From positions 1-43,222 of the forward strand of contig OMID01000036.1 in assembly GCA_900299005.1 (NCBI GenBank): DNA of 43,222 nucleotides, given 5' to 3'. A program made the position numbers and the translations under genes. The notes under the pieces were generated by a model that made no database searches, was not told the DNA's origin, and saw nothing but the letters and a program-made list of their open reading frames with translations. This document shows positions 1-43,222 of the stretch, piece by piece. Source of the DNA: Oxalobacteraceae bacterium. Lineage in GTDB: Bacteria > Pseudomonadota > Gammaproteobacteria > Burkholderiales > Burkholderiaceae_D. How positions within the stretch are numbered: position 1 is the first letter of the stretch; each line of letters begins with the position of its first letter.

Positions 1-618
1 ATCATGGCTTGCGCTGGCAGGAGCACCATGCGCATCACTTGCCACAGGCGCAGGGGATGCGCTGTCCGGAACCGCATGCCCGTGCGCAGGTGGTTCCGCT
101 GTTGCTGTTGCTGTTGCTGTTGCCGATGCTGACGGGCTATCGCTTGGATGGGCATCTTGCGTCGCTCCGACCACCGATTTACGCAACTTCAACCGTTTGC
201 TGGGCTCAGGCGCCGCGTGGGGATCTGCGGCCGCCTGCGCTTTGTCGCCGTGTGCGCCAGCATGCGCGTCAGCCGAGTGTCCGGCCGAGGGTGTTCCAGG
301 CGGTGCCTCGGCAGTGGGGGCATGGGCATCGTGCGTCGCTGTCTTCTTTGACTTCTTGACGCGCTTTTTTTTCGGCGGTGCTTTAGCAGACTCTTCGGGG
401 TGAGCCTCCGCCACTTTGGCGTCAGCAGCGGGCTTTGCATCGGCGGTGTGCTTTGCATCCGCCGCGTGTTTATCCGCGGGCTTGGGCTCTGCCGGTTTGG
501 CTTGCGCGGCCGGGGCAGCATGTCCGGCACCGTGGTCATCCAGCTTGGCATCGGCCGCCATGAGCAAGGGGCAAGCGAAAGCCAGCAGAAAAGCGGGAAT
601 CATTACGTGTGTGTTCAT
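1..618 (-). CDS. Secreted Ala/His/Lys/Pro-rich low-complexity protein, C-terminus cut by window edge
   Basis: An open frame of 206 codons runs from ATG at 618 to the window edge without a stop. A Shine-Dalgarno AGGAAGG lies just upstream of the ATG. The N-terminus is a clear signal peptide (MNTHVMIPAFLLAFACPLLM, then AADA), so export to the periplasm is likely. The rest is low complexity: Ala, His, Lys, Asp and Pro in short imperfect units such as KHAADAKHTADAK, a basic patch PPKKKRVKKSKK near residue 80, many AHA and GHS motifs, and a TATATATA run encoded by a hexanucleotide repeat. I do not recognise a family. The many scattered His could bind metal, or this may be a linker ahead of a domain outside the window. 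The frame choice is supported by the signal peptide and SD, since competing frames in this GC-rich stretch have neither. Confidence 0.7.
   Translation of the reverse strand, partial: MNTHVMIPAFLLAFACPLLMAADAKLDDHGAGHAAPAAQAKPAEPKPADKHAADAKHTADAKPAADAKVAEAHPEESAKAPPKKKRVKKSKKTATHDAHAPTAEAPPGTPSAGHSADAHAGAHGDKAQAAADPHAAPEPSKRLKLRKSVVGATQDAHPSDSPSASATATATATAEPPAHGHAVPDSASPAPVASDAHGAPASASHD
98..123. repeat. Hexanucleotide microsatellite (GCTGTT)n inside the secreted protein gene
   Basis: Four tandem GCTGTT units plus a partial unit. On the coding (minus) strand it reads AACAGC repeats and encodes alternating Thr-Ala. The unit length is a multiple of three, so slippage would change protein length without shifting the frame. 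Confidence 0.85.
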
Positions 619-1031
619 CTCGGTGACCTTCCTGTCAGGTCCATGCCGACAGGCATCGAGCGCCTTCGGCTTATTATTAATTTCAAAACTCTCGGTCTCT
701 CCCGGCTCACCAGGCGATGGGTACGGCATTGTGGATTGCTTCAGGCCAGACTAGGCTTTCGTCATTATTTATCGGGACGAGCACGATTTTCTGTAGCACC
801 CGGTGGCAAGCATAGCGCCAGGGAAGTTAAAGATCCCTCACCCTAGGTTCGATACAAAGAGCAGGATTGGATTTTTTTGCGTAAATCCCGCAAAAATAAT
901 TCAGTTTTACTATTAAAACGCATGCAAGGGCATTTGCCGGGCAGTATGCTTATACCGTTGCAAATACTTGTCGGGCCCAGTGAATGCCTCATGAATGGCC
1001 CAGCCGTCTTGTATTCAAAAGGAGAATGAAC
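619..1031. other. Divergent intergenic region with an A/T-armed inverted repeat
   Basis: This 413-bp stretch separates the secreted protein gene (minus) from the carbonic-anhydrase-like gene (plus), so it must carry both promoters. I see no convincing pair of consensus -35 and -10 boxes. It contains a perfect 8-bp inverted repeat TTTTTGCG / CGCAAAAA at 874-881 and 889-896 with a 7-nt loop. The 3' arm ends in A, not T, so it is not a typical intrinsic terminator on either strand; an operator is possible. Short open frames here lack ribosome binding sites and recognisable protein content. Confidence 0.5.
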
Positions 1032-1646
1032 GTGTCCGATAAACATATTGAAACACTGTCGACGGAGTTGCATGAGGCAGGCTGCCCGTGCTGCTCGCCA
1101 GCCGCACTTACGGCAAACTCCGGCACTTCCCGCCGCCAGTTTCTCGCGACGGGTGCGGCCGTTCTGGCCGGTGGCATTATGGGTTTCGTCCCCGGCCGCT
1201 CCATGGCCGCCGGCGGTAATTATGAAGCGATGCTCGTTAATTGCATTGACCCGCGCTTTACAACGCTGAGCTGGCAATACATGGGCCTATTGTCGGGCGT
1301 CGAACGCGACAAGCTGGGTGACAACTACAGCCACTTCGTCATGGCCGGGGGCCCGATCGGTGCCGTGCATCCCAAATTCGCTGCCTGGCACAACACCTTC
1401 TGGGACAACCTGGACATCACAGTCGCGCTGCACCACATCAAGCGCGTGGTTGCCTTGTCCCATCGCGATTGCGGTGCGGCCAAACTGGCTTTCGGCGCCA
1501 GTGCGGTGGGTGAAAAGGAGATGGAAACCGGCTCGCACGCCGAGGCGCTGATGATGTTCCGCAAAGAGGTCAACGCCCGTCACTCGAAACTGAGCGTCAT
1601 CACCGGCATCATGGATACGTCCGGCCGGGTGGATCTCATCGGTTGA
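1032..1646 (+). CDS. Tat-exported beta-carbonic-anhydrase-like protein
   Basis: A protein of 204 residues with an N-terminal twin-arginine signal: motif SRRQFLA at residues 33-39, a hydrophobic segment, and a likely cleavage near SMAA (57-60). The mature part has the zinc-site pattern of beta-carbonic anhydrases: CxDxR (C71, D73, R75), an AGG loop (105-107) and HxxC (H144, C147). The family interconverts CO2 and bicarbonate; here that would occur in the periplasm after folding and cofactor loading in the cytoplasm. The GTG at 1032 was chosen because GGAG at 1021-1024 is 7 nt upstream; an in-frame ATG at 1026 leaves only 1 nt and ATG at 984 has no SD. The n-region before the RR is unusually long (about 33 residues) and holds a CPCC cluster at 18-21. 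Catalytic activity is inferred, not shown. Confidence 0.8.
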   Translation: MSDKHIETLSTELHEAGCPCCSPAALTANSGTSRRQFLATGAAVLAGGIMGFVPGRSMAAGGNYEAMLVNCIDPRFTTLSWQYMGLLSGVERDKLGDNYSHFVMAGGPIGAVHPKFAAWHNTFWDNLDITVALHHIKRVVALSHRDCGAAKLAFGASAVGEKEMETGSHAEALMMFRKEVNARHSKLSVITGIMDTSGRVDLIG

Positions 1647-1691
1647 TTTCTGATCCGCCCGCCGGATTTGATGTCGGTTTGGGCGACAGAA

Positions 1692-1758
1692 CTACCGCAA
1701 GGAGATACTGGCTCCCTGACACGCCGACGTGACTGTCAGCGGTAGACAAGGAGCCAGT
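1692..1758. other. Interleaved inverted repeats (possible RNA pseudoknot or recombination-type structure)
   Basis: Downstream of the carbonic-anhydrase-like gene. ACTGGCTCC (1707-1715) is complementary to GGAGCCAGT (1750-1758), and inside it CTGACA (1716-1721) pairs with TGTCAG (1734-1739), giving a long hairpin with a bulge at about 1740-1749. CTACCGC (1692-1698) is complementary to GCGGTAG (1739-1745), which overlaps that bulge. The order 1-2-1'-2' is that of a pseudoknot. There is no T-run, so simple termination is unlikely. Confidence 0.5.
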
Positions 1759-1929
1759 GGCATTTCAGACAACGCTGTTCGTGCCAGCGGTCATCAGGAA
1801 GCGCATGCGCCGCGCTTTGCATTGGACAACAGCCCGGCGACGTTGTCCACGCGTGTTCCCCCCTTGGCAGGCAGCGCTGACACCCGACCAAGGATGGCTC
1901 TCGCACACTCGGCTTGCGCGCCTATCCGC
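1759..1929. other. Non-coding stretch, nothing recognised
   Basis: Short open frames cross this stretch on both strands, but none has an SD or recognisable protein. It separates the plus-strand carbonic-anhydrase-like gene from the 3' end of the minus-strand pca operon. Confidence 0.4.
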
Positions 1930-2199
1930 TCAAGCGTTCTTCCGCGCGGCGATATACCGTACACCAGCGGGTCCGTAAGTCTCGGTATGCGGAATATTCG
2001 CATCCAGCTGGAATAGTTCGCCTGCTCGGCAGAACTGCATCTTACCCTCCGAGATAATCGTGATCTCGCCCTCCAGAATCAAGGCACGCGCCTCGAAGGG
2101 ATGAGTATGAAGATCAAGGGAACCATTGGCAGGACGCTCGACGGTCGCGATCTCATAGCCCTGCTCGCGCATTTGTTGCTCGAATTGTTCTGGTGTCAT
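1930..2199 (-). CDS. Small single-domain cupin protein at the end of the pca operon
   Basis: A protein of 89 residues. The start at 2199 (MTPEQFEQQM) is set by AAGGAG 7 nt upstream. The first cupin motif is visible as DLHTHPFEARALILEGEI, with a His-x-His pair and Glu that usually bind a metal; the second is represented by a conserved His in LDANIPHTETYG. It starts 19 nt after the ketopantoate-reductase-like gene and is the last gene of the minus-strand pca unit, so it is probably cotranscribed. Small cupins act as dioxygenases, isomerases or sensors, and I cannot assign a substrate. The position suggests an accessory role in aromatic acid breakdown. Confidence 0.8.
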   Translation of the reverse strand: MTPEQFEQQMREQGYEIATVERPANGSLDLHTHPFEARALILEGEITIISEGKMQFCRAGELFQLDANIPHTETYGPAGVRYIAARKNA

Positions 2200-2218
2200 G
2201 GAGAGCTCCTTCTGCCAT

Positions 2219-3142
2219 TCAGGGGGCGGGGCGAGCATCTTTGCTCGACAAGAGTTTAACCAGGGTCAGCAGTGCATGGTTGGCGGGCGTGGGGATACCG
2301 TGTTTCTGCCCAAGCCGGCACACGTAGCCATTGAGGTAATCGATCTCGGTGGGTTTGCCGCGAGCCAGATCCTGCGCGGTCGATGAGTACTGGGTGGCCA
2401 TGGTTGAGGCCAACTTGCGCACCGTATCGTGCATGTCTCCCGGCACGGTGATGCCCTCTTTGCCCGCAACGGCAAGGCATTCGGTGACGACGGTCTTCAT
2501 CAGCTCGGGCACGCCATCAACCTCGACCATCTTGCCGTAAGGCTGCTGAGAAATCGCCGAGACGGCGTTGTACGCACAGTTGATGATCAACTTGCCCCAC
2601 AGTGGCCCCATCACATTCGCCGATACCTCGACCGGCACGCCCGACTGGCCAAACCACGCCGCGATATCCGCGCTCTCTGGCGAGTTGCCAATGACCAGTT
2701 CTCCCCGACCGTGGTGCTTTACATGGCCTGGACCTGCCATTTCGGTGGCAACGTAAACTACCGCCGGTATGACGCGATGAGTCAGCACACCACGCACGAT
2801 CTCAGGATTCTCGGCGCCGTTCTGCAAGCAGAGGATGACTGCGTCGGGTTCAAGATACGGCGCCATCTGTCGGGCAGCCTCGGCGCTGTCGGCAGATTTC
2901 ACACAGAACAAAATGACCTTGGCGCCGGCCACGCCAGAGGCATCCGTGCTGGCTTGCATGGGCACGCGCTCCGAGAACGCTTTCGCCTCCAGCCACAAGC
3001 CCTGACGGTTGACTTCATTGACGTGGGCCTGACGGCCAATGAGCGTGACGGGAAAACCGGCACGCGCCAGCATGCCGCCGAAAAAACAACCGACGGAGCC
3101 GGCCCCCATAACCCCAAAGCGCGGTTTGACTGATGCATTCAT
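2219..3142 (-). CDS. 2-dehydropantoate 2-reductase (ketopantoate reductase) family protein
   Basis: A 307-residue NADPH-dependent oxidoreductase. The Rossmann motif GVMGAGSVG is at residues 10-18, and the catalytic residues of the family are in place: Lys184 (WGKLIINCAYN) and Glu266 (PTEIDYLNGY). The start at 3142 has AGGAGA 5 nt upstream. It lies about 105 nt after pcaC and directly before the cupin, inside the pca operon. PanE normally reduces ketopantoate for pantothenate and CoA synthesis, but homologues of this family are common in catabolic clusters with unknown 2-oxo acid substrates. I therefore give the family and not the symbol panE. A link to CoA supply for the 3-oxoadipyl-CoA steps is possible but is only inference. 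Confidence 0.85.
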   Translation of the reverse strand: MNASVKPRFGVMGAGSVGCFFGGMLARAGFPVTLIGRQAHVNEVNRQGLWLEAKAFSERVPMQASTDASGVAGAKVILFCVKSADSAEAARQMAPYLEPDAVILCLQNGAENPEIVRGVLTHRVIPAVVYVATEMAGPGHVKHHGRGELVIGNSPESADIAAWFGQSGVPVEVSANVMGPLWGKLIINCAYNAVSAISQQPYGKMVEVDGVPELMKTVVTECLAVAGKEGITVPGDMHDTVRKLASTMATQYSSTAQDLARGKPTEIDYLNGYVCRLGQKHGIPTPANHALLTLVKLLSSKDARPAP

Positions 3143-3247
3143 GATCTCTCCTGTTTTTCTAAAAGCGCCTTCTATGGGGCACATGCAAGCCGAGACTATA
3201 CCTGAACTTCGTGCGCGATACGGACGCAGCATGCCAAGAAAAGCGCA

Positions 3248-3634
3248 TCAGGCAGCAGCGTCCATCTCCTCGAAAATTTTTTGGGCGATTGCGAATGCGG
3301 AGTTCGCCGCCGGCACGCCACAGTAAATCGCGGTCTGCAGCAGCGCTTCGCTGATCTCATCGCGCGTGACACCGTTATTCGAGGCGGCGCGAAGATGAAG
3401 CTTGAGCTCTTCTTCACGATTCAACGCAACCATCATGCAAATCGTCATGAGGCTGCGTGTATGGCGCGGCAGTCCTGACCGAGTCCAGATTTCTCCCCAG
3501 GCATACCGGGTAATCAAGTCCTGAAAATCTCCATTGAAGGGCGTGCGGTTGGCCTGTGCGCGATCCACATGCGCATCACCGAGTACCGCTCGGCGAACCT
3601 GCATGCCGGCCTCGTAGCGTTCTTTTTCATTCAT
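3248..3634 (-). CDS. pcaC: 4-carboxymuconolactone decarboxylase
   Basis: A 128-residue protein, the normal length for stand-alone PcaC. It decarboxylates 4-carboxymuconolactone to 3-oxoadipate enol-lactone in the protocatechuate branch of the beta-ketoadipate pathway. The CMD-family core is visible in RHTRSLMTICMMVALNREEE and in the segment ending GVPAANSAFAIAQKIF. Its ATG overlaps the pcaD stop codon (ATGA, 3631-3634), so it is translationally coupled to pcaD. The pca neighbours confirm the specific name over a generic CMD protein. Confidence 0.95.
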   Translation of the reverse strand: MNEKERYEAGMQVRRAVLGDAHVDRAQANRTPFNGDFQDLITRYAWGEIWTRSGLPRHTRSLMTICMMVALNREEELKLHLRAASNNGVTRDEISEALLQTAIYCGVPAANSAFAIAQKIFEEMDAAA

Positions 3635-4431
3635 GCGGCAGGCTCCTCGGATGGCGCGAGCAGAAAGTTCAGCAGTTGCTGCGTAAATGCCTGCGCAACT
3701 TCCCAGTTCGACAGGTGAGCTGCGTTCAGCTCGACATATGTTGCGCCTGGTATGGCACGCGCAATTAATTCACCATGCTCGGGCGGCGTGGCTTTATCGT
3801 GCTTGCCGCCGATAACGAGCGTTGGCGCCACAATGCGTGAGAGCTCCGATCGCTGGTCCATGTCGCGTACCGCAGCACAATTGGCGATATAACCTTGCGC
3901 AGACGTCGTGCTCAGCATCTGACGAACGCGCTCGACCTGGGCTGGCGCACGGGCCAGAAAATCAGCGGTGAACCAGCGCTCCAGCACGGCATCGATGATG
4001 CCTTGCATGCCCTCCTGCTTCACTTTGGCGATACGTGAATTCCAGACCTCTGGCACACCGATCGCTGCGCTGGTATTGCAGAGGACCAGCCGCTGAATGC
4101 GACGCGGCGCATTCACCCCCAGCCAGATTCCTGTCATACCGCCCATCGATAATCCACAGAAATGGGCCACCGGTATGTTCAGACCATCGAGCAATGACAC
4201 TACGTCGCGCCCCAACTGAGCGATGCTGTAGGGGCCGGCGGTGACATCAGATTGTCCATGGCCACGCGTGTCGTAACGCAGCACGCGGAAGTGCTCAGTC
4301 AGTGCAGGTAACTGGGGCAACCACATGCCAAGCGTTGTACCCAGCGAATTCGACAGAACCAATACCGGTGCATGATCAGGTCCATCGATTTCATAGTGAA
4401 GCGTACCGTTGCCGGTGTCTAAGAAAGGCAT
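3631..4431 (-). CDS. pcaD: 3-oxoadipate enol-lactonase
   Basis: An alpha/beta hydrolase of 266 residues that hydrolyses 3-oxoadipate enol-lactone to 3-oxoadipate. The nucleophile elbow GLSMGG places the catalytic Ser at residue 95; the Asp is probably in GGKHDKATPP and the His in NAAHLSNWE near the C-terminus. It is the common-branch enzyme of the pathway. It is followed by pcaC with a 4-nt overlap and preceded by pcaB across a 173-nt gap that contains a repeat. That gap is unusually long for this operon and could hold a secondary promoter. Confidence 0.95.
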   Translation of the reverse strand: MPFLDTGNGTLHYEIDGPDHAPVLVLSNSLGTTLGMWLPQLPALTEHFRVLRYDTRGHGQSDVTAGPYSIAQLGRDVVSLLDGLNIPVAHFCGLSMGGMTGIWLGVNAPRRIQRLVLCNTSAAIGVPEVWNSRIAKVKQEGMQGIIDAVLERWFTADFLARAPAQVERVRQMLSTTSAQGYIANCAAVRDMDQRSELSRIVAPTLVIGGKHDKATPPEHGELIARAIPGATYVELNAAHLSNWEVAQAFTQQLLNFLLAPSEEPAA

Positions 4432-4519
4432 GAAGACTCCTGTGAATGCGTCTCGGGAGACACTGAAAAATTCATTCTACGGCGAGCGAACATCGCTGTG
4501 CGACGCATGAGTTCGACAA

Positions 4520-4585
4520 ATCAAAGGCTTGAAGCGATTTCCCAAAGGAGAACTCTTGCGGTGTTTAATTAATCGGCGCTTTCCT
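4520..4585 (+). repeat. Dispersed repeat, copy 1 (27 bp identical core)
   Basis: Positions 4520-4546 are identical to 11801-11827 (core begins ATCAAAGGCTTGAAGCGATT). The following ~35 bp align with substitutions: CTTGCGG is shared and the tails are similar but shifted. It lies between pcaB and pcaD. It encodes nothing recognisable. Confidence 0.85.
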
Positions 4586-4604
4586 AGATAGAAATTGCTC
4601 GAGC

Positions 4605-5960
4605 TCAGATCTTGCGCTGGCGGTGTAGTTCAAGCACTCGATCAGTGAATGCCAACGCCTGGCCGAGATGGTGGGCAGGATCAAAAAGTGTCGCCAACGC
4701 GTCGGTATTCAGGTACTGCAGGACGCGGTCATCAGCACACAGGACATCCTGCAGAGTGACGGACGTCCTTGATGCTTTTTCGCAGGCAGCTTCGACAAGT
4801 TCATGCGCCGCTGCGCGACCGATATGCTGGCTCAGTGCCAGCGATATCGCCTCAGCCATCACCAGCCCACCCGTGAGATTGATATTGGCCCGCATGCGTG
4901 CCTCATCCACCTGTAAACCCTCAATCATGTCGCGCAGCTGGCTTAGGGCCGCAGCAGTCAGCTCGGCTATCTGCGGCAAGGTATCCCACTCTGCCTGCCA
5001 TCCACCCAACGCGCGTTCATGTTCCTGCACCATCGCTGACAGCATTGTCGACACCAGAGGCGGCACTCGCTCGGAGGCTGCGATCACCATCGCACAAGCC
5101 ACCGGATTTCGCTTGTGCGGCATGGTGGAAGAGCCACCACGCCCTTGCGCGACCGGCTCGGACACCTCCGCAATCTCGGTTTGCATCTGCAACGACACAT
5201 CGCGCGCGATCTTGCCGAAGGTCCCGGTCAGCAAGCCCAAGGTCGTCGCCACTTCTGTCACGCGATCACGATGCGCATGCCAAGGTGCTGCCGGCACGGC
5301 GAGTTCAAGTCGGGAGGCCAGCGCATGGGCAACAGCCAACCCCTGATCACCCAGGCTGGCCAGTGATCCGGCCGCGCCCCCGAATTGAAGGACACTGACC
5401 TGGTTGCGCAGGATAGCTATCCTGTCCTGATGACGCAGTACCGCATCCAGCCATCCAGCAGCCCTGAGACCAAACGTAATCGGCAAGGCCTGTTGCATCC
5501 ATGTGCGACCCATCATGGGAGTCTTTCGGTAACGAAGCGCAAGTCTGGCCAGTGCATTGGCCAGCGTGGCAAGCTCTTCGCTAACCCATTGCAGTGCTTC
5601 CTGCAACTGCAGCACTAGGGCAGTGTCGATCACATCCTGACTGGTCGCGCCCCAGTGCACATACTTTGCAGCCTCAGGATCGTGGACACCGACTTGTGCT
5701 GTCAGTTGCCTGATCAGCGGTATTGCCAGATTTCCCGCCTGGCGAGCCTCGCGTGCGATGGTGTCAAAGTCGATATTCTTTGCAACACAGCAGTCGGCGA
5801 TCACGGCTGCGGCGTCCTGCGGAATCACGCCCTCAGCGGCAAGTGCTTGCGCTAGTGCAGCTTCGACATCCAGCATCCGCTGAACCGAATTGAGGGGTGA
5901 AAAAATAGACGACATGCCTTCACTGGAAAATATCGCACGTGTCAGATAGCTGGTGTTCAT
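4605..5960 (-). CDS. pcaB: 3-carboxy-cis,cis-muconate cycloisomerase
   Basis: A 451-residue member of the fumarase/aspartase superfamily. The signature GRGGSSTMPHKRNP lies near residue 281. PcaB converts 3-carboxy-cis,cis-muconate, the product of PcaGH, to 4-carboxymuconolactone. Upstream conserved regions include HWGATSQDVIDTA and GRTWMQQALPITFG. It starts 24 nt after pcaG in the same operon. Adenylosuccinate lyase and argininosuccinate lyase share the fold, but operon context and length fit PcaB. Confidence 0.95.
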   Translation of the reverse strand: MNTSYLTRAIFSSEGMSSIFSPLNSVQRMLDVEAALAQALAAEGVIPQDAAAVIADCCVAKNIDFDTIAREARQAGNLAIPLIRQLTAQVGVHDPEAAKYVHWGATSQDVIDTALVLQLQEALQWVSEELATLANALARLALRYRKTPMMGRTWMQQALPITFGLRAAGWLDAVLRHQDRIAILRNQVSVLQFGGAAGSLASLGDQGLAVAHALASRLELAVPAAPWHAHRDRVTEVATTLGLLTGTFGKIARDVSLQMQTEIAEVSEPVAQGRGGSSTMPHKRNPVACAMVIAASERVPPLVSTMLSAMVQEHERALGGWQAEWDTLPQIAELTAAALSQLRDMIEGLQVDEARMRANINLTGGLVMAEAISLALSQHIGRAAAHELVEAACEKASRTSVTLQDVLCADDRVLQYLNTDALATLFDPAHHLGQALAFTDRVLELHRQRKI

Positions 5961-5984
5961 TGATGAGGACCGGTTGAGTTTGGA

Positions 5985-6572
5985 TCAGAAATCAAAGAAG
6001 ACGGTTTCATTCTGATCTCCGCCCAGCAAAATATTCCATTCGAAAACACCAGCTTTGCCCTCGGCGGGCTGCGCAATCAGGGTCGGTCGGCGATCGACCG
6101 GCACCTGCGCCATGACGGGATCGCTCGCGTGATCGTCACCCGGGAAGTAGATCCGGGTGACAAGCTGCTTGAGTAAGCCACGTGCGAATACGTTCACTAA
6201 GATATGCGGAGCCTGCAACTGGCCATGCGGTGTAGGCACTCTGCCGGGCTTGATTGTCGAAAAATGGAATTCTCCCTTCAATCCCGTTGGCATGCGACCG
6301 AAGCCCGCAAACCCGCGCTCGAGCGGAAGTTCGCGCACGTCATCAGGATGGGCATAGCGGCCGTGGGAATTTGCCTGCCAGATCTCGATGATGCCATCTG
6401 AAACAGGTGCCCGATCAGCGTCGAGCACCAGGCCATGAATCACGATACGCTCGCCGGCGACATCAGGGGCGGCCAGCGCCGTTGTATTGAGCCAATCAAG
6501 GCCGATGTGCAGGTAGGGGCCCACTGTTTGCGAGGGTGTGAGGCCCGGTACCGCCTGGGTGTCGGCGCTCAT
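5985..6572 (-). CDS. pcaG: Protocatechuate 3,4-dioxygenase, alpha subunit
   Basis: A 195-residue protein with the typical N-terminal motif LTPSQTVGPYLHIG. With PcaH it forms the ring-cleaving iron(III) intradiol dioxygenase that opens protocatechuate with O2 to 3-carboxy-cis,cis-muconate. As usual for the alpha subunit, the iron-ligand set is degenerate. The start at 6572 (MSADTQAV) is chosen because GGAGG lies just upstream, within the end of pcaH, and only 1 nt separates the pcaH stop from this ATG. Equimolar, coupled expression of the two subunits is expected. Confidence 0.95.
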   Translation of the reverse strand: MSADTQAVPGLTPSQTVGPYLHIGLDWLNTTALAAPDVAGERIVIHGLVLDADRAPVSDGIIEIWQANSHGRYAHPDDVRELPLERGFAGFGRMPTGLKGEFHFSTIKPGRVPTPHGQLQAPHILVNVFARGLLKQLVTRIYFPGDDHASDPVMAQVPVDRRPTLIAQPAEGKAGVFEWNILLGGDQNETVFFDF

Positions 6573-6573
6573 C

Positions 6574-7278
6574 TCATGCCTCCATCGGGGTCGCATGGCG
6601 TCCGCGCAGGACAATATCAAACCGGAATCCGAGCGCATAGTCCGGCACCGTCAAACCAAGATCGAAATTCGCAATCATTCGCTGGCGCGCACGCTCATCA
6701 GGCACGCTGTTATAGATCGGGTCGAGAGCCAGCAGAGGATCGCCGGGAAAATACATTTGCGTGACCAGACGCGTCATGAAGGCATGGCCGAACAGCGAAA
6801 GATGAATATGCGCTGGCCGCCATGCGTTCGGATGATTTCGCCAGGGGTAGGCCCCAGGACGCACGGTGATGAATCGATAATGGCCCTGCTCATCCGTGAT
6901 GGTGCGGCCAGCGCCGGTGAAATGAGGATCAAGCGGTGCGTCATGGTGGTCATTTTTATGCTGATAACGACCCGCCGCATTGGCCTGCCAGAGCTCGACT
7001 AGTGACTTGCGAACCGGCTTGCCGTCACCATCCAGCACCCGTCCTGCGACAATGATGCGCTCACCGATAGGCTCGCCCGCAAGCTGCCGCGTGAGATCAG
7101 CGTCACCAGGGTTCACTCGCTCGTGCCCGAACACCGGCCCGGTCATCTCGGAGAGAGACTGCGGCACCACAATTAACGGCTTTGCGGGCGAACGCTTGAC
7201 CGTGGAGGCATAGGCCGGCGAGACATACTCGGGTTGCTCGCCTGGGGATGCGCGGCGATAGGGGTCCGGTCCTGACAT
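6574..7278 (-). CDS. pcaH: Protocatechuate 3,4-dioxygenase, beta subunit
   Basis: A 234-residue catalytic subunit. The four ligands of the non-heme Fe(III) are visible: Tyr105 (GRYQHKND), Tyr144 (GAYPWRN), His157 and His159 (WRPAHIHLS). These are offset by three from the Pseudomonas putida numbering (108, 147, 160, 162). The start at 7278 (MSGPDPYRRA) follows AAGGAAG with proper spacing; in-frame ATGs at 7302 and 7323 would add 8 or 15 residues without an SD. It follows pcaF after a gap of about 180 nt. Confidence 0.95.
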   Translation of the reverse strand: MSGPDPYRRASPGEQPEYVSPAYASTVKRSPAKPLIVVPQSLSEMTGPVFGHERVNPGDADLTRQLAGEPIGERIIVAGRVLDGDGKPVRKSLVELWQANAAGRYQHKNDHHDAPLDPHFTGAGRTITDEQGHYRFITVRPGAYPWRNHPNAWRPAHIHLSLFGHAFMTRLVTQMYFPGDPLLALDPIYNSVPDERARQRMIANFDLGLTVPDYALGFRFDIVLRGRHATPMEA

Positions 7279-7457
7279 AACGGCTTCCTTTTCTGGGCTC
7301 ATCGTGTGATGGGATTCACTCACCGGGGAATCGTCAGATTCTTGTTGGCTGTTTTAACGATACCGCATGAATGACGTATGCATGACAGACACCTGCCCAG
7401 ATGATTTCCGCATCCGCAGGACTCCAACGATTTTGACCGATGCGACTGCCTTGCGGG

Positions 7458-8660
7458 TCACACGCGCTCCATGATCACTGCGATGCCCTGCCCGACACCA
7501 ATGCACATCGTGCACAGTGCATAGCGAGCTCCCGTGCGGTGCAGCTGGTACATGGCGGTTGTCATTAGCCGGGCGCCACTCATGCCCAGTGGATGACCCA
7601 AAGCGATGGCGCCGCCATTTGGATTGACGCGCGGATCATTGTCTGCCACACCTAGCTGGCGCAGCACAGCAAGCGCCTGCGCCGCAAAGGCCTCGTTCAA
7701 TTCAATCACGTCCATCTGCTCAAGTGCCAATCCAGTGTAATGCAGCAGCTTGTGTACGGCGGGCACCGGGCCTATGCCCATCACGCGCGGTGGCACACCG
7801 GCGGTTGCCATGCCGACCACACGCGCTTTAGGTATTAGTCCGAAGCGTTTTACATGTGCCTCATCGGCGAGGAGCAATGCACAGGCGCCGTCATTCACCC
7901 CCGAGGCGTTGCCCGCAGTGACCGATCCCTCCGGTCGGACAACCCCTTTAAGCTTTGCCAGCGCCTCGATACTAGTCGCTCGTGGATGTTCATCCTGCAG
8001 TACTGTCAGGGGATCGCCTTTTTTTTGCGGAATGATGACCGGGACAATTTCGTCAGCAAGCACACCGTTCGCCTGGGCTTCGGCCGCCTTGCGCTGACTA
8101 GCAACCGCAAACGCATCCTGATCGGCACGGCTGATCTGATAATCCACAGCGACGTTCTCGGCAGTCTCCGGCATGGCATCCACGCCATACATGGATTTCA
8201 TCTGTGGGTTGATGAAGCGCCAGCCGATCGTGGTGTCAAAAATTTGGGCGTTCCGCGAGAAGGCGCTATCGGCCTTTCCCATCACGAAAGGCGCGCGCGT
8301 CATCGATTCAACGCCACCGGCGATCATCAGGCCGGCCTCGCCGGACTTGATTGCGCGTGCTGCAGAGCCCACCGCATCGAGGCCAGAGCCACACAAGCGG
8401 TTGATGGTCGCACCGGGAACCTCGAGCGGCAGGCCGGCAAGCAGTGACGCCATGCGAGCGACGTTACGATTATCCTCACCTGCCTGATTCGCGCATCCGA
8501 ACAAGACCTCATTCACCGCAGACCAGTCGAGTGCGGGATTTCGCTCCTGGAGGGCACGAAGGGGGATAGCGCCGAGATCATCAGCGCGCACTTCCCTGAG
8601 TGCGCCGCCGAAGCGTCCTATGGGCGTGCGGATTGCATCGCAGATAAAAGCCTGTTTCAT
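7458..8660 (-). CDS. pcaF: 3-oxoadipyl-CoA thiolase
   Basis: A 400-residue thiolase with nucleophilic Cys90 (INRLCGSG), the [14 protein letters not shown] histidine loop near residue 355 and the second active-site Cys in [10 protein letters not shown] near 387. It cleaves 3-oxoadipyl-CoA with CoA into succinyl-CoA and acetyl-CoA, the last step of the beta-ketoadipate pathway. It lies 65 nt after pcaJ. An acetoacetyl-CoA thiolase would look similar, but the operon and the sequence near the active site favour PcaF. Confidence 0.94.
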
Positions 8661-8725
8661 GTCAGATTCCAGAAAGTTCTGTGTGTGAATTCAAGCGTCA
8701 AGGGAGACGATGAGGGCGGGCGAAA

Positions 8726-9364
8726 TCAGATCATGGCCAGCGAAAGTCCGGTAAGGCCTTCAAGCTCCGGCAGACTGATGCCCAGAGCCAGCTCGCGGAC
8801 GATGAGCGCATCCTCGCTGATATCAATGACGGCCAGATCGGTATACACCCGGCTGACGCAGCCGACACCGGTCAGCGGATAGGTGCATCGCTCCACAAGC
8901 TTGCATTCACCTTGCTTAGTCTGCAATTCCATCATCACAAATACGCGTTTAGCACCGATGGCCAGATCCATCGCACCCCCAACCGCTGGGATGGCATCGG
9001 GCGTGCCCGTGTGCCAGTTGGCGAGATCACCGTGTCGCGAGACCTGAAATGCCCCCAGAACGCAAATATCGAGGTGCCCACCGCGCATCATGGCAAATGA
9101 ATCAGCGTGGTGAAAATACGCGCCGCCGGTAAGTAGCGTCACGGGCTGCTTGCCGGCATTGATCAACTCTTCGTCCTCCTCTCCGGGTTGGGGGGCCGGT
9201 CCCATCCCAAGAATACCGTTCTCGCTGTGCAGCAGTATTTCCTTGGCGGGATCGAGATGGTTGGCAACGAGCGTTGGAAGACCGATGCCCAAATTGACAT
9301 ACGCACCCTCCGGAATATCGCGCGCAACACGCTGCGCTATTTCGTCTTTGGTGAAACGCTTCAT
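8726..9364 (-). CDS. pcaJ: 3-oxoadipate CoA-transferase, subunit B
   Basis: A 212-residue class I CoA-transferase beta subunit. The catalytic glutamate is E48 in SENGILGMG. With PcaI it moves CoA from succinyl-CoA to 3-oxoadipate. Its ATG overlaps the pcaI stop by 4 nt (ATGA), giving translational coupling. Related transferases act on acetoacetate; the pca neighbours decide the assignment. Confidence 0.93.
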   Translation of the reverse strand: MKRFTKDEIAQRVARDIPEGAYVNLGIGLPTLVANHLDPAKEILLHSENGILGMGPAPQPGEEDEELINAGKQPVTLLTGGAYFHHADSFAMMRGGHLDICVLGAFQVSRHGDLANWHTGTPDAIPAVGGAMDLAIGAKRVFVMMELQTKQGECKLVERCTYPLTGVGCVSRVYTDLAVIDISEDALIVRELALGISLPELEGLTGLSLAMI

Positions 9365-10035
9365 GATGATCTCTCTGCGATTTGCACCACACGTTGCACA
9401 AAAATGCCAGGCGTGATGATGACCTCCGGATCCAGTGCTCCCAACTCGACGACCTGATCAACTTGGACTATTGCGCACGAGGCAGCCATTGCCATGATGG
9501 GACCAAAGTTGCGTGCAGCCTTGCGGTAGACAAGATTGCCCCAACGGTCCGATTTATGCGCCTTGATCAGCGCGAAGTCGGCATGGATCGGATATTCCAG
9601 CACATAGTGTCGGCCATTGATTTCGCGCGTCTCCTTACCTTCGGCCAGCTGGGTGCCGTAGCTGGTGCGGGTGAAAAATGCGCCTATGCCAGCACCTGCT
9701 GCACGTATGCGCTCTGCGAGGTTACCTTGCGGTGCCAGTTCCAGTTCGATGTCGCCACTGCGATACAGCGCATCAAACACATGCGAATCCACCTGACGCG
9801 GGAAAGAGCAGATGATCTTTCGTACACGTTTGGCTGCGAGCAGCGCGGCAAGACCCGTATCGCCATTGCCCGCATTGTTGTTCACGATCGTGAGGTCACC
9901 GGCGCCTTGCTCGATAAGGGCATCAATCAGTTCACGCGGCATGCCCGCGTTACCAAAGCCACCGATCATGATGGTCGAACCATCCGCTATGCCGGCCACT
10001 GCGGCACCCAGGTCAGAAAAAATCTTGTTGACCAC
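9361..10035 (-). CDS. pcaI: 3-oxoadipate CoA-transferase, subunit A
   Basis: A 224-residue class I CoA-transferase alpha subunit, with the glycine-rich GSTIMIGGFGNAGMPRELID region near the N-terminus. It starts with GTG at 10035, preceded by GGACACGGAA, and is the first gene of the minus-strand pca operon. The promoter must therefore lie in the 785-bp region shared with the divergent pcaR. The first-gene position suggests induction through PcaR, as in other beta-ketoadipate systems. Confidence 0.92.
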   Translation of the reverse strand: MVNKIFSDLGAAVAGIADGSTIMIGGFGNAGMPRELIDALIEQGAGDLTIVNNNAGNGDTGLAALLAAKRVRKIICSFPRQVDSHVFDALYRSGDIELELAPQGNLAERIRAAGAGIGAFFTRTSYGTQLAEGKETREINGRHYVLEYPIHADFALIKAHKSDRWGNLVYRKAARNFGPIMAMAASCAIVQVDQVVELGALDPEVIITPGIFVQRVVQIAERSS

Positions 10036-10316
10036 TTCCGTGTCCTTTGTTGAGTGACTAGCGCCCGCCGGGGAGGTGCGAGCATGTCAAAATCCGCTGG
10101 CTTTCGCTTCTGGACCGTGGCGACAAACCTTTGATTTGAGGGCCCCACACGCCGTACAGCAAGGATGGCTTGCCTCTACGCGGGTTGGGTCATGGCCCGC
10201 TCGGCTGGGGCAACTTTTCTCACATGAGCGTTCGAATATCGCACAGTTGTCTGACTACAGAACACGGGAAGTGTATAGTTGGAGCAATAGTGTCGCAAGA
10301 CGGTCGGCTTATTTTG

Positions 10317-10333
10317 TGTTCGGTCGTCGAACA
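10317..10333. promoter_or_regulatory. Inverted repeat TGTTCG-N5-CGAACA, candidate operator
   Basis: A perfect 6-bp inverted repeat with a 5-nt spacer, 282 bp upstream of the pcaI start. It shares the half-site TGTTC/GAACA with the longer palindrome at 10488-10512. IclR-type regulators such as PcaR bind palindromes of this size; binding here is inference. Confidence 0.4.
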
Positions 10334-10487
10334 TTCGTGGCGCTCAACAATTCAGCGCCTCGCGCAGGGACAAGAAGGCTGTCATCTTTTCGCCACGAAA
10401 GGCCGACTCAAAGGCTTGGTGTAAATGAATCGGCATTCGCTTAAAGCGAGAATTATCAAAAACATATCAAGTTCCGCTACGGTAACA

Positions 10488-10512
10488 CGGTTTGTTCCAC
10501 CCGAACAAACCG
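10488..10512. promoter_or_regulatory. Perfect 10-bp palindrome with 5-nt spacer, candidate PcaR operator
   Basis: CGGTTTGTTC (10488-10497) and GAACAAACCG (10503-10512) are exact inverted repeats around CACCC. The size and arrangement resemble the 10-bp palindromic sites bound by the IclR-family PcaU/PcaR/PobR group. It lies 309 bp upstream of pcaR and 453 bp upstream of pcaI. No T-run follows, which argues against a terminator. Confidence 0.5.
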
Positions 10513-10516
10513 CCTT

Positions 10517-10631
10517 GATTTAGGACCGATCTCGTCCGGTTGATGGCAAGGCGACAATGCCGCAGACAGTACAGACGTACGGAAAGGTAATGACAGCGCC
10601 GCCAGCGACCTAACGAGATAGGTCCTGAATC
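10517..10631. repeat. Compound palindromic repeat family, copy A
   Basis: The outer arms at 10517-10535 and 10613-10631 are inverted repeats matching at 17 of 19 positions. The core at 10559-10582 matches copy B (17386-17409) at 23 of 24 positions and contains CAGACAGTACAGA. The flanking arms differ completely from copy B, although both copies form an outer stem, so pairing but not sequence is conserved. Confidence 0.8.
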
Positions 10632-10820
10632 CGTTGCAGTGAGCTTTGCCAGCGTCTCAGCCAGACCGTTCCTTAACTCACTGCAGTCAGATTGCGTTTG
10701 ATTCAGATGACTTCCCGGTAGACGTCGTTTGAAACGCCGGGCAGTAAATAGCGCGCTACCCGATTGAAAATGAGCCTCACGAAGCCTTCACTCACCACCT
10801 GAACTGACTTTGCACCATTC

Positions 10821-11723
10821 ATGCAGAACTCCATTTCGCCTAACATGACCGACATCACCACAACCCCTGTACCCAGCGCACTCGCTCCCAGTGAGCTCCC
10901 CTCTGGCCTCGCCTCCTCGGCAGCAAAACACGCTCATGTGCAGACCATCGCCGAGGAGATTGATGCGCTGACCGACCCCAGCTTCATGACCTCGCTCGCT
11001 CGCGGACTGGCCGTGGTCAAGGCATTCAGCGACCAGCGGCGCGCAATGACCATTGCGCAACTCAGCCACAAGACAGGCATACCTCGTGCGGCCGTACGCC
11101 GTTGCCTATACACCCTCAAGCAGCTTGGCTATGCTGATTCGGAAGCCAACAACTTCTATCTCAAGCCAAAAATTCTTACGCTGGGCTATTCCTACCTGTC
11201 CTCCACACCACTGACGGTATCGGCACAGCCCTGCCTCAACCAGGTCAGCCAGATACTGGGAGAGTCCTGCTCACTGGCCGTGCTCGAACAGGACGAAGTG
11301 CTCTACATCTCTCGCTCACAAACCTCGCGGGTGATGTCGATCGCACTCAATGCCGGCAGTCGCTTGCCTGCCTACTGCACCTCGCTGGGCCGAATCATGC
11401 TCGCGTCACTAGCCCCTGCCGATCTGGATGCTTATCTGAACCGGGTGGCACTGCGACCCCATACCGATCGCACGGTCGTGTCGGAGGAACGACTGCGCGA
11501 GATTCTTACCGAAATCCGGCAGCAAGGCTTCGCGGTTGTCGAGGAAGAGCTCGAAATCGGCCTGCGTTCAATTGCCGTCCCAGTCAGAGGCGCAACCGGC
11601 ACGGTGGTGGCGGCGCTCAATGTCGGAGCACAAGCAACCCGGGTATCACGCGCGCAAATGGAACAAGCATTTCTCCCGGTTCTGCTTAACGCAGCGGCAG
11701 AACTATCGGTCCTTCTGCCCTGA
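10821..11723 (+). CDS. pcaR: IclR-family regulator of the beta-ketoadipate pathway
   Basis: A 300-residue regulator. After a low-complexity N-terminus of about 50 residues come the IclR winged helix (FMTSLARGLAVVKAFSD; AQLSHKTGIPRAAVRRCLYTL) and the effector domain (GSRLPAYCTSLGRIMLASL; IAVPVRGATGTVVAALNVG). This matches the PcaR/PcaU subgroup that senses protocatechuate or beta-ketoadipate and controls pca genes. It is divergent from the pca operon. ATG at 10821 and ATG at 10845 are both possible starts, and neither has a good SD. PobR of Acinetobacter is also IclR type, but here an AraC-type gene sits next to pobA, so this one fits pca control. Confidence 0.87.
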   Translation: MQNSISPNMTDITTTPVPSALAPSELPSGLASSAAKHAHVQTIAEEIDALTDPSFMTSLARGLAVVKAFSDQRRAMTIAQLSHKTGIPRAAVRRCLYTLKQLGYADSEANNFYLKPKILTLGYSYLSSTPLTVSAQPCLNQVSQILGESCSLAVLEQDEVLYISRSQTSRVMSIALNAGSRLPAYCTSLGRIMLASLAPADLDAYLNRVALRPHTDRTVVSEERLREILTEIRQQGFAVVEEELEIGLRSIAVPVRGATGTVVAALNVGAQATRVSRAQMEQAFLPVLLNAAAELSVLLP

Positions 11724-11800
11724 ATTCACTTGGGGAGACGCTGAAGAAAACCACCTCTCATGGCGGGCCAGCAGCGCGGTACAACTCGGGAGCCTGCCAC

Positions 11801-11866
11801 ATCAAAGGCTTGAAGCGATTTCCCAAAAGTAGAAATCTTGCGGCGTTAAATTCGTCAGCACTTGCT
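11801..11866 (+). repeat. Dispersed repeat, copy 2 (27 bp identical core)
   Basis: Positions 11801-11827 are identical to 4520-4546, and the following ~35 bp are related. It sits in the 194-bp gap between the convergent 3' ends of pcaR and pobR, in the same orientation as copy 1. Confidence 0.85.
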
Positions 11867-11917
11867 TGGCTTTCCACATACCCCTGCGCCTCGCTTCGCC
11901 GGGGCTTTGTTCTGCGC

Positions 11918-12841
11918 TCACGGCAATCCTCCCCCAACATCTTCCCCCGTCCAGACGGCTGCGCGCACACGAAAATCGCGCGGGGACATGCCCGTATGGC
12001 GCTTGAAAAATCGAGTGAAATAAGCTGGATCTGAAAACCCCAGGGCATCCGCGATACCGCGCACTGACACGGAGGTGTAGACGAGCATGCGTCTAGCCTC
12101 TCGCAGCGTGCGGGCATGAATGATGGACAGGGCCGACTGCCCGGCGACTTGCCTGCACAGGGCATTGAGGTGGGCGGTGCTGATACCCATCCGGCTGGCG
12201 TAGTCGTCAAGGCCCGCTTGACGGGCATATCCCGCATCCACCAGCCTGATAAACCGGGCGATATGCTGGCGACCACGCGACAAGGTGGTCATCTCGCGAT
12301 CAGCAGCACTTTGGCCTGACAAACGCAATAGCCAGCCCAGCGCCACCGAGAGCAGCGCTGTCATCAACGCCTCTCGGTGAACGCCATACGTGAGGTACTC
12401 GGCATTCAGATCTCTCAGGGCTGCCTCAACGCGCCCGTCCCCCTCCCCAAGATGGCAGTACTTTGCCAAACTGAGACGCCCCAGATCTTGCGAGATGCTT
12501 ATGCTCAGACTACTCAACAATGAGTAAGCGACCGTCACCACCAGACCCCGCGCATCGGCAGAGAAATGGAACCCATGGACACAGTGCTGAGGAACGATCA
12601 GCGCCATCCCGCCCTGCAGCTCCGCACGGACATCGTCGAGCTGGCAAAGGGCATTTCCCTCCTCCAGCCAAAGCAGCTGAAAAAGGCCATGATGACGGTG
12701 CGGTTTGATCTCCCAATTATGCAAGCGGCTACGCTCGGCAATCGATTCGCAGTGAATCAGCTCGGGCGTTGACGAATCGAGGTTTTCCCCGTAAAGCCGG
12801 AAGAACGGAATGTCGCCGGCGGTAGGACGAGATCGAAGCAT
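11918..12841 (-). CDS. pobR: AraC-family regulator, probable activator of pobA
   Basis: A 307-residue protein with an N-terminal cupin-like effector domain (HNWEIKPHRHHGLFQLLWLEEG, with the usual His-rich ligand region) and a C-terminal AraC/XylS double helix-turn-helix. The C-terminal signature is VSVRGIADALGFSDPAYFTRFFKRHTGMSP. It is divergent from pobA, separated by 132 bp. AraC-type regulators beside pobA respond to 4-hydroxybenzoate in several proteobacteria, and that role is inferred here from position. Specific ligand residues were not checked. Confidence 0.85.
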   Translation of the reverse strand: MLRSRPTAGDIPFFRLYGENLDSSTPELIHCESIAERSRLHNWEIKPHRHHGLFQLLWLEEGNALCQLDDVRAELQGGMALIVPQHCVHGFHFSADARGLVVTVAYSLLSSLSISISQDLGRLSLAKYCHLGEGDGRVEAALRDLNAEYLTYGVHREALMTALLSVALGWLLRLSGQSAADREMTTLSRGRQHIARFIRLVDAGYARQAGLDDYASRMGISTAHLNALCRQVAGQSALSIIHARTLREARRMLVYTSVSVRGIADALGFSDPAYFTRFFKRHTGMSPRDFRVRAAVWTGEDVGGGLP

Positions 12842-12869
12842 GCCGGGGGTCGGGATGAATGAAAATCCT

Positions 12870-12886
12870 CGAAATGTACAATTTCG
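12870..12886. promoter_or_regulatory. Inverted repeat CGAAAT-N5-ATTTCG between pobR and pobA
   Basis: A perfect 6-bp inverted repeat centred on GTACA, 28 bp upstream of pobR and about 87 bp upstream of the preferred pobA start. It is a candidate operator or promoter-overlapping site. No consensus promoter could be called with confidence. Confidence 0.35.
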
Positions 12887-12895
12887 TGCCGCTAA

Positions 12896-14167
<1,272 letters not shown>

Positions 14168-14233
14168 TATGTCTACGTGGCATGGCGTGTCCCAATCGGC
14201 GACATTCGCCGCATCCAGAAAAGTGAAGCCCCG

Positions 14234-14992
14234 ATGATTCAGTCCGTCCCCATCACGCCAGCCAGATCGGTAAACCTCAGCGCCCTCAAAGCGAGTTGCT
14301 CGGCCTGCAGCATGCACCAGCTCTGTCTGCCCATGGGGCTGGGCGAAGCGGACATGCACAAGCTCGACGAAATCATCGGCCGACGTCGCAAGGTACCCAA
14401 AGATACTCCGCTTTACCGAATGGACGACCCATTCACGAATCTCTATGCCATACGGCTGGGACATTTCAAGACCTACCAGGTGAGCGTGGGAGGCGATCAG
14501 CAGGTGACCGGTTTTCAAATGGCGGGTGAGCTGCTGGGGATGGATGCAATCAGCACGGATCGTCATCACTGCGATGCTGTCGCGCTGGAAGATAGTGAAG
14601 TCTGCGAAATCCCTTTTTCACGGCTTGAAGAATTATTCGGCACCATTCCCACGCTGCTGCACCATTTCCACCGAATGATGAGTAAAGAAATCACTCGCGA
14701 ACAAAATGTCATGCTCCTGCTGGGCAATATGCGTGCAGAGCAGCGCTTTGCTGCATTCCTGATCAACCTCTCATCACGATACGCTGCGCGAGGCTACTCA
14801 TCGACCACGTTTCAATTGCGCATGTCGCGGGAGGAAATCGGCAATTACCTCGGGTTAACCATTGAAAGCATTAGTCGTCTGCTCTCACGCCTGAAAAAAC
14901 AGGGCCTGCTGAGATTAGCAAACCGCGAGATCGAATTACTCGATCTGGACAGGATGCGTGCACTGGCAGCAGGAACGGAAACCTGCAGCTGA
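14234..14992 (+). CDS. fnr: FNR-type oxygen-sensing transcriptional regulator
   Basis: A 252-residue CRP/FNR-family protein. The [4Fe-4S] ligands of true FNR are present: C22, C25, C31 (CSACSMHQLC) and C124 (SEVCEIPF). After the cyclic-nucleotide-binding-like fold come the dimer helix and a helix-turn-helix with recognition helix LTIESISRLLSRL, carrying the E--SR residues that read TTGA half-sites. ATG 14234 gives an N-terminus of E. coli FNR length; ATG 14177 would add 19 residues. The gene starts 66 nt after pobA on the same strand and lies next to the cbb3 oxidase cluster. Four matching operators occur in the following 16 kb. Confidence 0.93.
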   Translation: MIQSVPITPARSVNLSALKASCSACSMHQLCLPMGLGEADMHKLDEIIGRRRKVPKDTPLYRMDDPFTNLYAIRLGHFKTYQVSVGGDQQVTGFQMAGELLGMDAISTDRHHCDAVALEDSEVCEIPFSRLEELFGTIPTLLHHFHRMMSKEITREQNVMLLLGNMRAEQRFAAFLINLSSRYAARGYSSTTFQLRMSREEIGNYLGLTIESISRLLSRLKKQGLLRLANREIELLDLDRMRALAAGTETCS

Positions 14993-15078
14993 AATGCCGA
15001 GCACCCAATCTGATCGCTGCACAAAAAACAGTCTGACATCTCCACTGAGCGACGTGTTCTAACTGATGGCCGGCAGGA

Positions 15079-15318
15079 TCAGAAAGGTGGCTGAGACGGG
15101 CTCTCAGTCCTGAGAAGATAGATACTCAGCATGCTGGCAAGTGCACCAAAGCTCCAGAAGAAGAAAAAACCTATCGTATATACCGCGATCGCCGGTAGTT
15201 CCCCATGACCGCCAACTATCAGCAGATCTGCGGGATCGAACACCGAGAAAAAGAAACCATCAGCCATCGCAGCCACCAGAAATGATGGCCACAGCACAGC
15301 CATCGCCAGTTTCAGCAT
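15079..15318 (-). CDS. Small two-helix membrane protein after ccoH
   Basis: A 79-residue protein. Two hydrophobic segments are visible (about residues 3-25 and 44-67), with an FFFFW aromatic stretch in the second. The ATG overlaps the ccoH stop by 7 nt and has AAGGAGG 8 nt upstream, so it is a real, coupled gene. I do not recognise a named family. It is the last gene of the ccoG-ccoH unit and may take part in cbb3 assembly; CcoS is already present elsewhere. Confidence 0.8.
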   Translation of the reverse strand: MLKLAMAVLWPSFLVAAMADGFFFSVFDPADLLIVGGHGELPAIAVYTIGFFFFWSFGALASMLSIYLLRTESPSQPPF

Positions 15319-15857
15319 AGCCTATCCTCCTTGGCAGCCTGACCCGACTGCGATACGGCTTGGATGTCGGTACCTATCTGTTGCGGCCATGACCATTGGC
15401 CCTGCAAACGCCAGCTGCCGGCCTCATCCTCGACCTGCACCTGCCAGCGCGCCCGCTCCAGCAAAGGCAGCGCAACCGAGAAGACGCCGCGCTGGTCGGA
15501 CCTGGTCGTGAGCTGGATGTCTTTCTCCGGCAAGGTGGGATGGATCAGCAGAAGCTTGAGCGGCACGTCGTCAGTGGCACCGTGCAGCTGGCCACTGATA
15601 ACGCCGGCGGCGGCATCGTAACGGATCGACAGTGACAGTCCACGACTTGCAGCCGCGCTATCGCGACGAAGATCTTGATTGATAGCTTTGCCTTTTTTGT
15701 AGTAATCATCCACCACCAACGCGTCCGCACTGGAAAAAGAAATCCACATCGTCATCACACCTGCCACTATCACTGTCACAGGACCTGCCATTAGCAACCA
15801 AGGCCAGCGGTGCTTGTACCAGGGATCAGCATGTTTTTCTGTCGGTTCAGCAGGCAT
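15312..15857 (-). CDS. ccoH: CcoH/FixH family cbb3 oxidase assembly protein
   Basis: A 181-residue protein with one N-terminal transmembrane helix (WPWLLMAGPVTVIVAGVMTMW) followed by the FixH motif DALVVDDYYKKGKAIN and a beta-rich periplasmic domain. FixH/CcoH is needed for stable assembly of cbb3 oxidase, probably with CcoI in copper delivery. Start 15857 (MPAEPTEKHA) follows GAGGAAA. It comes 40 nt after ccoG and overlaps the small membrane protein gene. Confidence 0.9.
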   Translation of the reverse strand: MPAEPTEKHADPWYKHRWPWLLMAGPVTVIVAGVMTMWISFSSADALVVDDYYKKGKAINQDLRRDSAAASRGLSLSIRYDAAAGVISGQLHGATDDVPLKLLLIHPTLPEKDIQLTTRSDQRGVFSVALPLLERARWQVQVEDEAGSWRLQGQWSWPQQIGTDIQAVSQSGQAAKEDRLC

Positions 15858-15897
15858 GATTTTCCTCGTGATTTTTTTCGTGAAGTTTTCTCTTTGA

Positions 15898-17298
15898 TCA
15901 GCGTGGCACAAAGAAAACCGCCTTTTCTTTCAGCCTCACCTCGGGAGCATCGGCATCGACCAGGGTAAACCAGATCTTGTTGGACCCAGGGATGCCCTTG
16001 CCATCGGGTGTACGCACATTGACGGGCACGGCACGCGATTCGGTCGCGTCCAGCGCGACCTCTCCGGCACCCTGCAGCAGGATGCCATCGATACCTTCTA
16101 CACCGATTCGATAATGATGAGCCAACTCGTCCGTGTTCATGATCTGCAATCGATAGACATTCTCGATCTGGCCGTTCTCCGCCTCTCGACCCATGGAACC
16201 ACGGTCGCGGATCACATCCATCTTGACCGGTGTGCGCGTAAGCAGCGTGCCAAAAAATACCGAGATGATCATCAAGAGCACTATGCTGTAGATCAGCACT
16301 CGCGGACGCACCATGTGGCGCAGAATCTGCGCCGACGACCAACGGAAATTCTGCGCATGATCGGTCCAATAGCGAACCAGTCCACGTGGCGCGCCGATCT
16401 TGTCCATCACGGCGTTGCACGCATCAACGCAGGCGGCACAACCGATACATTCGTACTGAAGACCCTTGCGGATATCGATACCCGTGGGGCACACCTGCAC
16501 GCACATCGCGCAATCGATGCAGTCGCCCAGAGACTTCATGCTCTCAATGTCCTGCTTGCTGCGCGCCCCGCGCGGCTCGCCGCGATCTTTATCGTAGGTG
16601 ATGATCAGGCTGTCTTTGTCGAACATCGCGCTCTGGAAGCGCGCATAGGGGCACATATATTTGCAGACCTGTTCGCGCATCCAGCCGGCATTGCCATAGG
16701 TAGCAAACGAATAAAACAGAATCCAGAACCATTCCCAGGGTCCCAACGTCAGTGCGGCGACTTCATCGGCAAGCACATGGATGGGGGTGAAATAAGCCAC
16801 GAAAGTAAAGCCGGTCCATAAGGCGACCGCAGCCCAGGCCAGATGCTTGGAAAATTTTCGTGCAAACTTCTCCCCCGACATCGCTTGACGATCGAGCCGC
16901 ATCCTCGCACTGCGCTTGCCTTCCAGCGTACGCTCTATCCACATGAAGATTTCGGTGTAGACCGTCTGTGGGCAGGCAAAACCGCACCAGACTCGTCCAA
17001 AGATTGTCGTAAACAAGAACAGCGAATAGGCACTGATGATCAGCAGCGCAGCAAGATAAATAAAATCCTGCGGCCAGAGCACGAGGCCGAAGATATAAAA
17101 TTTTCGCGCACCGAGATCGAACAAAACCGCTTGTCTGTCATTCCATGACAACCAAGGTAATCCATAAAAAATCAACTGCGTGACCCAGACAAAGAACCAG
17201 CGCAACGAAGCATATTTTCCTTGCACTTCACGCGGGTAGATGTCTTCCCGCGCTTTGTACATCTTGATGACCACGACCTCTGGCGAAGCTCCTTGCAT
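15898..17298 (-). CDS. ccoG: CcoG, cbb3 oxidase accessory ferredoxin-like membrane protein
   Basis: About 466 residues. Several membrane helices with an NapH-like CGFACPQTVYTEIFMW loop precede two 4Fe-4S motifs, CIDCAMCVQVCP and CIGCAACVDACN, and a C-terminal immunoglobulin-like domain. CcoG (RdxA/FixG) has been linked to Cu(II) reduction for cbb3 assembly. ATG 17298 (MQGASPEV) is preferred because AGGA lies 6 nt upstream; ATG 17304 is two codons earlier. The 266-bp gap to ccoP contains a palindromic repeat, so ccoG may have its own promoter. Confidence 0.93.
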   Translation of the reverse strand: MQGASPEVVVIKMYKAREDIYPREVQGKYASLRWFFVWVTQLIFYGLPWLSWNDRQAVLFDLGARKFYIFGLVLWPQDFIYLAALLIISAYSLFLFTTIFGRVWCGFACPQTVYTEIFMWIERTLEGKRSARMRLDRQAMSGEKFARKFSKHLAWAAVALWTGFTFVAYFTPIHVLADEVAALTLGPWEWFWILFYSFATYGNAGWMREQVCKYMCPYARFQSAMFDKDSLIITYDKDRGEPRGARSKQDIESMKSLGDCIDCAMCVQVCPTGIDIRKGLQYECIGCAACVDACNAVMDKIGAPRGLVRYWTDHAQNFRWSSAQILRHMVRPRVLIYSIVLLMIISVFFGTLLTRTPVKMDVIRDRGSMGREAENGQIENVYRLQIMNTDELAHHYRIGVEGIDGILLQGAGEVALDATESRAVPVNVRTPDGKGIPGSNKIWFTLVDADAPEVRLKEKAVFFVPR

Positions 17299-17327
17299 TG
17301 ACATTCCTAGGTAAGCGCTAATTAATA

Positions 17328-17452
17328 AGAGGCTCTTATCAAAATGAGCGCCGCGAAACAGCGCGGTCGCTGACAAGGCGGGGACGCCGCAGACAGTACA
17401 GAGGTACGGCAAGGCGTCCCAACGCGGCCAGTGGCATTTTGATAGAGCCTCT
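17328..17452. repeat. Compound palindromic repeat family, copy B
   Basis: The outer arms AGAGGCTC..TATCAAAATG (17328-17346) and 17435-17452 are inverted repeats with a single 1-nt gap. Inside, GGGACGCC (17381-17388) pairs with GGCGTCCC (17413-17420) around the conserved core CAGACAGTACAGA. It lies between ccoP and ccoG. The whole 125-bp unit can fold into one compound hairpin. Confidence 0.85.
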
Positions 17453-17482
17453 AAAAATCGCAGATTTCTCCTTCGGGAAATA

Positions 17483-17503
17483 GCTGAAAACCTTTGTTTC
17501 AGC
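17483..17503 (-). other. Hairpin GCTGAAA-N7-TTTCAGC downstream of ccoP
   Basis: A perfect 7-bp stem, 62 nt past the ccoP stop. No uninterrupted T-run follows directly, although a short one occurs about 25 nt further on the minus strand. It may be an mRNA-stabilising or weak termination structure at the end of ccoNOQP. Confidence 0.35.
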
Positions 17504-17564
17504 AGGCTCTCACGTTGTACAGCGATGCTGGCTCGCCAAAAAATGGAATTTGTTCAGCATCTCC

Positions 17565-18512
17565 CTAGGGAAGTTTCTGATTGGGCTTGGCGGTCGAAAG
17601 CGTGGAGTTATTCGACAAACCCCAAACATAGGCAGACAGTAAATGTACCTTGGCCTCGCCAAGGAAATCCTCAAAGGCCGGCATGACATTATTGCGCCCG
17701 CCTCGGATAGTTTCCGAGAGGGTCGCCACGCTGCCACCATAGAGCCAAGTCTTGTCGGTCAGATTAGGCGCGCCCACAGCGTGGCTACCCTTGCCTTCGG
17801 CACCATGACAGGCCGCGCAGGCAGCGTACTTCTCTTTGCCAAAGCTGGCCTTGATCGGGTCGGATGACGAACCCGATAATGACAGCACATAGTGCGCGAC
17901 ATTGTCGATATCCTTGTCCGTGCCAACCACAGTACCCATGGGCGGCATGACGCCGTTACGGCCCTTTAGGATAGTCGTCTTGATCACCTCAGGATCACCC
18001 CCATACAGCCAGTCGTTGTCGGTCAGGTTGGGGTAGCCTTTGTTACCACGGGCATCAGAACCATGGCACTGTGCGCAATACGTCAGGAAGAGTCGCTCAC
18101 CAATCGCGCGCGCCTGCGTGTCAAGGGCCAATGTCTTAAAGTCAGTCTGCTGGTATTGGGCAAAGAGCGGACCAAACTCGGCATCTGCCTTCTTGAGCTC
18201 TTCCTGATATTGCGACGTGGAAGTCCAAGCCAGCTTGCCGGCAGAGGCGCCCAGTCCGGGGTACAGCGAGAGGTAGACAATGCCAAAGAGGATGGTGATA
18301 TAGAACAGCCACATCCACCAGCGAGGCATCGGGTTGTTGAGCTCTTCCAGACCTTCATCCCAGGTGTGACCCGTCGTGCCAACCTTGCCATCCTTGGATA
18401 CGTCGGACTTGATGGTCGATTGCGACCACAGCAACCAGCCGCAACCCAGTACCGACGCCAAGGTCAGTACAGTGATGTAGATTCCCCAGAATCCACTCGT
18501 GAAATCAGCCAT
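17565..18512 (-). CDS. ccoP: cbb3 cytochrome oxidase subunit III (di-heme cytochrome c)
   Basis: A 315-residue subunit with two N-terminal transmembrane segments (about 8-30 and 64-84) and two periplasmic c-type hemes: CAQCH at 146-150 and CAACH at 232-236. It passes electrons from soluble cytochromes to CcoO. Start 18512 (MADFTSGFWG) has AGGAG upstream and overlaps the ccoQ stop by 8 nt. The gene closes the ccoNOQP transcription unit. Confidence 0.96.
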   Translation of the reverse strand: MADFTSGFWGIYITVLTLASVLGCGWLLWSQSTIKSDVSKDGKVGTTGHTWDEGLEELNNPMPRWWMWLFYITILFGIVYLSLYPGLGASAGKLAWTSTSQYQEELKKADAEFGPLFAQYQQTDFKTLALDTQARAIGERLFLTYCAQCHGSDARGNKGYPNLTDNDWLYGGDPEVIKTTILKGRNGVMPPMGTVVGTDKDIDNVAHYVLSLSGSSSDPIKASFGKEKYAACAACHGAEGKGSHAVGAPNLTDKTWLYGGSVATLSETIRGGRNNVMPAFEDFLGEAKVHLLSAYVWGLSNNSTLSTAKPNQKLP

Positions 18513-18693
18513 GACCTGACTCCTGCTCCTGGGTATCCGGTTGTTCTTCGTCCGCGAACGGCAGCATCGCAGCCTCCTTGAAATCTTGTGTGCGCTGCGC
18601 ACTGAAGGCCCAGAACACGATCCCGATAAAGGTCATCATGCAGATCACCGTCATCACACTGCGCGCATCAGAAACTCGCTCTAGCAGATCCAT
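18505..18693 (-). CDS. ccoQ: cbb3 cytochrome oxidase subunit IV (CcoQ/FixQ)
   Basis: A 62-residue protein with one membrane helix (SVMTVICMMTFIGIVFWAF) and an acidic C-terminal tail. CcoQ stabilises the cbb3 complex. It starts 2 nt after ccoO with AAGGAGGT before the ATG at 18693, and it overlaps ccoP. Confidence 0.93.
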   Translation of the reverse strand: MDLLERVSDARSVMTVICMMTFIGIVFWAFSAQRTQDFKEAAMLPFADEEQPDTQEQESGHG

Positions 18694-18695
18694 GG

Positions 18696-19310
18696 TTACC
18701 TCCTTGCCTTGATCTGGATGCCCAACCCTTGCAGATAAGCGACCAATGCATCCAGCTCGGACTTGCCTTCGAGTTCCTTGGGCGCAGCGGCAATCTGCTC
18801 GTCGGTATACGGATCCCCAAGGCGCTTGAGTGCTTTTAGCCGGGGCACAATCGCTGGTGCATCGAGTGCAGTCGTGGTCAGCCATGGATACGCTGGCATA
18901 TTCGATTCGGGCACGAGATCACGCGGGTTATTCAGGTGTGCGCGGTGCCAATCGTCGCTGTAGCGTCCACCCACTCGAGCGAGATCCGGACCCGTACGCT
19001 TGGAGCCCCATTGAAACGGACGGTCATACACAAACTCTCCTGCGACGGAGTAATGGCCATAGCGTTCGGTCTCCGCGCGGAATGGGCGGATCATCTGCGA
19101 ATGACAGTTGTAGCAGCCCTCGCGTACATAGATGTCGCGGCCGGCCAGTCGCAGCGGACTGTAGGGTGTCAGCCCCGCGACTGGCTCGGTGGTTGATTTC
19201 TGGAAGAACAACGGCACGATCTCTACCAGTCCGCCGATGCTGACCACCAGAATCACCAGCAAAATCAGCAGCAGGGGTTTGCGTTCAATTTGATCATGTG
19301 TGAATTTCAT
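18696..19310 (-). CDS. ccoO: cbb3 cytochrome oxidase subunit II (mono-heme cytochrome c)
   Basis: A 204-residue membrane-anchored cytochrome c. It has an N-terminal helix ([20 protein letters not shown]), heme motif CYNCH at 66-70, and a Met ligand probably in [10 protein letters not shown]. It carries electrons from CcoP to the CcoN catalytic centre. The start has GGAG upstream. It lies 15 nt after ccoN. Confidence 0.96.
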
Positions 19311-19325
19311 GTGATTCTCCGAGAG

Positions 19326-20753
19326 TCAGGCATGCGCGCCCGTCATTGCTGGGATGCGAGCATCGACGGGATGACTACCACTGACCGTTTTGAAGCTGTT
19401 GTAAGCCATGATCAGCATGCCTATCAGATACAAGGTGCCGCCCGCGAGGCGAATCACGTAATACGGGAAAGTAGCCTTGACACTTTCGACGAAGGAATAG
19501 GTCAGCGTGCCGTCGGCATTCACCGCACGCCACATCAGGCCCTGCATCACGCCGGCGATCCACATCGCGGCGATATACAGCACGATACCGATGGTCGCGA
19601 TCCAGAAGTGCCATTCGATCAGACGCGTGCTCCACATGGCTTTCTTGCCCGACAGGCGCGGCAGCAGGTAGTAGATCGATCCCATTGATACCAGGCCCAC
19701 CCAGCCCAGCGCCCCGGAGTGAACGTGGCCGACGGTCCAGTCGGTGTAGTGTGAGAGCGCATTGACCGTCTTGATGGACATCATCGGACCTTCAAAGGTC
19801 GACATGCCATAGAACGACAAAGAGACGATCAGGAACTTCAGGATAGGATCATGGCGCAGCTTGTGCCATGCGCCCGACAAGGTCATGATGCCATTGATCA
19901 TGCCGCCCCAGCTTGGCGCCAGCAAAATGAGCGAGAACACCATGCCCAGCGACTGCGCCCAGTCCGGCAGTGCAGTGTAGTGTAGATGGTGCGGGCCTGC
20001 CCACATGTAGGTGAAGATCAGCGCCCAGAAATGGACGATCGAGAGACGATAAGAAAAAACCGGGCGCTCTGCCTGCTTGGGAATGAAGTAGTACATCATG
20101 CCGAGGAAGCCTGCCGTGAGGAAGAACCCGACCGCGTTATGGCCGTACCACCACTGAATCATCGCGTCCTGCACACCGGTGTACGCCGAGTAGGATTTGG
20201 TGAGCGTGGCTGGCATGGCCGCCGAATTGACGATATGAAGAATCGCAACGGTCAGAATGAAGGCCCCATAGAACCAGTTGGCGACGTAGATGTGTGACAC
20301 TCTGCGCTTCCACAGGGTGCCAAAGAACACCACAGCGTAAGACACCCAGACCAGGGCGATCAGGATATCAATGGGCCATTCGAGTTCTGCATACTCCTTG
20401 CCAGACGTCATACCCAAGGGCAGCGTGATCGCGGCTGCGAGAATCACCAGCTGCCAGCCCCAGAAGGTAAAGGCCGCAAGCGTGTCCGAGAACAACCGCG
20501 TCTGGCAAGTGCGCTGCACGACATAGTAGGAGGTGCCAAACAAGGCTGAACCACCAAATGCGAAAATCACGGCATTCGTGTGCAGCGGACGCAAGCGACC
20601 ATAGGTCAGCCACGGCACATCAAAATTCAAGCCGGGCCACGCCAGTTGAGCGGCAATGATCACCCCCACCAGCATGCCCACCACACCCCACACCACCGTC
20701 ATGACTGCAAACTGCCTTACAACCCGGTAGTTGTAGTTCAGTGTTGTTTCCAC
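19326..20753 (-). CDS. ccoN: cbb3 cytochrome oxidase catalytic subunit I
   Basis: A 475-residue heme-copper oxidase subunit with about 12 membrane helices. Conserved metal-site regions include [15 protein letters not shown] and [16 protein letters not shown], plus the HSGALGW segment. It reduces O2 to water with high affinity and is used under low oxygen. The start is GTG at 20753, with AAGGGAG spaced 5-6 nt upstream. A near-perfect FNR site at 20816-20829 precedes it, so induction by FNR under oxygen limitation is predicted. Confidence 0.96.
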
Positions 20754-20815
20754 AGAAACTCCCTTGGTTTACGACGAAGATGTCAAGAGAGTACATTTCA
20801 GGCGGGCAAACTTCC

Positions 20816-20829
20816 TTGACTTGAGTCAA
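20816..20829. promoter_or_regulatory. FNR box upstream of ccoNOQP
   Basis: TTGAC-TTGA-GTCAA, a perfect 5-bp palindrome fitting TTGA-N6-TCAA. It is centred about 70 bp upstream of the ccoN GTG, which is compatible with a class II (-41.5) activation site. Confidence 0.82.
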
Positions 20830-20863
20830 ATTTGGTCGGAAGCCAGATCGTGGGGTGCAAAGC

Positions 20864-21049
20864 TTAGTGCGTCCTCTCCTGTTCAGACTCAACGGTTTCT
20901 GCATACACGCTGTCGTCGTCTTGCAGCAGGCGCATGCCAGGCCCCTCCAGATCATCGAACTGACCACTGTCCACGGCGCGAAAGAACACCCACAGCGCCA
21001 GAAAAACAAGGGCGACGGACAGCGGTATCAATAAGTACAAAGACTCCAT
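20864..21049 (-). CDS. ccoS: cbb3 oxidase maturation protein CcoS
   Basis: A 61-residue protein with one membrane helix at the N-terminus (LYLLIPLSVALVFLALWVFF) followed by the CcoS motif DSGQFDDLEGPGMRLL. CcoS is required for cofactor insertion into cbb3 oxidase. Its ATG shares one base with the ccoI stop (TGATG), so the two are translationally coupled. Confidence 0.93.
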   Translation of the reverse strand: MESLYLLIPLSVALVFLALWVFFRAVDSGQFDDLEGPGMRLLQDDDSVYAETVESEQERTH

Positions 21050-23496
21050 CAGAGCACCTTGTCCGAGTGCTTCGGCAAACGCTGCAGGCGCAGCGCATTG
21101 ACCACCACCAGTGCCGAGCTGGCAGACATGCCCAGTCCTGCCATCCAGGGTGCCAGCAGGCCCGATGCAGCTGCAGGTATGGCGGCCAGATTGTAGACGG
21201 TGGCCCAGCCGAGATTCTGACGTATGACGCGCATGCAGGCCGATGCAGCGTCAGCAGCTTGTGTTAATGAGGACAGTTGCCCGGAAAGCAGCACGGCATC
21301 AGAATGCGTCTGCGCCAGCGCTGCGCCCGAGCCCATGGCAAAAGACACATCTGCCGCACGAAGCACTGCGGCGTCATTGATCCCGTCACCCACCATCACG
21401 ACCACCGCACGATTGCGCTGCAGCTCTTGGACGTAGTCCAGCTTTTGCTGCGGCAGCATGCCGCCTTGCGCAGCATTCATGGACAACGAGGACGCTAGCT
21501 GATTAACCATACCCGGCGCATCGCCGGAGAGCAGCAGGGTGGTCATGCCGCGCGCCCTGAAATAGCGCACGGTCTCGGCAGCGTCTATCCTGAGCCTGTC
21601 TGCCAGATCGAATCGCGCGTGCCATCGATCCTGGCTACCAAGATAGACGGATGTCTCATGGACCGGCTCCCCGGGCAAAGTAGCCTTGCCGGAGAGCGCG
21701 GCAACAAATGATGCGCTCCCGATCCGATAACGCCTACCATTCACCTGAGCCTCCAGACCCATACCGGCATGATGGATCACCGAGGTGGCAGTCGACGACG
21801 GTACTGCACGCTCGTTGGCCGCCCGCACCAACCCCTGCGAGAGCGGATGCGCGCTTCCCGTGCCTAAAGCGGCTGCGATACTCATCGCCGCTTCCTCGCT
21901 CATATCGTCAAGCATCATCAGCTGCCGTACGCTTGGCTTGCCCTCGGTCAGTGTGCCTGTTTTGTCGAACACGACATGGGTTGCCCGATGAAGGGTTTCC
22001 AGCACGTGCGGTTGAATTACCAGCACCCCCTGGCTGAGCAGACGATCCGTCGCTGCCGCAAGCGCTGAGGGCGTGGCAAGCGACAAGGCGCAAGGACAAG
22101 ACACCACTAGCACCGCCATGGCGACCGCCCATGCTCGAGAGGCATCATGCCAACTCCAGAAGACGAGCACACCCAAGCTAAGCAAAAGCAAGGCCGCGAT
22201 AAACCAGGCTGCGACCTGATCAGCCCACTGAGACAGGCTCGGCTTGCCCTGCCCGGCACGCTCGATCAACCGTATCAGAGACGACAGGGTGCTGTCCTTG
22301 GCAACTTTTTCCACGCGCAGCGTGACAGGCTGACTGATGTTCACCGCACCCCCGGCAAGCCGCTCACCGACTTGTCTGGCTTGCGGCTGGCTTTCACCGG
22401 TGAGCAGCGACAGGGCTACCGTGGTTTCACCCTCGACGATCACGCTGTCCGCAGGAATTGCCTCCCCCGGTTTGACAAGCACCATGTCGCCAGCCCGCAA
22501 GGTGACCGCAGCCACCAACCTCGCCTCGCGAGTGGAGGGAAAACCGCTCAGCAGCCAGGCAGAAGCCGGCAAGGCACGCTGCAGGGTCTCGAGCGAAGCT
22601 GCGGCCTTGCGACGTGCCAGCAGCTCCACATAACGGCTGGCCAGTAGAAGGAAAATGAACATGGTGACCGAGTCGAAGTAGACGTCACCGTCGCCGGCGA
22701 TCGTGTTCCAGGTGCTGCCGATGAAAGCGGAGGCGATACCCAAGGCCACTGGCACATCCATCCCCAGCACACGCTGTTGCAGATGGGCCCATGCGCCTCT
22801 GAAAAATGGCTGTGCCGAGTAAATCACGGCAGGCACGGCAAGACAGAAACTGGCCCAACGCATCAGTTGCATCATGTCCGGCTCAATCTCGCCAGCGTCT
22901 GCCATGTAGACAGGAACGGCCACCATCATCACCTGCATCATCGACAAACCGGCGACAAACAAACGCTTGAACATGGCACGCGCATTCTTGCGCAGCAGTT
23001 CACCATGCTGAATCGGATCGAACGGGTAGGCGACATAGCCCATTTCACGTACTGCGTGCAAGATATCGCTGGGCTTGCACCGCGATGTATCCCAGCGCAC
23101 GTGCAATTTCTCATTCGCGACATTCAGATCGACTGTCTGCAGTCCGGGGACCTGCGACAAGCGGCGCTCGATCAACCAGACGCAGGCAGCGCAGCGTATT
23201 CCCTCGATGGACAAGGTTGCCTCACCGCCGCCGTCGCTACTGATAAATTGTGCGGACAGCTCAGGTGTGTCATACAGTGCCAGCGCATCAGGCAGCGGCT
23301 CGGCAAGGACCTGCGGCAGGGTCTGTCGGTTGCGATAGTACTCGGTGAGTCCGCTGTCGACGATTGCGCGAGCCACAGCCTGACAACCCGGACAACACAC
23401 CGGCTGTTCAAGATCATCAATGCGGACATGCCAGCCACCACCCTTGGCGACGGGAAGACCGCAATGAAAACAGGAGGTCGTGATGATGGCACTCAT
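21049..23496 (-). CDS. ccoI: Copper-translocating P-type ATPase for cbb3 assembly (CcoI/FixI)
   Basis: An 815-residue P1B-type ATPase. In order it has an N-terminal Cys-rich metal segment (CFHCGLP, CCPGCQAV), an HMA domain with IRCAACVWLIE, membrane helices, the TGES actuator, the transport motif SCPCALS, the phosphorylation motif DKTGTLTEG and the hinge GDGINDAAVL. It exports copper to the periplasm for the CuB centre of cbb3 oxidase. Start 23496 (MSAIITTSCFHCG) agrees with the family N-terminus. It follows the TauE/SafE-like gene by 13 nt and is coupled to ccoS. Confidence 0.95.
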   Translation of the reverse strand: MSAIITTSCFHCGLPVAKGGGWHVRIDDLEQPVCCPGCQAVARAIVDSGLTEYYRNRQTLPQVLAEPLPDALALYDTPELSAQFISSDGGGEATLSIEGIRCAACVWLIERRLSQVPGLQTVDLNVANEKLHVRWDTSRCKPSDILHAVREMGYVAYPFDPIQHGELLRKNARAMFKRLFVAGLSMMQVMMVAVPVYMADAGEIEPDMMQLMRWASFCLAVPAVIYSAQPFFRGAWAHLQQRVLGMDVPVALGIASAFIGSTWNTIAGDGDVYFDSVTMFIFLLLASRYVELLARRKAAASLETLQRALPASAWLLSGFPSTREARLVAAVTLRAGDMVLVKPGEAIPADSVIVEGETTVALSLLTGESQPQARQVGERLAGGAVNISQPVTLRVEKVAKDSTLSSLIRLIERAGQGKPSLSQWADQVAAWFIAALLLLSLGVLVFWSWHDASRAWAVAMAVLVVSCPCALSLATPSALAAATDRLLSQGVLVIQPHVLETLHRATHVVFDKTGTLTEGKPSVRQLMMLDDMSEEAAMSIAAALGTGSAHPLSQGLVRAANERAVPSSTATSVIHHAGMGLEAQVNGRRYRIGSASFVAALSGKATLPGEPVHETSVYLGSQDRWHARFDLADRLRIDAAETVRYFRARGMTTLLLSGDAPGMVNQLASSLSMNAAQGGMLPQQKLDYVQELQRNRAVVVMVGDGINDAAVLRAADVSFAMGSGAALAQTHSDAVLLSGQLSSLTQAADAASACMRVIRQNLGWATVYNLAAIPAAASGLLAPWMAGLGMSASSALVVVNALRLQRLPKHSDKVL

Positions 23497-23509
23497 CTTT
23501 GAAAAATAT

Positions 23510-24268
23510 TCATGGCACCGGCACAATACACAGGATGTCCAGCCAGCCATGCGAGGCACCGGTCGCCGCCCGGTAGAGCCCCAGCAGACCAAACATCAAT
23601 ACCAGCCAACCTGCCAGCGTTCGCACGACCGGCGTTTGCAAGTTGGCCTGCAGCCGACTTCCCAGCATGCCCATGGAGAACAATAACGGCAAAGTGCCCA
23701 GACCAAAGGCCAGCATCACGCTCGCCCCGTGCGCCGCCGAACCGGTAACCAAGGCAGTCATCAACACACTGTAGACCATGCCGCACGGTACCCAACCCCA
23801 GAGTGCACCCAATGCCAGCGCCTGCCACACCGTCGTGACCGGGAGACAGTGGCGACTCAGCGGTTGCAGACCTTGCCATGCCCACTGCCCGAGCTTTTCA
23901 ACACGCGATAGTCCCTGCCAGGCGCCCATCAGGGTGAGCCCTAAGGCGACCAGCATCAGGTTGGCGAGCCAATAGCCTCCACGCTGAAGCATGGCAATAT
24001 TCATCATCGCGGGGATATTGCCCAGCAGACCGGCAAGCGCGCCGGCAATCAGGTAACTGCCGATCCTGCCGGCGTTAAACGCGAGCACACGCAGCCCGCT
24101 GCCCGTCGCTTCGCTGAACCAAGAATCCTGAGTCAGCACGGGTACGGGAAAAGGACGACGGGGCGTAGCTACAGAAAAGGCACCGACGATACCGCCGCAC
24201 ATGCCAACACAATGCACGCCACCCAGTAGTCCGATCAGAAAAATCGGCAAGAGCCCAAAGACATTCAC
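23510..24268 (-). CDS. TauE/SafE-like (heavy-metal-linked) membrane protein of the cco cluster
   Basis: About 252 residues, strongly hydrophobic, six or more predicted helices. The first helix carries GGVHCVGMCGG, the signature of the 'sulfite exporter TauE/SafE' branch found next to ccoI in many bacteria. The GTG at 24268 places this helix at the N-terminus and avoids overlap with hemN; an open frame extends upstream to 24427 but would overlap hemN by 124 nt. Homologues near copper ATPases have been suggested to act in copper handling for cbb3; substrate unknown. Confidence 0.8.
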   Translation of the reverse strand: MNVFGLLPIFLIGLLGGVHCVGMCGGIVGAFSVATPRRPFPVPVLTQDSWFSEATGSGLRVLAFNAGRIGSYLIAGALAGLLGNIPAMMNIAMLQRGGYWLANLMLVALGLTLMGAWQGLSRVEKLGQWAWQGLQPLSRHCLPVTTVWQALALGALWGWVPCGMVYSVLMTALVTGSAAHGASVMLAFGLGTLPLLFSMGMLGSRLQANLQTPVVRTLAGWLVLMFGLLGLYRAATGASHGWLDILCIVPVP

Positions 24269-24303
24269 GACAGGTCCGAACGAGTCAGAAGTAAGGGGAA
24301 TGC

Positions 24304-25695
24304 TCAGATAGTACGGGAATAACGCGCAGGCTCCGAGGATAGCCGCCGTGCGTTTTGCAAGTGGCGGTCGAAGACCATGCAGATATTGCGGATCAACAGA
24401 CGTCCTTTCAGAGTGACGCTGAGCCATTCCTCGTCGATCGTGAGGAGTCCCATCTCTGCCAACTCGCGCAGCTGCAAAAGCTCGGTTGCAAAATAGACCT
24501 GAAAGGTAATCGGATAGGCTTGTTCAAGCGAGCGGACAGATAATTCGAAATTACACATCAGCATCTGAATGATAAAACGGCGCAGCATATCATCCAGGGT
24601 GAGCTTGTAGCCACGCGCGACCGGCAGCTCACCCTGATCAAGACGATCGTAGTAGGCATCGAGTGTCTTCACATTCTGGCTGTAGCACATGCCCACCGAA
24701 CTGATCGCCGAGACGCCACAAGCGATCAGATCGGCTTCTGCATGAGTGGAATAGCCCTGAAAATTCCGGTGCAGCCTGCCTTGCCGCTGCGCGACTGCCA
24801 GCTCGTCGTCGGGTTTGGCAAAATGATCCATGCCAATGTACACATAGCCTGCCTCGTTAAGCCGCTTGATGCACATGGCCAGCATGTCGAGCTTGACATC
24901 CGAATCAGGCAGATCCATTTCCCGAATCCGACGCTGTGGCTTGAACAAATGGGGGAGGTGGGCATAGTGATAAACAGCGATGCGATCCGGATCGGCTGCG
25001 ATCAGCGTGTCCAGCGTCTGCGCCATTGACTCGAGGCTCTGCTTGGGCAAGCCGTAAATCAGATCAATGCTGATCGAGCGGAAGCTCGCTTCGCGCGCCG
25101 CACGCAGGATATCCAGTGTCATGACTTCCGGCTGAAGCCGATTGACCGCTTTCTGTACCTCGGGGTCGATATCCTGCACGCCCAGACTAATGCGATTGAA
25201 ACCCTGATCACGCAGTCGATGAATACGCGCTGCCGAGACACTGCGAGGATCTACCTCGATTGAGTATTCACCTTTTTCGTCATCGCTCAGCAAGAAGCAG
25301 CGGCGGAGGTGTCGCATCAGGTCGTGCATTTGCTCATCAGACAAATAGGTCGGCGTACCGCCGCCGAAATGAAGCTGCTCAACGTGATTAGCGCCGGCAA
25401 ACAGTTTGCCCTGCATCTCGATCTCACGCTTGAGATAAGCCAGATAGGTGGCCGCCTTCTCACGGCGTTTGGTGACGATCTTGTTGCAACCGCAGTAGTA
25501 GCAAACGGTATCGCAGAATGGTATATGGACATACAGTGACAATGGATGTCGTGTACCGCGTGCACGCGTATGCGAGACTGCATGCAGATAGTCGCGATAA
25601 CTGAACGCTTCGGAAAAGCGGTCGGCGGTAGGGTAAGAGGTATATCGGGGACCGGACTGGGTAAGCCGGCTGATCAGTTCAGCATCAAACGCCAT
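24304..25695 (-). CDS. hemN: Oxygen-independent coproporphyrinogen III dehydrogenase
   Basis: A 463-residue radical SAM enzyme. The cluster motif CxxxCxxC is at C61, C65 and C68 with C70 following (CDTVCYYCGC). It decarboxylates coproporphyrinogen III to protoporphyrinogen IX without O2 and supplies heme under low oxygen, for example for cbb3. ATG 25695 is chosen: GAGG lies 6 nt upstream and the N-terminus aligns with E. coli HemN (GPRYTSYPTA at residues 15-24). Other ATGs at 25722 and 25734 are possible. An FNR box lies 128 bp upstream. Confidence 0.95.
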   Translation of the reverse strand: MAFDAELISRLTQSGPRYTSYPTADRFSEAFSYRDYLHAVSHTRARGTRHPLSLYVHIPFCDTVCYYCGCNKIVTKRREKAATYLAYLKREIEMQGKLFAGANHVEQLHFGGGTPTYLSDEQMHDLMRHLRRCFLLSDDEKGEYSIEVDPRSVSAARIHRLRDQGFNRISLGVQDIDPEVQKAVNRLQPEVMTLDILRAAREASFRSISIDLIYGLPKQSLESMAQTLDTLIAADPDRIAVYHYAHLPHLFKPQRRIREMDLPDSDVKLDMLAMCIKRLNEAGYVYIGMDHFAKPDDELAVAQRQGRLHRNFQGYSTHAEADLIACGVSAISSVGMCYSQNVKTLDAYYDRLDQGELPVARGYKLTLDDMLRRFIIQMLMCNFELSVRSLEQAYPITFQVYFATELLQLRELAEMGLLTIDEEWLSVTLKGRLLIRNICMVFDRHLQNARRLSSEPARYSRTI

Positions 25696-25822
25696 TGGGT
25701 ACCTCTGTGGCAGGCTTGTCGTCATGACTGTCATCCTCGATTGCTCCGAAACTAGCGAGCACTGGCAAGGAGCGAGTGCCTCGGGCTGGATCGCAGTCTA
25801 GAGAGGCAGTGCGGTAATTACT

Positions 25823-25836
25823 TTGACTTAAGTCAA
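25823..25836. promoter_or_regulatory. FNR box upstream of hemN
   Basis: TTGAC-TTAA-GTCAA, a perfect palindrome over all 14 bp, 128-141 bp upstream of the hemN start, in the gap after pat. Confidence 0.82.
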
Positions 25837-25897
25837 ACCCGTCGGGCTGATCCTCTGCCAGAGGGAAGCGCATCCCGTAAGGGCAGCAACGCATGCG

Positions 25898-28588
25898 CTA
25901 GTTTTGTAAACCGAGGCACAATTTGACGGTGTTAAGGGTGGGTTCAAAATGCGTCTTAAATCCAAAGCCTCGCACTAGATGGAGCAAGCCTTGATTGTCT
26001 GACAAAGACTCGCCAACAATTTGCCGCGTCCCGCGCTGCCGACAATACGCAAGCAGCTTGCTCATCAATCGGTGTCCCAGACCCCGTCCTTTGAGATCCG
26101 AGCGGATGATAATGGCGAATTCGGCATCCTGATTGTCAGGATCTGCAACACTGCTGACAACGCCCAGCAGCTCGTCATACCCATCTTCGCCTTTGCGCAC
26201 CGCGATAAAGGTCATCTCACGGTCGTAATCGATCTGGGTCATGCGTGCCAGCTGCGAAGGATGCAGCACTTGCTGGTGCGTGAACATGCGAAAACGCACA
26301 TCGAGTGGATCAAGTGCCGTGAAAAACCGCTGATATTCTTCGCCATCCTCAGGTCGCACCGGACGCAGCAGTAGCGGCATGCCCAGCCATTGCACCCATT
26401 CCTCCTGCTCTTGCGGGTAGGGTCGTATCGCCAGCCGGTCATCTGCGCAATGAGCACCCTGCGATGCAATGCGAACCCGCGCATCCAGTACGATCACCCC
26501 CTGTGCATCGGCCAGCACCGGGTTCAGATCAAGTTCGATCACCTCGGGCAGACAGGTTGCTATCTGACTGATCTGAATCAGCAAATGACTCAGCGCATCC
26601 ATATCGACCGGTGGACGATCCCGGTAACCGCAAAGCAAGTGAAACACCCGAGTTCGCGACATCAGATCGTGCGCAAGCACCTTGTTGAGCGGTGGGAGAC
26701 CCAGCGCGTGATCATGCATTACTTCGACCGAGATACCGCCCAGCCCGAATAAAACGATTGGGCCGAACAAGGGATCTGAACTGATACCTGCAATGAGCTC
26801 TTGCGCGTCCGGACGTCGCACCATTGACTGCACGGTAAAGCCTGTCAGACTTGCCTCCGGTCGCTGCGAGTGCACACGTTGTTGTATCGCGATAGCGGCT
26901 TGCTCCACCGCGTCGCCATCGCTCAGATTAAGCATCACACCACCGACCTCGGTCTTGTGGCTGATATCGGGCGAGAGCACTTTAACTACGACCGGATAAC
27001 CTACCTCTTCGGCCAGTTGACGTGCCTCGGCAGGCGAGGCTGCCACGCGGGTCTCGACGACTGGGATTCGACAAGCCTTCATCAAGGCCTTGGACTCGGG
27101 CTCCGTCAGTAGCGTACGCTCTTCGGACACCACCTGAGCGATGAGCGCTCGAGCTCTCTTCAGATCCATCGGTTCGCTCAGTGAGTCCGCAGCCGGGACC
27201 TGCATCAGCAGGCGCTGATTGCGGCGATATTCCACGACTTGCAAGAAAGATTCTACGGCTCGCTCTGGCGTACTGAACTGGGGAATGTCGGATTGTGAAA
27301 ACAAGTGCCGCGCCTCTGCGACCGAGGCATCACCCATCCAGCACGCAAGCAGCAGCTGATCCGACTGACAGGCGATAGGCGCCACCATGCGAGCGATATC
27401 AGAACTTGAGACGATCGCAGTGGGCGAATGAATGAACAGCACCGGATTATCGGGCTGCTTCTCCAAAAGAATGGACAAGGTCTGTCGGTAGCGCTCGGCA
27501 GGAGCGTCACCGACGATATCGACCGGATTCCCTTGCGACCAGTGGGTCGGGAGTATCTGATCGAGTGCCTGTTGCGTCTGCGCTGATAGTGACGCCAGAC
27601 GGCCACTGCCAAGGACCAAGGCATCGGTTGCCAGGATGCCCGGCCCACCGCCATTGGTCAGTATCAGCAGGTCCTCACCCTTCAGTGGACGCGCGCGGGC
27701 GAGCATCTCGGCTGCATCAAACAAGGCCTCTGTAGTCATCACACGCAGCATGCCGGCGCGGCGAAATGCAGCATCATAGACAGCATCCACACCCGTCATC
27801 GCACCAGTGTGCGAAGCAGCAGCGCGAGCACCTTCGGGAACCCTGCCCACCTTCACTACGAGCACAGGTTTGTTGCGCGACGCTGCGCGAGCCGCCGACA
27901 TGAACTTGCGTGCCCCTCGAATAGCTTCAAGGTACAACAAAATCGCGCTGGTATGAGAATCTGTCGCCAGATAATCGAGCACATCACCAAAATCCACATC
28001 GGCGACATCGCCCAGAGAGACACCATGCGATAAGCCTATTCCCCGTGAGCGTGCCCAATCCAGCATGGCAGTCAGCAATGCGCCTGACTGAGAGACAAAG
28101 GCAATCTTCCCCGGCAAGGCATCGGTCTGCGAAAAACTGGCATTAAGCCGACTATGTGGGGAAATCATGCCTACGCAATTAGGCCCCAGAATACGCATCA
28201 CAAACGGCCTTGCCGCATCGAGCATCGCCTGCCGGTGGCTGCGGCCATCCCCATGGTCGGCATCCATACCCGCCGACAGCACGACGGCAGCGCGGGTACC
28301 CCTTTGGGCGAGTTGCGCTATCAAACCCGGGACAGCCTGTGGCGGTGTGGCGATGACGGCCAGTTCGGGTACGGTCGGCAGTCTCGATACGTCGGGGTAA
28401 ACGGTCAGCCCCTGCAGCTGGGTGTAGTGGGGATTAACGGCCATTACTGCGCAACCCTTGCCAGAACCATGCTGCCCAGCGAGAAGATTGGAAAGCACGG
28501 TTGCACCCACGCTGTGCGGACGATCACTGGCGCCGATCAGCACAACGGATTTGGGCGCAAACAGGTAAGACAGATTGCGAGTGCTCAT
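25898..28588 (-). CDS. Pat/YfiQ-type protein lysine acetyltransferase (ACS-like + GNAT)
   Basis: An 896-residue multidomain protein. The N-terminal half is an NDP-forming acyl-CoA synthetase-like region: CoA-binding (about 8-130, SVVLIGASDRPHSVG) and ligase-CoA segments (about 150-300, with SHTGAMTG). An ATP-grasp region follows (about 480-700, YPVVVKVLSPDISHKTEVGG), then a C-terminal GNAT domain whose acetyl-CoA loop KGRGLG is near residue 835. This is the architecture of Salmonella Pat / E. coli PatZ, which acetylate lysines, including that of acetyl-CoA synthetase. Retained ligase activity cannot be excluded. An FNR box lies 77-90 bp upstream. Confidence 0.88.
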   Translation of the reverse strand: MSTRNLSYLFAPKSVVLIGASDRPHSVGATVLSNLLAGQHGSGKGCAVMAVNPHYTQLQGLTVYPDVSRLPTVPELAVIATPPQAVPGLIAQLAQRGTRAAVVLSAGMDADHGDGRSHRQAMLDAARPFVMRILGPNCVGMISPHSRLNASFSQTDALPGKIAFVSQSGALLTAMLDWARSRGIGLSHGVSLGDVADVDFGDVLDYLATDSHTSAILLYLEAIRGARKFMSAARAASRNKPVLVVKVGRVPEGARAAASHTGAMTGVDAVYDAAFRRAGMLRVMTTEALFDAAEMLARARPLKGEDLLILTNGGGPGILATDALVLGSGRLASLSAQTQQALDQILPTHWSQGNPVDIVGDAPAERYRQTLSILLEKQPDNPVLFIHSPTAIVSSSDIARMVAPIACQSDQLLLACWMGDASVAEARHLFSQSDIPQFSTPERAVESFLQVVEYRRNQRLLMQVPAADSLSEPMDLKRARALIAQVVSEERTLLTEPESKALMKACRIPVVETRVAASPAEARQLAEEVGYPVVVKVLSPDISHKTEVGGVMLNLSDGDAVEQAAIAIQQRVHSQRPEASLTGFTVQSMVRRPDAQELIAGISSDPLFGPIVLFGLGGISVEVMHDHALGLPPLNKVLAHDLMSRTRVFHLLCGYRDRPPVDMDALSHLLIQISQIATCLPEVIELDLNPVLADAQGVIVLDARVRIASQGAHCADDRLAIRPYPQEQEEWVQWLGMPLLLRPVRPEDGEEYQRFFTALDPLDVRFRMFTHQQVLHPSQLARMTQIDYDREMTFIAVRKGEDGYDELLGVVSSVADPDNQDAEFAIIIRSDLKGRGLGHRLMSKLLAYCRQRGTRQIVGESLSDNQGLLHLVRGFGFKTHFEPTLNTVKLCLGLQN

Positions 28589-28664
28589 TGGCAGCGTGCC
28601 CCTTGGCGATCTCTCTGCGAAGACCTTGGCGCCCGAGCTTGGGTCGTCTCACTTGGCGGTTAGC

Positions 28665-28678
28665 TTGACCTCAGTCAA
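28665..28678. promoter_or_regulatory. FNR box between pat and the two-domain usp
   Basis: TTGAC-CTCA-GTCAA. It is 77 bp from the pat start (minus) and 133 bp from the usp start (plus), and could serve either or both. Confidence 0.78.
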
Positions 28679-28810
28679 ATTTTACAAACACAAAACGCCC
28701 TCGGCTGCTCTGCGTCTATGGACGATAGGGCTTGTCCGGCTTAATCTATGCTTGCGTGAAGTGCCAACGAAAGCCGTCGCTCCACAACCACTCATTTTTG
28801 GGGATACAGC

Positions 28811-29650
28811 ATGTCATATAAGACTCTTCTGGTGCAGGTGGATCAGTCCTCGCAGTCGGCAGAGCGCGTGCAACTCGCCGCAGCGCTGGCTGAGGCAGAG
28901 GGAGCTCACGTCATCGGTACAGCGATGACGGGTATCTCCAGAGTTGTGTTCGAGGCCGGCACATTCAATCAGCATGACCCCGCTTTTGATCATCATGTGC
29001 GGGCACTGCGCCAGTATGCAGACCACAGCCTCGAGCTGTTCGAGACGGCGACCTCGAAGCAGCCCAGCCTGTCTGCCGAATCCCGGCTACTCGACGATGA
29101 TGCTGTTGGTGGAATCTGCTTGCAGGCACGCTACGCCGATCTGGTGATGATCGGCCAATTCGATTCCTCAGCGGGCATCCCGGGCCTGATGCCGAGTTTT
29201 CCCGAATCGGTGGTCATGAATTCTGTTCGCCCTGTGATGCTCTTGCCGAGTATCTATCGGTTCCATACGCTACCCTCGCACGCGGTCGTGGCATGGGATG
29301 GCAGCCTGAACGCCGCACGCGCCATTGCCGGTGCGTTGCCGCTGCTTGAACGTGCGCAGAAGGTCAGCCTTGCGATCCTCAATCCCGCCAAACGACCCGA
29401 TGCCCACGGGGCTCAACCCGGTGCTGATATGGCGCTGTACTTATCGCGCCATGGTGTGAAAGTCGAGGTGATGGTCCGGGAAACCACCATCGAGGCGGGT
29501 GAGGCGCTGCTGTCACTGTGCGCTGACGAAGGCGCTGACCTGCTCGTGATGGGCGCCTTCGGACATACTCGCTTCAGGGAATTGCTACTCGGCGGCGCGA
29601 CGCGTCAGATACTGGACTCAATGACAGTCCCAGTGCTCATGGCTCACTGA
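28811..29650 (+). CDS. Universal stress protein, two UspA domains
   Basis: A 279-residue protein made of two tandem Usp domains (about 1-145 and 150-279). The second ends with GAFGHTRFRELLLGGATRQI, close to the G-2x-G-9x-G(S/T) ATP-binding motif; the first domain lacks an obvious version. Usp proteins help survival under starvation and low oxygen. It is divergent from pat with a shared FNR box between them. Confidence 0.87.
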   Translation: MSYKTLLVQVDQSSQSAERVQLAAALAEAEGAHVIGTAMTGISRVVFEAGTFNQHDPAFDHHVRALRQYADHSLELFETATSKQPSLSAESRLLDDDAVGGICLQARYADLVMIGQFDSSAGIPGLMPSFPESVVMNSVRPVMLLPSIYRFHTLPSHAVVAWDGSLNAARAIAGALPLLERAQKVSLAILNPAKRPDAHGAQPGADMALYLSRHGVKVEVMVRETTIEAGEALLSLCADEGADLLVMGAFGHTRFRELLLGGATRQILDSMTVPVLMAH

Positions 29651-29663
29651 ACGTCGGGACGCT

Positions 29664-29723
29664 GCACAAGAGCGTAGATAAGTACGTACATAAAGTTGTA
29701 CATAAAGACGTGCATAACGACTT
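29664..29723. repeat. Five degenerate 12-bp tandem repeats
   Basis: Consecutive 12-mers starting at 29664, 29676, 29688, 29700 and 29712 share the pattern RCATAARGNCGT; units 3 and 4 (ACATAAAGTTGT, ACATAAAGACGT) are the most alike. They fill most of the 102-bp gap between the convergent stress-protein genes. Confidence 0.75.
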
Positions 29724-29752
29724 ACCCAAAATCGTAGCCACTAACGCTGCGA

Positions 29753-30190
29753 TCAACGATACACGATGACGGGCATCGTGGCGTGCGCCAGTACCCGCTG
29801 AGTCTCGCTGCCCAGCAGCAGCTTGTCGAGACCACGTCGGCCATGCGAGGCAATCCAGATCGCATCGCACTGCGTGTCGCGGGCGGTTGCCAGTATCTCT
29901 TCATAGGGATGCACGCCGCGCGTGGCAATCGGCTCGCAAGCCACCCTTGCTCCGGCAGCCAGCTGCTTCACCTTGTCCACGTGCGACTGCGCCGTCTGAT
30001 CCTGCGCTTCCTCGTAGGCTGACAAATCGACCATCGCGCCGGCCTCCGGCATCAGCATGTACGGATACAACTGGGCCACCGATAGCGCTACGATGCTGGC
30101 GCCGGTCGTGGCCGCAAATTCGATGGCCGCTTTGGCCGAAGTCTCGGACACCGGGGAACCGTCGGTCGGCACCAGGATTTTCTTAAACAT
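29753..30190 (-). CDS. Universal stress protein, single UspA domain
   Basis: A 145-residue single-domain Usp. It begins MFKKILVPTDGSP and has the ATP-binding signature SHGRRGLDKLLLGSETQRVL near the C-terminus, so nucleotide binding is likely. It is preceded by an FNR box 71-84 bp upstream. It converges with the two-domain usp and lies downstream of srkA on the same strand. It resembles stress proteins induced by oxygen limitation in other bacteria. Confidence 0.9.
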   Translation of the reverse strand: MFKKILVPTDGSPVSETSAKAAIEFAATTGASIVALSVAQLYPYMLMPEAGAMVDLSAYEEAQDQTAQSHVDKVKQLAAGARVACEPIATRGVHPYEEILATARDTQCDAIWIASHGRRGLDKLLLGSETQRVLAHATMPVIVYR

Positions 30191-30260
30191 GAGTGCTCCC
30201 TGAATAGATCAGTAGTTAACGATGCCCTGCCTGACTATAGCAACCACGCCGATTAAAAAA

Positions 30261-30274
30261 TTGACCTCGGTCAA
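30261..30274. promoter_or_regulatory. FNR box upstream of single-domain usp
   Basis: TTGAC-CTCG-GTCAA, 71-84 bp upstream of the usp start and just before the srkA stop codon at 30280. Confidence 0.8.
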
Positions 30275-30279
30275 AACGC

Positions 30280-31269
30280 TCATACTGGCCAGAGCGGCGG
30301 CTCGGACATCAGCGCCACCTGCTCGCGCAGCTCGAGTATCCGGTCTTGCCAATACCGCATTGAACCGAACCACGGAAACGCATGCTGAAACGCCGGATCA
30401 TCGCGGCGCATGGCCAGCCAGGCAGAGTAATGCAGCAGACGCAAAGTACGCAGTGCTTCCAGCAAAAAGAGCTCTCTCGGCTCGAAGTCGCAAAAGTCTT
30501 CATATCCGGTCAGTAGCTCTGCCAACTGCTGGCTCATGAGGTCGCGCTCGCCGGAGAGCAGCATCCAGAGATCTTGTAGTGCCGGACCCATCCGGCTGTC
30601 GTCGAGATCAACAAAGTGCGGACCCGCTTCGGTCCAAAGGAGATTGCCGATATGACAATCGCCATGCAACCTCCGCAATCGCAAGTCACCTGCACGCTCA
30701 TAACAGCGCGCGACGGCTTCCAATGCCTGCGCACTGATACCGGACCAGCTCTCTCGCAATTCATCGGGAATGGCACCATGCGCCAGCAACCATGCTCGTG
30801 GCTGCACGCCAAAGCTCTCGCGATCCAGCGCACCTCGGCCCGCAAACGCCGTGCGTGTACCGACAGCGTGAATGCGCCCCATGAAGCGCCCTATCCATTC
30901 CAGCGTACCGGGCCGATCCAGCTCGGGTGTCCGGCCGCCCTGTCTGCGGAACACGGCAAAACGATAACCCTCATGCACATGCAGCGTCTGTCCTTGAATG
31001 GACAGTGGCGGCACCACGGGTATTTCACTGGCTTGAAGCTCCAGTGCGAAATGGTGCTCTTCCAGAATGGCGTCGTCGCTCCAGCGTCTTGGTCGATAAA
31101 ATTTGACAATTAGCGGTGGACCTTGCTCCATGCCCACCTGATATACGCGGTTTTCGTAACTGTTGAGCGCCAGCAGTCGCCCATCGGTGCGCCACCCCAA
31201 GGCGTCAAGAGCATCCAGCACAATAGCGGGATCAAGACTGGCAAATGAATGGTCAGGAATCGTAGTCAT
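30280..31269 (-). CDS. srkA: Stress response serine/threonine kinase A (YihE/RdoA family)
   Basis: A 329-residue kinase of the aminoglycoside phosphotransferase fold. The catalytic loop LHGDCHIGNLLW puts Asp at 204 and Asn at 209, and VDLDDSRMGP follows. SrkA counters stress-induced death, including through the MazEF pathway in E. coli. Length and motifs match the family. It is a single gene, 90 nt upstream of usp; whether transcription continues into usp is unknown. Confidence 0.92.
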   Translation of the reverse strand: MTTIPDHSFASLDPAIVLDALDALGWRTDGRLLALNSYENRVYQVGMEQGPPLIVKFYRPRRWSDDAILEEHHFALELQASEIPVVPPLSIQGQTLHVHEGYRFAVFRRQGGRTPELDRPGTLEWIGRFMGRIHAVGTRTAFAGRGALDRESFGVQPRAWLLAHGAIPDELRESWSGISAQALEAVARCYERAGDLRLRRLHGDCHIGNLLWTEAGPHFVDLDDSRMGPALQDLWMLLSGERDLMSQQLAELLTGYEDFCDFEPRELFLLEALRTLRLLHYSAWLAMRRDDPAFQHAFPWFGSMRYWQDRILELREQVALMSEPPLWPV

Positions 31270-31350
31270 GATCCGGATTGTAGTCTGCCGCGATTGCCAC
31301 TAACTCGCCTGATCGCGTTACACTGCCGCCCTATTTGAAAAGAGAAACGT

Positions 31351-31947
31351 ATGCCCGACCATCAGCTCATGTCTGACAAGGAATTCGACGAACTCGACCG
31401 TTTTCTGATGTCGGAGCGATGCAGTGACGAAGCCATGACCATGGATGCACTGCATGGCTACCTCACCGCCATTGCCATCGGTCCCGACCCGGTGAGCACA
31501 GACGAGTGGCTGCCGCGCGTCTGGGGACCCGCCCCGGAAGATGAACCCGAGTTCCGCACTGCTTCCCAGGCGGACCACATCCGCCGCCTGTGCGAGCGTA
31601 TGCTCGACGACATCATCGTTACGTTGGCCGTGGCGCCAAAAGAATTCGAGCCCTTGTTTTGCGAGCACCTTTGGAAAGGTAAGCCGGTGCTCGATGCCGA
31701 AGCTTGGGCATGGGGTTTTACCGAAGGTATGCAGCTCAGGGCATCGGCCTGGCAAGCTTTGCAGACCTCGGCGCAGGCTGGGTTGTTGCGGGCGATTTAT
31801 CTGCTCGGTGCCGAGGAGATCAAAGAAGAAGAAGTAGCGCTAGTCGATGATCCACTCAAATGCCACAAGCTGGCGATAGAGATCGAGGCATCCCTGCCGC
31901 AGATACATCGGTTCTGGGCAGCACAGAAAAAATTGAAGGCGCACTAG
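31351..31947 (+). CDS. UPF0149 / YecA-like family protein
   Basis: A 198-residue protein with the UPF0149 pattern: DELDRFLMSERCSDEAMTMDALHGYLTAIAIGP at the start and WAWGFTEGMQLR in the middle. It lacks the C-terminal SEC-C zinc motif seen in YecA itself. Function is unknown. It is divergent from srkA and convergent with orn. Confidence 0.85.
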   Translation: MPDHQLMSDKEFDELDRFLMSERCSDEAMTMDALHGYLTAIAIGPDPVSTDEWLPRVWGPAPEDEPEFRTASQADHIRRLCERMLDDIIVTLAVAPKEFEPLFCEHLWKGKPVLDAEAWAWGFTEGMQLRASAWQALQTSAQAGLLRAIYLLGAEEIKEEEVALVDDPLKCHKLAIEIEASLPQIHRFWAAQKKLKAH

Positions 31948-32059
31948 TCTTCACGCCAAAGCTGAATCAAGGAATAGCGGGTTCGACCAGCATGGCTGGG
32001 CAAGCAGCGCTGTCACCGCGATAATGCCTTTTGACGCCACCGGCTTGGCCTTGCTCTCA

Positions 32060-32656
32060 TCAACCGTTAATGAAGTGCTGCCGGTAGTACCGCAGCTCTT
32101 CCACCGATTCACGAATGTCGGCCAATGCCGTGTGTAACTGATGCTTCTTGAAGCCTGCGATCAGCTCGGGTTTCCAACGACGGCACAACTCCTTGATTGT
32201 CGACACGTCCACATTACGGTAATGGAAAAATGCTTCCAGCGTCGGCATGTGCCGCGCCATGAATCGACGGTCCTGACAAATCGAGTTGCCACACATCGGC
32301 GATTTTCCAGCAGGGACGTACTGCCGCAGGAAATCAATCATCTGCGCCGCCGCCGCTGCTTCGTTCACGGTGGATGCACGCACACGGTCAATCAGACCAG
32401 AACGGCCATGGGTACCCTTGTTCCATGCGTCCATACCATCGAGCACTTCATCGCTCTGGTGGATCGCAAAAACCGGACCCTCCGCAAGGATATTCAGCTC
32501 GGCATCAGTGACGATGGCCGCAATTTCGATAATCTTGTTGTTGTCCGGGTCCAGACCGCTCATTTCCATGTCGATCCAGACCAGGTTCATTTCGTTCGGG
32601 CGAGAGCCTGCTGCGCCCGAGGGAGGACTCCGATCCGTTTCTGATGCTTGTGACAT
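32060..32656 (-). CDS. orn: Oligoribonuclease
   Basis: A 198-residue DEDDh 3'-5' exonuclease that degrades short RNA oligonucleotides, including pGpG from c-di-GMP turnover. The first motif [11 protein letters not shown] (D29, E31) and the motif [14 protein letters not shown] are visible, with [13 protein letters not shown] at the end. ATG 32656 (AGGA 8 nt upstream) adds a Ser/Pro/Gly-rich N-terminal tail of 22 residues before the core at ATG 32590; either could be used. Confidence 0.94.
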
Positions 32657-32706
32657 AATTCGATTCCTGACAAAGCGGGGCAAAAGCCCCGTGGCTTTCT
32701 CCCAGA

Positions 32707-33981
32707 ATGTTCGGATTTTCTCACATGGATCCCACCCACTTCTCATTACTTTTCGCGGCCTTTTTGCTGGTGACGCTTGGCGTCAAACTATGGCTGGCAA
32801 CGCGACACATCCGTCATATCGCGAACCATCGCGATACCGTGCCTGCCCAGTTCGCGCAAAAGATACCGCTGGCCGCCCACCAAAAGGCGGCTGATTACAC
32901 CATCGCCAAGACCCAGCTGAAAATTGTGCTGCTCGTAGTGAATGCAGTCGTCCTGCTGGGCTTCACACTGCTTGGCGGCCTGCAATGGCTATCGGTGACG
33001 CTTGGCGAGTTTGTGGGCTCCAGCATGATTTACCAAATCACGCTGATTGCGGCCGTCAGTGTTATCTCCAACGTGATTGATCTGCCCTTCGATTATTACA
33101 AACAATTCACGCTCGAAGAAAAATTCGGGTTCAACAAAATGACACCCAGCCTATTTTTTACCGACCTGATCAAGCAGACACTGGTCGGTGCCGCGATTGG
33201 CCTGCCACTGATCTGGGTGACGCTGACGGTGATGGACAAGGCAGGCACCTACTGGTGGCTATACGCATGGCTGATCTGGTGCGGCTTTCAGGTACTAATG
33301 CTCGGTTTTTACCAAAACCTGATCGCCCCGCTGTTCAACAAGTTCACACCACTCGACGATGACAGCCTGAAAAGCCGCATCGAAGGCCTGATGCAGCGAG
33401 TCGGTTTCGCCAGTAAGGGCCTGTTCGTCATGGACGGCTCGCGCCGCAGTGCGCATGGCAATGCCTATTTTTCCGGATTTGGTGCCGCCAAACGCATCGT
33501 ATTCTTCGACACCCTGCTCTCGCGGCTTGCGCCAAACGAGATCGAGGCTGTGCTTGCCCACGAACTGGGCCATTTCAAGCTCAATCACGTTATCAAGCGG
33601 ATTGCAGTGATGTTCATCATTTCGCTTGGTTTCCTTGCGCTGTTGGGCTACCTGAAGAATCAGACCTGGTTCTATCTTGGACTGGGCGTCACACCCATGC
33701 TTGATGCTGGCAATGACGCCATGGCGCTGATCCTGTTCATGATGGCGCTACCCGTGTTCACCTTCTTGTTTGCTCCGCTATTGTCGATTACCTCTCGCAA
33801 GAATGAATTCGAGGCTGATGCTTTCGCTGCGAAACACAGCAATTCGCAAGACCTGATCTCGGCGCTGGTGAAGCTCTATGAAGATAATGCGTCCACGCTG
33901 ACACCTGACCCACTGCACTCGGCGTTTTACGATTCGCATCCGCCAGCCAGTGTGCGCATACAGCGATTACTCGGCGCCTGA
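32707..33981 (+). CDS. M48 family (Ste24-type) membrane metalloprotease
   Basis: A 424-residue protein with several membrane helices and the zinc site HELGH near residues 283-287; the third ligand is in [11 protein letters not shown] near 368. This is the CAAX-prenyl-protease-like bacterial Ste24 architecture, found in a conserved position between orn and phhB in many Burkholderiales. It likely acts in membrane protein quality control. ATG 32707 and ATG 32725 are both possible; neither has a strong SD. The gap to the divergent orn is 50 bp. Confidence 0.92.
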
Positions 33982-33983
33982 AC

Positions 33984-34337
33984 ATGGATCGTACCGAACT
34001 GCTCAGACGCAGATGCCGTCATCTCGAGCAGGCGGCGTCTGAAGCTGAGGTCGCCGCTGCACTCGCGATATTGACCGATTGGGCAATCGACAACAGCAGG
34101 CTGGTGCGCACTTTTCGCTTTGCCGATTACCACCAGACACTGGCTTTCGTGAATGCCATGGCCGAGGTCGTGCATCGCGAAGATCATCATCCCGAACTGG
34201 TCGTCACTTACAACCGCTGCATCGTGCGATATGACACACACTCCGTGAATGGGGGCAAGGGCGGACTGTCTGAAAATGATTTCATTTGCGCCGCCAAAAT
34301 TGACGAAGTCTTTTCCCAAACCTCATTCGCTTCATGA
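33984..34337 (+). CDS. phhB: Pterin-4a-carbinolamine dehydratase family protein
   Basis: A 117-residue protein, slightly longer than the ~100-residue family core. The active-site pattern is present: [21 protein letters not shown], then [14 protein letters not shown]. The family recycles tetrahydrobiopterin in Phe hydroxylation or acts as an auxiliary factor. No phhA is seen in this window. It begins 2 nt after the M48 gene and overlaps rsgA by 4 nt (ATGA). Confidence 0.92.
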
Positions 34338-35224
34338 CTGAGTTGCAGGGATTGATAGTTGCCGCCCATGGCCGTCATTATCTGGCCCATGCAGCGGGCA
34401 AGACCCTGCAGTGCGTCACCCGTGGCAAGAAGAGTGATGTGGCGACCGGCGACCGGGTTCGCCTGAAAATCACCTCAGTGGATCAGGCGGTCATCGAAGA
34501 AATCCTGCCGCGTCATACCCTTCTTTATCGTTCGGATCAGTACAAATCCAAGCTACTGGCGGCAAACGTCACGCAACTGTTCATCGTTGTTGCCACCGAA
34601 CCGGGTTTTTCCGATGATCTCGTATCACGCGCACTCGTAGCGGCCGAAGCCGCCGGCATTCGCGTGCATCTGGTGCTCAATAAAACTGATATCACGCCAC
34701 TCCTGCCCGCGGCACGCGATCGGCTGGCGCTTTACCGCACACTGGCCTATCCCGTGCATGAAGTCAGCGCAACTCACGCGCCCGATGTGACCCTGTCTGC
34801 ACTGCAACCGTTGATGACAGGCCATTCCAGCCTATTGATAGGCCAGTCCGGCATGGGTAAATCCTCGCTGATTCAGCTCCTGGTGCCTGATGCGGATATC
34901 GCAGTACAGGCAATCTCACAGCGACTCGACAGCGGCAAGCACACGACGACCTTCACTCGGCTTTTCGAGATCGATCCGCAAACCACCGTGATTGACTCGC
35001 CAGGCTTTCAAGAATTTGGCTTGTATCACCTGACTGAAGGCATGCTCGAGCGTGCATTCCCGGAATTTGCAACATCTCTGGGGAGATGCCGGTTTTATAA
35101 CTGCCATCATCTGGCCGAGCCTGGCTGTGCCGTACTGGAGGCCGTTGAAGCGGGGAAAATCAACCCTGACCGCCATGGGCTTTACCGGCAACTGGTGCAT
35201 GAATCGTCGCAGAAGGACTACTGA
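34334..35224 (+). CDS. rsgA: Ribosome small-subunit-dependent GTPase A
   Basis: A 296-residue circularly permuted GTPase. After an OB-fold N-terminus the motifs come in the order G4 (NKTD, 116-119), G1 (GQSGMGKS, 170-177) and G3 (DSPGF, about 221), followed by a zinc-binding Cys/His cluster [14 protein letters not shown]. It acts in late 30S subunit maturation. It is translationally coupled to phhB and is the last gene before argF. Confidence 0.95.
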
Positions 35225-35261
35225 GCCACTGCTCTAAGTGTCCAGCGGACAGTAAAACCCT

Positions 35262-35267
35262 TATAAT
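35262..35267 (+). promoter_or_regulatory. TATAAT -10 element of the argF promoter
   Basis: A perfect TATAAT 46 nt upstream of ATG 35313. The expected -35 region (35239-35244, TGTCCA) matches the consensus at only three positions, so an activator or a weak promoter is possible. Confidence 0.55.
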
Positions 35268-35286
35268 CCAAGACGTTAAAAAGATT

Positions 35287-35312
35287 CGGCGGCAGCCGCA
35301 GGCTCGCCGCCG
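35287..35312 (+). promoter_or_regulatory. Leader hairpin directly before the argF start codon
   Basis: CGGCGGC (35287-35293) and GCCGCCG (35306-35312) form a perfect 7-bp GC stem with a 12-nt loop, ending at the base before ATG 35313. No SD is visible outside it, so it may control access to the start region. Confidence 0.5.
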
Positions 35313-36233
35313 ATGTCATTTATGGCAATCAAACACTATCTGCAGTTTGCCGACTTCACGCTCGACGAGTATGAGTATCTGATCGAGCGCGCGAGGATCA
35401 TCAAACGCAAATTCAAGAGCTACGAGCCTTACCACCCGCTGACAGATCGCACGCTGGTGATGGTGTTCGAAAAAAATTCGACCCGGACCCGCCTGTCGTT
35501 CGAGGCGGGCATGCACCAGCTCGGCGGCGCGGCAATCTATCTGAACACGCGCGACAGTCAGCTGGGTCGCGGCGAACCCATCGAAGATGCTGCGCAGGTG
35601 ATGTCCCGCATGTGCGACATCATCATGATCCGCACCTTCGGCCAAGAGATCATCGACCGCTTTGCTGCGTACTCGCGCGTGCCCGTCATCAATGGCCTGA
35701 CGAATGAGCACCATCCCTGCCAGGTGTTCGCGGATGTTTTCACCTACATCGAGCATCGCGGCACGATTGCCGGCAAGACTGTCGCCTGGATTGGTGACGC
35801 CAACAACATGCTGTACTCCTGGCTGCAGGCAGCGGAAGTGTTTGGTTTTCATGTGAATGTATCGACGCCAGCGGGCTATGACATCAACTCAGCGCTGGTC
35901 TCTCCCGGTAACCAGCGATACACAGTGTTCAAGAATCCTGCTGACGCCTGCGAGGGCGCAGACCTAGTCACGACCGATGTCTGGACCAGCATGGGCTACG
36001 AGGAAGAAAACGCGGTACGTCTGAAAGCCTTTGATGGCTGGATTGTCGATGGCGCAAAAATGCAGCGGGCGAATAAAGATGCCCTGTTCATGCACTGCTT
36101 GCCCGCGCATCGCGGCGAAGAGGTATCAGCTGACGTCATCGATGGCCCGCAATCGGTGGTCTGGGATGAGGCCGAGAATCGCCTGCACGTGCAAAAAGCG
36201 CTGCTGGAATATCTCGTGCTGGACAAGATTTGA
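35313..36233 (+). CDS. argF: Ornithine carbamoyltransferase
   Basis: A 306-residue enzyme that makes citrulline from ornithine and carbamoyl phosphate in arginine synthesis. Carbamoyl-phosphate motif STRTR is at 56-60; HPCQ and HCLPAHRGEE mark the ornithine domain. ATG 35313 and ATG 35322 (MAIKHYLQF) are both plausible; the second fits the family N-terminus and would leave the leader hairpin outside the first codons. It is followed by argG after 26 nt. Confidence 0.95.
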   Translation: MSFMAIKHYLQFADFTLDEYEYLIERARIIKRKFKSYEPYHPLTDRTLVMVFEKNSTRTRLSFEAGMHQLGGAAIYLNTRDSQLGRGEPIEDAAQVMSRMCDIIMIRTFGQEIIDRFAAYSRVPVINGLTNEHHPCQVFADVFTYIEHRGTIAGKTVAWIGDANNMLYSWLQAAEVFGFHVNVSTPAGYDINSALVSPGNQRYTVFKNPADACEGADLVTTDVWTSMGYEEENAVRLKAFDGWIVDGAKMQRANKDALFMHCLPAHRGEEVSADVIDGPQSVVWDEAENRLHVQKALLEYLVLDKI

Positions 36234-36259
36234 ATTAGTTACGCAAGGAAGAACTGACA

Positions 36260-37492
36260 ATGAGCGACATTAAAAAAGTGGTCCTCGCCTACTCAGGCGG
36301 TCTGGATACCTCGGTCATCCTTAAATGGCTGCAGGATCATTATCACTGCGAGATCGTCACGTTCACCGCAGATCTCGGTCAGGGCGAGGAGTTGGAGCCA
36401 GCACGCACCAAAGCAATCAAGTTTGGCATCAAACCAGAGAATATTTTCATCGACGACGTGCGCGAGGAGTTCGTTCGGGATTTCGTGTTCCCCATGTTCC
36501 GAGCCAATACCGTGTACGAGGGTGAATACCTGCTGGGTACCTCCATTGCACGCCCACTAATTGCCAAGCGTCTGATCGAGATCGCCAGACAGACCGGCGC
36601 GGATGCAATTTCGCACGGTGCCACCGGCAAGGGCAACGATCAGGTGCGCTTCGAGCTGGGTGCTTACGCGTTGATGCCAAACGTGAAGATCATCGCTCCA
36701 TGGCGCGAATGGGATCTGCTGTCGCGTGAAAAGCTGCTTAACTACGCAGAAGATGCCGGCATCGAGATCGACATGAAGCACAAGAATGGCGGCGCACCCT
36801 ACTCGATGGATGCCAACCTGCTGCATATCAGCTATGAAGGTCGCCATCTGGAAAACCCCGGCGCAGAGGCCGAAGAATCCATGTGGCGCTGGACAGTCAG
36901 CCCAGAAGCTGCGCCAGACGCAGCAGACTATCTGGATATCGAATTCAACAAAGGCGATATCGTCGCGCTCAATGGCAAGCAGATGAGCCCGGCGGCTATC
37001 CTGGCCGAACTGAACTGCATTGGCGGCAAGCATGGCATTGGCCGACTCGATCTTGTCGAAAACCGTTACGTGGGCATGAAATCACGCGGCTGCTACGAGA
37101 CCCCGGGCGGCACAATCATGCTGCGCGCGCACCGAGCGATGGAATCGATCACACTGGACCGTGAAGTCGCGCACCTGAAAGATGACCTGATGCCGCGATA
37201 TGCCTCGCTGATCTATAACGGCTATTGGTGGGCGCCGGAGCGCGTTGCGCTGCAAACGCTGATCGATCACACGCAGCAGTCCGTCAACGGCTGGGTACGT
37301 GTGAAGCTCTACAAGGGCAATGTGATCGTCGTGTCGCGTGACTCGAAAACGGATTCGCTGTTCGATCAGACGATCGCCACCTTCGACGAGGACGGTGGCG
37401 CCTATGATCAGGCTGATGCAGGCGGCTTCATCAAGCTCAATGCGCTGCGTATGCGGATCGCTGCGAATGCAAAGATCAAGCGCGGGAAATAA
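36260..37492 (+). CDS. argG: Argininosuccinate synthase
   Basis: A 410-residue enzyme that joins citrulline and aspartate with ATP. The PP-loop AYSGGLDTS is at residues 10-18, and [14 protein letters not shown] and GRHLENPG follow. AAGGAAG precedes the ATG. The operon order argF-argG places consecutive pathway steps together. Confidence 0.97.
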
Positions 37493-37523
37493 CTCTCAGC
37501 AACCGACTTGACAGGACAAGAAC

Positions 37524-37838
37524 ATGAGCAAGCAATTTGATAACGTTTCAGTCATCAAGAAATCCAATGTCTTCTTTGATGGCAAGTGCGTCTCGCACAC
37601 TGTGATGCTCGCTGATGGCACAAAAAAATCCGTCGGCGTCATCCTGCCCTCAACGCTGGTATTCAATACTGGCGTTCCCGAGATCATGGAAATCACGGCT
37701 GGCACATGCCGCGCACGCATTCAAGGCGAGCATGACTGGACATCCTATGAAGCGGGCCAGAGCTTCAGCGTGCCGGGCAATTCCAGCTTCGAGATCGAAG
37801 CAAGCGCGCCAGTGGATTATGTTTGCCACTTTGGTTGA
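37524..37838 (+). CDS. ppnP: Pyrimidine/purine nucleoside phosphorylase (DUF1255)
   Basis: A 104-residue small cupin of the YaiE/PpnP family, with FFDGKCVSHTVMLADGTKKS and PGNSSFEIEA near the ends. PpnP splits several nucleosides with phosphate. It starts 31 nt after argG and may be cotranscribed with it. The next gene, murB, is convergent. Confidence 0.9.
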   Translation: MSKQFDNVSVIKKSNVFFDGKCVSHTVMLADGTKKSVGVILPSTLVFNTGVPEIMEITAGTCRARIQGEHDWTSYEAGQSFSVPGNSSFEIEASAPVDYVCHFG

Positions 37839-37890
37839 TGGCACGGGATTGGTAACGCCGCCCGCAACCTCACGCGACTGGTTCTTGATC

Positions 37891-38919
37891 TCAGAGAATG
37901 ACGGGCTCTGGTTCTAGTGACACACCAAATCGTTCTCGGACGTTGCATTGAATAAGCGTTGCCAACTCCAATAGCTGCGCGCCAGACGCCCCACCAAGGT
38001 TCACCAGCACCAGTGCCTGCCGGTCATGTACCGCCGCTCGGCCCAGTGACTTGCCCTTCCAGCCGCACTGATCGATAAGCCAACCAGCAGCCAGCTTGAC
38101 CGTGCCATCAGCCTGGGGATAGCTGATCAGTTGCGGATACGCCGCCAGCAGTCTTGCATGTTCATCTCGACTGACGACCGGATTTTTGAAAAAACTCCCT
38201 GCATTACCGATCTTTTCCGGATCAGGTAACTTGCGACGCCTTATCGTAATAACCGCCTCACTGATGTCTGTCGGCAGGGGCTGTGAGACACCCCATGCCT
38301 CAAGCTCTGCAGCTAACTCGGCATAGCGAATATTTGGCCGCCAGCGCTTGGGTAGCGCGCACGTGACTTCAAGGATCACTGTTCGCTCGCGCAGTGCCTG
38401 CTTGAAGATACTCTCGCGGTAGGCGAACTGGCAATCTGCTTTGGCCAGCGAGATGACGTCGCCGGTAGCGAAATCGAAGGCTTTCAAGGAATGAAATACG
38501 TCAGACAGTTCGACGCCATAGGCTCCGATATTCTGTATGGGTGCTGCGCCCACGCTGCCAGGAATCAGCGAGAGGTTTTCCAGCCCGGGATAGCCATGGA
38601 CCAAGGTCCACTGCACGAGAGCATGCCAGTTCTCACCCGCCTGCGCGGTGACATACACGTAGTGCTCGTCTTCGCCGGTGACTGCGATACCGGTGTTGGA
38701 CATGTGCAGCACCAGCCCATCGACATCGCGGGTCAGCAACAGATTGCTGCCACCGCCCAGTACCAGATGCTTTTGCTTTGACAAAAACGGATCCGCTCGC
38801 ACGGCACGCAAATCGTCAAGAGCGGCAACGCGCAGGTATAGCGCTGCCTTTACATCAGTGCCGAAGGTGTTCAAGCCGCGTAGCGACTGCTGATGCCGGA
38901 TATCAAGTTGAGAACTCAT
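37891..38919 (-). CDS. murB: UDP-N-acetylenolpyruvoylglucosamine reductase
   Basis: A 342-residue FAD enzyme of peptidoglycan precursor synthesis that reduces UDP-GlcNAc-enolpyruvate to UDP-MurNAc. Typical regions are LVLGGGSNLLLT, PGSVGAAPIQNIGAYG, GNAGSFFKNP (catalytic Ser) and the C-terminal EPEPVIL (Glu). It is a type I MurB like that of E. coli. GTG 38922 and ATG 38919 are adjacent; ATG is preferred. A perfect TATAAT lies only about 10 nt upstream, so the mRNA may be nearly leaderless. Confidence 0.95.
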   Translation of the reverse strand: MSSQLDIRHQQSLRGLNTFGTDVKAALYLRVAALDDLRAVRADPFLSKQKHLVLGGGSNLLLTRDVDGLVLHMSNTGIAVTGEDEHYVYVTAQAGENWHALVQWTLVHGYPGLENLSLIPGSVGAAPIQNIGAYGVELSDVFHSLKAFDFATGDVISLAKADCQFAYRESIFKQALRERTVILEVTCALPKRWRPNIRYAELAAELEAWGVSQPLPTDISEAVITIRRRKLPDPEKIGNAGSFFKNPVVSRDEHARLLAAYPQLISYPQADGTVKLAAGWLIDQCGWKGKSLGRAAVHDRQALVLVNLGGASGAQLLELATLIQCNVRERFGVSLEPEPVIL

Positions 38920-38928
38920 CACGCGCCG

Positions 38929-38934
38929 ATTATA
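38929..38934 (-). promoter_or_regulatory. TATAAT -10 element of murB
   Basis: On the minus strand TATAAT lies within CGCCGGTATAATCGGCG, flanked by complementary 5-bp arms. The predicted transcription start would fall within a few bases of the GTG/ATG start codons. No clear -35 is seen. Confidence 0.5.
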
Positions 38935-38996
38935 CCGGCGACTCGAACACGACCTGAGCGATTAACCGAGCAGTGAGAGAAACCTGCAAGGTCCTC

Positions 38997-39002
38997 TATA
39001 AT
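38997..39002 (+). promoter_or_regulatory. TATAAT -10 element of yajQ
   Basis: A perfect TATAAT 34 nt upstream of the yajQ ATG; the -35 region is poor. It is divergent from the murB promoter, about 63 bp away. Confidence 0.5.
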
Positions 39003-39035
39003 TCTCGGCATCAGATTATTCACAGGAGAATATCC

Positions 39036-39521
39036 ATGCCATCATTCGACGTCGTGTCCGAGGCTAATCAGGTCGAGGTGAAAAATGCAGTCGACCAGGC
39101 CAACAAGGAAATCGGCACCCGCTTTGATTTCAAGGGTAGTGATGCGCGCATCGAGCAGAAAGAGCGTGAACTGACAGCCTATGCCGACAGCGATTTTCAG
39201 CTTGGACAGGTGCGCGATGTGCTGACCTCGAAAATGACGAAACGAAGCGTCGATGTGCGCTTTCTCGACATTGGCAAGATAGAGAAGATTGGCGGCGACA
39301 AGGTCAAGCAGGTCATCAAGGTCAAGAACGGCATCGAGAGTGAAGCCGCAAAAAAAATTCAGCGCATCATCAAGGACAGCAAGCTCAAGGTGCAGGCGAG
39401 CATTCAGGGAGATACGCTGCGCGTGCAGGGGTCAAAGCGAGACGATTTGCAGGCAACCATCGCCTTGCTGAAGAAAGAAGTAACTGATCTGCCGCTGGAG
39501 TTCAACAACTTCCGGGACTAA
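39036..39521 (+). CDS. yajQ: YajQ family nucleotide-binding protein
   Basis: A 161-residue protein with the canonical start [20 protein letters not shown] and conserved [12 protein letters not shown] 39036 has AGGAGA 6 nt upstream. In Xanthomonas a homologue binds c-di-GMP and works with a LysR regulator; that is not shown here. It is a single gene. Confidence 0.94.
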
Positions 39522-39538
39522 ATGACTGATTTAAAAAC

Positions 39539-39650
39539 GGCCCGCACCCTCGTAAAATATGCCCCGCAAAGCAGGGCAGGCACCGGGGCTGCGGGCCATC
39601 GCCGATGTGCCAGACGGTACAGGCGTGCAGCACATCCCTGACAGCACCAG
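39539..39650. repeat. Compound palindromic repeat family, diverged copy C
   Basis: GGCCCGCA (39539-39546) and TGCGGGCC (39590-39597) form an outer stem with an inner TGCCC/GGGCA hairpin. Downstream, GATGTGC (39604-39610) and GCACATC (about 39630-39636) pair around AGACGGTACAGGCGT, which resembles the core of copies A and B (AGACAGTACAGASGT). Membership is likely but weaker than for A and B. It fills the gap between the convergent yajQ and aroG. Confidence 0.5.
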
Positions 39651-39653
39651 CGG

Positions 39654-39679
39654 CTTCTTGTCATAGCTTCTTGTCATAG
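39654..39679. repeat. Perfect tandem duplication of 13 bp
   Basis: CTTCTTGTCATAG occurs twice head to tail at 39654-39666 and 39667-39679, in the yajQ-aroG gap. Confidence 0.9.
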
Positions 39680-39745
39680 CGTCTGGTCAGGCCCCACTCA
39701 AATCAGACCCGTCATGGATGATCGTTGACTCTGAACCTGAACGCT

Positions 39746-40807
39746 CTAGTCCGTCTTCGCCAGACGACGCCTGCGCACCGCGTCAGCCAGACCATCAAGC
39801 ACATGGAGGCTGCTGTCCCAGTCGATACAGCCATCGGTAATGGACTGACCGTAAGTCAGCTCTTTGCCGGGCACCAGATCTTGGCGACCTGCCACCAGAT
39901 GTGATTCCACCATGACGCCAATGATGCGGTCATCGCCGCCGGCCACCTGGATGGCAATGTCGGCACACACCGGAACTTGATTCTCTGGCTTCTTGGAACT
40001 GTTGGCATGAGACGCGTCTATCATCAGCTTTTGCGATAAGCCATTCGCCGCCAATGCCTTGCTTGCCTCTTCAACGCTGGCGGCATCATAGTTGGGTGCC
40101 TTGCCGCCGCGCAGAATGATGTGGCAATCCTCATTGCCGGCCGTGGACACGATCGCTGAGTGACCACCCTTGGTAACAGAGAGAAAATGATGCGGCTGCG
40201 AGGCTGCCTTGATCGCATCGGCCGCAATCTTGATATTGCCATCGGTACCGTTCTTGAAACCGACGGGACAAGAGAGGCCCGATGCCAGTTCGCGATGCAC
40301 TTGCGATTCCGTTGTGCGGGCACCAATGGCACCCCAGCTGATCAGGTCTGCGATGTACTGGGGGCTGATCACGTCAAGGAATTCGGTACCCGCGGGCAGG
40401 CCGAGCTCATTGATATTCATGAGCAGTTCGCGGGCAATGCGCAAACCCTCATTGATCCGAAAGCTGCCATCGAGGAATGGATCATTGATCAGGCCTTTCC
40501 AACCAACGGTGGTGCGCGGCTTTTCAAAGTAGACGCGCATGACGATCTCCAGATCATCTTTCAAACGCTCGCGCTGCTCGGCCAGACGGCGCGCATACTC
40601 CATGCCGGCCTTGGTGTCATGAATGGAGCATGGACCAATGACCACCATCAGGCGATCATCCTGCCCATGAAGGATTCGATGCAGCGCGGTTCGCGCATTA
40701 GCGGTGACGGTCGCGATGTTTTCTGTACAGGGGAATTCCCGGATCACATGCGAGGGCGGTGTCAGTTCCTTCAATTCTCTAATCCTCAGGTCATCGGTGC
40801 GCGGCAT
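39746..40807 (-). CDS. aroG: 3-deoxy-7-phosphoheptulonate (DAHP) synthase, class I
   Basis: A 353-residue AroFGH-type enzyme that condenses PEP and erythrose 4-phosphate, the first step of the shikimate pathway. Motifs include GPCSIHD, RVYFEKPRTTVGWKGL and DASHANSSK. ATG 40807 (MPRTDDLRIREL) has GGAGAG just upstream. The upstream leader encodes a Phe/Tyr-rich peptide and a terminator, so expression should fall when Phe/Tyr are plentiful. Feedback specificity (Phe, Tyr or Trp) cannot be read with certainty, but the leader suggests the Phe/Tyr type. Confidence 0.95.
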   Translation of the reverse strand: MPRTDDLRIRELKELTPPSHVIREFPCTENIATVTANARTALHRILHGQDDRLMVVIGPCSIHDTKAGMEYARRLAEQRERLKDDLEIVMRVYFEKPRTTVGWKGLINDPFLDGSFRINEGLRIARELLMNINELGLPAGTEFLDVISPQYIADLISWGAIGARTTESQVHRELASGLSCPVGFKNGTDGNIKIAADAIKAASQPHHFLSVTKGGHSAIVSTAGNEDCHIILRGGKAPNYDAASVEEASKALAANGLSQKLMIDASHANSSKKPENQVPVCADIAIQVAGGDDRIIGVMVESHLVAGRQDLVPGKELTYGQSITDGCIDWDSSLHVLDGLADAVRRRRLAKTD

Positions 40808-40835
40808 GGTCTCTCCAGGAATGATGAATGATTCG

Positions 40836-40870
40836 CACAAAAATAAAAAACCGCCATTCCTGGCGGTTTT
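40836..40870 (-). terminator. Attenuator terminator in the aroG leader
   Basis: On the minus strand AAAACCGCCA (40870-40861), loop GGAA and TGGCGGTTTT (40856-40847) form a perfect 10-bp stem, followed by a U-rich tail TTTTTTATTTTT. It is an intrinsic terminator 33 nt after the leader peptide stop and 29 nt before the aroG ATG. An upstream GGCGGT (40922-40917) inside the leader peptide codons can pair with its ACCGCC arm as an antiterminator. Confidence 0.85.
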
Positions 40871-40903
40871 CAAGATTCGGTTCGCTGTCTTCTTTACATG
40901 AAC

Positions 40904-40975
40904 TTACCGCTTCTCCACCGCCGACGGGCCGGAATAGCTAAAGTAAAAGTCAAAAAAGAAGTGCAGATTCGACAT
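40904..40975 (-). CDS. Phe/Tyr-rich leader peptide of the aroG attenuator
   Basis: A 23-codon open frame ATG..TAA on the aroG strand. It begins MSNLHFFFDFYFSYSG: residues 6-14 (FFFDFYFSY) hold five Phe and two Tyr. It lies upstream of a terminator hairpin and shortly after the 3' end of tldD. Ribosome stalling at these codons when charged tRNA-Phe or tRNA-Tyr is scarce would let the downstream antiterminator form. No strong SD is seen before the ATG. The composition and the hairpin together make chance unlikely. Confidence 0.82.
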   Translation of the reverse strand: MSNLHFFFDFYFSYSGPSAVEKR

Positions 40976-41059
40976 ACTGTTTTGCGTCGTTCGGATAAAT
41001 CGAAGTCGAGATGGTGCTACAAAACACGTGGGTTGGCAACTTATTTCAAATTAGGCAAT
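40976..41059 (-). promoter_or_regulatory. Probable aroG promoter region
   Basis: The 84 bp between the tldD stop and the leader peptide must hold the aroG promoter if attenuation is to act. A weak pair TTGTAG - 17 bp - TTTATC is visible on the minus strand, which would start transcription about 11 nt before the leader ATG. This is a low-confidence call. Confidence 0.3.
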
Positions 41060-42520
41060 TCAACCGGTGCCACCCACAGTCAGATCTTCAATCCGCAGCG
41101 TCGGCTGCCCGACTCCTACCGGCACGCTCTGGCCATCTTTGCCGCAGGTGCCAATACCGGAGTCAAGGCGCAGATCATTCCCGATCATAGAGACACGGTT
41201 CAATACGTCCGGCCCGTTGCCGATCAGGGTAGCGCCTTTGACCGGATAGGCGAGCTTGCCATCTTCGATCATCCAGGCTTCGCTGGCAGAAAAGACGAAT
41301 TTGCCATTGGTGATGTCCACCTGCCCACCACCGAAGTTCGCTGCGTAGAGGCCGTGCTTGACAGAGGCAAGTATCTCCGCCGGATCGCGGTCACCGGCCA
41401 GCATGTAGGTGTTGGTCATGCGCGGCATGGGCAGGTGCGCATAGGATTCGCGTCGGCCATTGCCCGTTGGGGACATCTTCATCAGACGCGCATTGAGTGT
41501 GTCCTGAATGTAGCCGCGCAGGATGCCATCTTCGATGAGGGTGGTGCACTGCGTGGCATTACCTTCATCATCCACATTGAGTGAGCCGCGACGGTCGGCG
41601 ATGGTGCCATCGTCAACCACGGTGACCCCTTTGGCTGCAACGCGCTGGCCAATACGCCCGGAAAAAGCGCTGGAGCCCTTGCGATTGAAATCTCCCTCGA
41701 GGCCATGACCAATGGCTTCATGCAGCAGCACACCAGGCCAGCCCGGCCCCAACACGACCGTCATCGGGCCAGCTGGTGCGGGACGAGACTCAAGGTTGAC
41801 CAATGCGGAATTCACCGCCTCGCTGGCGTATTTTTCAATAAGCGCTTCGGAGAAATATCCGAAGTCGTAGCGACCACCCCCGCCCGAGGTACCCACTTCG
41901 CGACGGCCGTCTTGTTCTGCAATCACGGTCAGCGACAACCTCACCAACGGACGAATATCGGCAGCGATGACACCATCGCTGCGAACGACCAAAACAACAT
42001 CCTGCTCACCGGCGAGGCCCGCCATGACTTGTACGATGCGAGGGTCTTTGGCGCGCGCCGTGCGCTCGAGCTTTTCCAGTAGATTTACCTTGGCCGTGGC
42101 ATCCATTGACGCCACGGGATCTTTCGGGAGGTAGAGAGCGCGGGCGCCCGCTGGCTCAATCTTGCCGGCGACCTTGATCTTGCCAGCACCCTGACGGGCG
42201 ATGGTACGCGTCGCGGCAGCCGCATCGAGTAGGGCACGCTCGGAAATCTCATCAGAATACGAAAATGCTGTCCGCTCCCCCGATACCGCACGCACACCGA
42301 CGCCCTGATCAATGGAGAAGCTGCCCGTCTTGACGATGCCCTCCTCCAGGCTCCAGCTCTCGCTGCGCGTGAACTGGAAGTACAAATCGGCGTAATCAAC
42401 GCGATGCGTGAAGATCGACCCCAGCACCTTCAGCAATTTGCTTTCGTCAAGACCATAAGGCGACAGTAGGATATTCCGGGCAGCTTGATGGGTGATCAGA
42501 TTAGGCTCAATGGGCGTCAT
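41060..42520 (-). CDS. tldD: Metalloprotease TldD (TldD/PmbA family)
   Basis: A 486-residue protein. The zinc site HExxxH is in LLHEAIGHGLEGD near residue 267. TldD forms a heterodimer with TldE/PmbA that cleaves unfolded peptides and matures some antibiotics; pmbA is not in the window. Other family regions are NVDDEGNATQCTTLIEDG and SYAHLPMPRMTNTYM. The start at 42520 (MTPIEPNLIT) has no strong SD. It follows the nitrilase gene after a long repeat-filled gap. Confidence 0.95.
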   Translation of the reverse strand: MTPIEPNLITHQAARNILLSPYGLDESKLLKVLGSIFTHRVDYADLYFQFTRSESWSLEEGIVKTGSFSIDQGVGVRAVSGERTAFSYSDEISERALLDAAAATRTIARQGAGKIKVAGKIEPAGARALYLPKDPVASMDATAKVNLLEKLERTARAKDPRIVQVMAGLAGEQDVVLVVRSDGVIAADIRPLVRLSLTVIAEQDGRREVGTSGGGGRYDFGYFSEALIEKYASEAVNSALVNLESRPAPAGPMTVVLGPGWPGVLLHEAIGHGLEGDFNRKGSSAFSGRIGQRVAAKGVTVVDDGTIADRRGSLNVDDEGNATQCTTLIEDGILRGYIQDTLNARLMKMSPTGNGRRESYAHLPMPRMTNTYMLAGDRDPAEILASVKHGLYAANFGGGQVDITNGKFVFSASEAWMIEDGKLAYPVKGATLIGNGPDVLNRVSMIGNDLRLDSGIGTCGKDGQSVPVGVGQPTLRIEDLTVGGTG

Positions 42521-42632
42521 GGGCAGGGAAATAGGTTACCGAGAGCTTGATCATACTGGATCGTCTGATCTCCCGCTGATCTGGGAAGACAAAACCCCGA
42601 ATGCGACAGGGGTTGACGAAACTAGCCAACGC

Positions 42633-42724
42633 GCCGGGATTTATGGCTGCAGACTTCCGACCCTCCACGTGGGTGGAATCACTGCTAGGTCCATCATGGA
42701 CCCCGGCCTTCGCCGGGGTGACGG
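42633..42724. repeat. REP-like tandem unit 1 (left hairpin truncated)
   Basis: It begins within the left hairpin arm (GCCGGGAT) and keeps the right hairpin ACCCCGGCCTTCGCCGGGGT, ending in GACGG. Its middle is diverged from units 2 and 3. Confidence 0.8.
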
Positions 42725-42800
42725 TTTTGCGGTTTCGTTTTGGTTTGGCAGCGAGTCAGCCTTTCATCACCGCGTGCTGAACGATGAACAGGGATCCCCT

Positions 42801-42919
42801 ACCCCCTACCCCGTCATCCCGGCGAAAGCCGGGATCCATCGTTGCGCACCTCGGACTTTCCAAGTGGGTGCGGCCACTGCCAGGTCCGTCATGGACCCCG
42901 GCCTTCGCCGGGGTGACGG
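42801..42919. repeat. REP-like tandem unit 2
   Basis: It starts ACCCCCTACCCC, then the left hairpin GTCATCCCGGCGAAAGCCGG, a ~55-bp middle, and the right hairpin CCCCGGCCTTCGCCGGGG. The two hairpins are mutually complementary, giving a paired, inverted (BIME-like) unit. Confidence 0.88.
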
Positions 42920-42998
42920 CTTTTTTAAGAGTGCCCCGTCATGACAGCGAGTAAGGCTTGAGTAACTGCGCACTGCAGGATAAAAAGGGAGACTACCT

Positions 42999-43116
42999 AC
43001 CCCCTACCCCGTCATCCCGGCGGAAGCCGGGATCCATCGTTGCGCACCTCGGACTCTCCACGTAGGCGCAGCCACTGCCAGGTCCGTCATGGACCCCGGC
43101 TTTCGCCGGGTTACGG
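42999..43116. repeat. REP-like tandem unit 3
   Basis: Nearly identical to unit 2 with scattered substitutions (GCGGAAGCC, and GGGTTACGG at the end). The spacer before it (from about 42946, CAGCGAGT) is homologous to the spacer before unit 2 (from about 42750), so the tandem unit includes the spacer. Confidence 0.88.
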
Positions 43117-43126
43117 TTTCAAGGTG

Positions 43127-43222
43127 TCATTCAATCGCGAGCTTGCGGTGGGCAAGTGCGGGCAGGCTGGCACGCACCCCAGAGAGATGTTCCGTGTCCA
43201 GCGTTCCGTGTACCACGCCTTC
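43127..43222 (-). CDS. Carbon-nitrogen hydrolase (nitrilase) family protein, C-terminal end only
   Basis: A 31-codon open frame entering from the right edge and ending at TGA (43127-43129). It reads EGVVHGTLDTEHLSGVRASL then PALAHRKLAIE, which matches the C-terminus of Nit2/NadE-like carbon-nitrogen hydrolases (the L-x-x-VR-x-LPALxHR pattern). A nitrilase gene next to tldD is common in Burkholderiales. The catalytic Glu-Lys-Cys residues lie outside the window. Confidence 0.75.
   Translation of the reverse strand, partial: EGVVHGTLDTEHLSGVRASLPALAHRKLAIE

Follow-up and report, generated by a model that had tools for sequence, protein, structure and literature searches.

A possible FNR-linked ligase-GNAT fusion for acetate and ATP formation in an oxygen-response cluster of the Oxalobacteraceae

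Within the window, meaning here the whole 43,222-nucleotide stretch of DNA analysed, an fnr-cco-ccoI-hemN-usp cluster harbors a Pat-type gene (25898..28588, minus strand) that, as judged from its open reading frame, Pfam and alignment, encodes an NDP-forming acyl-CoA synthetase of 896 amino acids with a C-terminal GNAT domain. Both of its catalytic histidines have been kept, one of which E. coli PatZ has lost, so the primary role of the protein may be that of an acetate/ATP enzyme. Tentatively, and at less than an even chance, the protein may serve as an FNR-linked fusion in which acetyl-CoA is used to form ATP and acetate and the GNAT half keeps Acs switched off. In this scheme, as oxygen falls, the FNR encoded nearby would turn on the cluster, including the pat-type gene. 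The ligase half would then convert acetyl-CoA, ADP and Pi to acetate, CoA and ATP by way of H260~P and H544~P, which would give the cell ATP at a time of restricted respiration. The GNAT half, in turn, would acetylate the lysine of the AMP-forming Acs (PKTRSGKIMRR), and with Acs acetylated, two ATP equivalents would not be spent on turning acetate back. The two activities, the way in which the reaction runs, acetate as the substrate and the response to oxygen are all inferred from sequence.

The Pfam models CoA_binding_2, Succ_CoA_lig, Ligase_CoA_2, ATP-grasp_5 and GNAT match the protein, and the CoA-binding, CoA-ligase and ATP-grasp subdomains occur in the order of an ADP-forming acyl-CoA synthetase. 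Its best matches in the PDB are two Pat chains (9it0, E 7.8e-205, over the whole length), followed by the ADP-forming 4-hydroxybutyrate-CoA ligase 8wzu, with 40%-class similarity across the whole ligase half. The sequence-only reading had asked for an inspection of the ligase residues: both phospho-histidines and the conserved Glu and Asp, which have a role in ADP-forming acyl-CoA synthetases, are all retained (H260, H544, E221 and D687). The codon of H260, at the phospho-histidine position of the swinging loop (27809..27811, minus strand), and that of H544, at the second such position (26957..26959, minus strand), lie opposite H256 and H535 of Nmar_0206 (8wzu) in an alignment whose positions were counted by hand. 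In the matching text of PMC11494057 these are the two phosphorylated histidines of Nmar_0206, and the same two-histidine scheme is given for Pyrococcus, with His257 of alpha and His71 of beta, in the corresponding part of PMC4500148. The GNAT domain spans approximately residues 736-882 (Pfam; 25943..26383, minus strand), with E823 in the same column as the E. coli PatZ glutamate, E809. Named NCBIfam models of ADP-forming ligases (acetate, 3-hydroxypropionate and 4-hydroxybutyrate) all scored below their cut-offs (471.9 of 1300, 450.7 of 567.15, 387.2 of 1200 and 348.4 of 1300), and at such a distance from the cut-offs the curated models leave the substrate of the ligase half without a name.

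Retention of these residues extends to the relatives of the protein. In a set of 80 homologues taken from named records (the best 80 of 589 relatives), E221 is kept in 78, H260 in 76, H544 in 77, D687 in 79 and E823 in 78. Eighteen further relatives retain H260 in every case, H544 in 16, and D687 and E823 in 17 each. Overall, H260 is therefore found in 94 of 98 relatives, some of which may be the same organisms, and it is absent from E. coli PatZ. The four homologues that have lost it are all from Massilia (L044, L045, L048 and L050). H544 is absent from five of the 98 (three of the 80, plus L132 and L137), which was counted against the preferred reading, although the loop of L132 is so divergent that its histidine alignment is doubtful. 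Within the genus, H260 is kept in all 10 readable congener proteins. The G013 protein, cut by an in-frame stop, falls outside that count, and the G008 protein ends at a contig end; in the G019 protein, 18 residues are missing right after the SHT of the swinging loop, again counted against the preferred reading. The solved Pat chains, like E. coli PatZ, have lost the equivalent of H260 in a short deletion. Mean conservation is 0.79 for the swinging loop versus 0.59 for the GNAT half, and in a FastTree tree PatZ falls inside the histidine-bearing sequences on a long branch (1.09, against a median of 0.29), with at least two changes accounting for loss of the histidine. With H260 present, the protein departs from the textbook type I Pat class, in which the ligase half counts as dead. 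The claim of the sequence-only reading that the gene connects to protein acetylation and acetyl-CoA control is thus incomplete, as it leaves aside a ligase half whose catalytic histidines are both in place, one of them missing from E. coli PatZ.

The surrounding cluster begins with a regulator of cNMP-binding fold and Crp-type helix-turn-helix (14177..14992, plus strand), whose best PDB matches are FNR-type regulators (solved Aliivibrio-type FNR chains; E 1e-60). Its CSACSMHQLC aligns with the N-terminal cysteines (C-x2-C-x5-C) and its recognition helix carries ESISR (ExxSR), both of which we take to be marks of FNR; the other strong Crp-type protein of the genome has no such cysteine group in its open reading frame. 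On the minus strand follow ccoN, ccoO, ccoP, ccoG and FixH-type genes for a cbb3 oxidase (15312..20753), with an FNR-type box upstream of ccoN (TTGACTTGAGTCAA, 20816..20829); a CcoI-like copper P-type ATPase identified by family models, the true start of which is probably within its open reading frame (21049..23592); a DsbD_2-type membrane protein recognized by Pfam (23510..24427); and hemN, for oxygen-independent coproporphyrinogen III oxidase (24304..25734; TIGR00538 above cut-off), itself preceded by a box (TTGACTTAAGTCAA, 25823..25836). Beyond the pat-type gene, and divergent from it, lies a two-domain universal stress protein, or Usp (28811..29650, plus strand; two Usp stretches in Pfam). 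The sequence-only reading was right that these two genes share an intergenic region with one perfect FNR box, found here by pattern scan (TTGACCTCAGTCAA, 28665..28678). A single-domain Usp found by open reading frame and Pfam (29753..30190, minus strand) completes the series, with its own upstream box (TTGACCTCGGTCAA, 30261..30274) and a TATAGT 21 bp after the box. The perfect box upstream of pat and the FNR-type protein encoded in the genome are two of the features expected of an FNR-controlled gene.

The concentration of boxes here is well above chance. Without mismatch, TTGAYNNNNRTCAA occurs four times in the window (20816, 25823, 28665 and 30261) against 0.17 expected, a number reached in none of 100 shuffles. 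Throughout the 2.9-Mb assembly, the count of this pattern, TTGAYN4RTCAA, hardly exceeds background (nine sites, versus six for a reversed control pattern); however, four of the nine, which are all four TTGACN4GTCAA sites of the assembly, fall inside 9.5 kb of the cluster and precede ccoN, hemN, pat/Usp and the second Usp. Genome-wide, sites with one mismatch number 46, versus 47 for the reversed control, so the evidence from boxes is that of a local cluster, and the assembly does not allow a wider regulon to be traced. A looser scan (TTGATN4ATCAA, two mismatches) was set aside, with 16 sites found against 16.35 expected.

Boxes also recur upstream of pat-type genes elsewhere. Among the best 80 of 589 relatives, 13 have a perfect box within 300 bp upstream, as opposed to 1.7% of 4000 windows drawn at random from these loci. 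Under a stricter control at 200 bp, perfect boxes precede 13 of 80 pat genes versus 29 of 515 other open-reading-frame starts of the same loci (P 5e-4), and boxes with at most one mismatch precede 22 of 80 versus 43 of 515 (P 4e-7); the control starts include other FNR-type genes, and both P values ignore the kinship of the loci. By tblastn, no divergent Usp was found for 10 of the 13 homologues with perfect boxes, a Usp being present in L031, L033 and L037. In L032 and L061 the upstream open reading frame is oriented in the same direction as pat, and mechanical calling gave another or an ambiguous neighbour in the others. As boxes occur upstream of homologues without a neighbouring Usp, such a box can be that of the pat-type gene itself. 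In the genus, a perfect box stands upstream of pat in 10 of the 12 pat-bearing genomes, the present one included; the box of G014 has one mismatch, and none was found upstream of pat in G007. Taken together, these patterns suggest that FNR control of pat across the family is likely.

The acetate genes of the genome bear on the preferred reading. In the present assembly, which is 99.91% complete, neither an acetate kinase nor a CobB-type sirtuin was found. Acs scored above cut-off and carries the target motif PKTRSGKIMRR, and there are three matches to HDAC-type deacetylases and two to the PTA domain, the second of which we take, by the look of its sequence, to be maeB. The pta gene is cut off at the end of a 3793-bp contig; Pta is thus present, and ackA, the usual neighbour of pta, may be in the gap. 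Across 21 genomes of the genus, pat without acetate kinase is found in 11 (G000, G002, G006, G007, G008, G013, G014, G015, G017, G018 and G019), acetate kinase without pat in eight (G001, G003, G005, G009, G010, G011, G016 and G020, of which G001 and G011 have partial matches), both in one (G012, counted against the preferred reading) and neither in one (G004; Fisher p 3.7e-4). The absence of pat from G004 is not readable, since the contig that carries hemN starts within this gene, on the side where pat is expected. With the set restricted to the 14 genomes of at least 90% completeness and no more than 5% contamination, the corresponding numbers are six, six, one and one, and G014, given as 100% complete, has no detectable acetate kinase. 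A tree built from 19 of the 21 genomes has three changes of pat and five of acetate kinase; of three independent pairs, an average of 2.4 differed in opposite directions, none in the same direction and 0.6 not at all (median p 0.5 by sign test). The mutual exclusion of pat and acetate kinase amounts to three independent changes at most, and it is not significant on the tree. A perfect box precedes the pta-ackA genes in four of nine acetate-kinase loci (G003, G012, G016 and G020) and does not in G005, while in G001, G009, G010 and G011 the start of the operon is not covered or is ambiguous; the ackA neighbours are presumably, by the look of their sequences, phaC, fabI, MaoC-Pta and an ion channel. 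Together with two published cases, these boxes suggest that acetate formation at low oxygen may be FNR-linked in both kinds of genome, through different enzymes. In the relevant part of PMC6446978, FNR sites are reported upstream of pta in Accumulibacter, and in that of PMC5934665, phaC2-fabI-Hsero_2407 is an Fnr1 target in Herbaspirillum, Hsero_2407 being probably Pta by gene order.

Several other explanations deserve weight. The sequence-only reading had placed Pat under FNR control, and that claim stands in part: an FNR-type regulator in the window and boxes upstream of homologues lacking a Usp speak for it, whereas the want of a good -10 or sigma-70-like promoter in the window, and a box 21-22 bp from pat in two congeners, speak against. 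It is unlikely that the box serves the Usp promoter only, with pat an FNR-independent neighbour by chance, but this would have clear precedents, as FNR-controlled Usps are well known from the matching passages of PMC5934665, PMC4634722 and PMC4263372. Spacing offers arguments in both directions. Only 22 bp (G012) and 21 bp (G014) separate the box from the start of pat in two congeners, too near for upstream activation of pat, which fits Usp or repression better. For the window, G017 and G008, the spacing between box and Usp (approximately 140, 142 and 152 bp) is steadier than that between box and pat (83, 67 and 71 bp). Conversely, five congeners (G002, G006, G013, G018 and G019) hold the box at 51 bp from pat, with the Usp approximately 467, 534, 224 and 386 bp from the box in the first four and absent from the 1.5-kb flank of G019. 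At class II spacing, with the box at about -41.5, the pat/usp box of the window has a -10 match of two of six in both directions, whereas the boxes of hemN, cco and uspF reach four, four and five; a search for sigma-70-like promoters between pat and usp in the window gave none. The Usp direction thus has no better -10 than pat, and the -10 search was dropped as a way of assigning the box to either gene. A further comparison is with three congeners that lack pat and keep hemN (G001, G009 and G020), where hemN directly adjoins the two-domain Usp and a single box lies in the gap, at a constant 91.5-92.5 bp from hemN and at no constant distance from Usp; pat together with its own box thus forms one unit, which some genomes have at this site and others lack. 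The 10 perfect-box homologues without a divergent Usp likewise count against a box for Usp only. The box of the window may serve pat, Usp or both.

That same junction of hemN and Usp counts against a second alternative, which is a serious possibility and not far short of an even chance: that pat and acetate kinase have no bearing on one another and seem to exclude each other only by accident, through common descent and the state of draft assemblies. The few independent changes on the tree, the truncated pta, the unreadable G004 with neither gene and the partial acetate kinases of G001 and G011 would all be expected of such an accident, but the even split among the 14 good genomes persists and G014 is given as complete. 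A third account, possible though on the doubtful side, is that the protein is simply Pat as in enteric bacteria, a lysine acetyltransferase whose ligase half only senses acetyl-CoA. FNR would then raise Pat at low oxygen, damping Acs and other enzymes, and the histidines would be kept merely for CoA or nucleotide binding or for folding. Whole-length similarity to the solved Pat chains, the near-universal GNAT glutamate among the best 80 of 589 homologues, and an Acs with its target lysine beside three HDAC-type deacetylase matches are consistent with this account. So is the literature, as far as the passages concerned go: the ligase half of the Pat class is described as a sensor, inactive because its catalytic histidine is missing (PMC8556138), and BCAM2710 of Burkholderia cenocepacia H111, listed as a “Protein acetyltransferase” and possibly of this domain order, is among the micro-oxia-responsive genes, with listed values of 19.5 and 1.9 (PMC3759415). 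However, the cause of inactivity given there, the missing histidine, does not apply to the protein of the window; the swinging loop is better conserved than the GNAT half, PatZ is itself a long branch within a histidine-bearing tree from which the residue was lost at least twice, and no sirtuin was found in the present assembly.

The preferred reading of an FNR-linked ligase-GNAT fusion can be set beside three known systems. Pat/PatZ (YfiQ) of Salmonella and E. coli, the type I GNAT lysine acetyltransferase, has the same full-length domain order and shares the GNAT glutamate and the E221, H544 and D687 positions, but the swinging-loop histidine, present in the window protein as H260, is gone from E. 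coli PatZ, and no CobB-type sirtuin was detected in this genome. PatZ is reported to be under cAMP-CRP, according to the title of a 2011 paper cited in PMC4299603, whereas the present gene has an FNR-type box. With the ADP-forming acyl-CoA synthetases (Pyrococcus ACD, Nitrosopumilus Nmar_0206 [8wzu] and the Korarchaeum-type 4xyl) the ligase half aligns end to end, including both phospho-histidines; the window protein differs in its extra GNAT domain, its scores below the named NCBIfam cut-offs, its bacterial host and its FNR-type cluster. The third is the Fnr1 regulon of Herbaspirillum seropedicae: in the matching parts of PMC5934665, its direct Fnr targets include hemN2-Hsero_3206-fixIS, which has the same gene order as hemN-DsbD_2-ccoI of the window, along with fixNOP, two Usps and dksA-phaC2-fabI-Hsero_2407; among the matches listed, no Pat-type gene is named in its Fnr1 regulon. 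Among the matches listed from the open-licence literature, neither an active ligase-GNAT fusion nor an FNR-controlled Pat appears, and neither is described in the passages matched in PMC3759415, PMC8556138, PMC6640162, PMC5934665, PMC4634722, PMC6446978, PMC4263372, PMC11494057, PMC3942289, PMC4299603, PMC4500148 and PMC5862806.

In its broadest form, which we regard as improbable, the idea is that of a one-polypeptide, oxygen-controlled acetate switch, in which the ligase half would earn ATP as the GNAT half shuts Acs, avoiding a futile cycle. Such a switch would have replaced acetate kinase more than once in the genus, and most non-enteric Pat-type proteins would be active ligases, with PatZ a worn-out exception. 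An active ligase half would contradict the view of the Pat ligase half as dead, as it is expressed in the matching text of PMC8556138. If the histidine-bearing majority is active, many proteins now named acetyltransferases would also be enzymes of energy metabolism, and ATP-yielding acetate formation in bacteria would have a second route beside Pta-AckA.

A scan of the 2.9-Mb assembly for the FNR-type pattern TTGACN4GTCAA, with no mismatch allowed, places all four of its sites inside 9.5 kb of the window (positions 20816, 25823, 28665, and 30261). In congeners without the pat-type gene (pat; 25898-28588, minus strand, in the window), the gene for the two-domain universal stress protein (Usp) directly adjoins hemN, which encodes oxygen-independent coproporphyrinogen III oxidase, and the junction has only a single box (loci L180, L182, L183, and L197). 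For this reason, pat together with a box looks like an indel at the hemN/two-domain-Usp site. Three Noviherbaspirillum records (L034, L035, and L036) carry a same-strand two-domain Usp upstream of pat, with its end near pat, and no perfect box was found at this arrangement.

Perfect boxes also lie upstream of the pta-ackA genes of four congeners (L207, 5723; L209, 141; L210, 8277; L212, 2406), and two of these upstream regions are shared with a divergent small ORF.

An in-frame TAG breaks pat in genome G013 (L119), and an in-frame TGA breaks hemN in G017 (L184), each reflecting either assembly error or decay. In G019 (L122), only a weak hemN remnant is left beside pat, and its Pat lacks 18 residues directly after the SHT of the swinging loop. 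The loop's phospho-histidine (the H260 position) is gone from the Pat-type proteins of four Massilia (L044, L045, L048, and L050), a loss that occurred independently of that in E. coli PatZ.

Follow-up and report, generated by a model that had tools for sequence, protein, structure and literature searches.

The window (the whole stretch of DNA analyzed, 43,222 nt) has its nearest named relatives in the Oxalobacteraceae (Betaproteobacteria). Its minus strand carries aroG, which matches the DAHP synthase model NCBIfam NF006723 with 587.5 bits (cut-off, 568) and is the sole type I DAHP synthase gene found in the genome, the assembly of which is rated 99.9% complete. The genome yielded neither a type II DAHP synthase nor a TyrR-type HTH domain; the latter result fits the remark of an earlier, sequence-only reading of this DNA that E. 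coli aroF and aroG are instead controlled by TyrR. Farther along the window, at 42603-43110, a 115-nt direct repeat occurs three times (64 to 100% alike, 195 to 198 nt apart), with 29-nt inverted-repeat arms CCGTCATCCCGGCGAAAGCCGGGATCCAT and ORFs reading WIPAFAGMT, which resemble dispersed repeats of Neisseria and other Betaproteobacteria. Upstream of aroG lies tldD, and the sequence between the two genes holds the following features, given in 5' to 3' order:

41034-41039, minus strand: predicted -35 element TTGCCA of a leader promoter (pattern search)
41011-41016, minus strand: predicted -10 element CACCAT, 17-nt spacer (pattern search)
40904-40975, minus strand: leader peptide MSNLHFFFDFYFSYSGPSAVEKR and its stop codon (window sequence, translation, relatives)
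40934-40960, minus strand: regulatory codons, residues 6 to 14, FFFDFYFSY, with five Phe and two Tyr (window sequence, translation)
40927-40938, minus strand: region 1, predicted partner of region 2 when free of ribosomes (folds; ATTCC conserved at the nucleotide level)
40913-40922, minus strand: region 2, core GGCGGT at 40917-40922, in the last leader codons (core kept in three reading frames)
40872-40915, minus strand: inner helices, predicted to extend the 2:3 antiterminator (coordinates read off the fold)
40862-40867, minus strand: region 3, ACCGCC, common to antiterminator and terminator (conservation, complementarity)
40850-40855, minus strand: region 4, GGCGGT (folds, complementarity)
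40846-40871, minus strand: intrinsic terminator stem-loop, 3:4, 11 pairs, loop GGAA (terminator scan)
40836-40845, minus strand: T-rich tract of the terminator (window sequence, terminator scan)
40811-40816, minus strand: putative aroG ribosome binding site GGAGAG (by eye)
39746-40807, minus strand: aroG, DAHP synthase, the putatively regulated gene (NCBIfam NF006723)

The leader ORF comprises 23 codons, from ATG to TAA (minus strand, 40975-40904), and seven of the nine codons for residues 6 to 14 of its product specify Phe or Tyr, exactly as the sequence-only reading had described. According to one model of attenuation, sensitivity increases when regulatory codons make up a high share of the leader codons (PMC1183508); seven aromatic codons in nine fit this. 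Among family leaders, the order and composition of the Phe/Tyr(/Trp) codons in this stretch vary freely. A search of NCBIfam models with four leader peptides at E values up to 10 returned 0 families, although very short proteins may escape such a search, and no Rfam match reached threshold in the window; the aroG leader thus looks unannotated. By eye, no clear Shine-Dalgarno sequence precedes the leader ATG of the window. In several other families (L142, L151, L152, L159, L162, L165, and L168), a -10-like box (TACTAT, TACCAT, TACATT, etc.) lies ~6 to 9 nt 5' of the leader ATG, with no Shine-Dalgarno sequence evident by eye. Such spacing would make the leader nearly leaderless, and leaderless translation of the leader peptide is possible at these loci.

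The 11-pair stem at 40871-40846, with its T-rich tail, is the sole terminator-like site in a scan of 40780-41120, against an average of 0.4 in shuffled versions of the same stretch, and it ends 38 nt from aroG. It had previously been described as a 10-bp terminator with a U-rich tail. The 5' arm of this stem holds ACCGCC (40867-40862), which is complementary both to the GGCGGT of the 3' arm (40855-40850) and to a second GGCGGT (40922-40917) within the Ser-Ala-Val codons near the end of the leader. The pairing of the last leader codons with the terminator arm, also proposed from the sequence alone, is therefore confirmed as complementarity.

Of 94 distinct family sequences upstream of aroG, 92 carry both leader and terminator. 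These 94 remain after removal of one locus with no upstream DNA (L039) and 15 duplicates; since the 80 named loci are the best 80 of 582 and L082 to L110 the best of the family sample, they lean to close relatives. Chance occurrence was gauged with a rule that combined an ATG-initiated ORF of 10 to 39 amino acids containing at least five F/Y/W in nine residues with a GC-rich hairpin and T run no more than 140 nt downstream (ATG starts only). On both strands of the 43-kb window, the rule matched once, at the aroG leader; on both strands of the 80 relatives (459,714 bases), it matched 77 times before aroG and three times elsewhere, the three being antisense and near the aroG start.

The two exceptions among the 94 regions bear on whether the hairpin merely terminates tldD and the ORF rich in Phe and Tyr codons arose by chance. 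The geometry of the window would suit such an arrangement, as tldD likewise lies on the minus strand, its end at 41060 being ~190 nt upstream of the hairpin, and 35 of 80 relatives, too, have tldD within 700 nt upstream of aroG. However, it was not found there in the other 45, and apart from L039, which is one of them, 43 of these 44 carry the leader. The one that does not, L073, keeps the terminator with a poorer leader, MRLLLFYFNYSSAKVVKSGKRL. Of the 94 regions, 92 keep the aromatic codons, and where tldD almost abuts aroG (L060, MAG P9_D7_009; ~36 nt from the tldD stop to the aroG start), neither leader nor hairpin remains, which suggests that aroG has there joined the tldD transcript. A terminator serving tldD alongside a fortuitous ORF is consequently very improbable, and the leader and hairpin are better regarded as a unit belonging to aroG.

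Elsewhere in the order, 25 of the 77 genomes sampled from other families carry the unit (18/60 and 7/17) under a laxer rule (four F/Y/W in nine residues, any of three start codons). No unit was found in the other 52 within the ~570 nt examined per region. The 77 regions were chosen from 115 genomes with a match, and L235 to L237, which belong to the window's own family, were left out of the count. The occurrences span 12 family labels, or 13 family groups when that of the window is included. Outside the order, the unit was found in 1 of 40 regions (L171); a plasmid collection, consisting mostly of enterobacterial aroG, was set aside. Second DAHP synthase copies, chosen from the same list, lacked the unit in all 20 cases (L231, L232, and L234 failed the gene-start motif check), and 10 of these copies are in genomes whose first copy has it, including one genome (G018) of the window's own family. 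The unit thus belongs to aroG rather than to DAHP synthase genes in general.

Two mutually exclusive structures, as the sequence-only reading anticipated for the minus-strand RNA, are predicted by folding. When a ribosome was placed on the last aromatic codon, such that region 1 was masked, and the RNA ended before region 4, the 2:3 stem formed in 8/8 folded loci; moving the ribosome to the stop codon gave the 3:4 terminator in 8/8. In the absence of a ribosome and before region 4, region 2 paired upstream (1:2) in 7/8 loci, L049 forming 2:3 instead. Once region 4 is present, the terminator wins on energy in 8/8 loci; the switch must therefore be kinetic, with the choice made during transcription, as in trp. 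In the window, the antiterminator is predicted to be extended by inner helices pairing GAGA (40912-40915) with UCUU (40872-40875) and CGGU (40906-40909) with ACCG (40878-40881). Folding alone is weak evidence, as the region folds just modestly better than shuffles (z, -1.72; 11/200 in the window). For 50 representatives, the isolated 2:3 segment is predicted to self-fold, its ends having been chosen for complementarity. In 42 of 49, the interior of the 2:3 stem folds more stably than dinucleotide-shuffled sequences do on average (mean z, -1.13); z is near or above 0 in several Duganella/Janthinobacterium-type loci.

Covariation was not found in the switch core, either by RNAalifold (43 sequences) or by pair counting (19 sequences), where pairs were invariant or changed on one side. 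A single both-sided change, in two sequences, was seen in the terminator stem (RNAalifold, 43 sequences). For the base pair adjoining the 2:3 core, permutation that ignored relatedness gave 0.18 for family sequences and 0.04 for the pooled ones. Compensatory support is lacking because all three segments are almost invariant. The sequence-only reading had named conserved aromatic codons, variable flanks, and compensating stem changes in aligned relatives as signs that would support it; the codons and hairpin are indeed kept (92/94) amid variable flanks, while the compensating changes did not appear. Conservation, spacing, and reading frame are relied on instead.

Spacing was examined next. Counted from its first base, the last Tyr codon (Tyr14) of the window leader lies 14 nt ahead of the start of region 2. 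For the last aromatic codon, counted in the same way, this offset is 14 or 20 nt in 86 of the 93 family leaders. In other-family leaders, the gap is 8 to 17 nt, most often 14, in the 23 of 25 where it is measurable. By the usual footprint, 14 to 20 nt is about the point where a stalled ribosome ceases to cover the RNA. The GGCGG core of region 2 is kept in three reading frames, by 88, 3, and 2 family leaders, and in 14, 5, and 4 of 23 other-family leaders. GGTGG replaces it in L073, and the exact GGCGG is absent from region 2 of L129 and L243, in which GGCG is shifted (by eye). Constancy across three frames indicates selection on the RNA and not on the peptide.

This frame evidence also bears on a role in trans, in which the peptide or the released leader RNA would act as well, as does peTrpL of Sinorhizobium meliloti in the available account of that system (PMC7298713). 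The well-conserved C-terminal SYSSPxAVE would agree with such a role, but conservation there is at the nucleotide level (in five family leaders this part is translated in another frame while GGCGG is retained), and the C-termini of other-family leaders are unrelated. An additional function in trans is accordingly improbable, if somewhat less so than a tldD terminator. Codon content and RNA pairing, rather than peptide sequence, appear to be the features under selection.

A candidate promoter lies upstream of the leader, just behind tldD. By pattern search, 79 of 92 family loci have TTGCCA, or a sequence close to it, paired with a -10 box at a distance of 15 to 19 nt ahead of the leader, and transcription in the window would begin near 41004. 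A stricter sigma-70 consensus scan scored no promoter at the TTGCCA/CACCAT pair of the window.

Four features by which attenuators are classically recognized are found here: a short leader ORF in which codons for pathway end products abound; a conserved intrinsic terminator between the leader and the first structural gene; an alternative antiterminator that uses the 5' arm of the terminator, predicted in 8/8 loci; and regulatory codons so placed that a stalled ribosome would free region 2 (86/93). The parts, their conservation and spacing, and the mutually exclusive complementarity are observed. From them we infer that the leader is transcribed, that ribosomes stall within it, and that stalling leads to read-through into aroG. 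The aroG leader is very probably a ribosome-mediated transcription attenuator; the view that the classic design of amino acid attenuation is here applied to DAHP synthase has been borne out in its parts, conservation, and spacing.

In the proposed mechanism, leader RNA would start from the putative promoter just behind tldD, and a ribosome would translate the 23-codon leader while RNA polymerase proceeds. With ample charged tRNA-Phe and tRNA-Tyr, the ribosome would reach the stop codon and cover region 2 (GGCGGU), leaving region 3 (ACCGCC) to pair with region 4 as the terminator; a short RNA ending near 40836 and little AroG would result. When Phe or Tyr is scarce, the ribosome would stall in codons 6 to 14 and hide region 1, and the free region 2 would pair with region 3 ahead of the synthesis of region 4, such that no terminator forms and aroG is transcribed. 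If the leader is not translated, region 2 would pair upstream (1:2) and termination would be the default.

A response to both Phe and Tyr, as first suggested from the mixed codons, is plausible. Before region 2, the 93 family leaders hold 449 Phe and 195 Tyr codons. In 45 of them, the final aromatic codon specifies Phe, at 20 nt, the Tyr of position 14 then being replaced mostly by Asn, His, or Asp. In C. glutamicum, the aroR leader contains F-Y-F, and Phe is reported to matter while Tyr supply is without effect (PMC11802643); a response to both amino acids is therefore not certain for the aroG leader. An attenuator answering to Phe alone or mainly, with the Tyr codons as passengers, would accommodate these observations. 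It accords less well with the retention of some Tyr before region 2 in 91 of 93 leaders and with Tyr as the last codon, at 14 nt, in 39, the window included. Sensing of Phe alone or mainly is unlikely on balance, although it is much the strongest of the alternatives considered. Trp codons precede region 2 in 15 of 93 family leaders, and 17 of 25 other-family leaders contain Trp; by eye, no pattern relates the Trp codon to the number of DAHP synthases.

Within the genome of the window, no leaders were found before pheA and pheS. A Trp-rich leader, MFLVKKTKLSPPGAFEAWLWRRWQTHIG, precedes trpE on contig C50 (L214:1252-1338), followed after ~14 nt by a hairpin (GCCGGC..GCCGGC) with a T run directly before trpE; this unit is a candidate for a second, Trp-type attenuator. 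A broader interpretation, which we hold at slightly less than even chances, is that an aromatic attenuator at the entry to the shikimate pathway is an old trait of Betaproteobacteria, replacing TyrR and TrpR. Its codon mix would have been retuned by lineage, with Phe, Tyr, and often Trp read together elsewhere, Phe and Tyr alone in the window, and Trp read there by the separate trpE leader. In several lineages the leader may be nearly leaderless.

DAHP synthase gates all aromatic synthesis, and its textbook control is by repressor proteins; here a single RNA of ~140 nt seems to control aroG by measuring translation directly. The 13 family groups, with their changing Phe, Tyr, and Trp codons, offer a natural series for asking how one leader weighs several amino acids, and the element may be of use in engineering Betaproteobacteria for aromatic production. 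The sequence-only reading is extended here by the Trp codons found in other families, a conserved promoter-like pair, and the precedent from C. glutamicum.

A 2005 survey reports attenuators, predicted from a database, before tyrA operons (PMC1173090). These include Vibrio operons, which by their gene names start with a DAHP synthase gene, and a Bordetella operon for which no such gene is listed. In the accessible text of an Actinobacteria comparison, no conserved RNA structures are described before Phe or Tyr operons (PMC1262725). In the main text of a survey of premature terminators, Burkholderia appears once, in connection with transposons (PMC2965389), and aroG is not named in that of two B. 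cenocepacia transcript studies (PMC5688073 and PMC4603805), one of which has a supplementary table of short 5' untranslated regions (PMC5688073). No description of an aroG leader in Betaproteobacteria was found in open-licence PubMed Central text, nor were its lineage, breadth, and frequent Trp codon described in the literature searched, insofar as those texts were accessible. The place and breadth of the aroG leader are thus probably new. The mechanism is ordinary, as attenuation is known even for DAHP synthase, in the Phe-responsive aroR-aroF of C. glutamicum.

That system is the nearest in function, with Phe and Tyr leader codons before a DAHP synthase gene; in the available account, ribosome stalling is held to raise transcription under Phe limitation (PMC11802643). 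It differs in belonging to another phylum (Actinobacteria), in having F-Y-F against five Phe and two Tyr in the window, and in having been studied by expression, whereas the aroG leader is known from sequence alone; the likeness is drawn from the published description. TyrR control shares the pathway and the signals of the aroG leader but acts through a protein regulator on DNA. According to the accessible text of one comparative study, TyrR controls aromatic genes in Enterobacteriales and aroG in Vibrionales and is conserved among groups of gammaproteobacteria but lacking in other classes (PMC5343134).

The E. coli pheA (pheL) and pheST leaders share with the aroG leader the Phe-rich 1:2, 2:3, 3:4 design and differ in the gene controlled, the aroG leader having mixed Phe/Tyr codons. 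Rfam Phe_leader (RF01859) aligns to the window element over the whole model, with 26.3 bits (E, 0.017) against a gathering cut-off of 55 bits, and the unrelated family RNAI scores the window equally (E, 0.017). Sense-strand matches to Phe_leader were obtained for 5 of 20 other-family elements (21.9 to 30 bits; E, 0.11 to 6.8) and for 0 of 20 upstream regions without the unit, controls that mostly lack a terminator. Membership in Phe_leader was rejected, the scores ranging from below to slightly above 50% of the cut-off; as the resemblance falls on the sense strand and on the element, it is kept as a likeness. With the trp attenuator of E. coli, the aroG leader shares a four-segment switch and termination as the default without translation. 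The two differ in that the trp leader carries Trp codons and has its region 2 around and behind the stop codon, whereas region 2 of the aroG leader lies inside the last codons.
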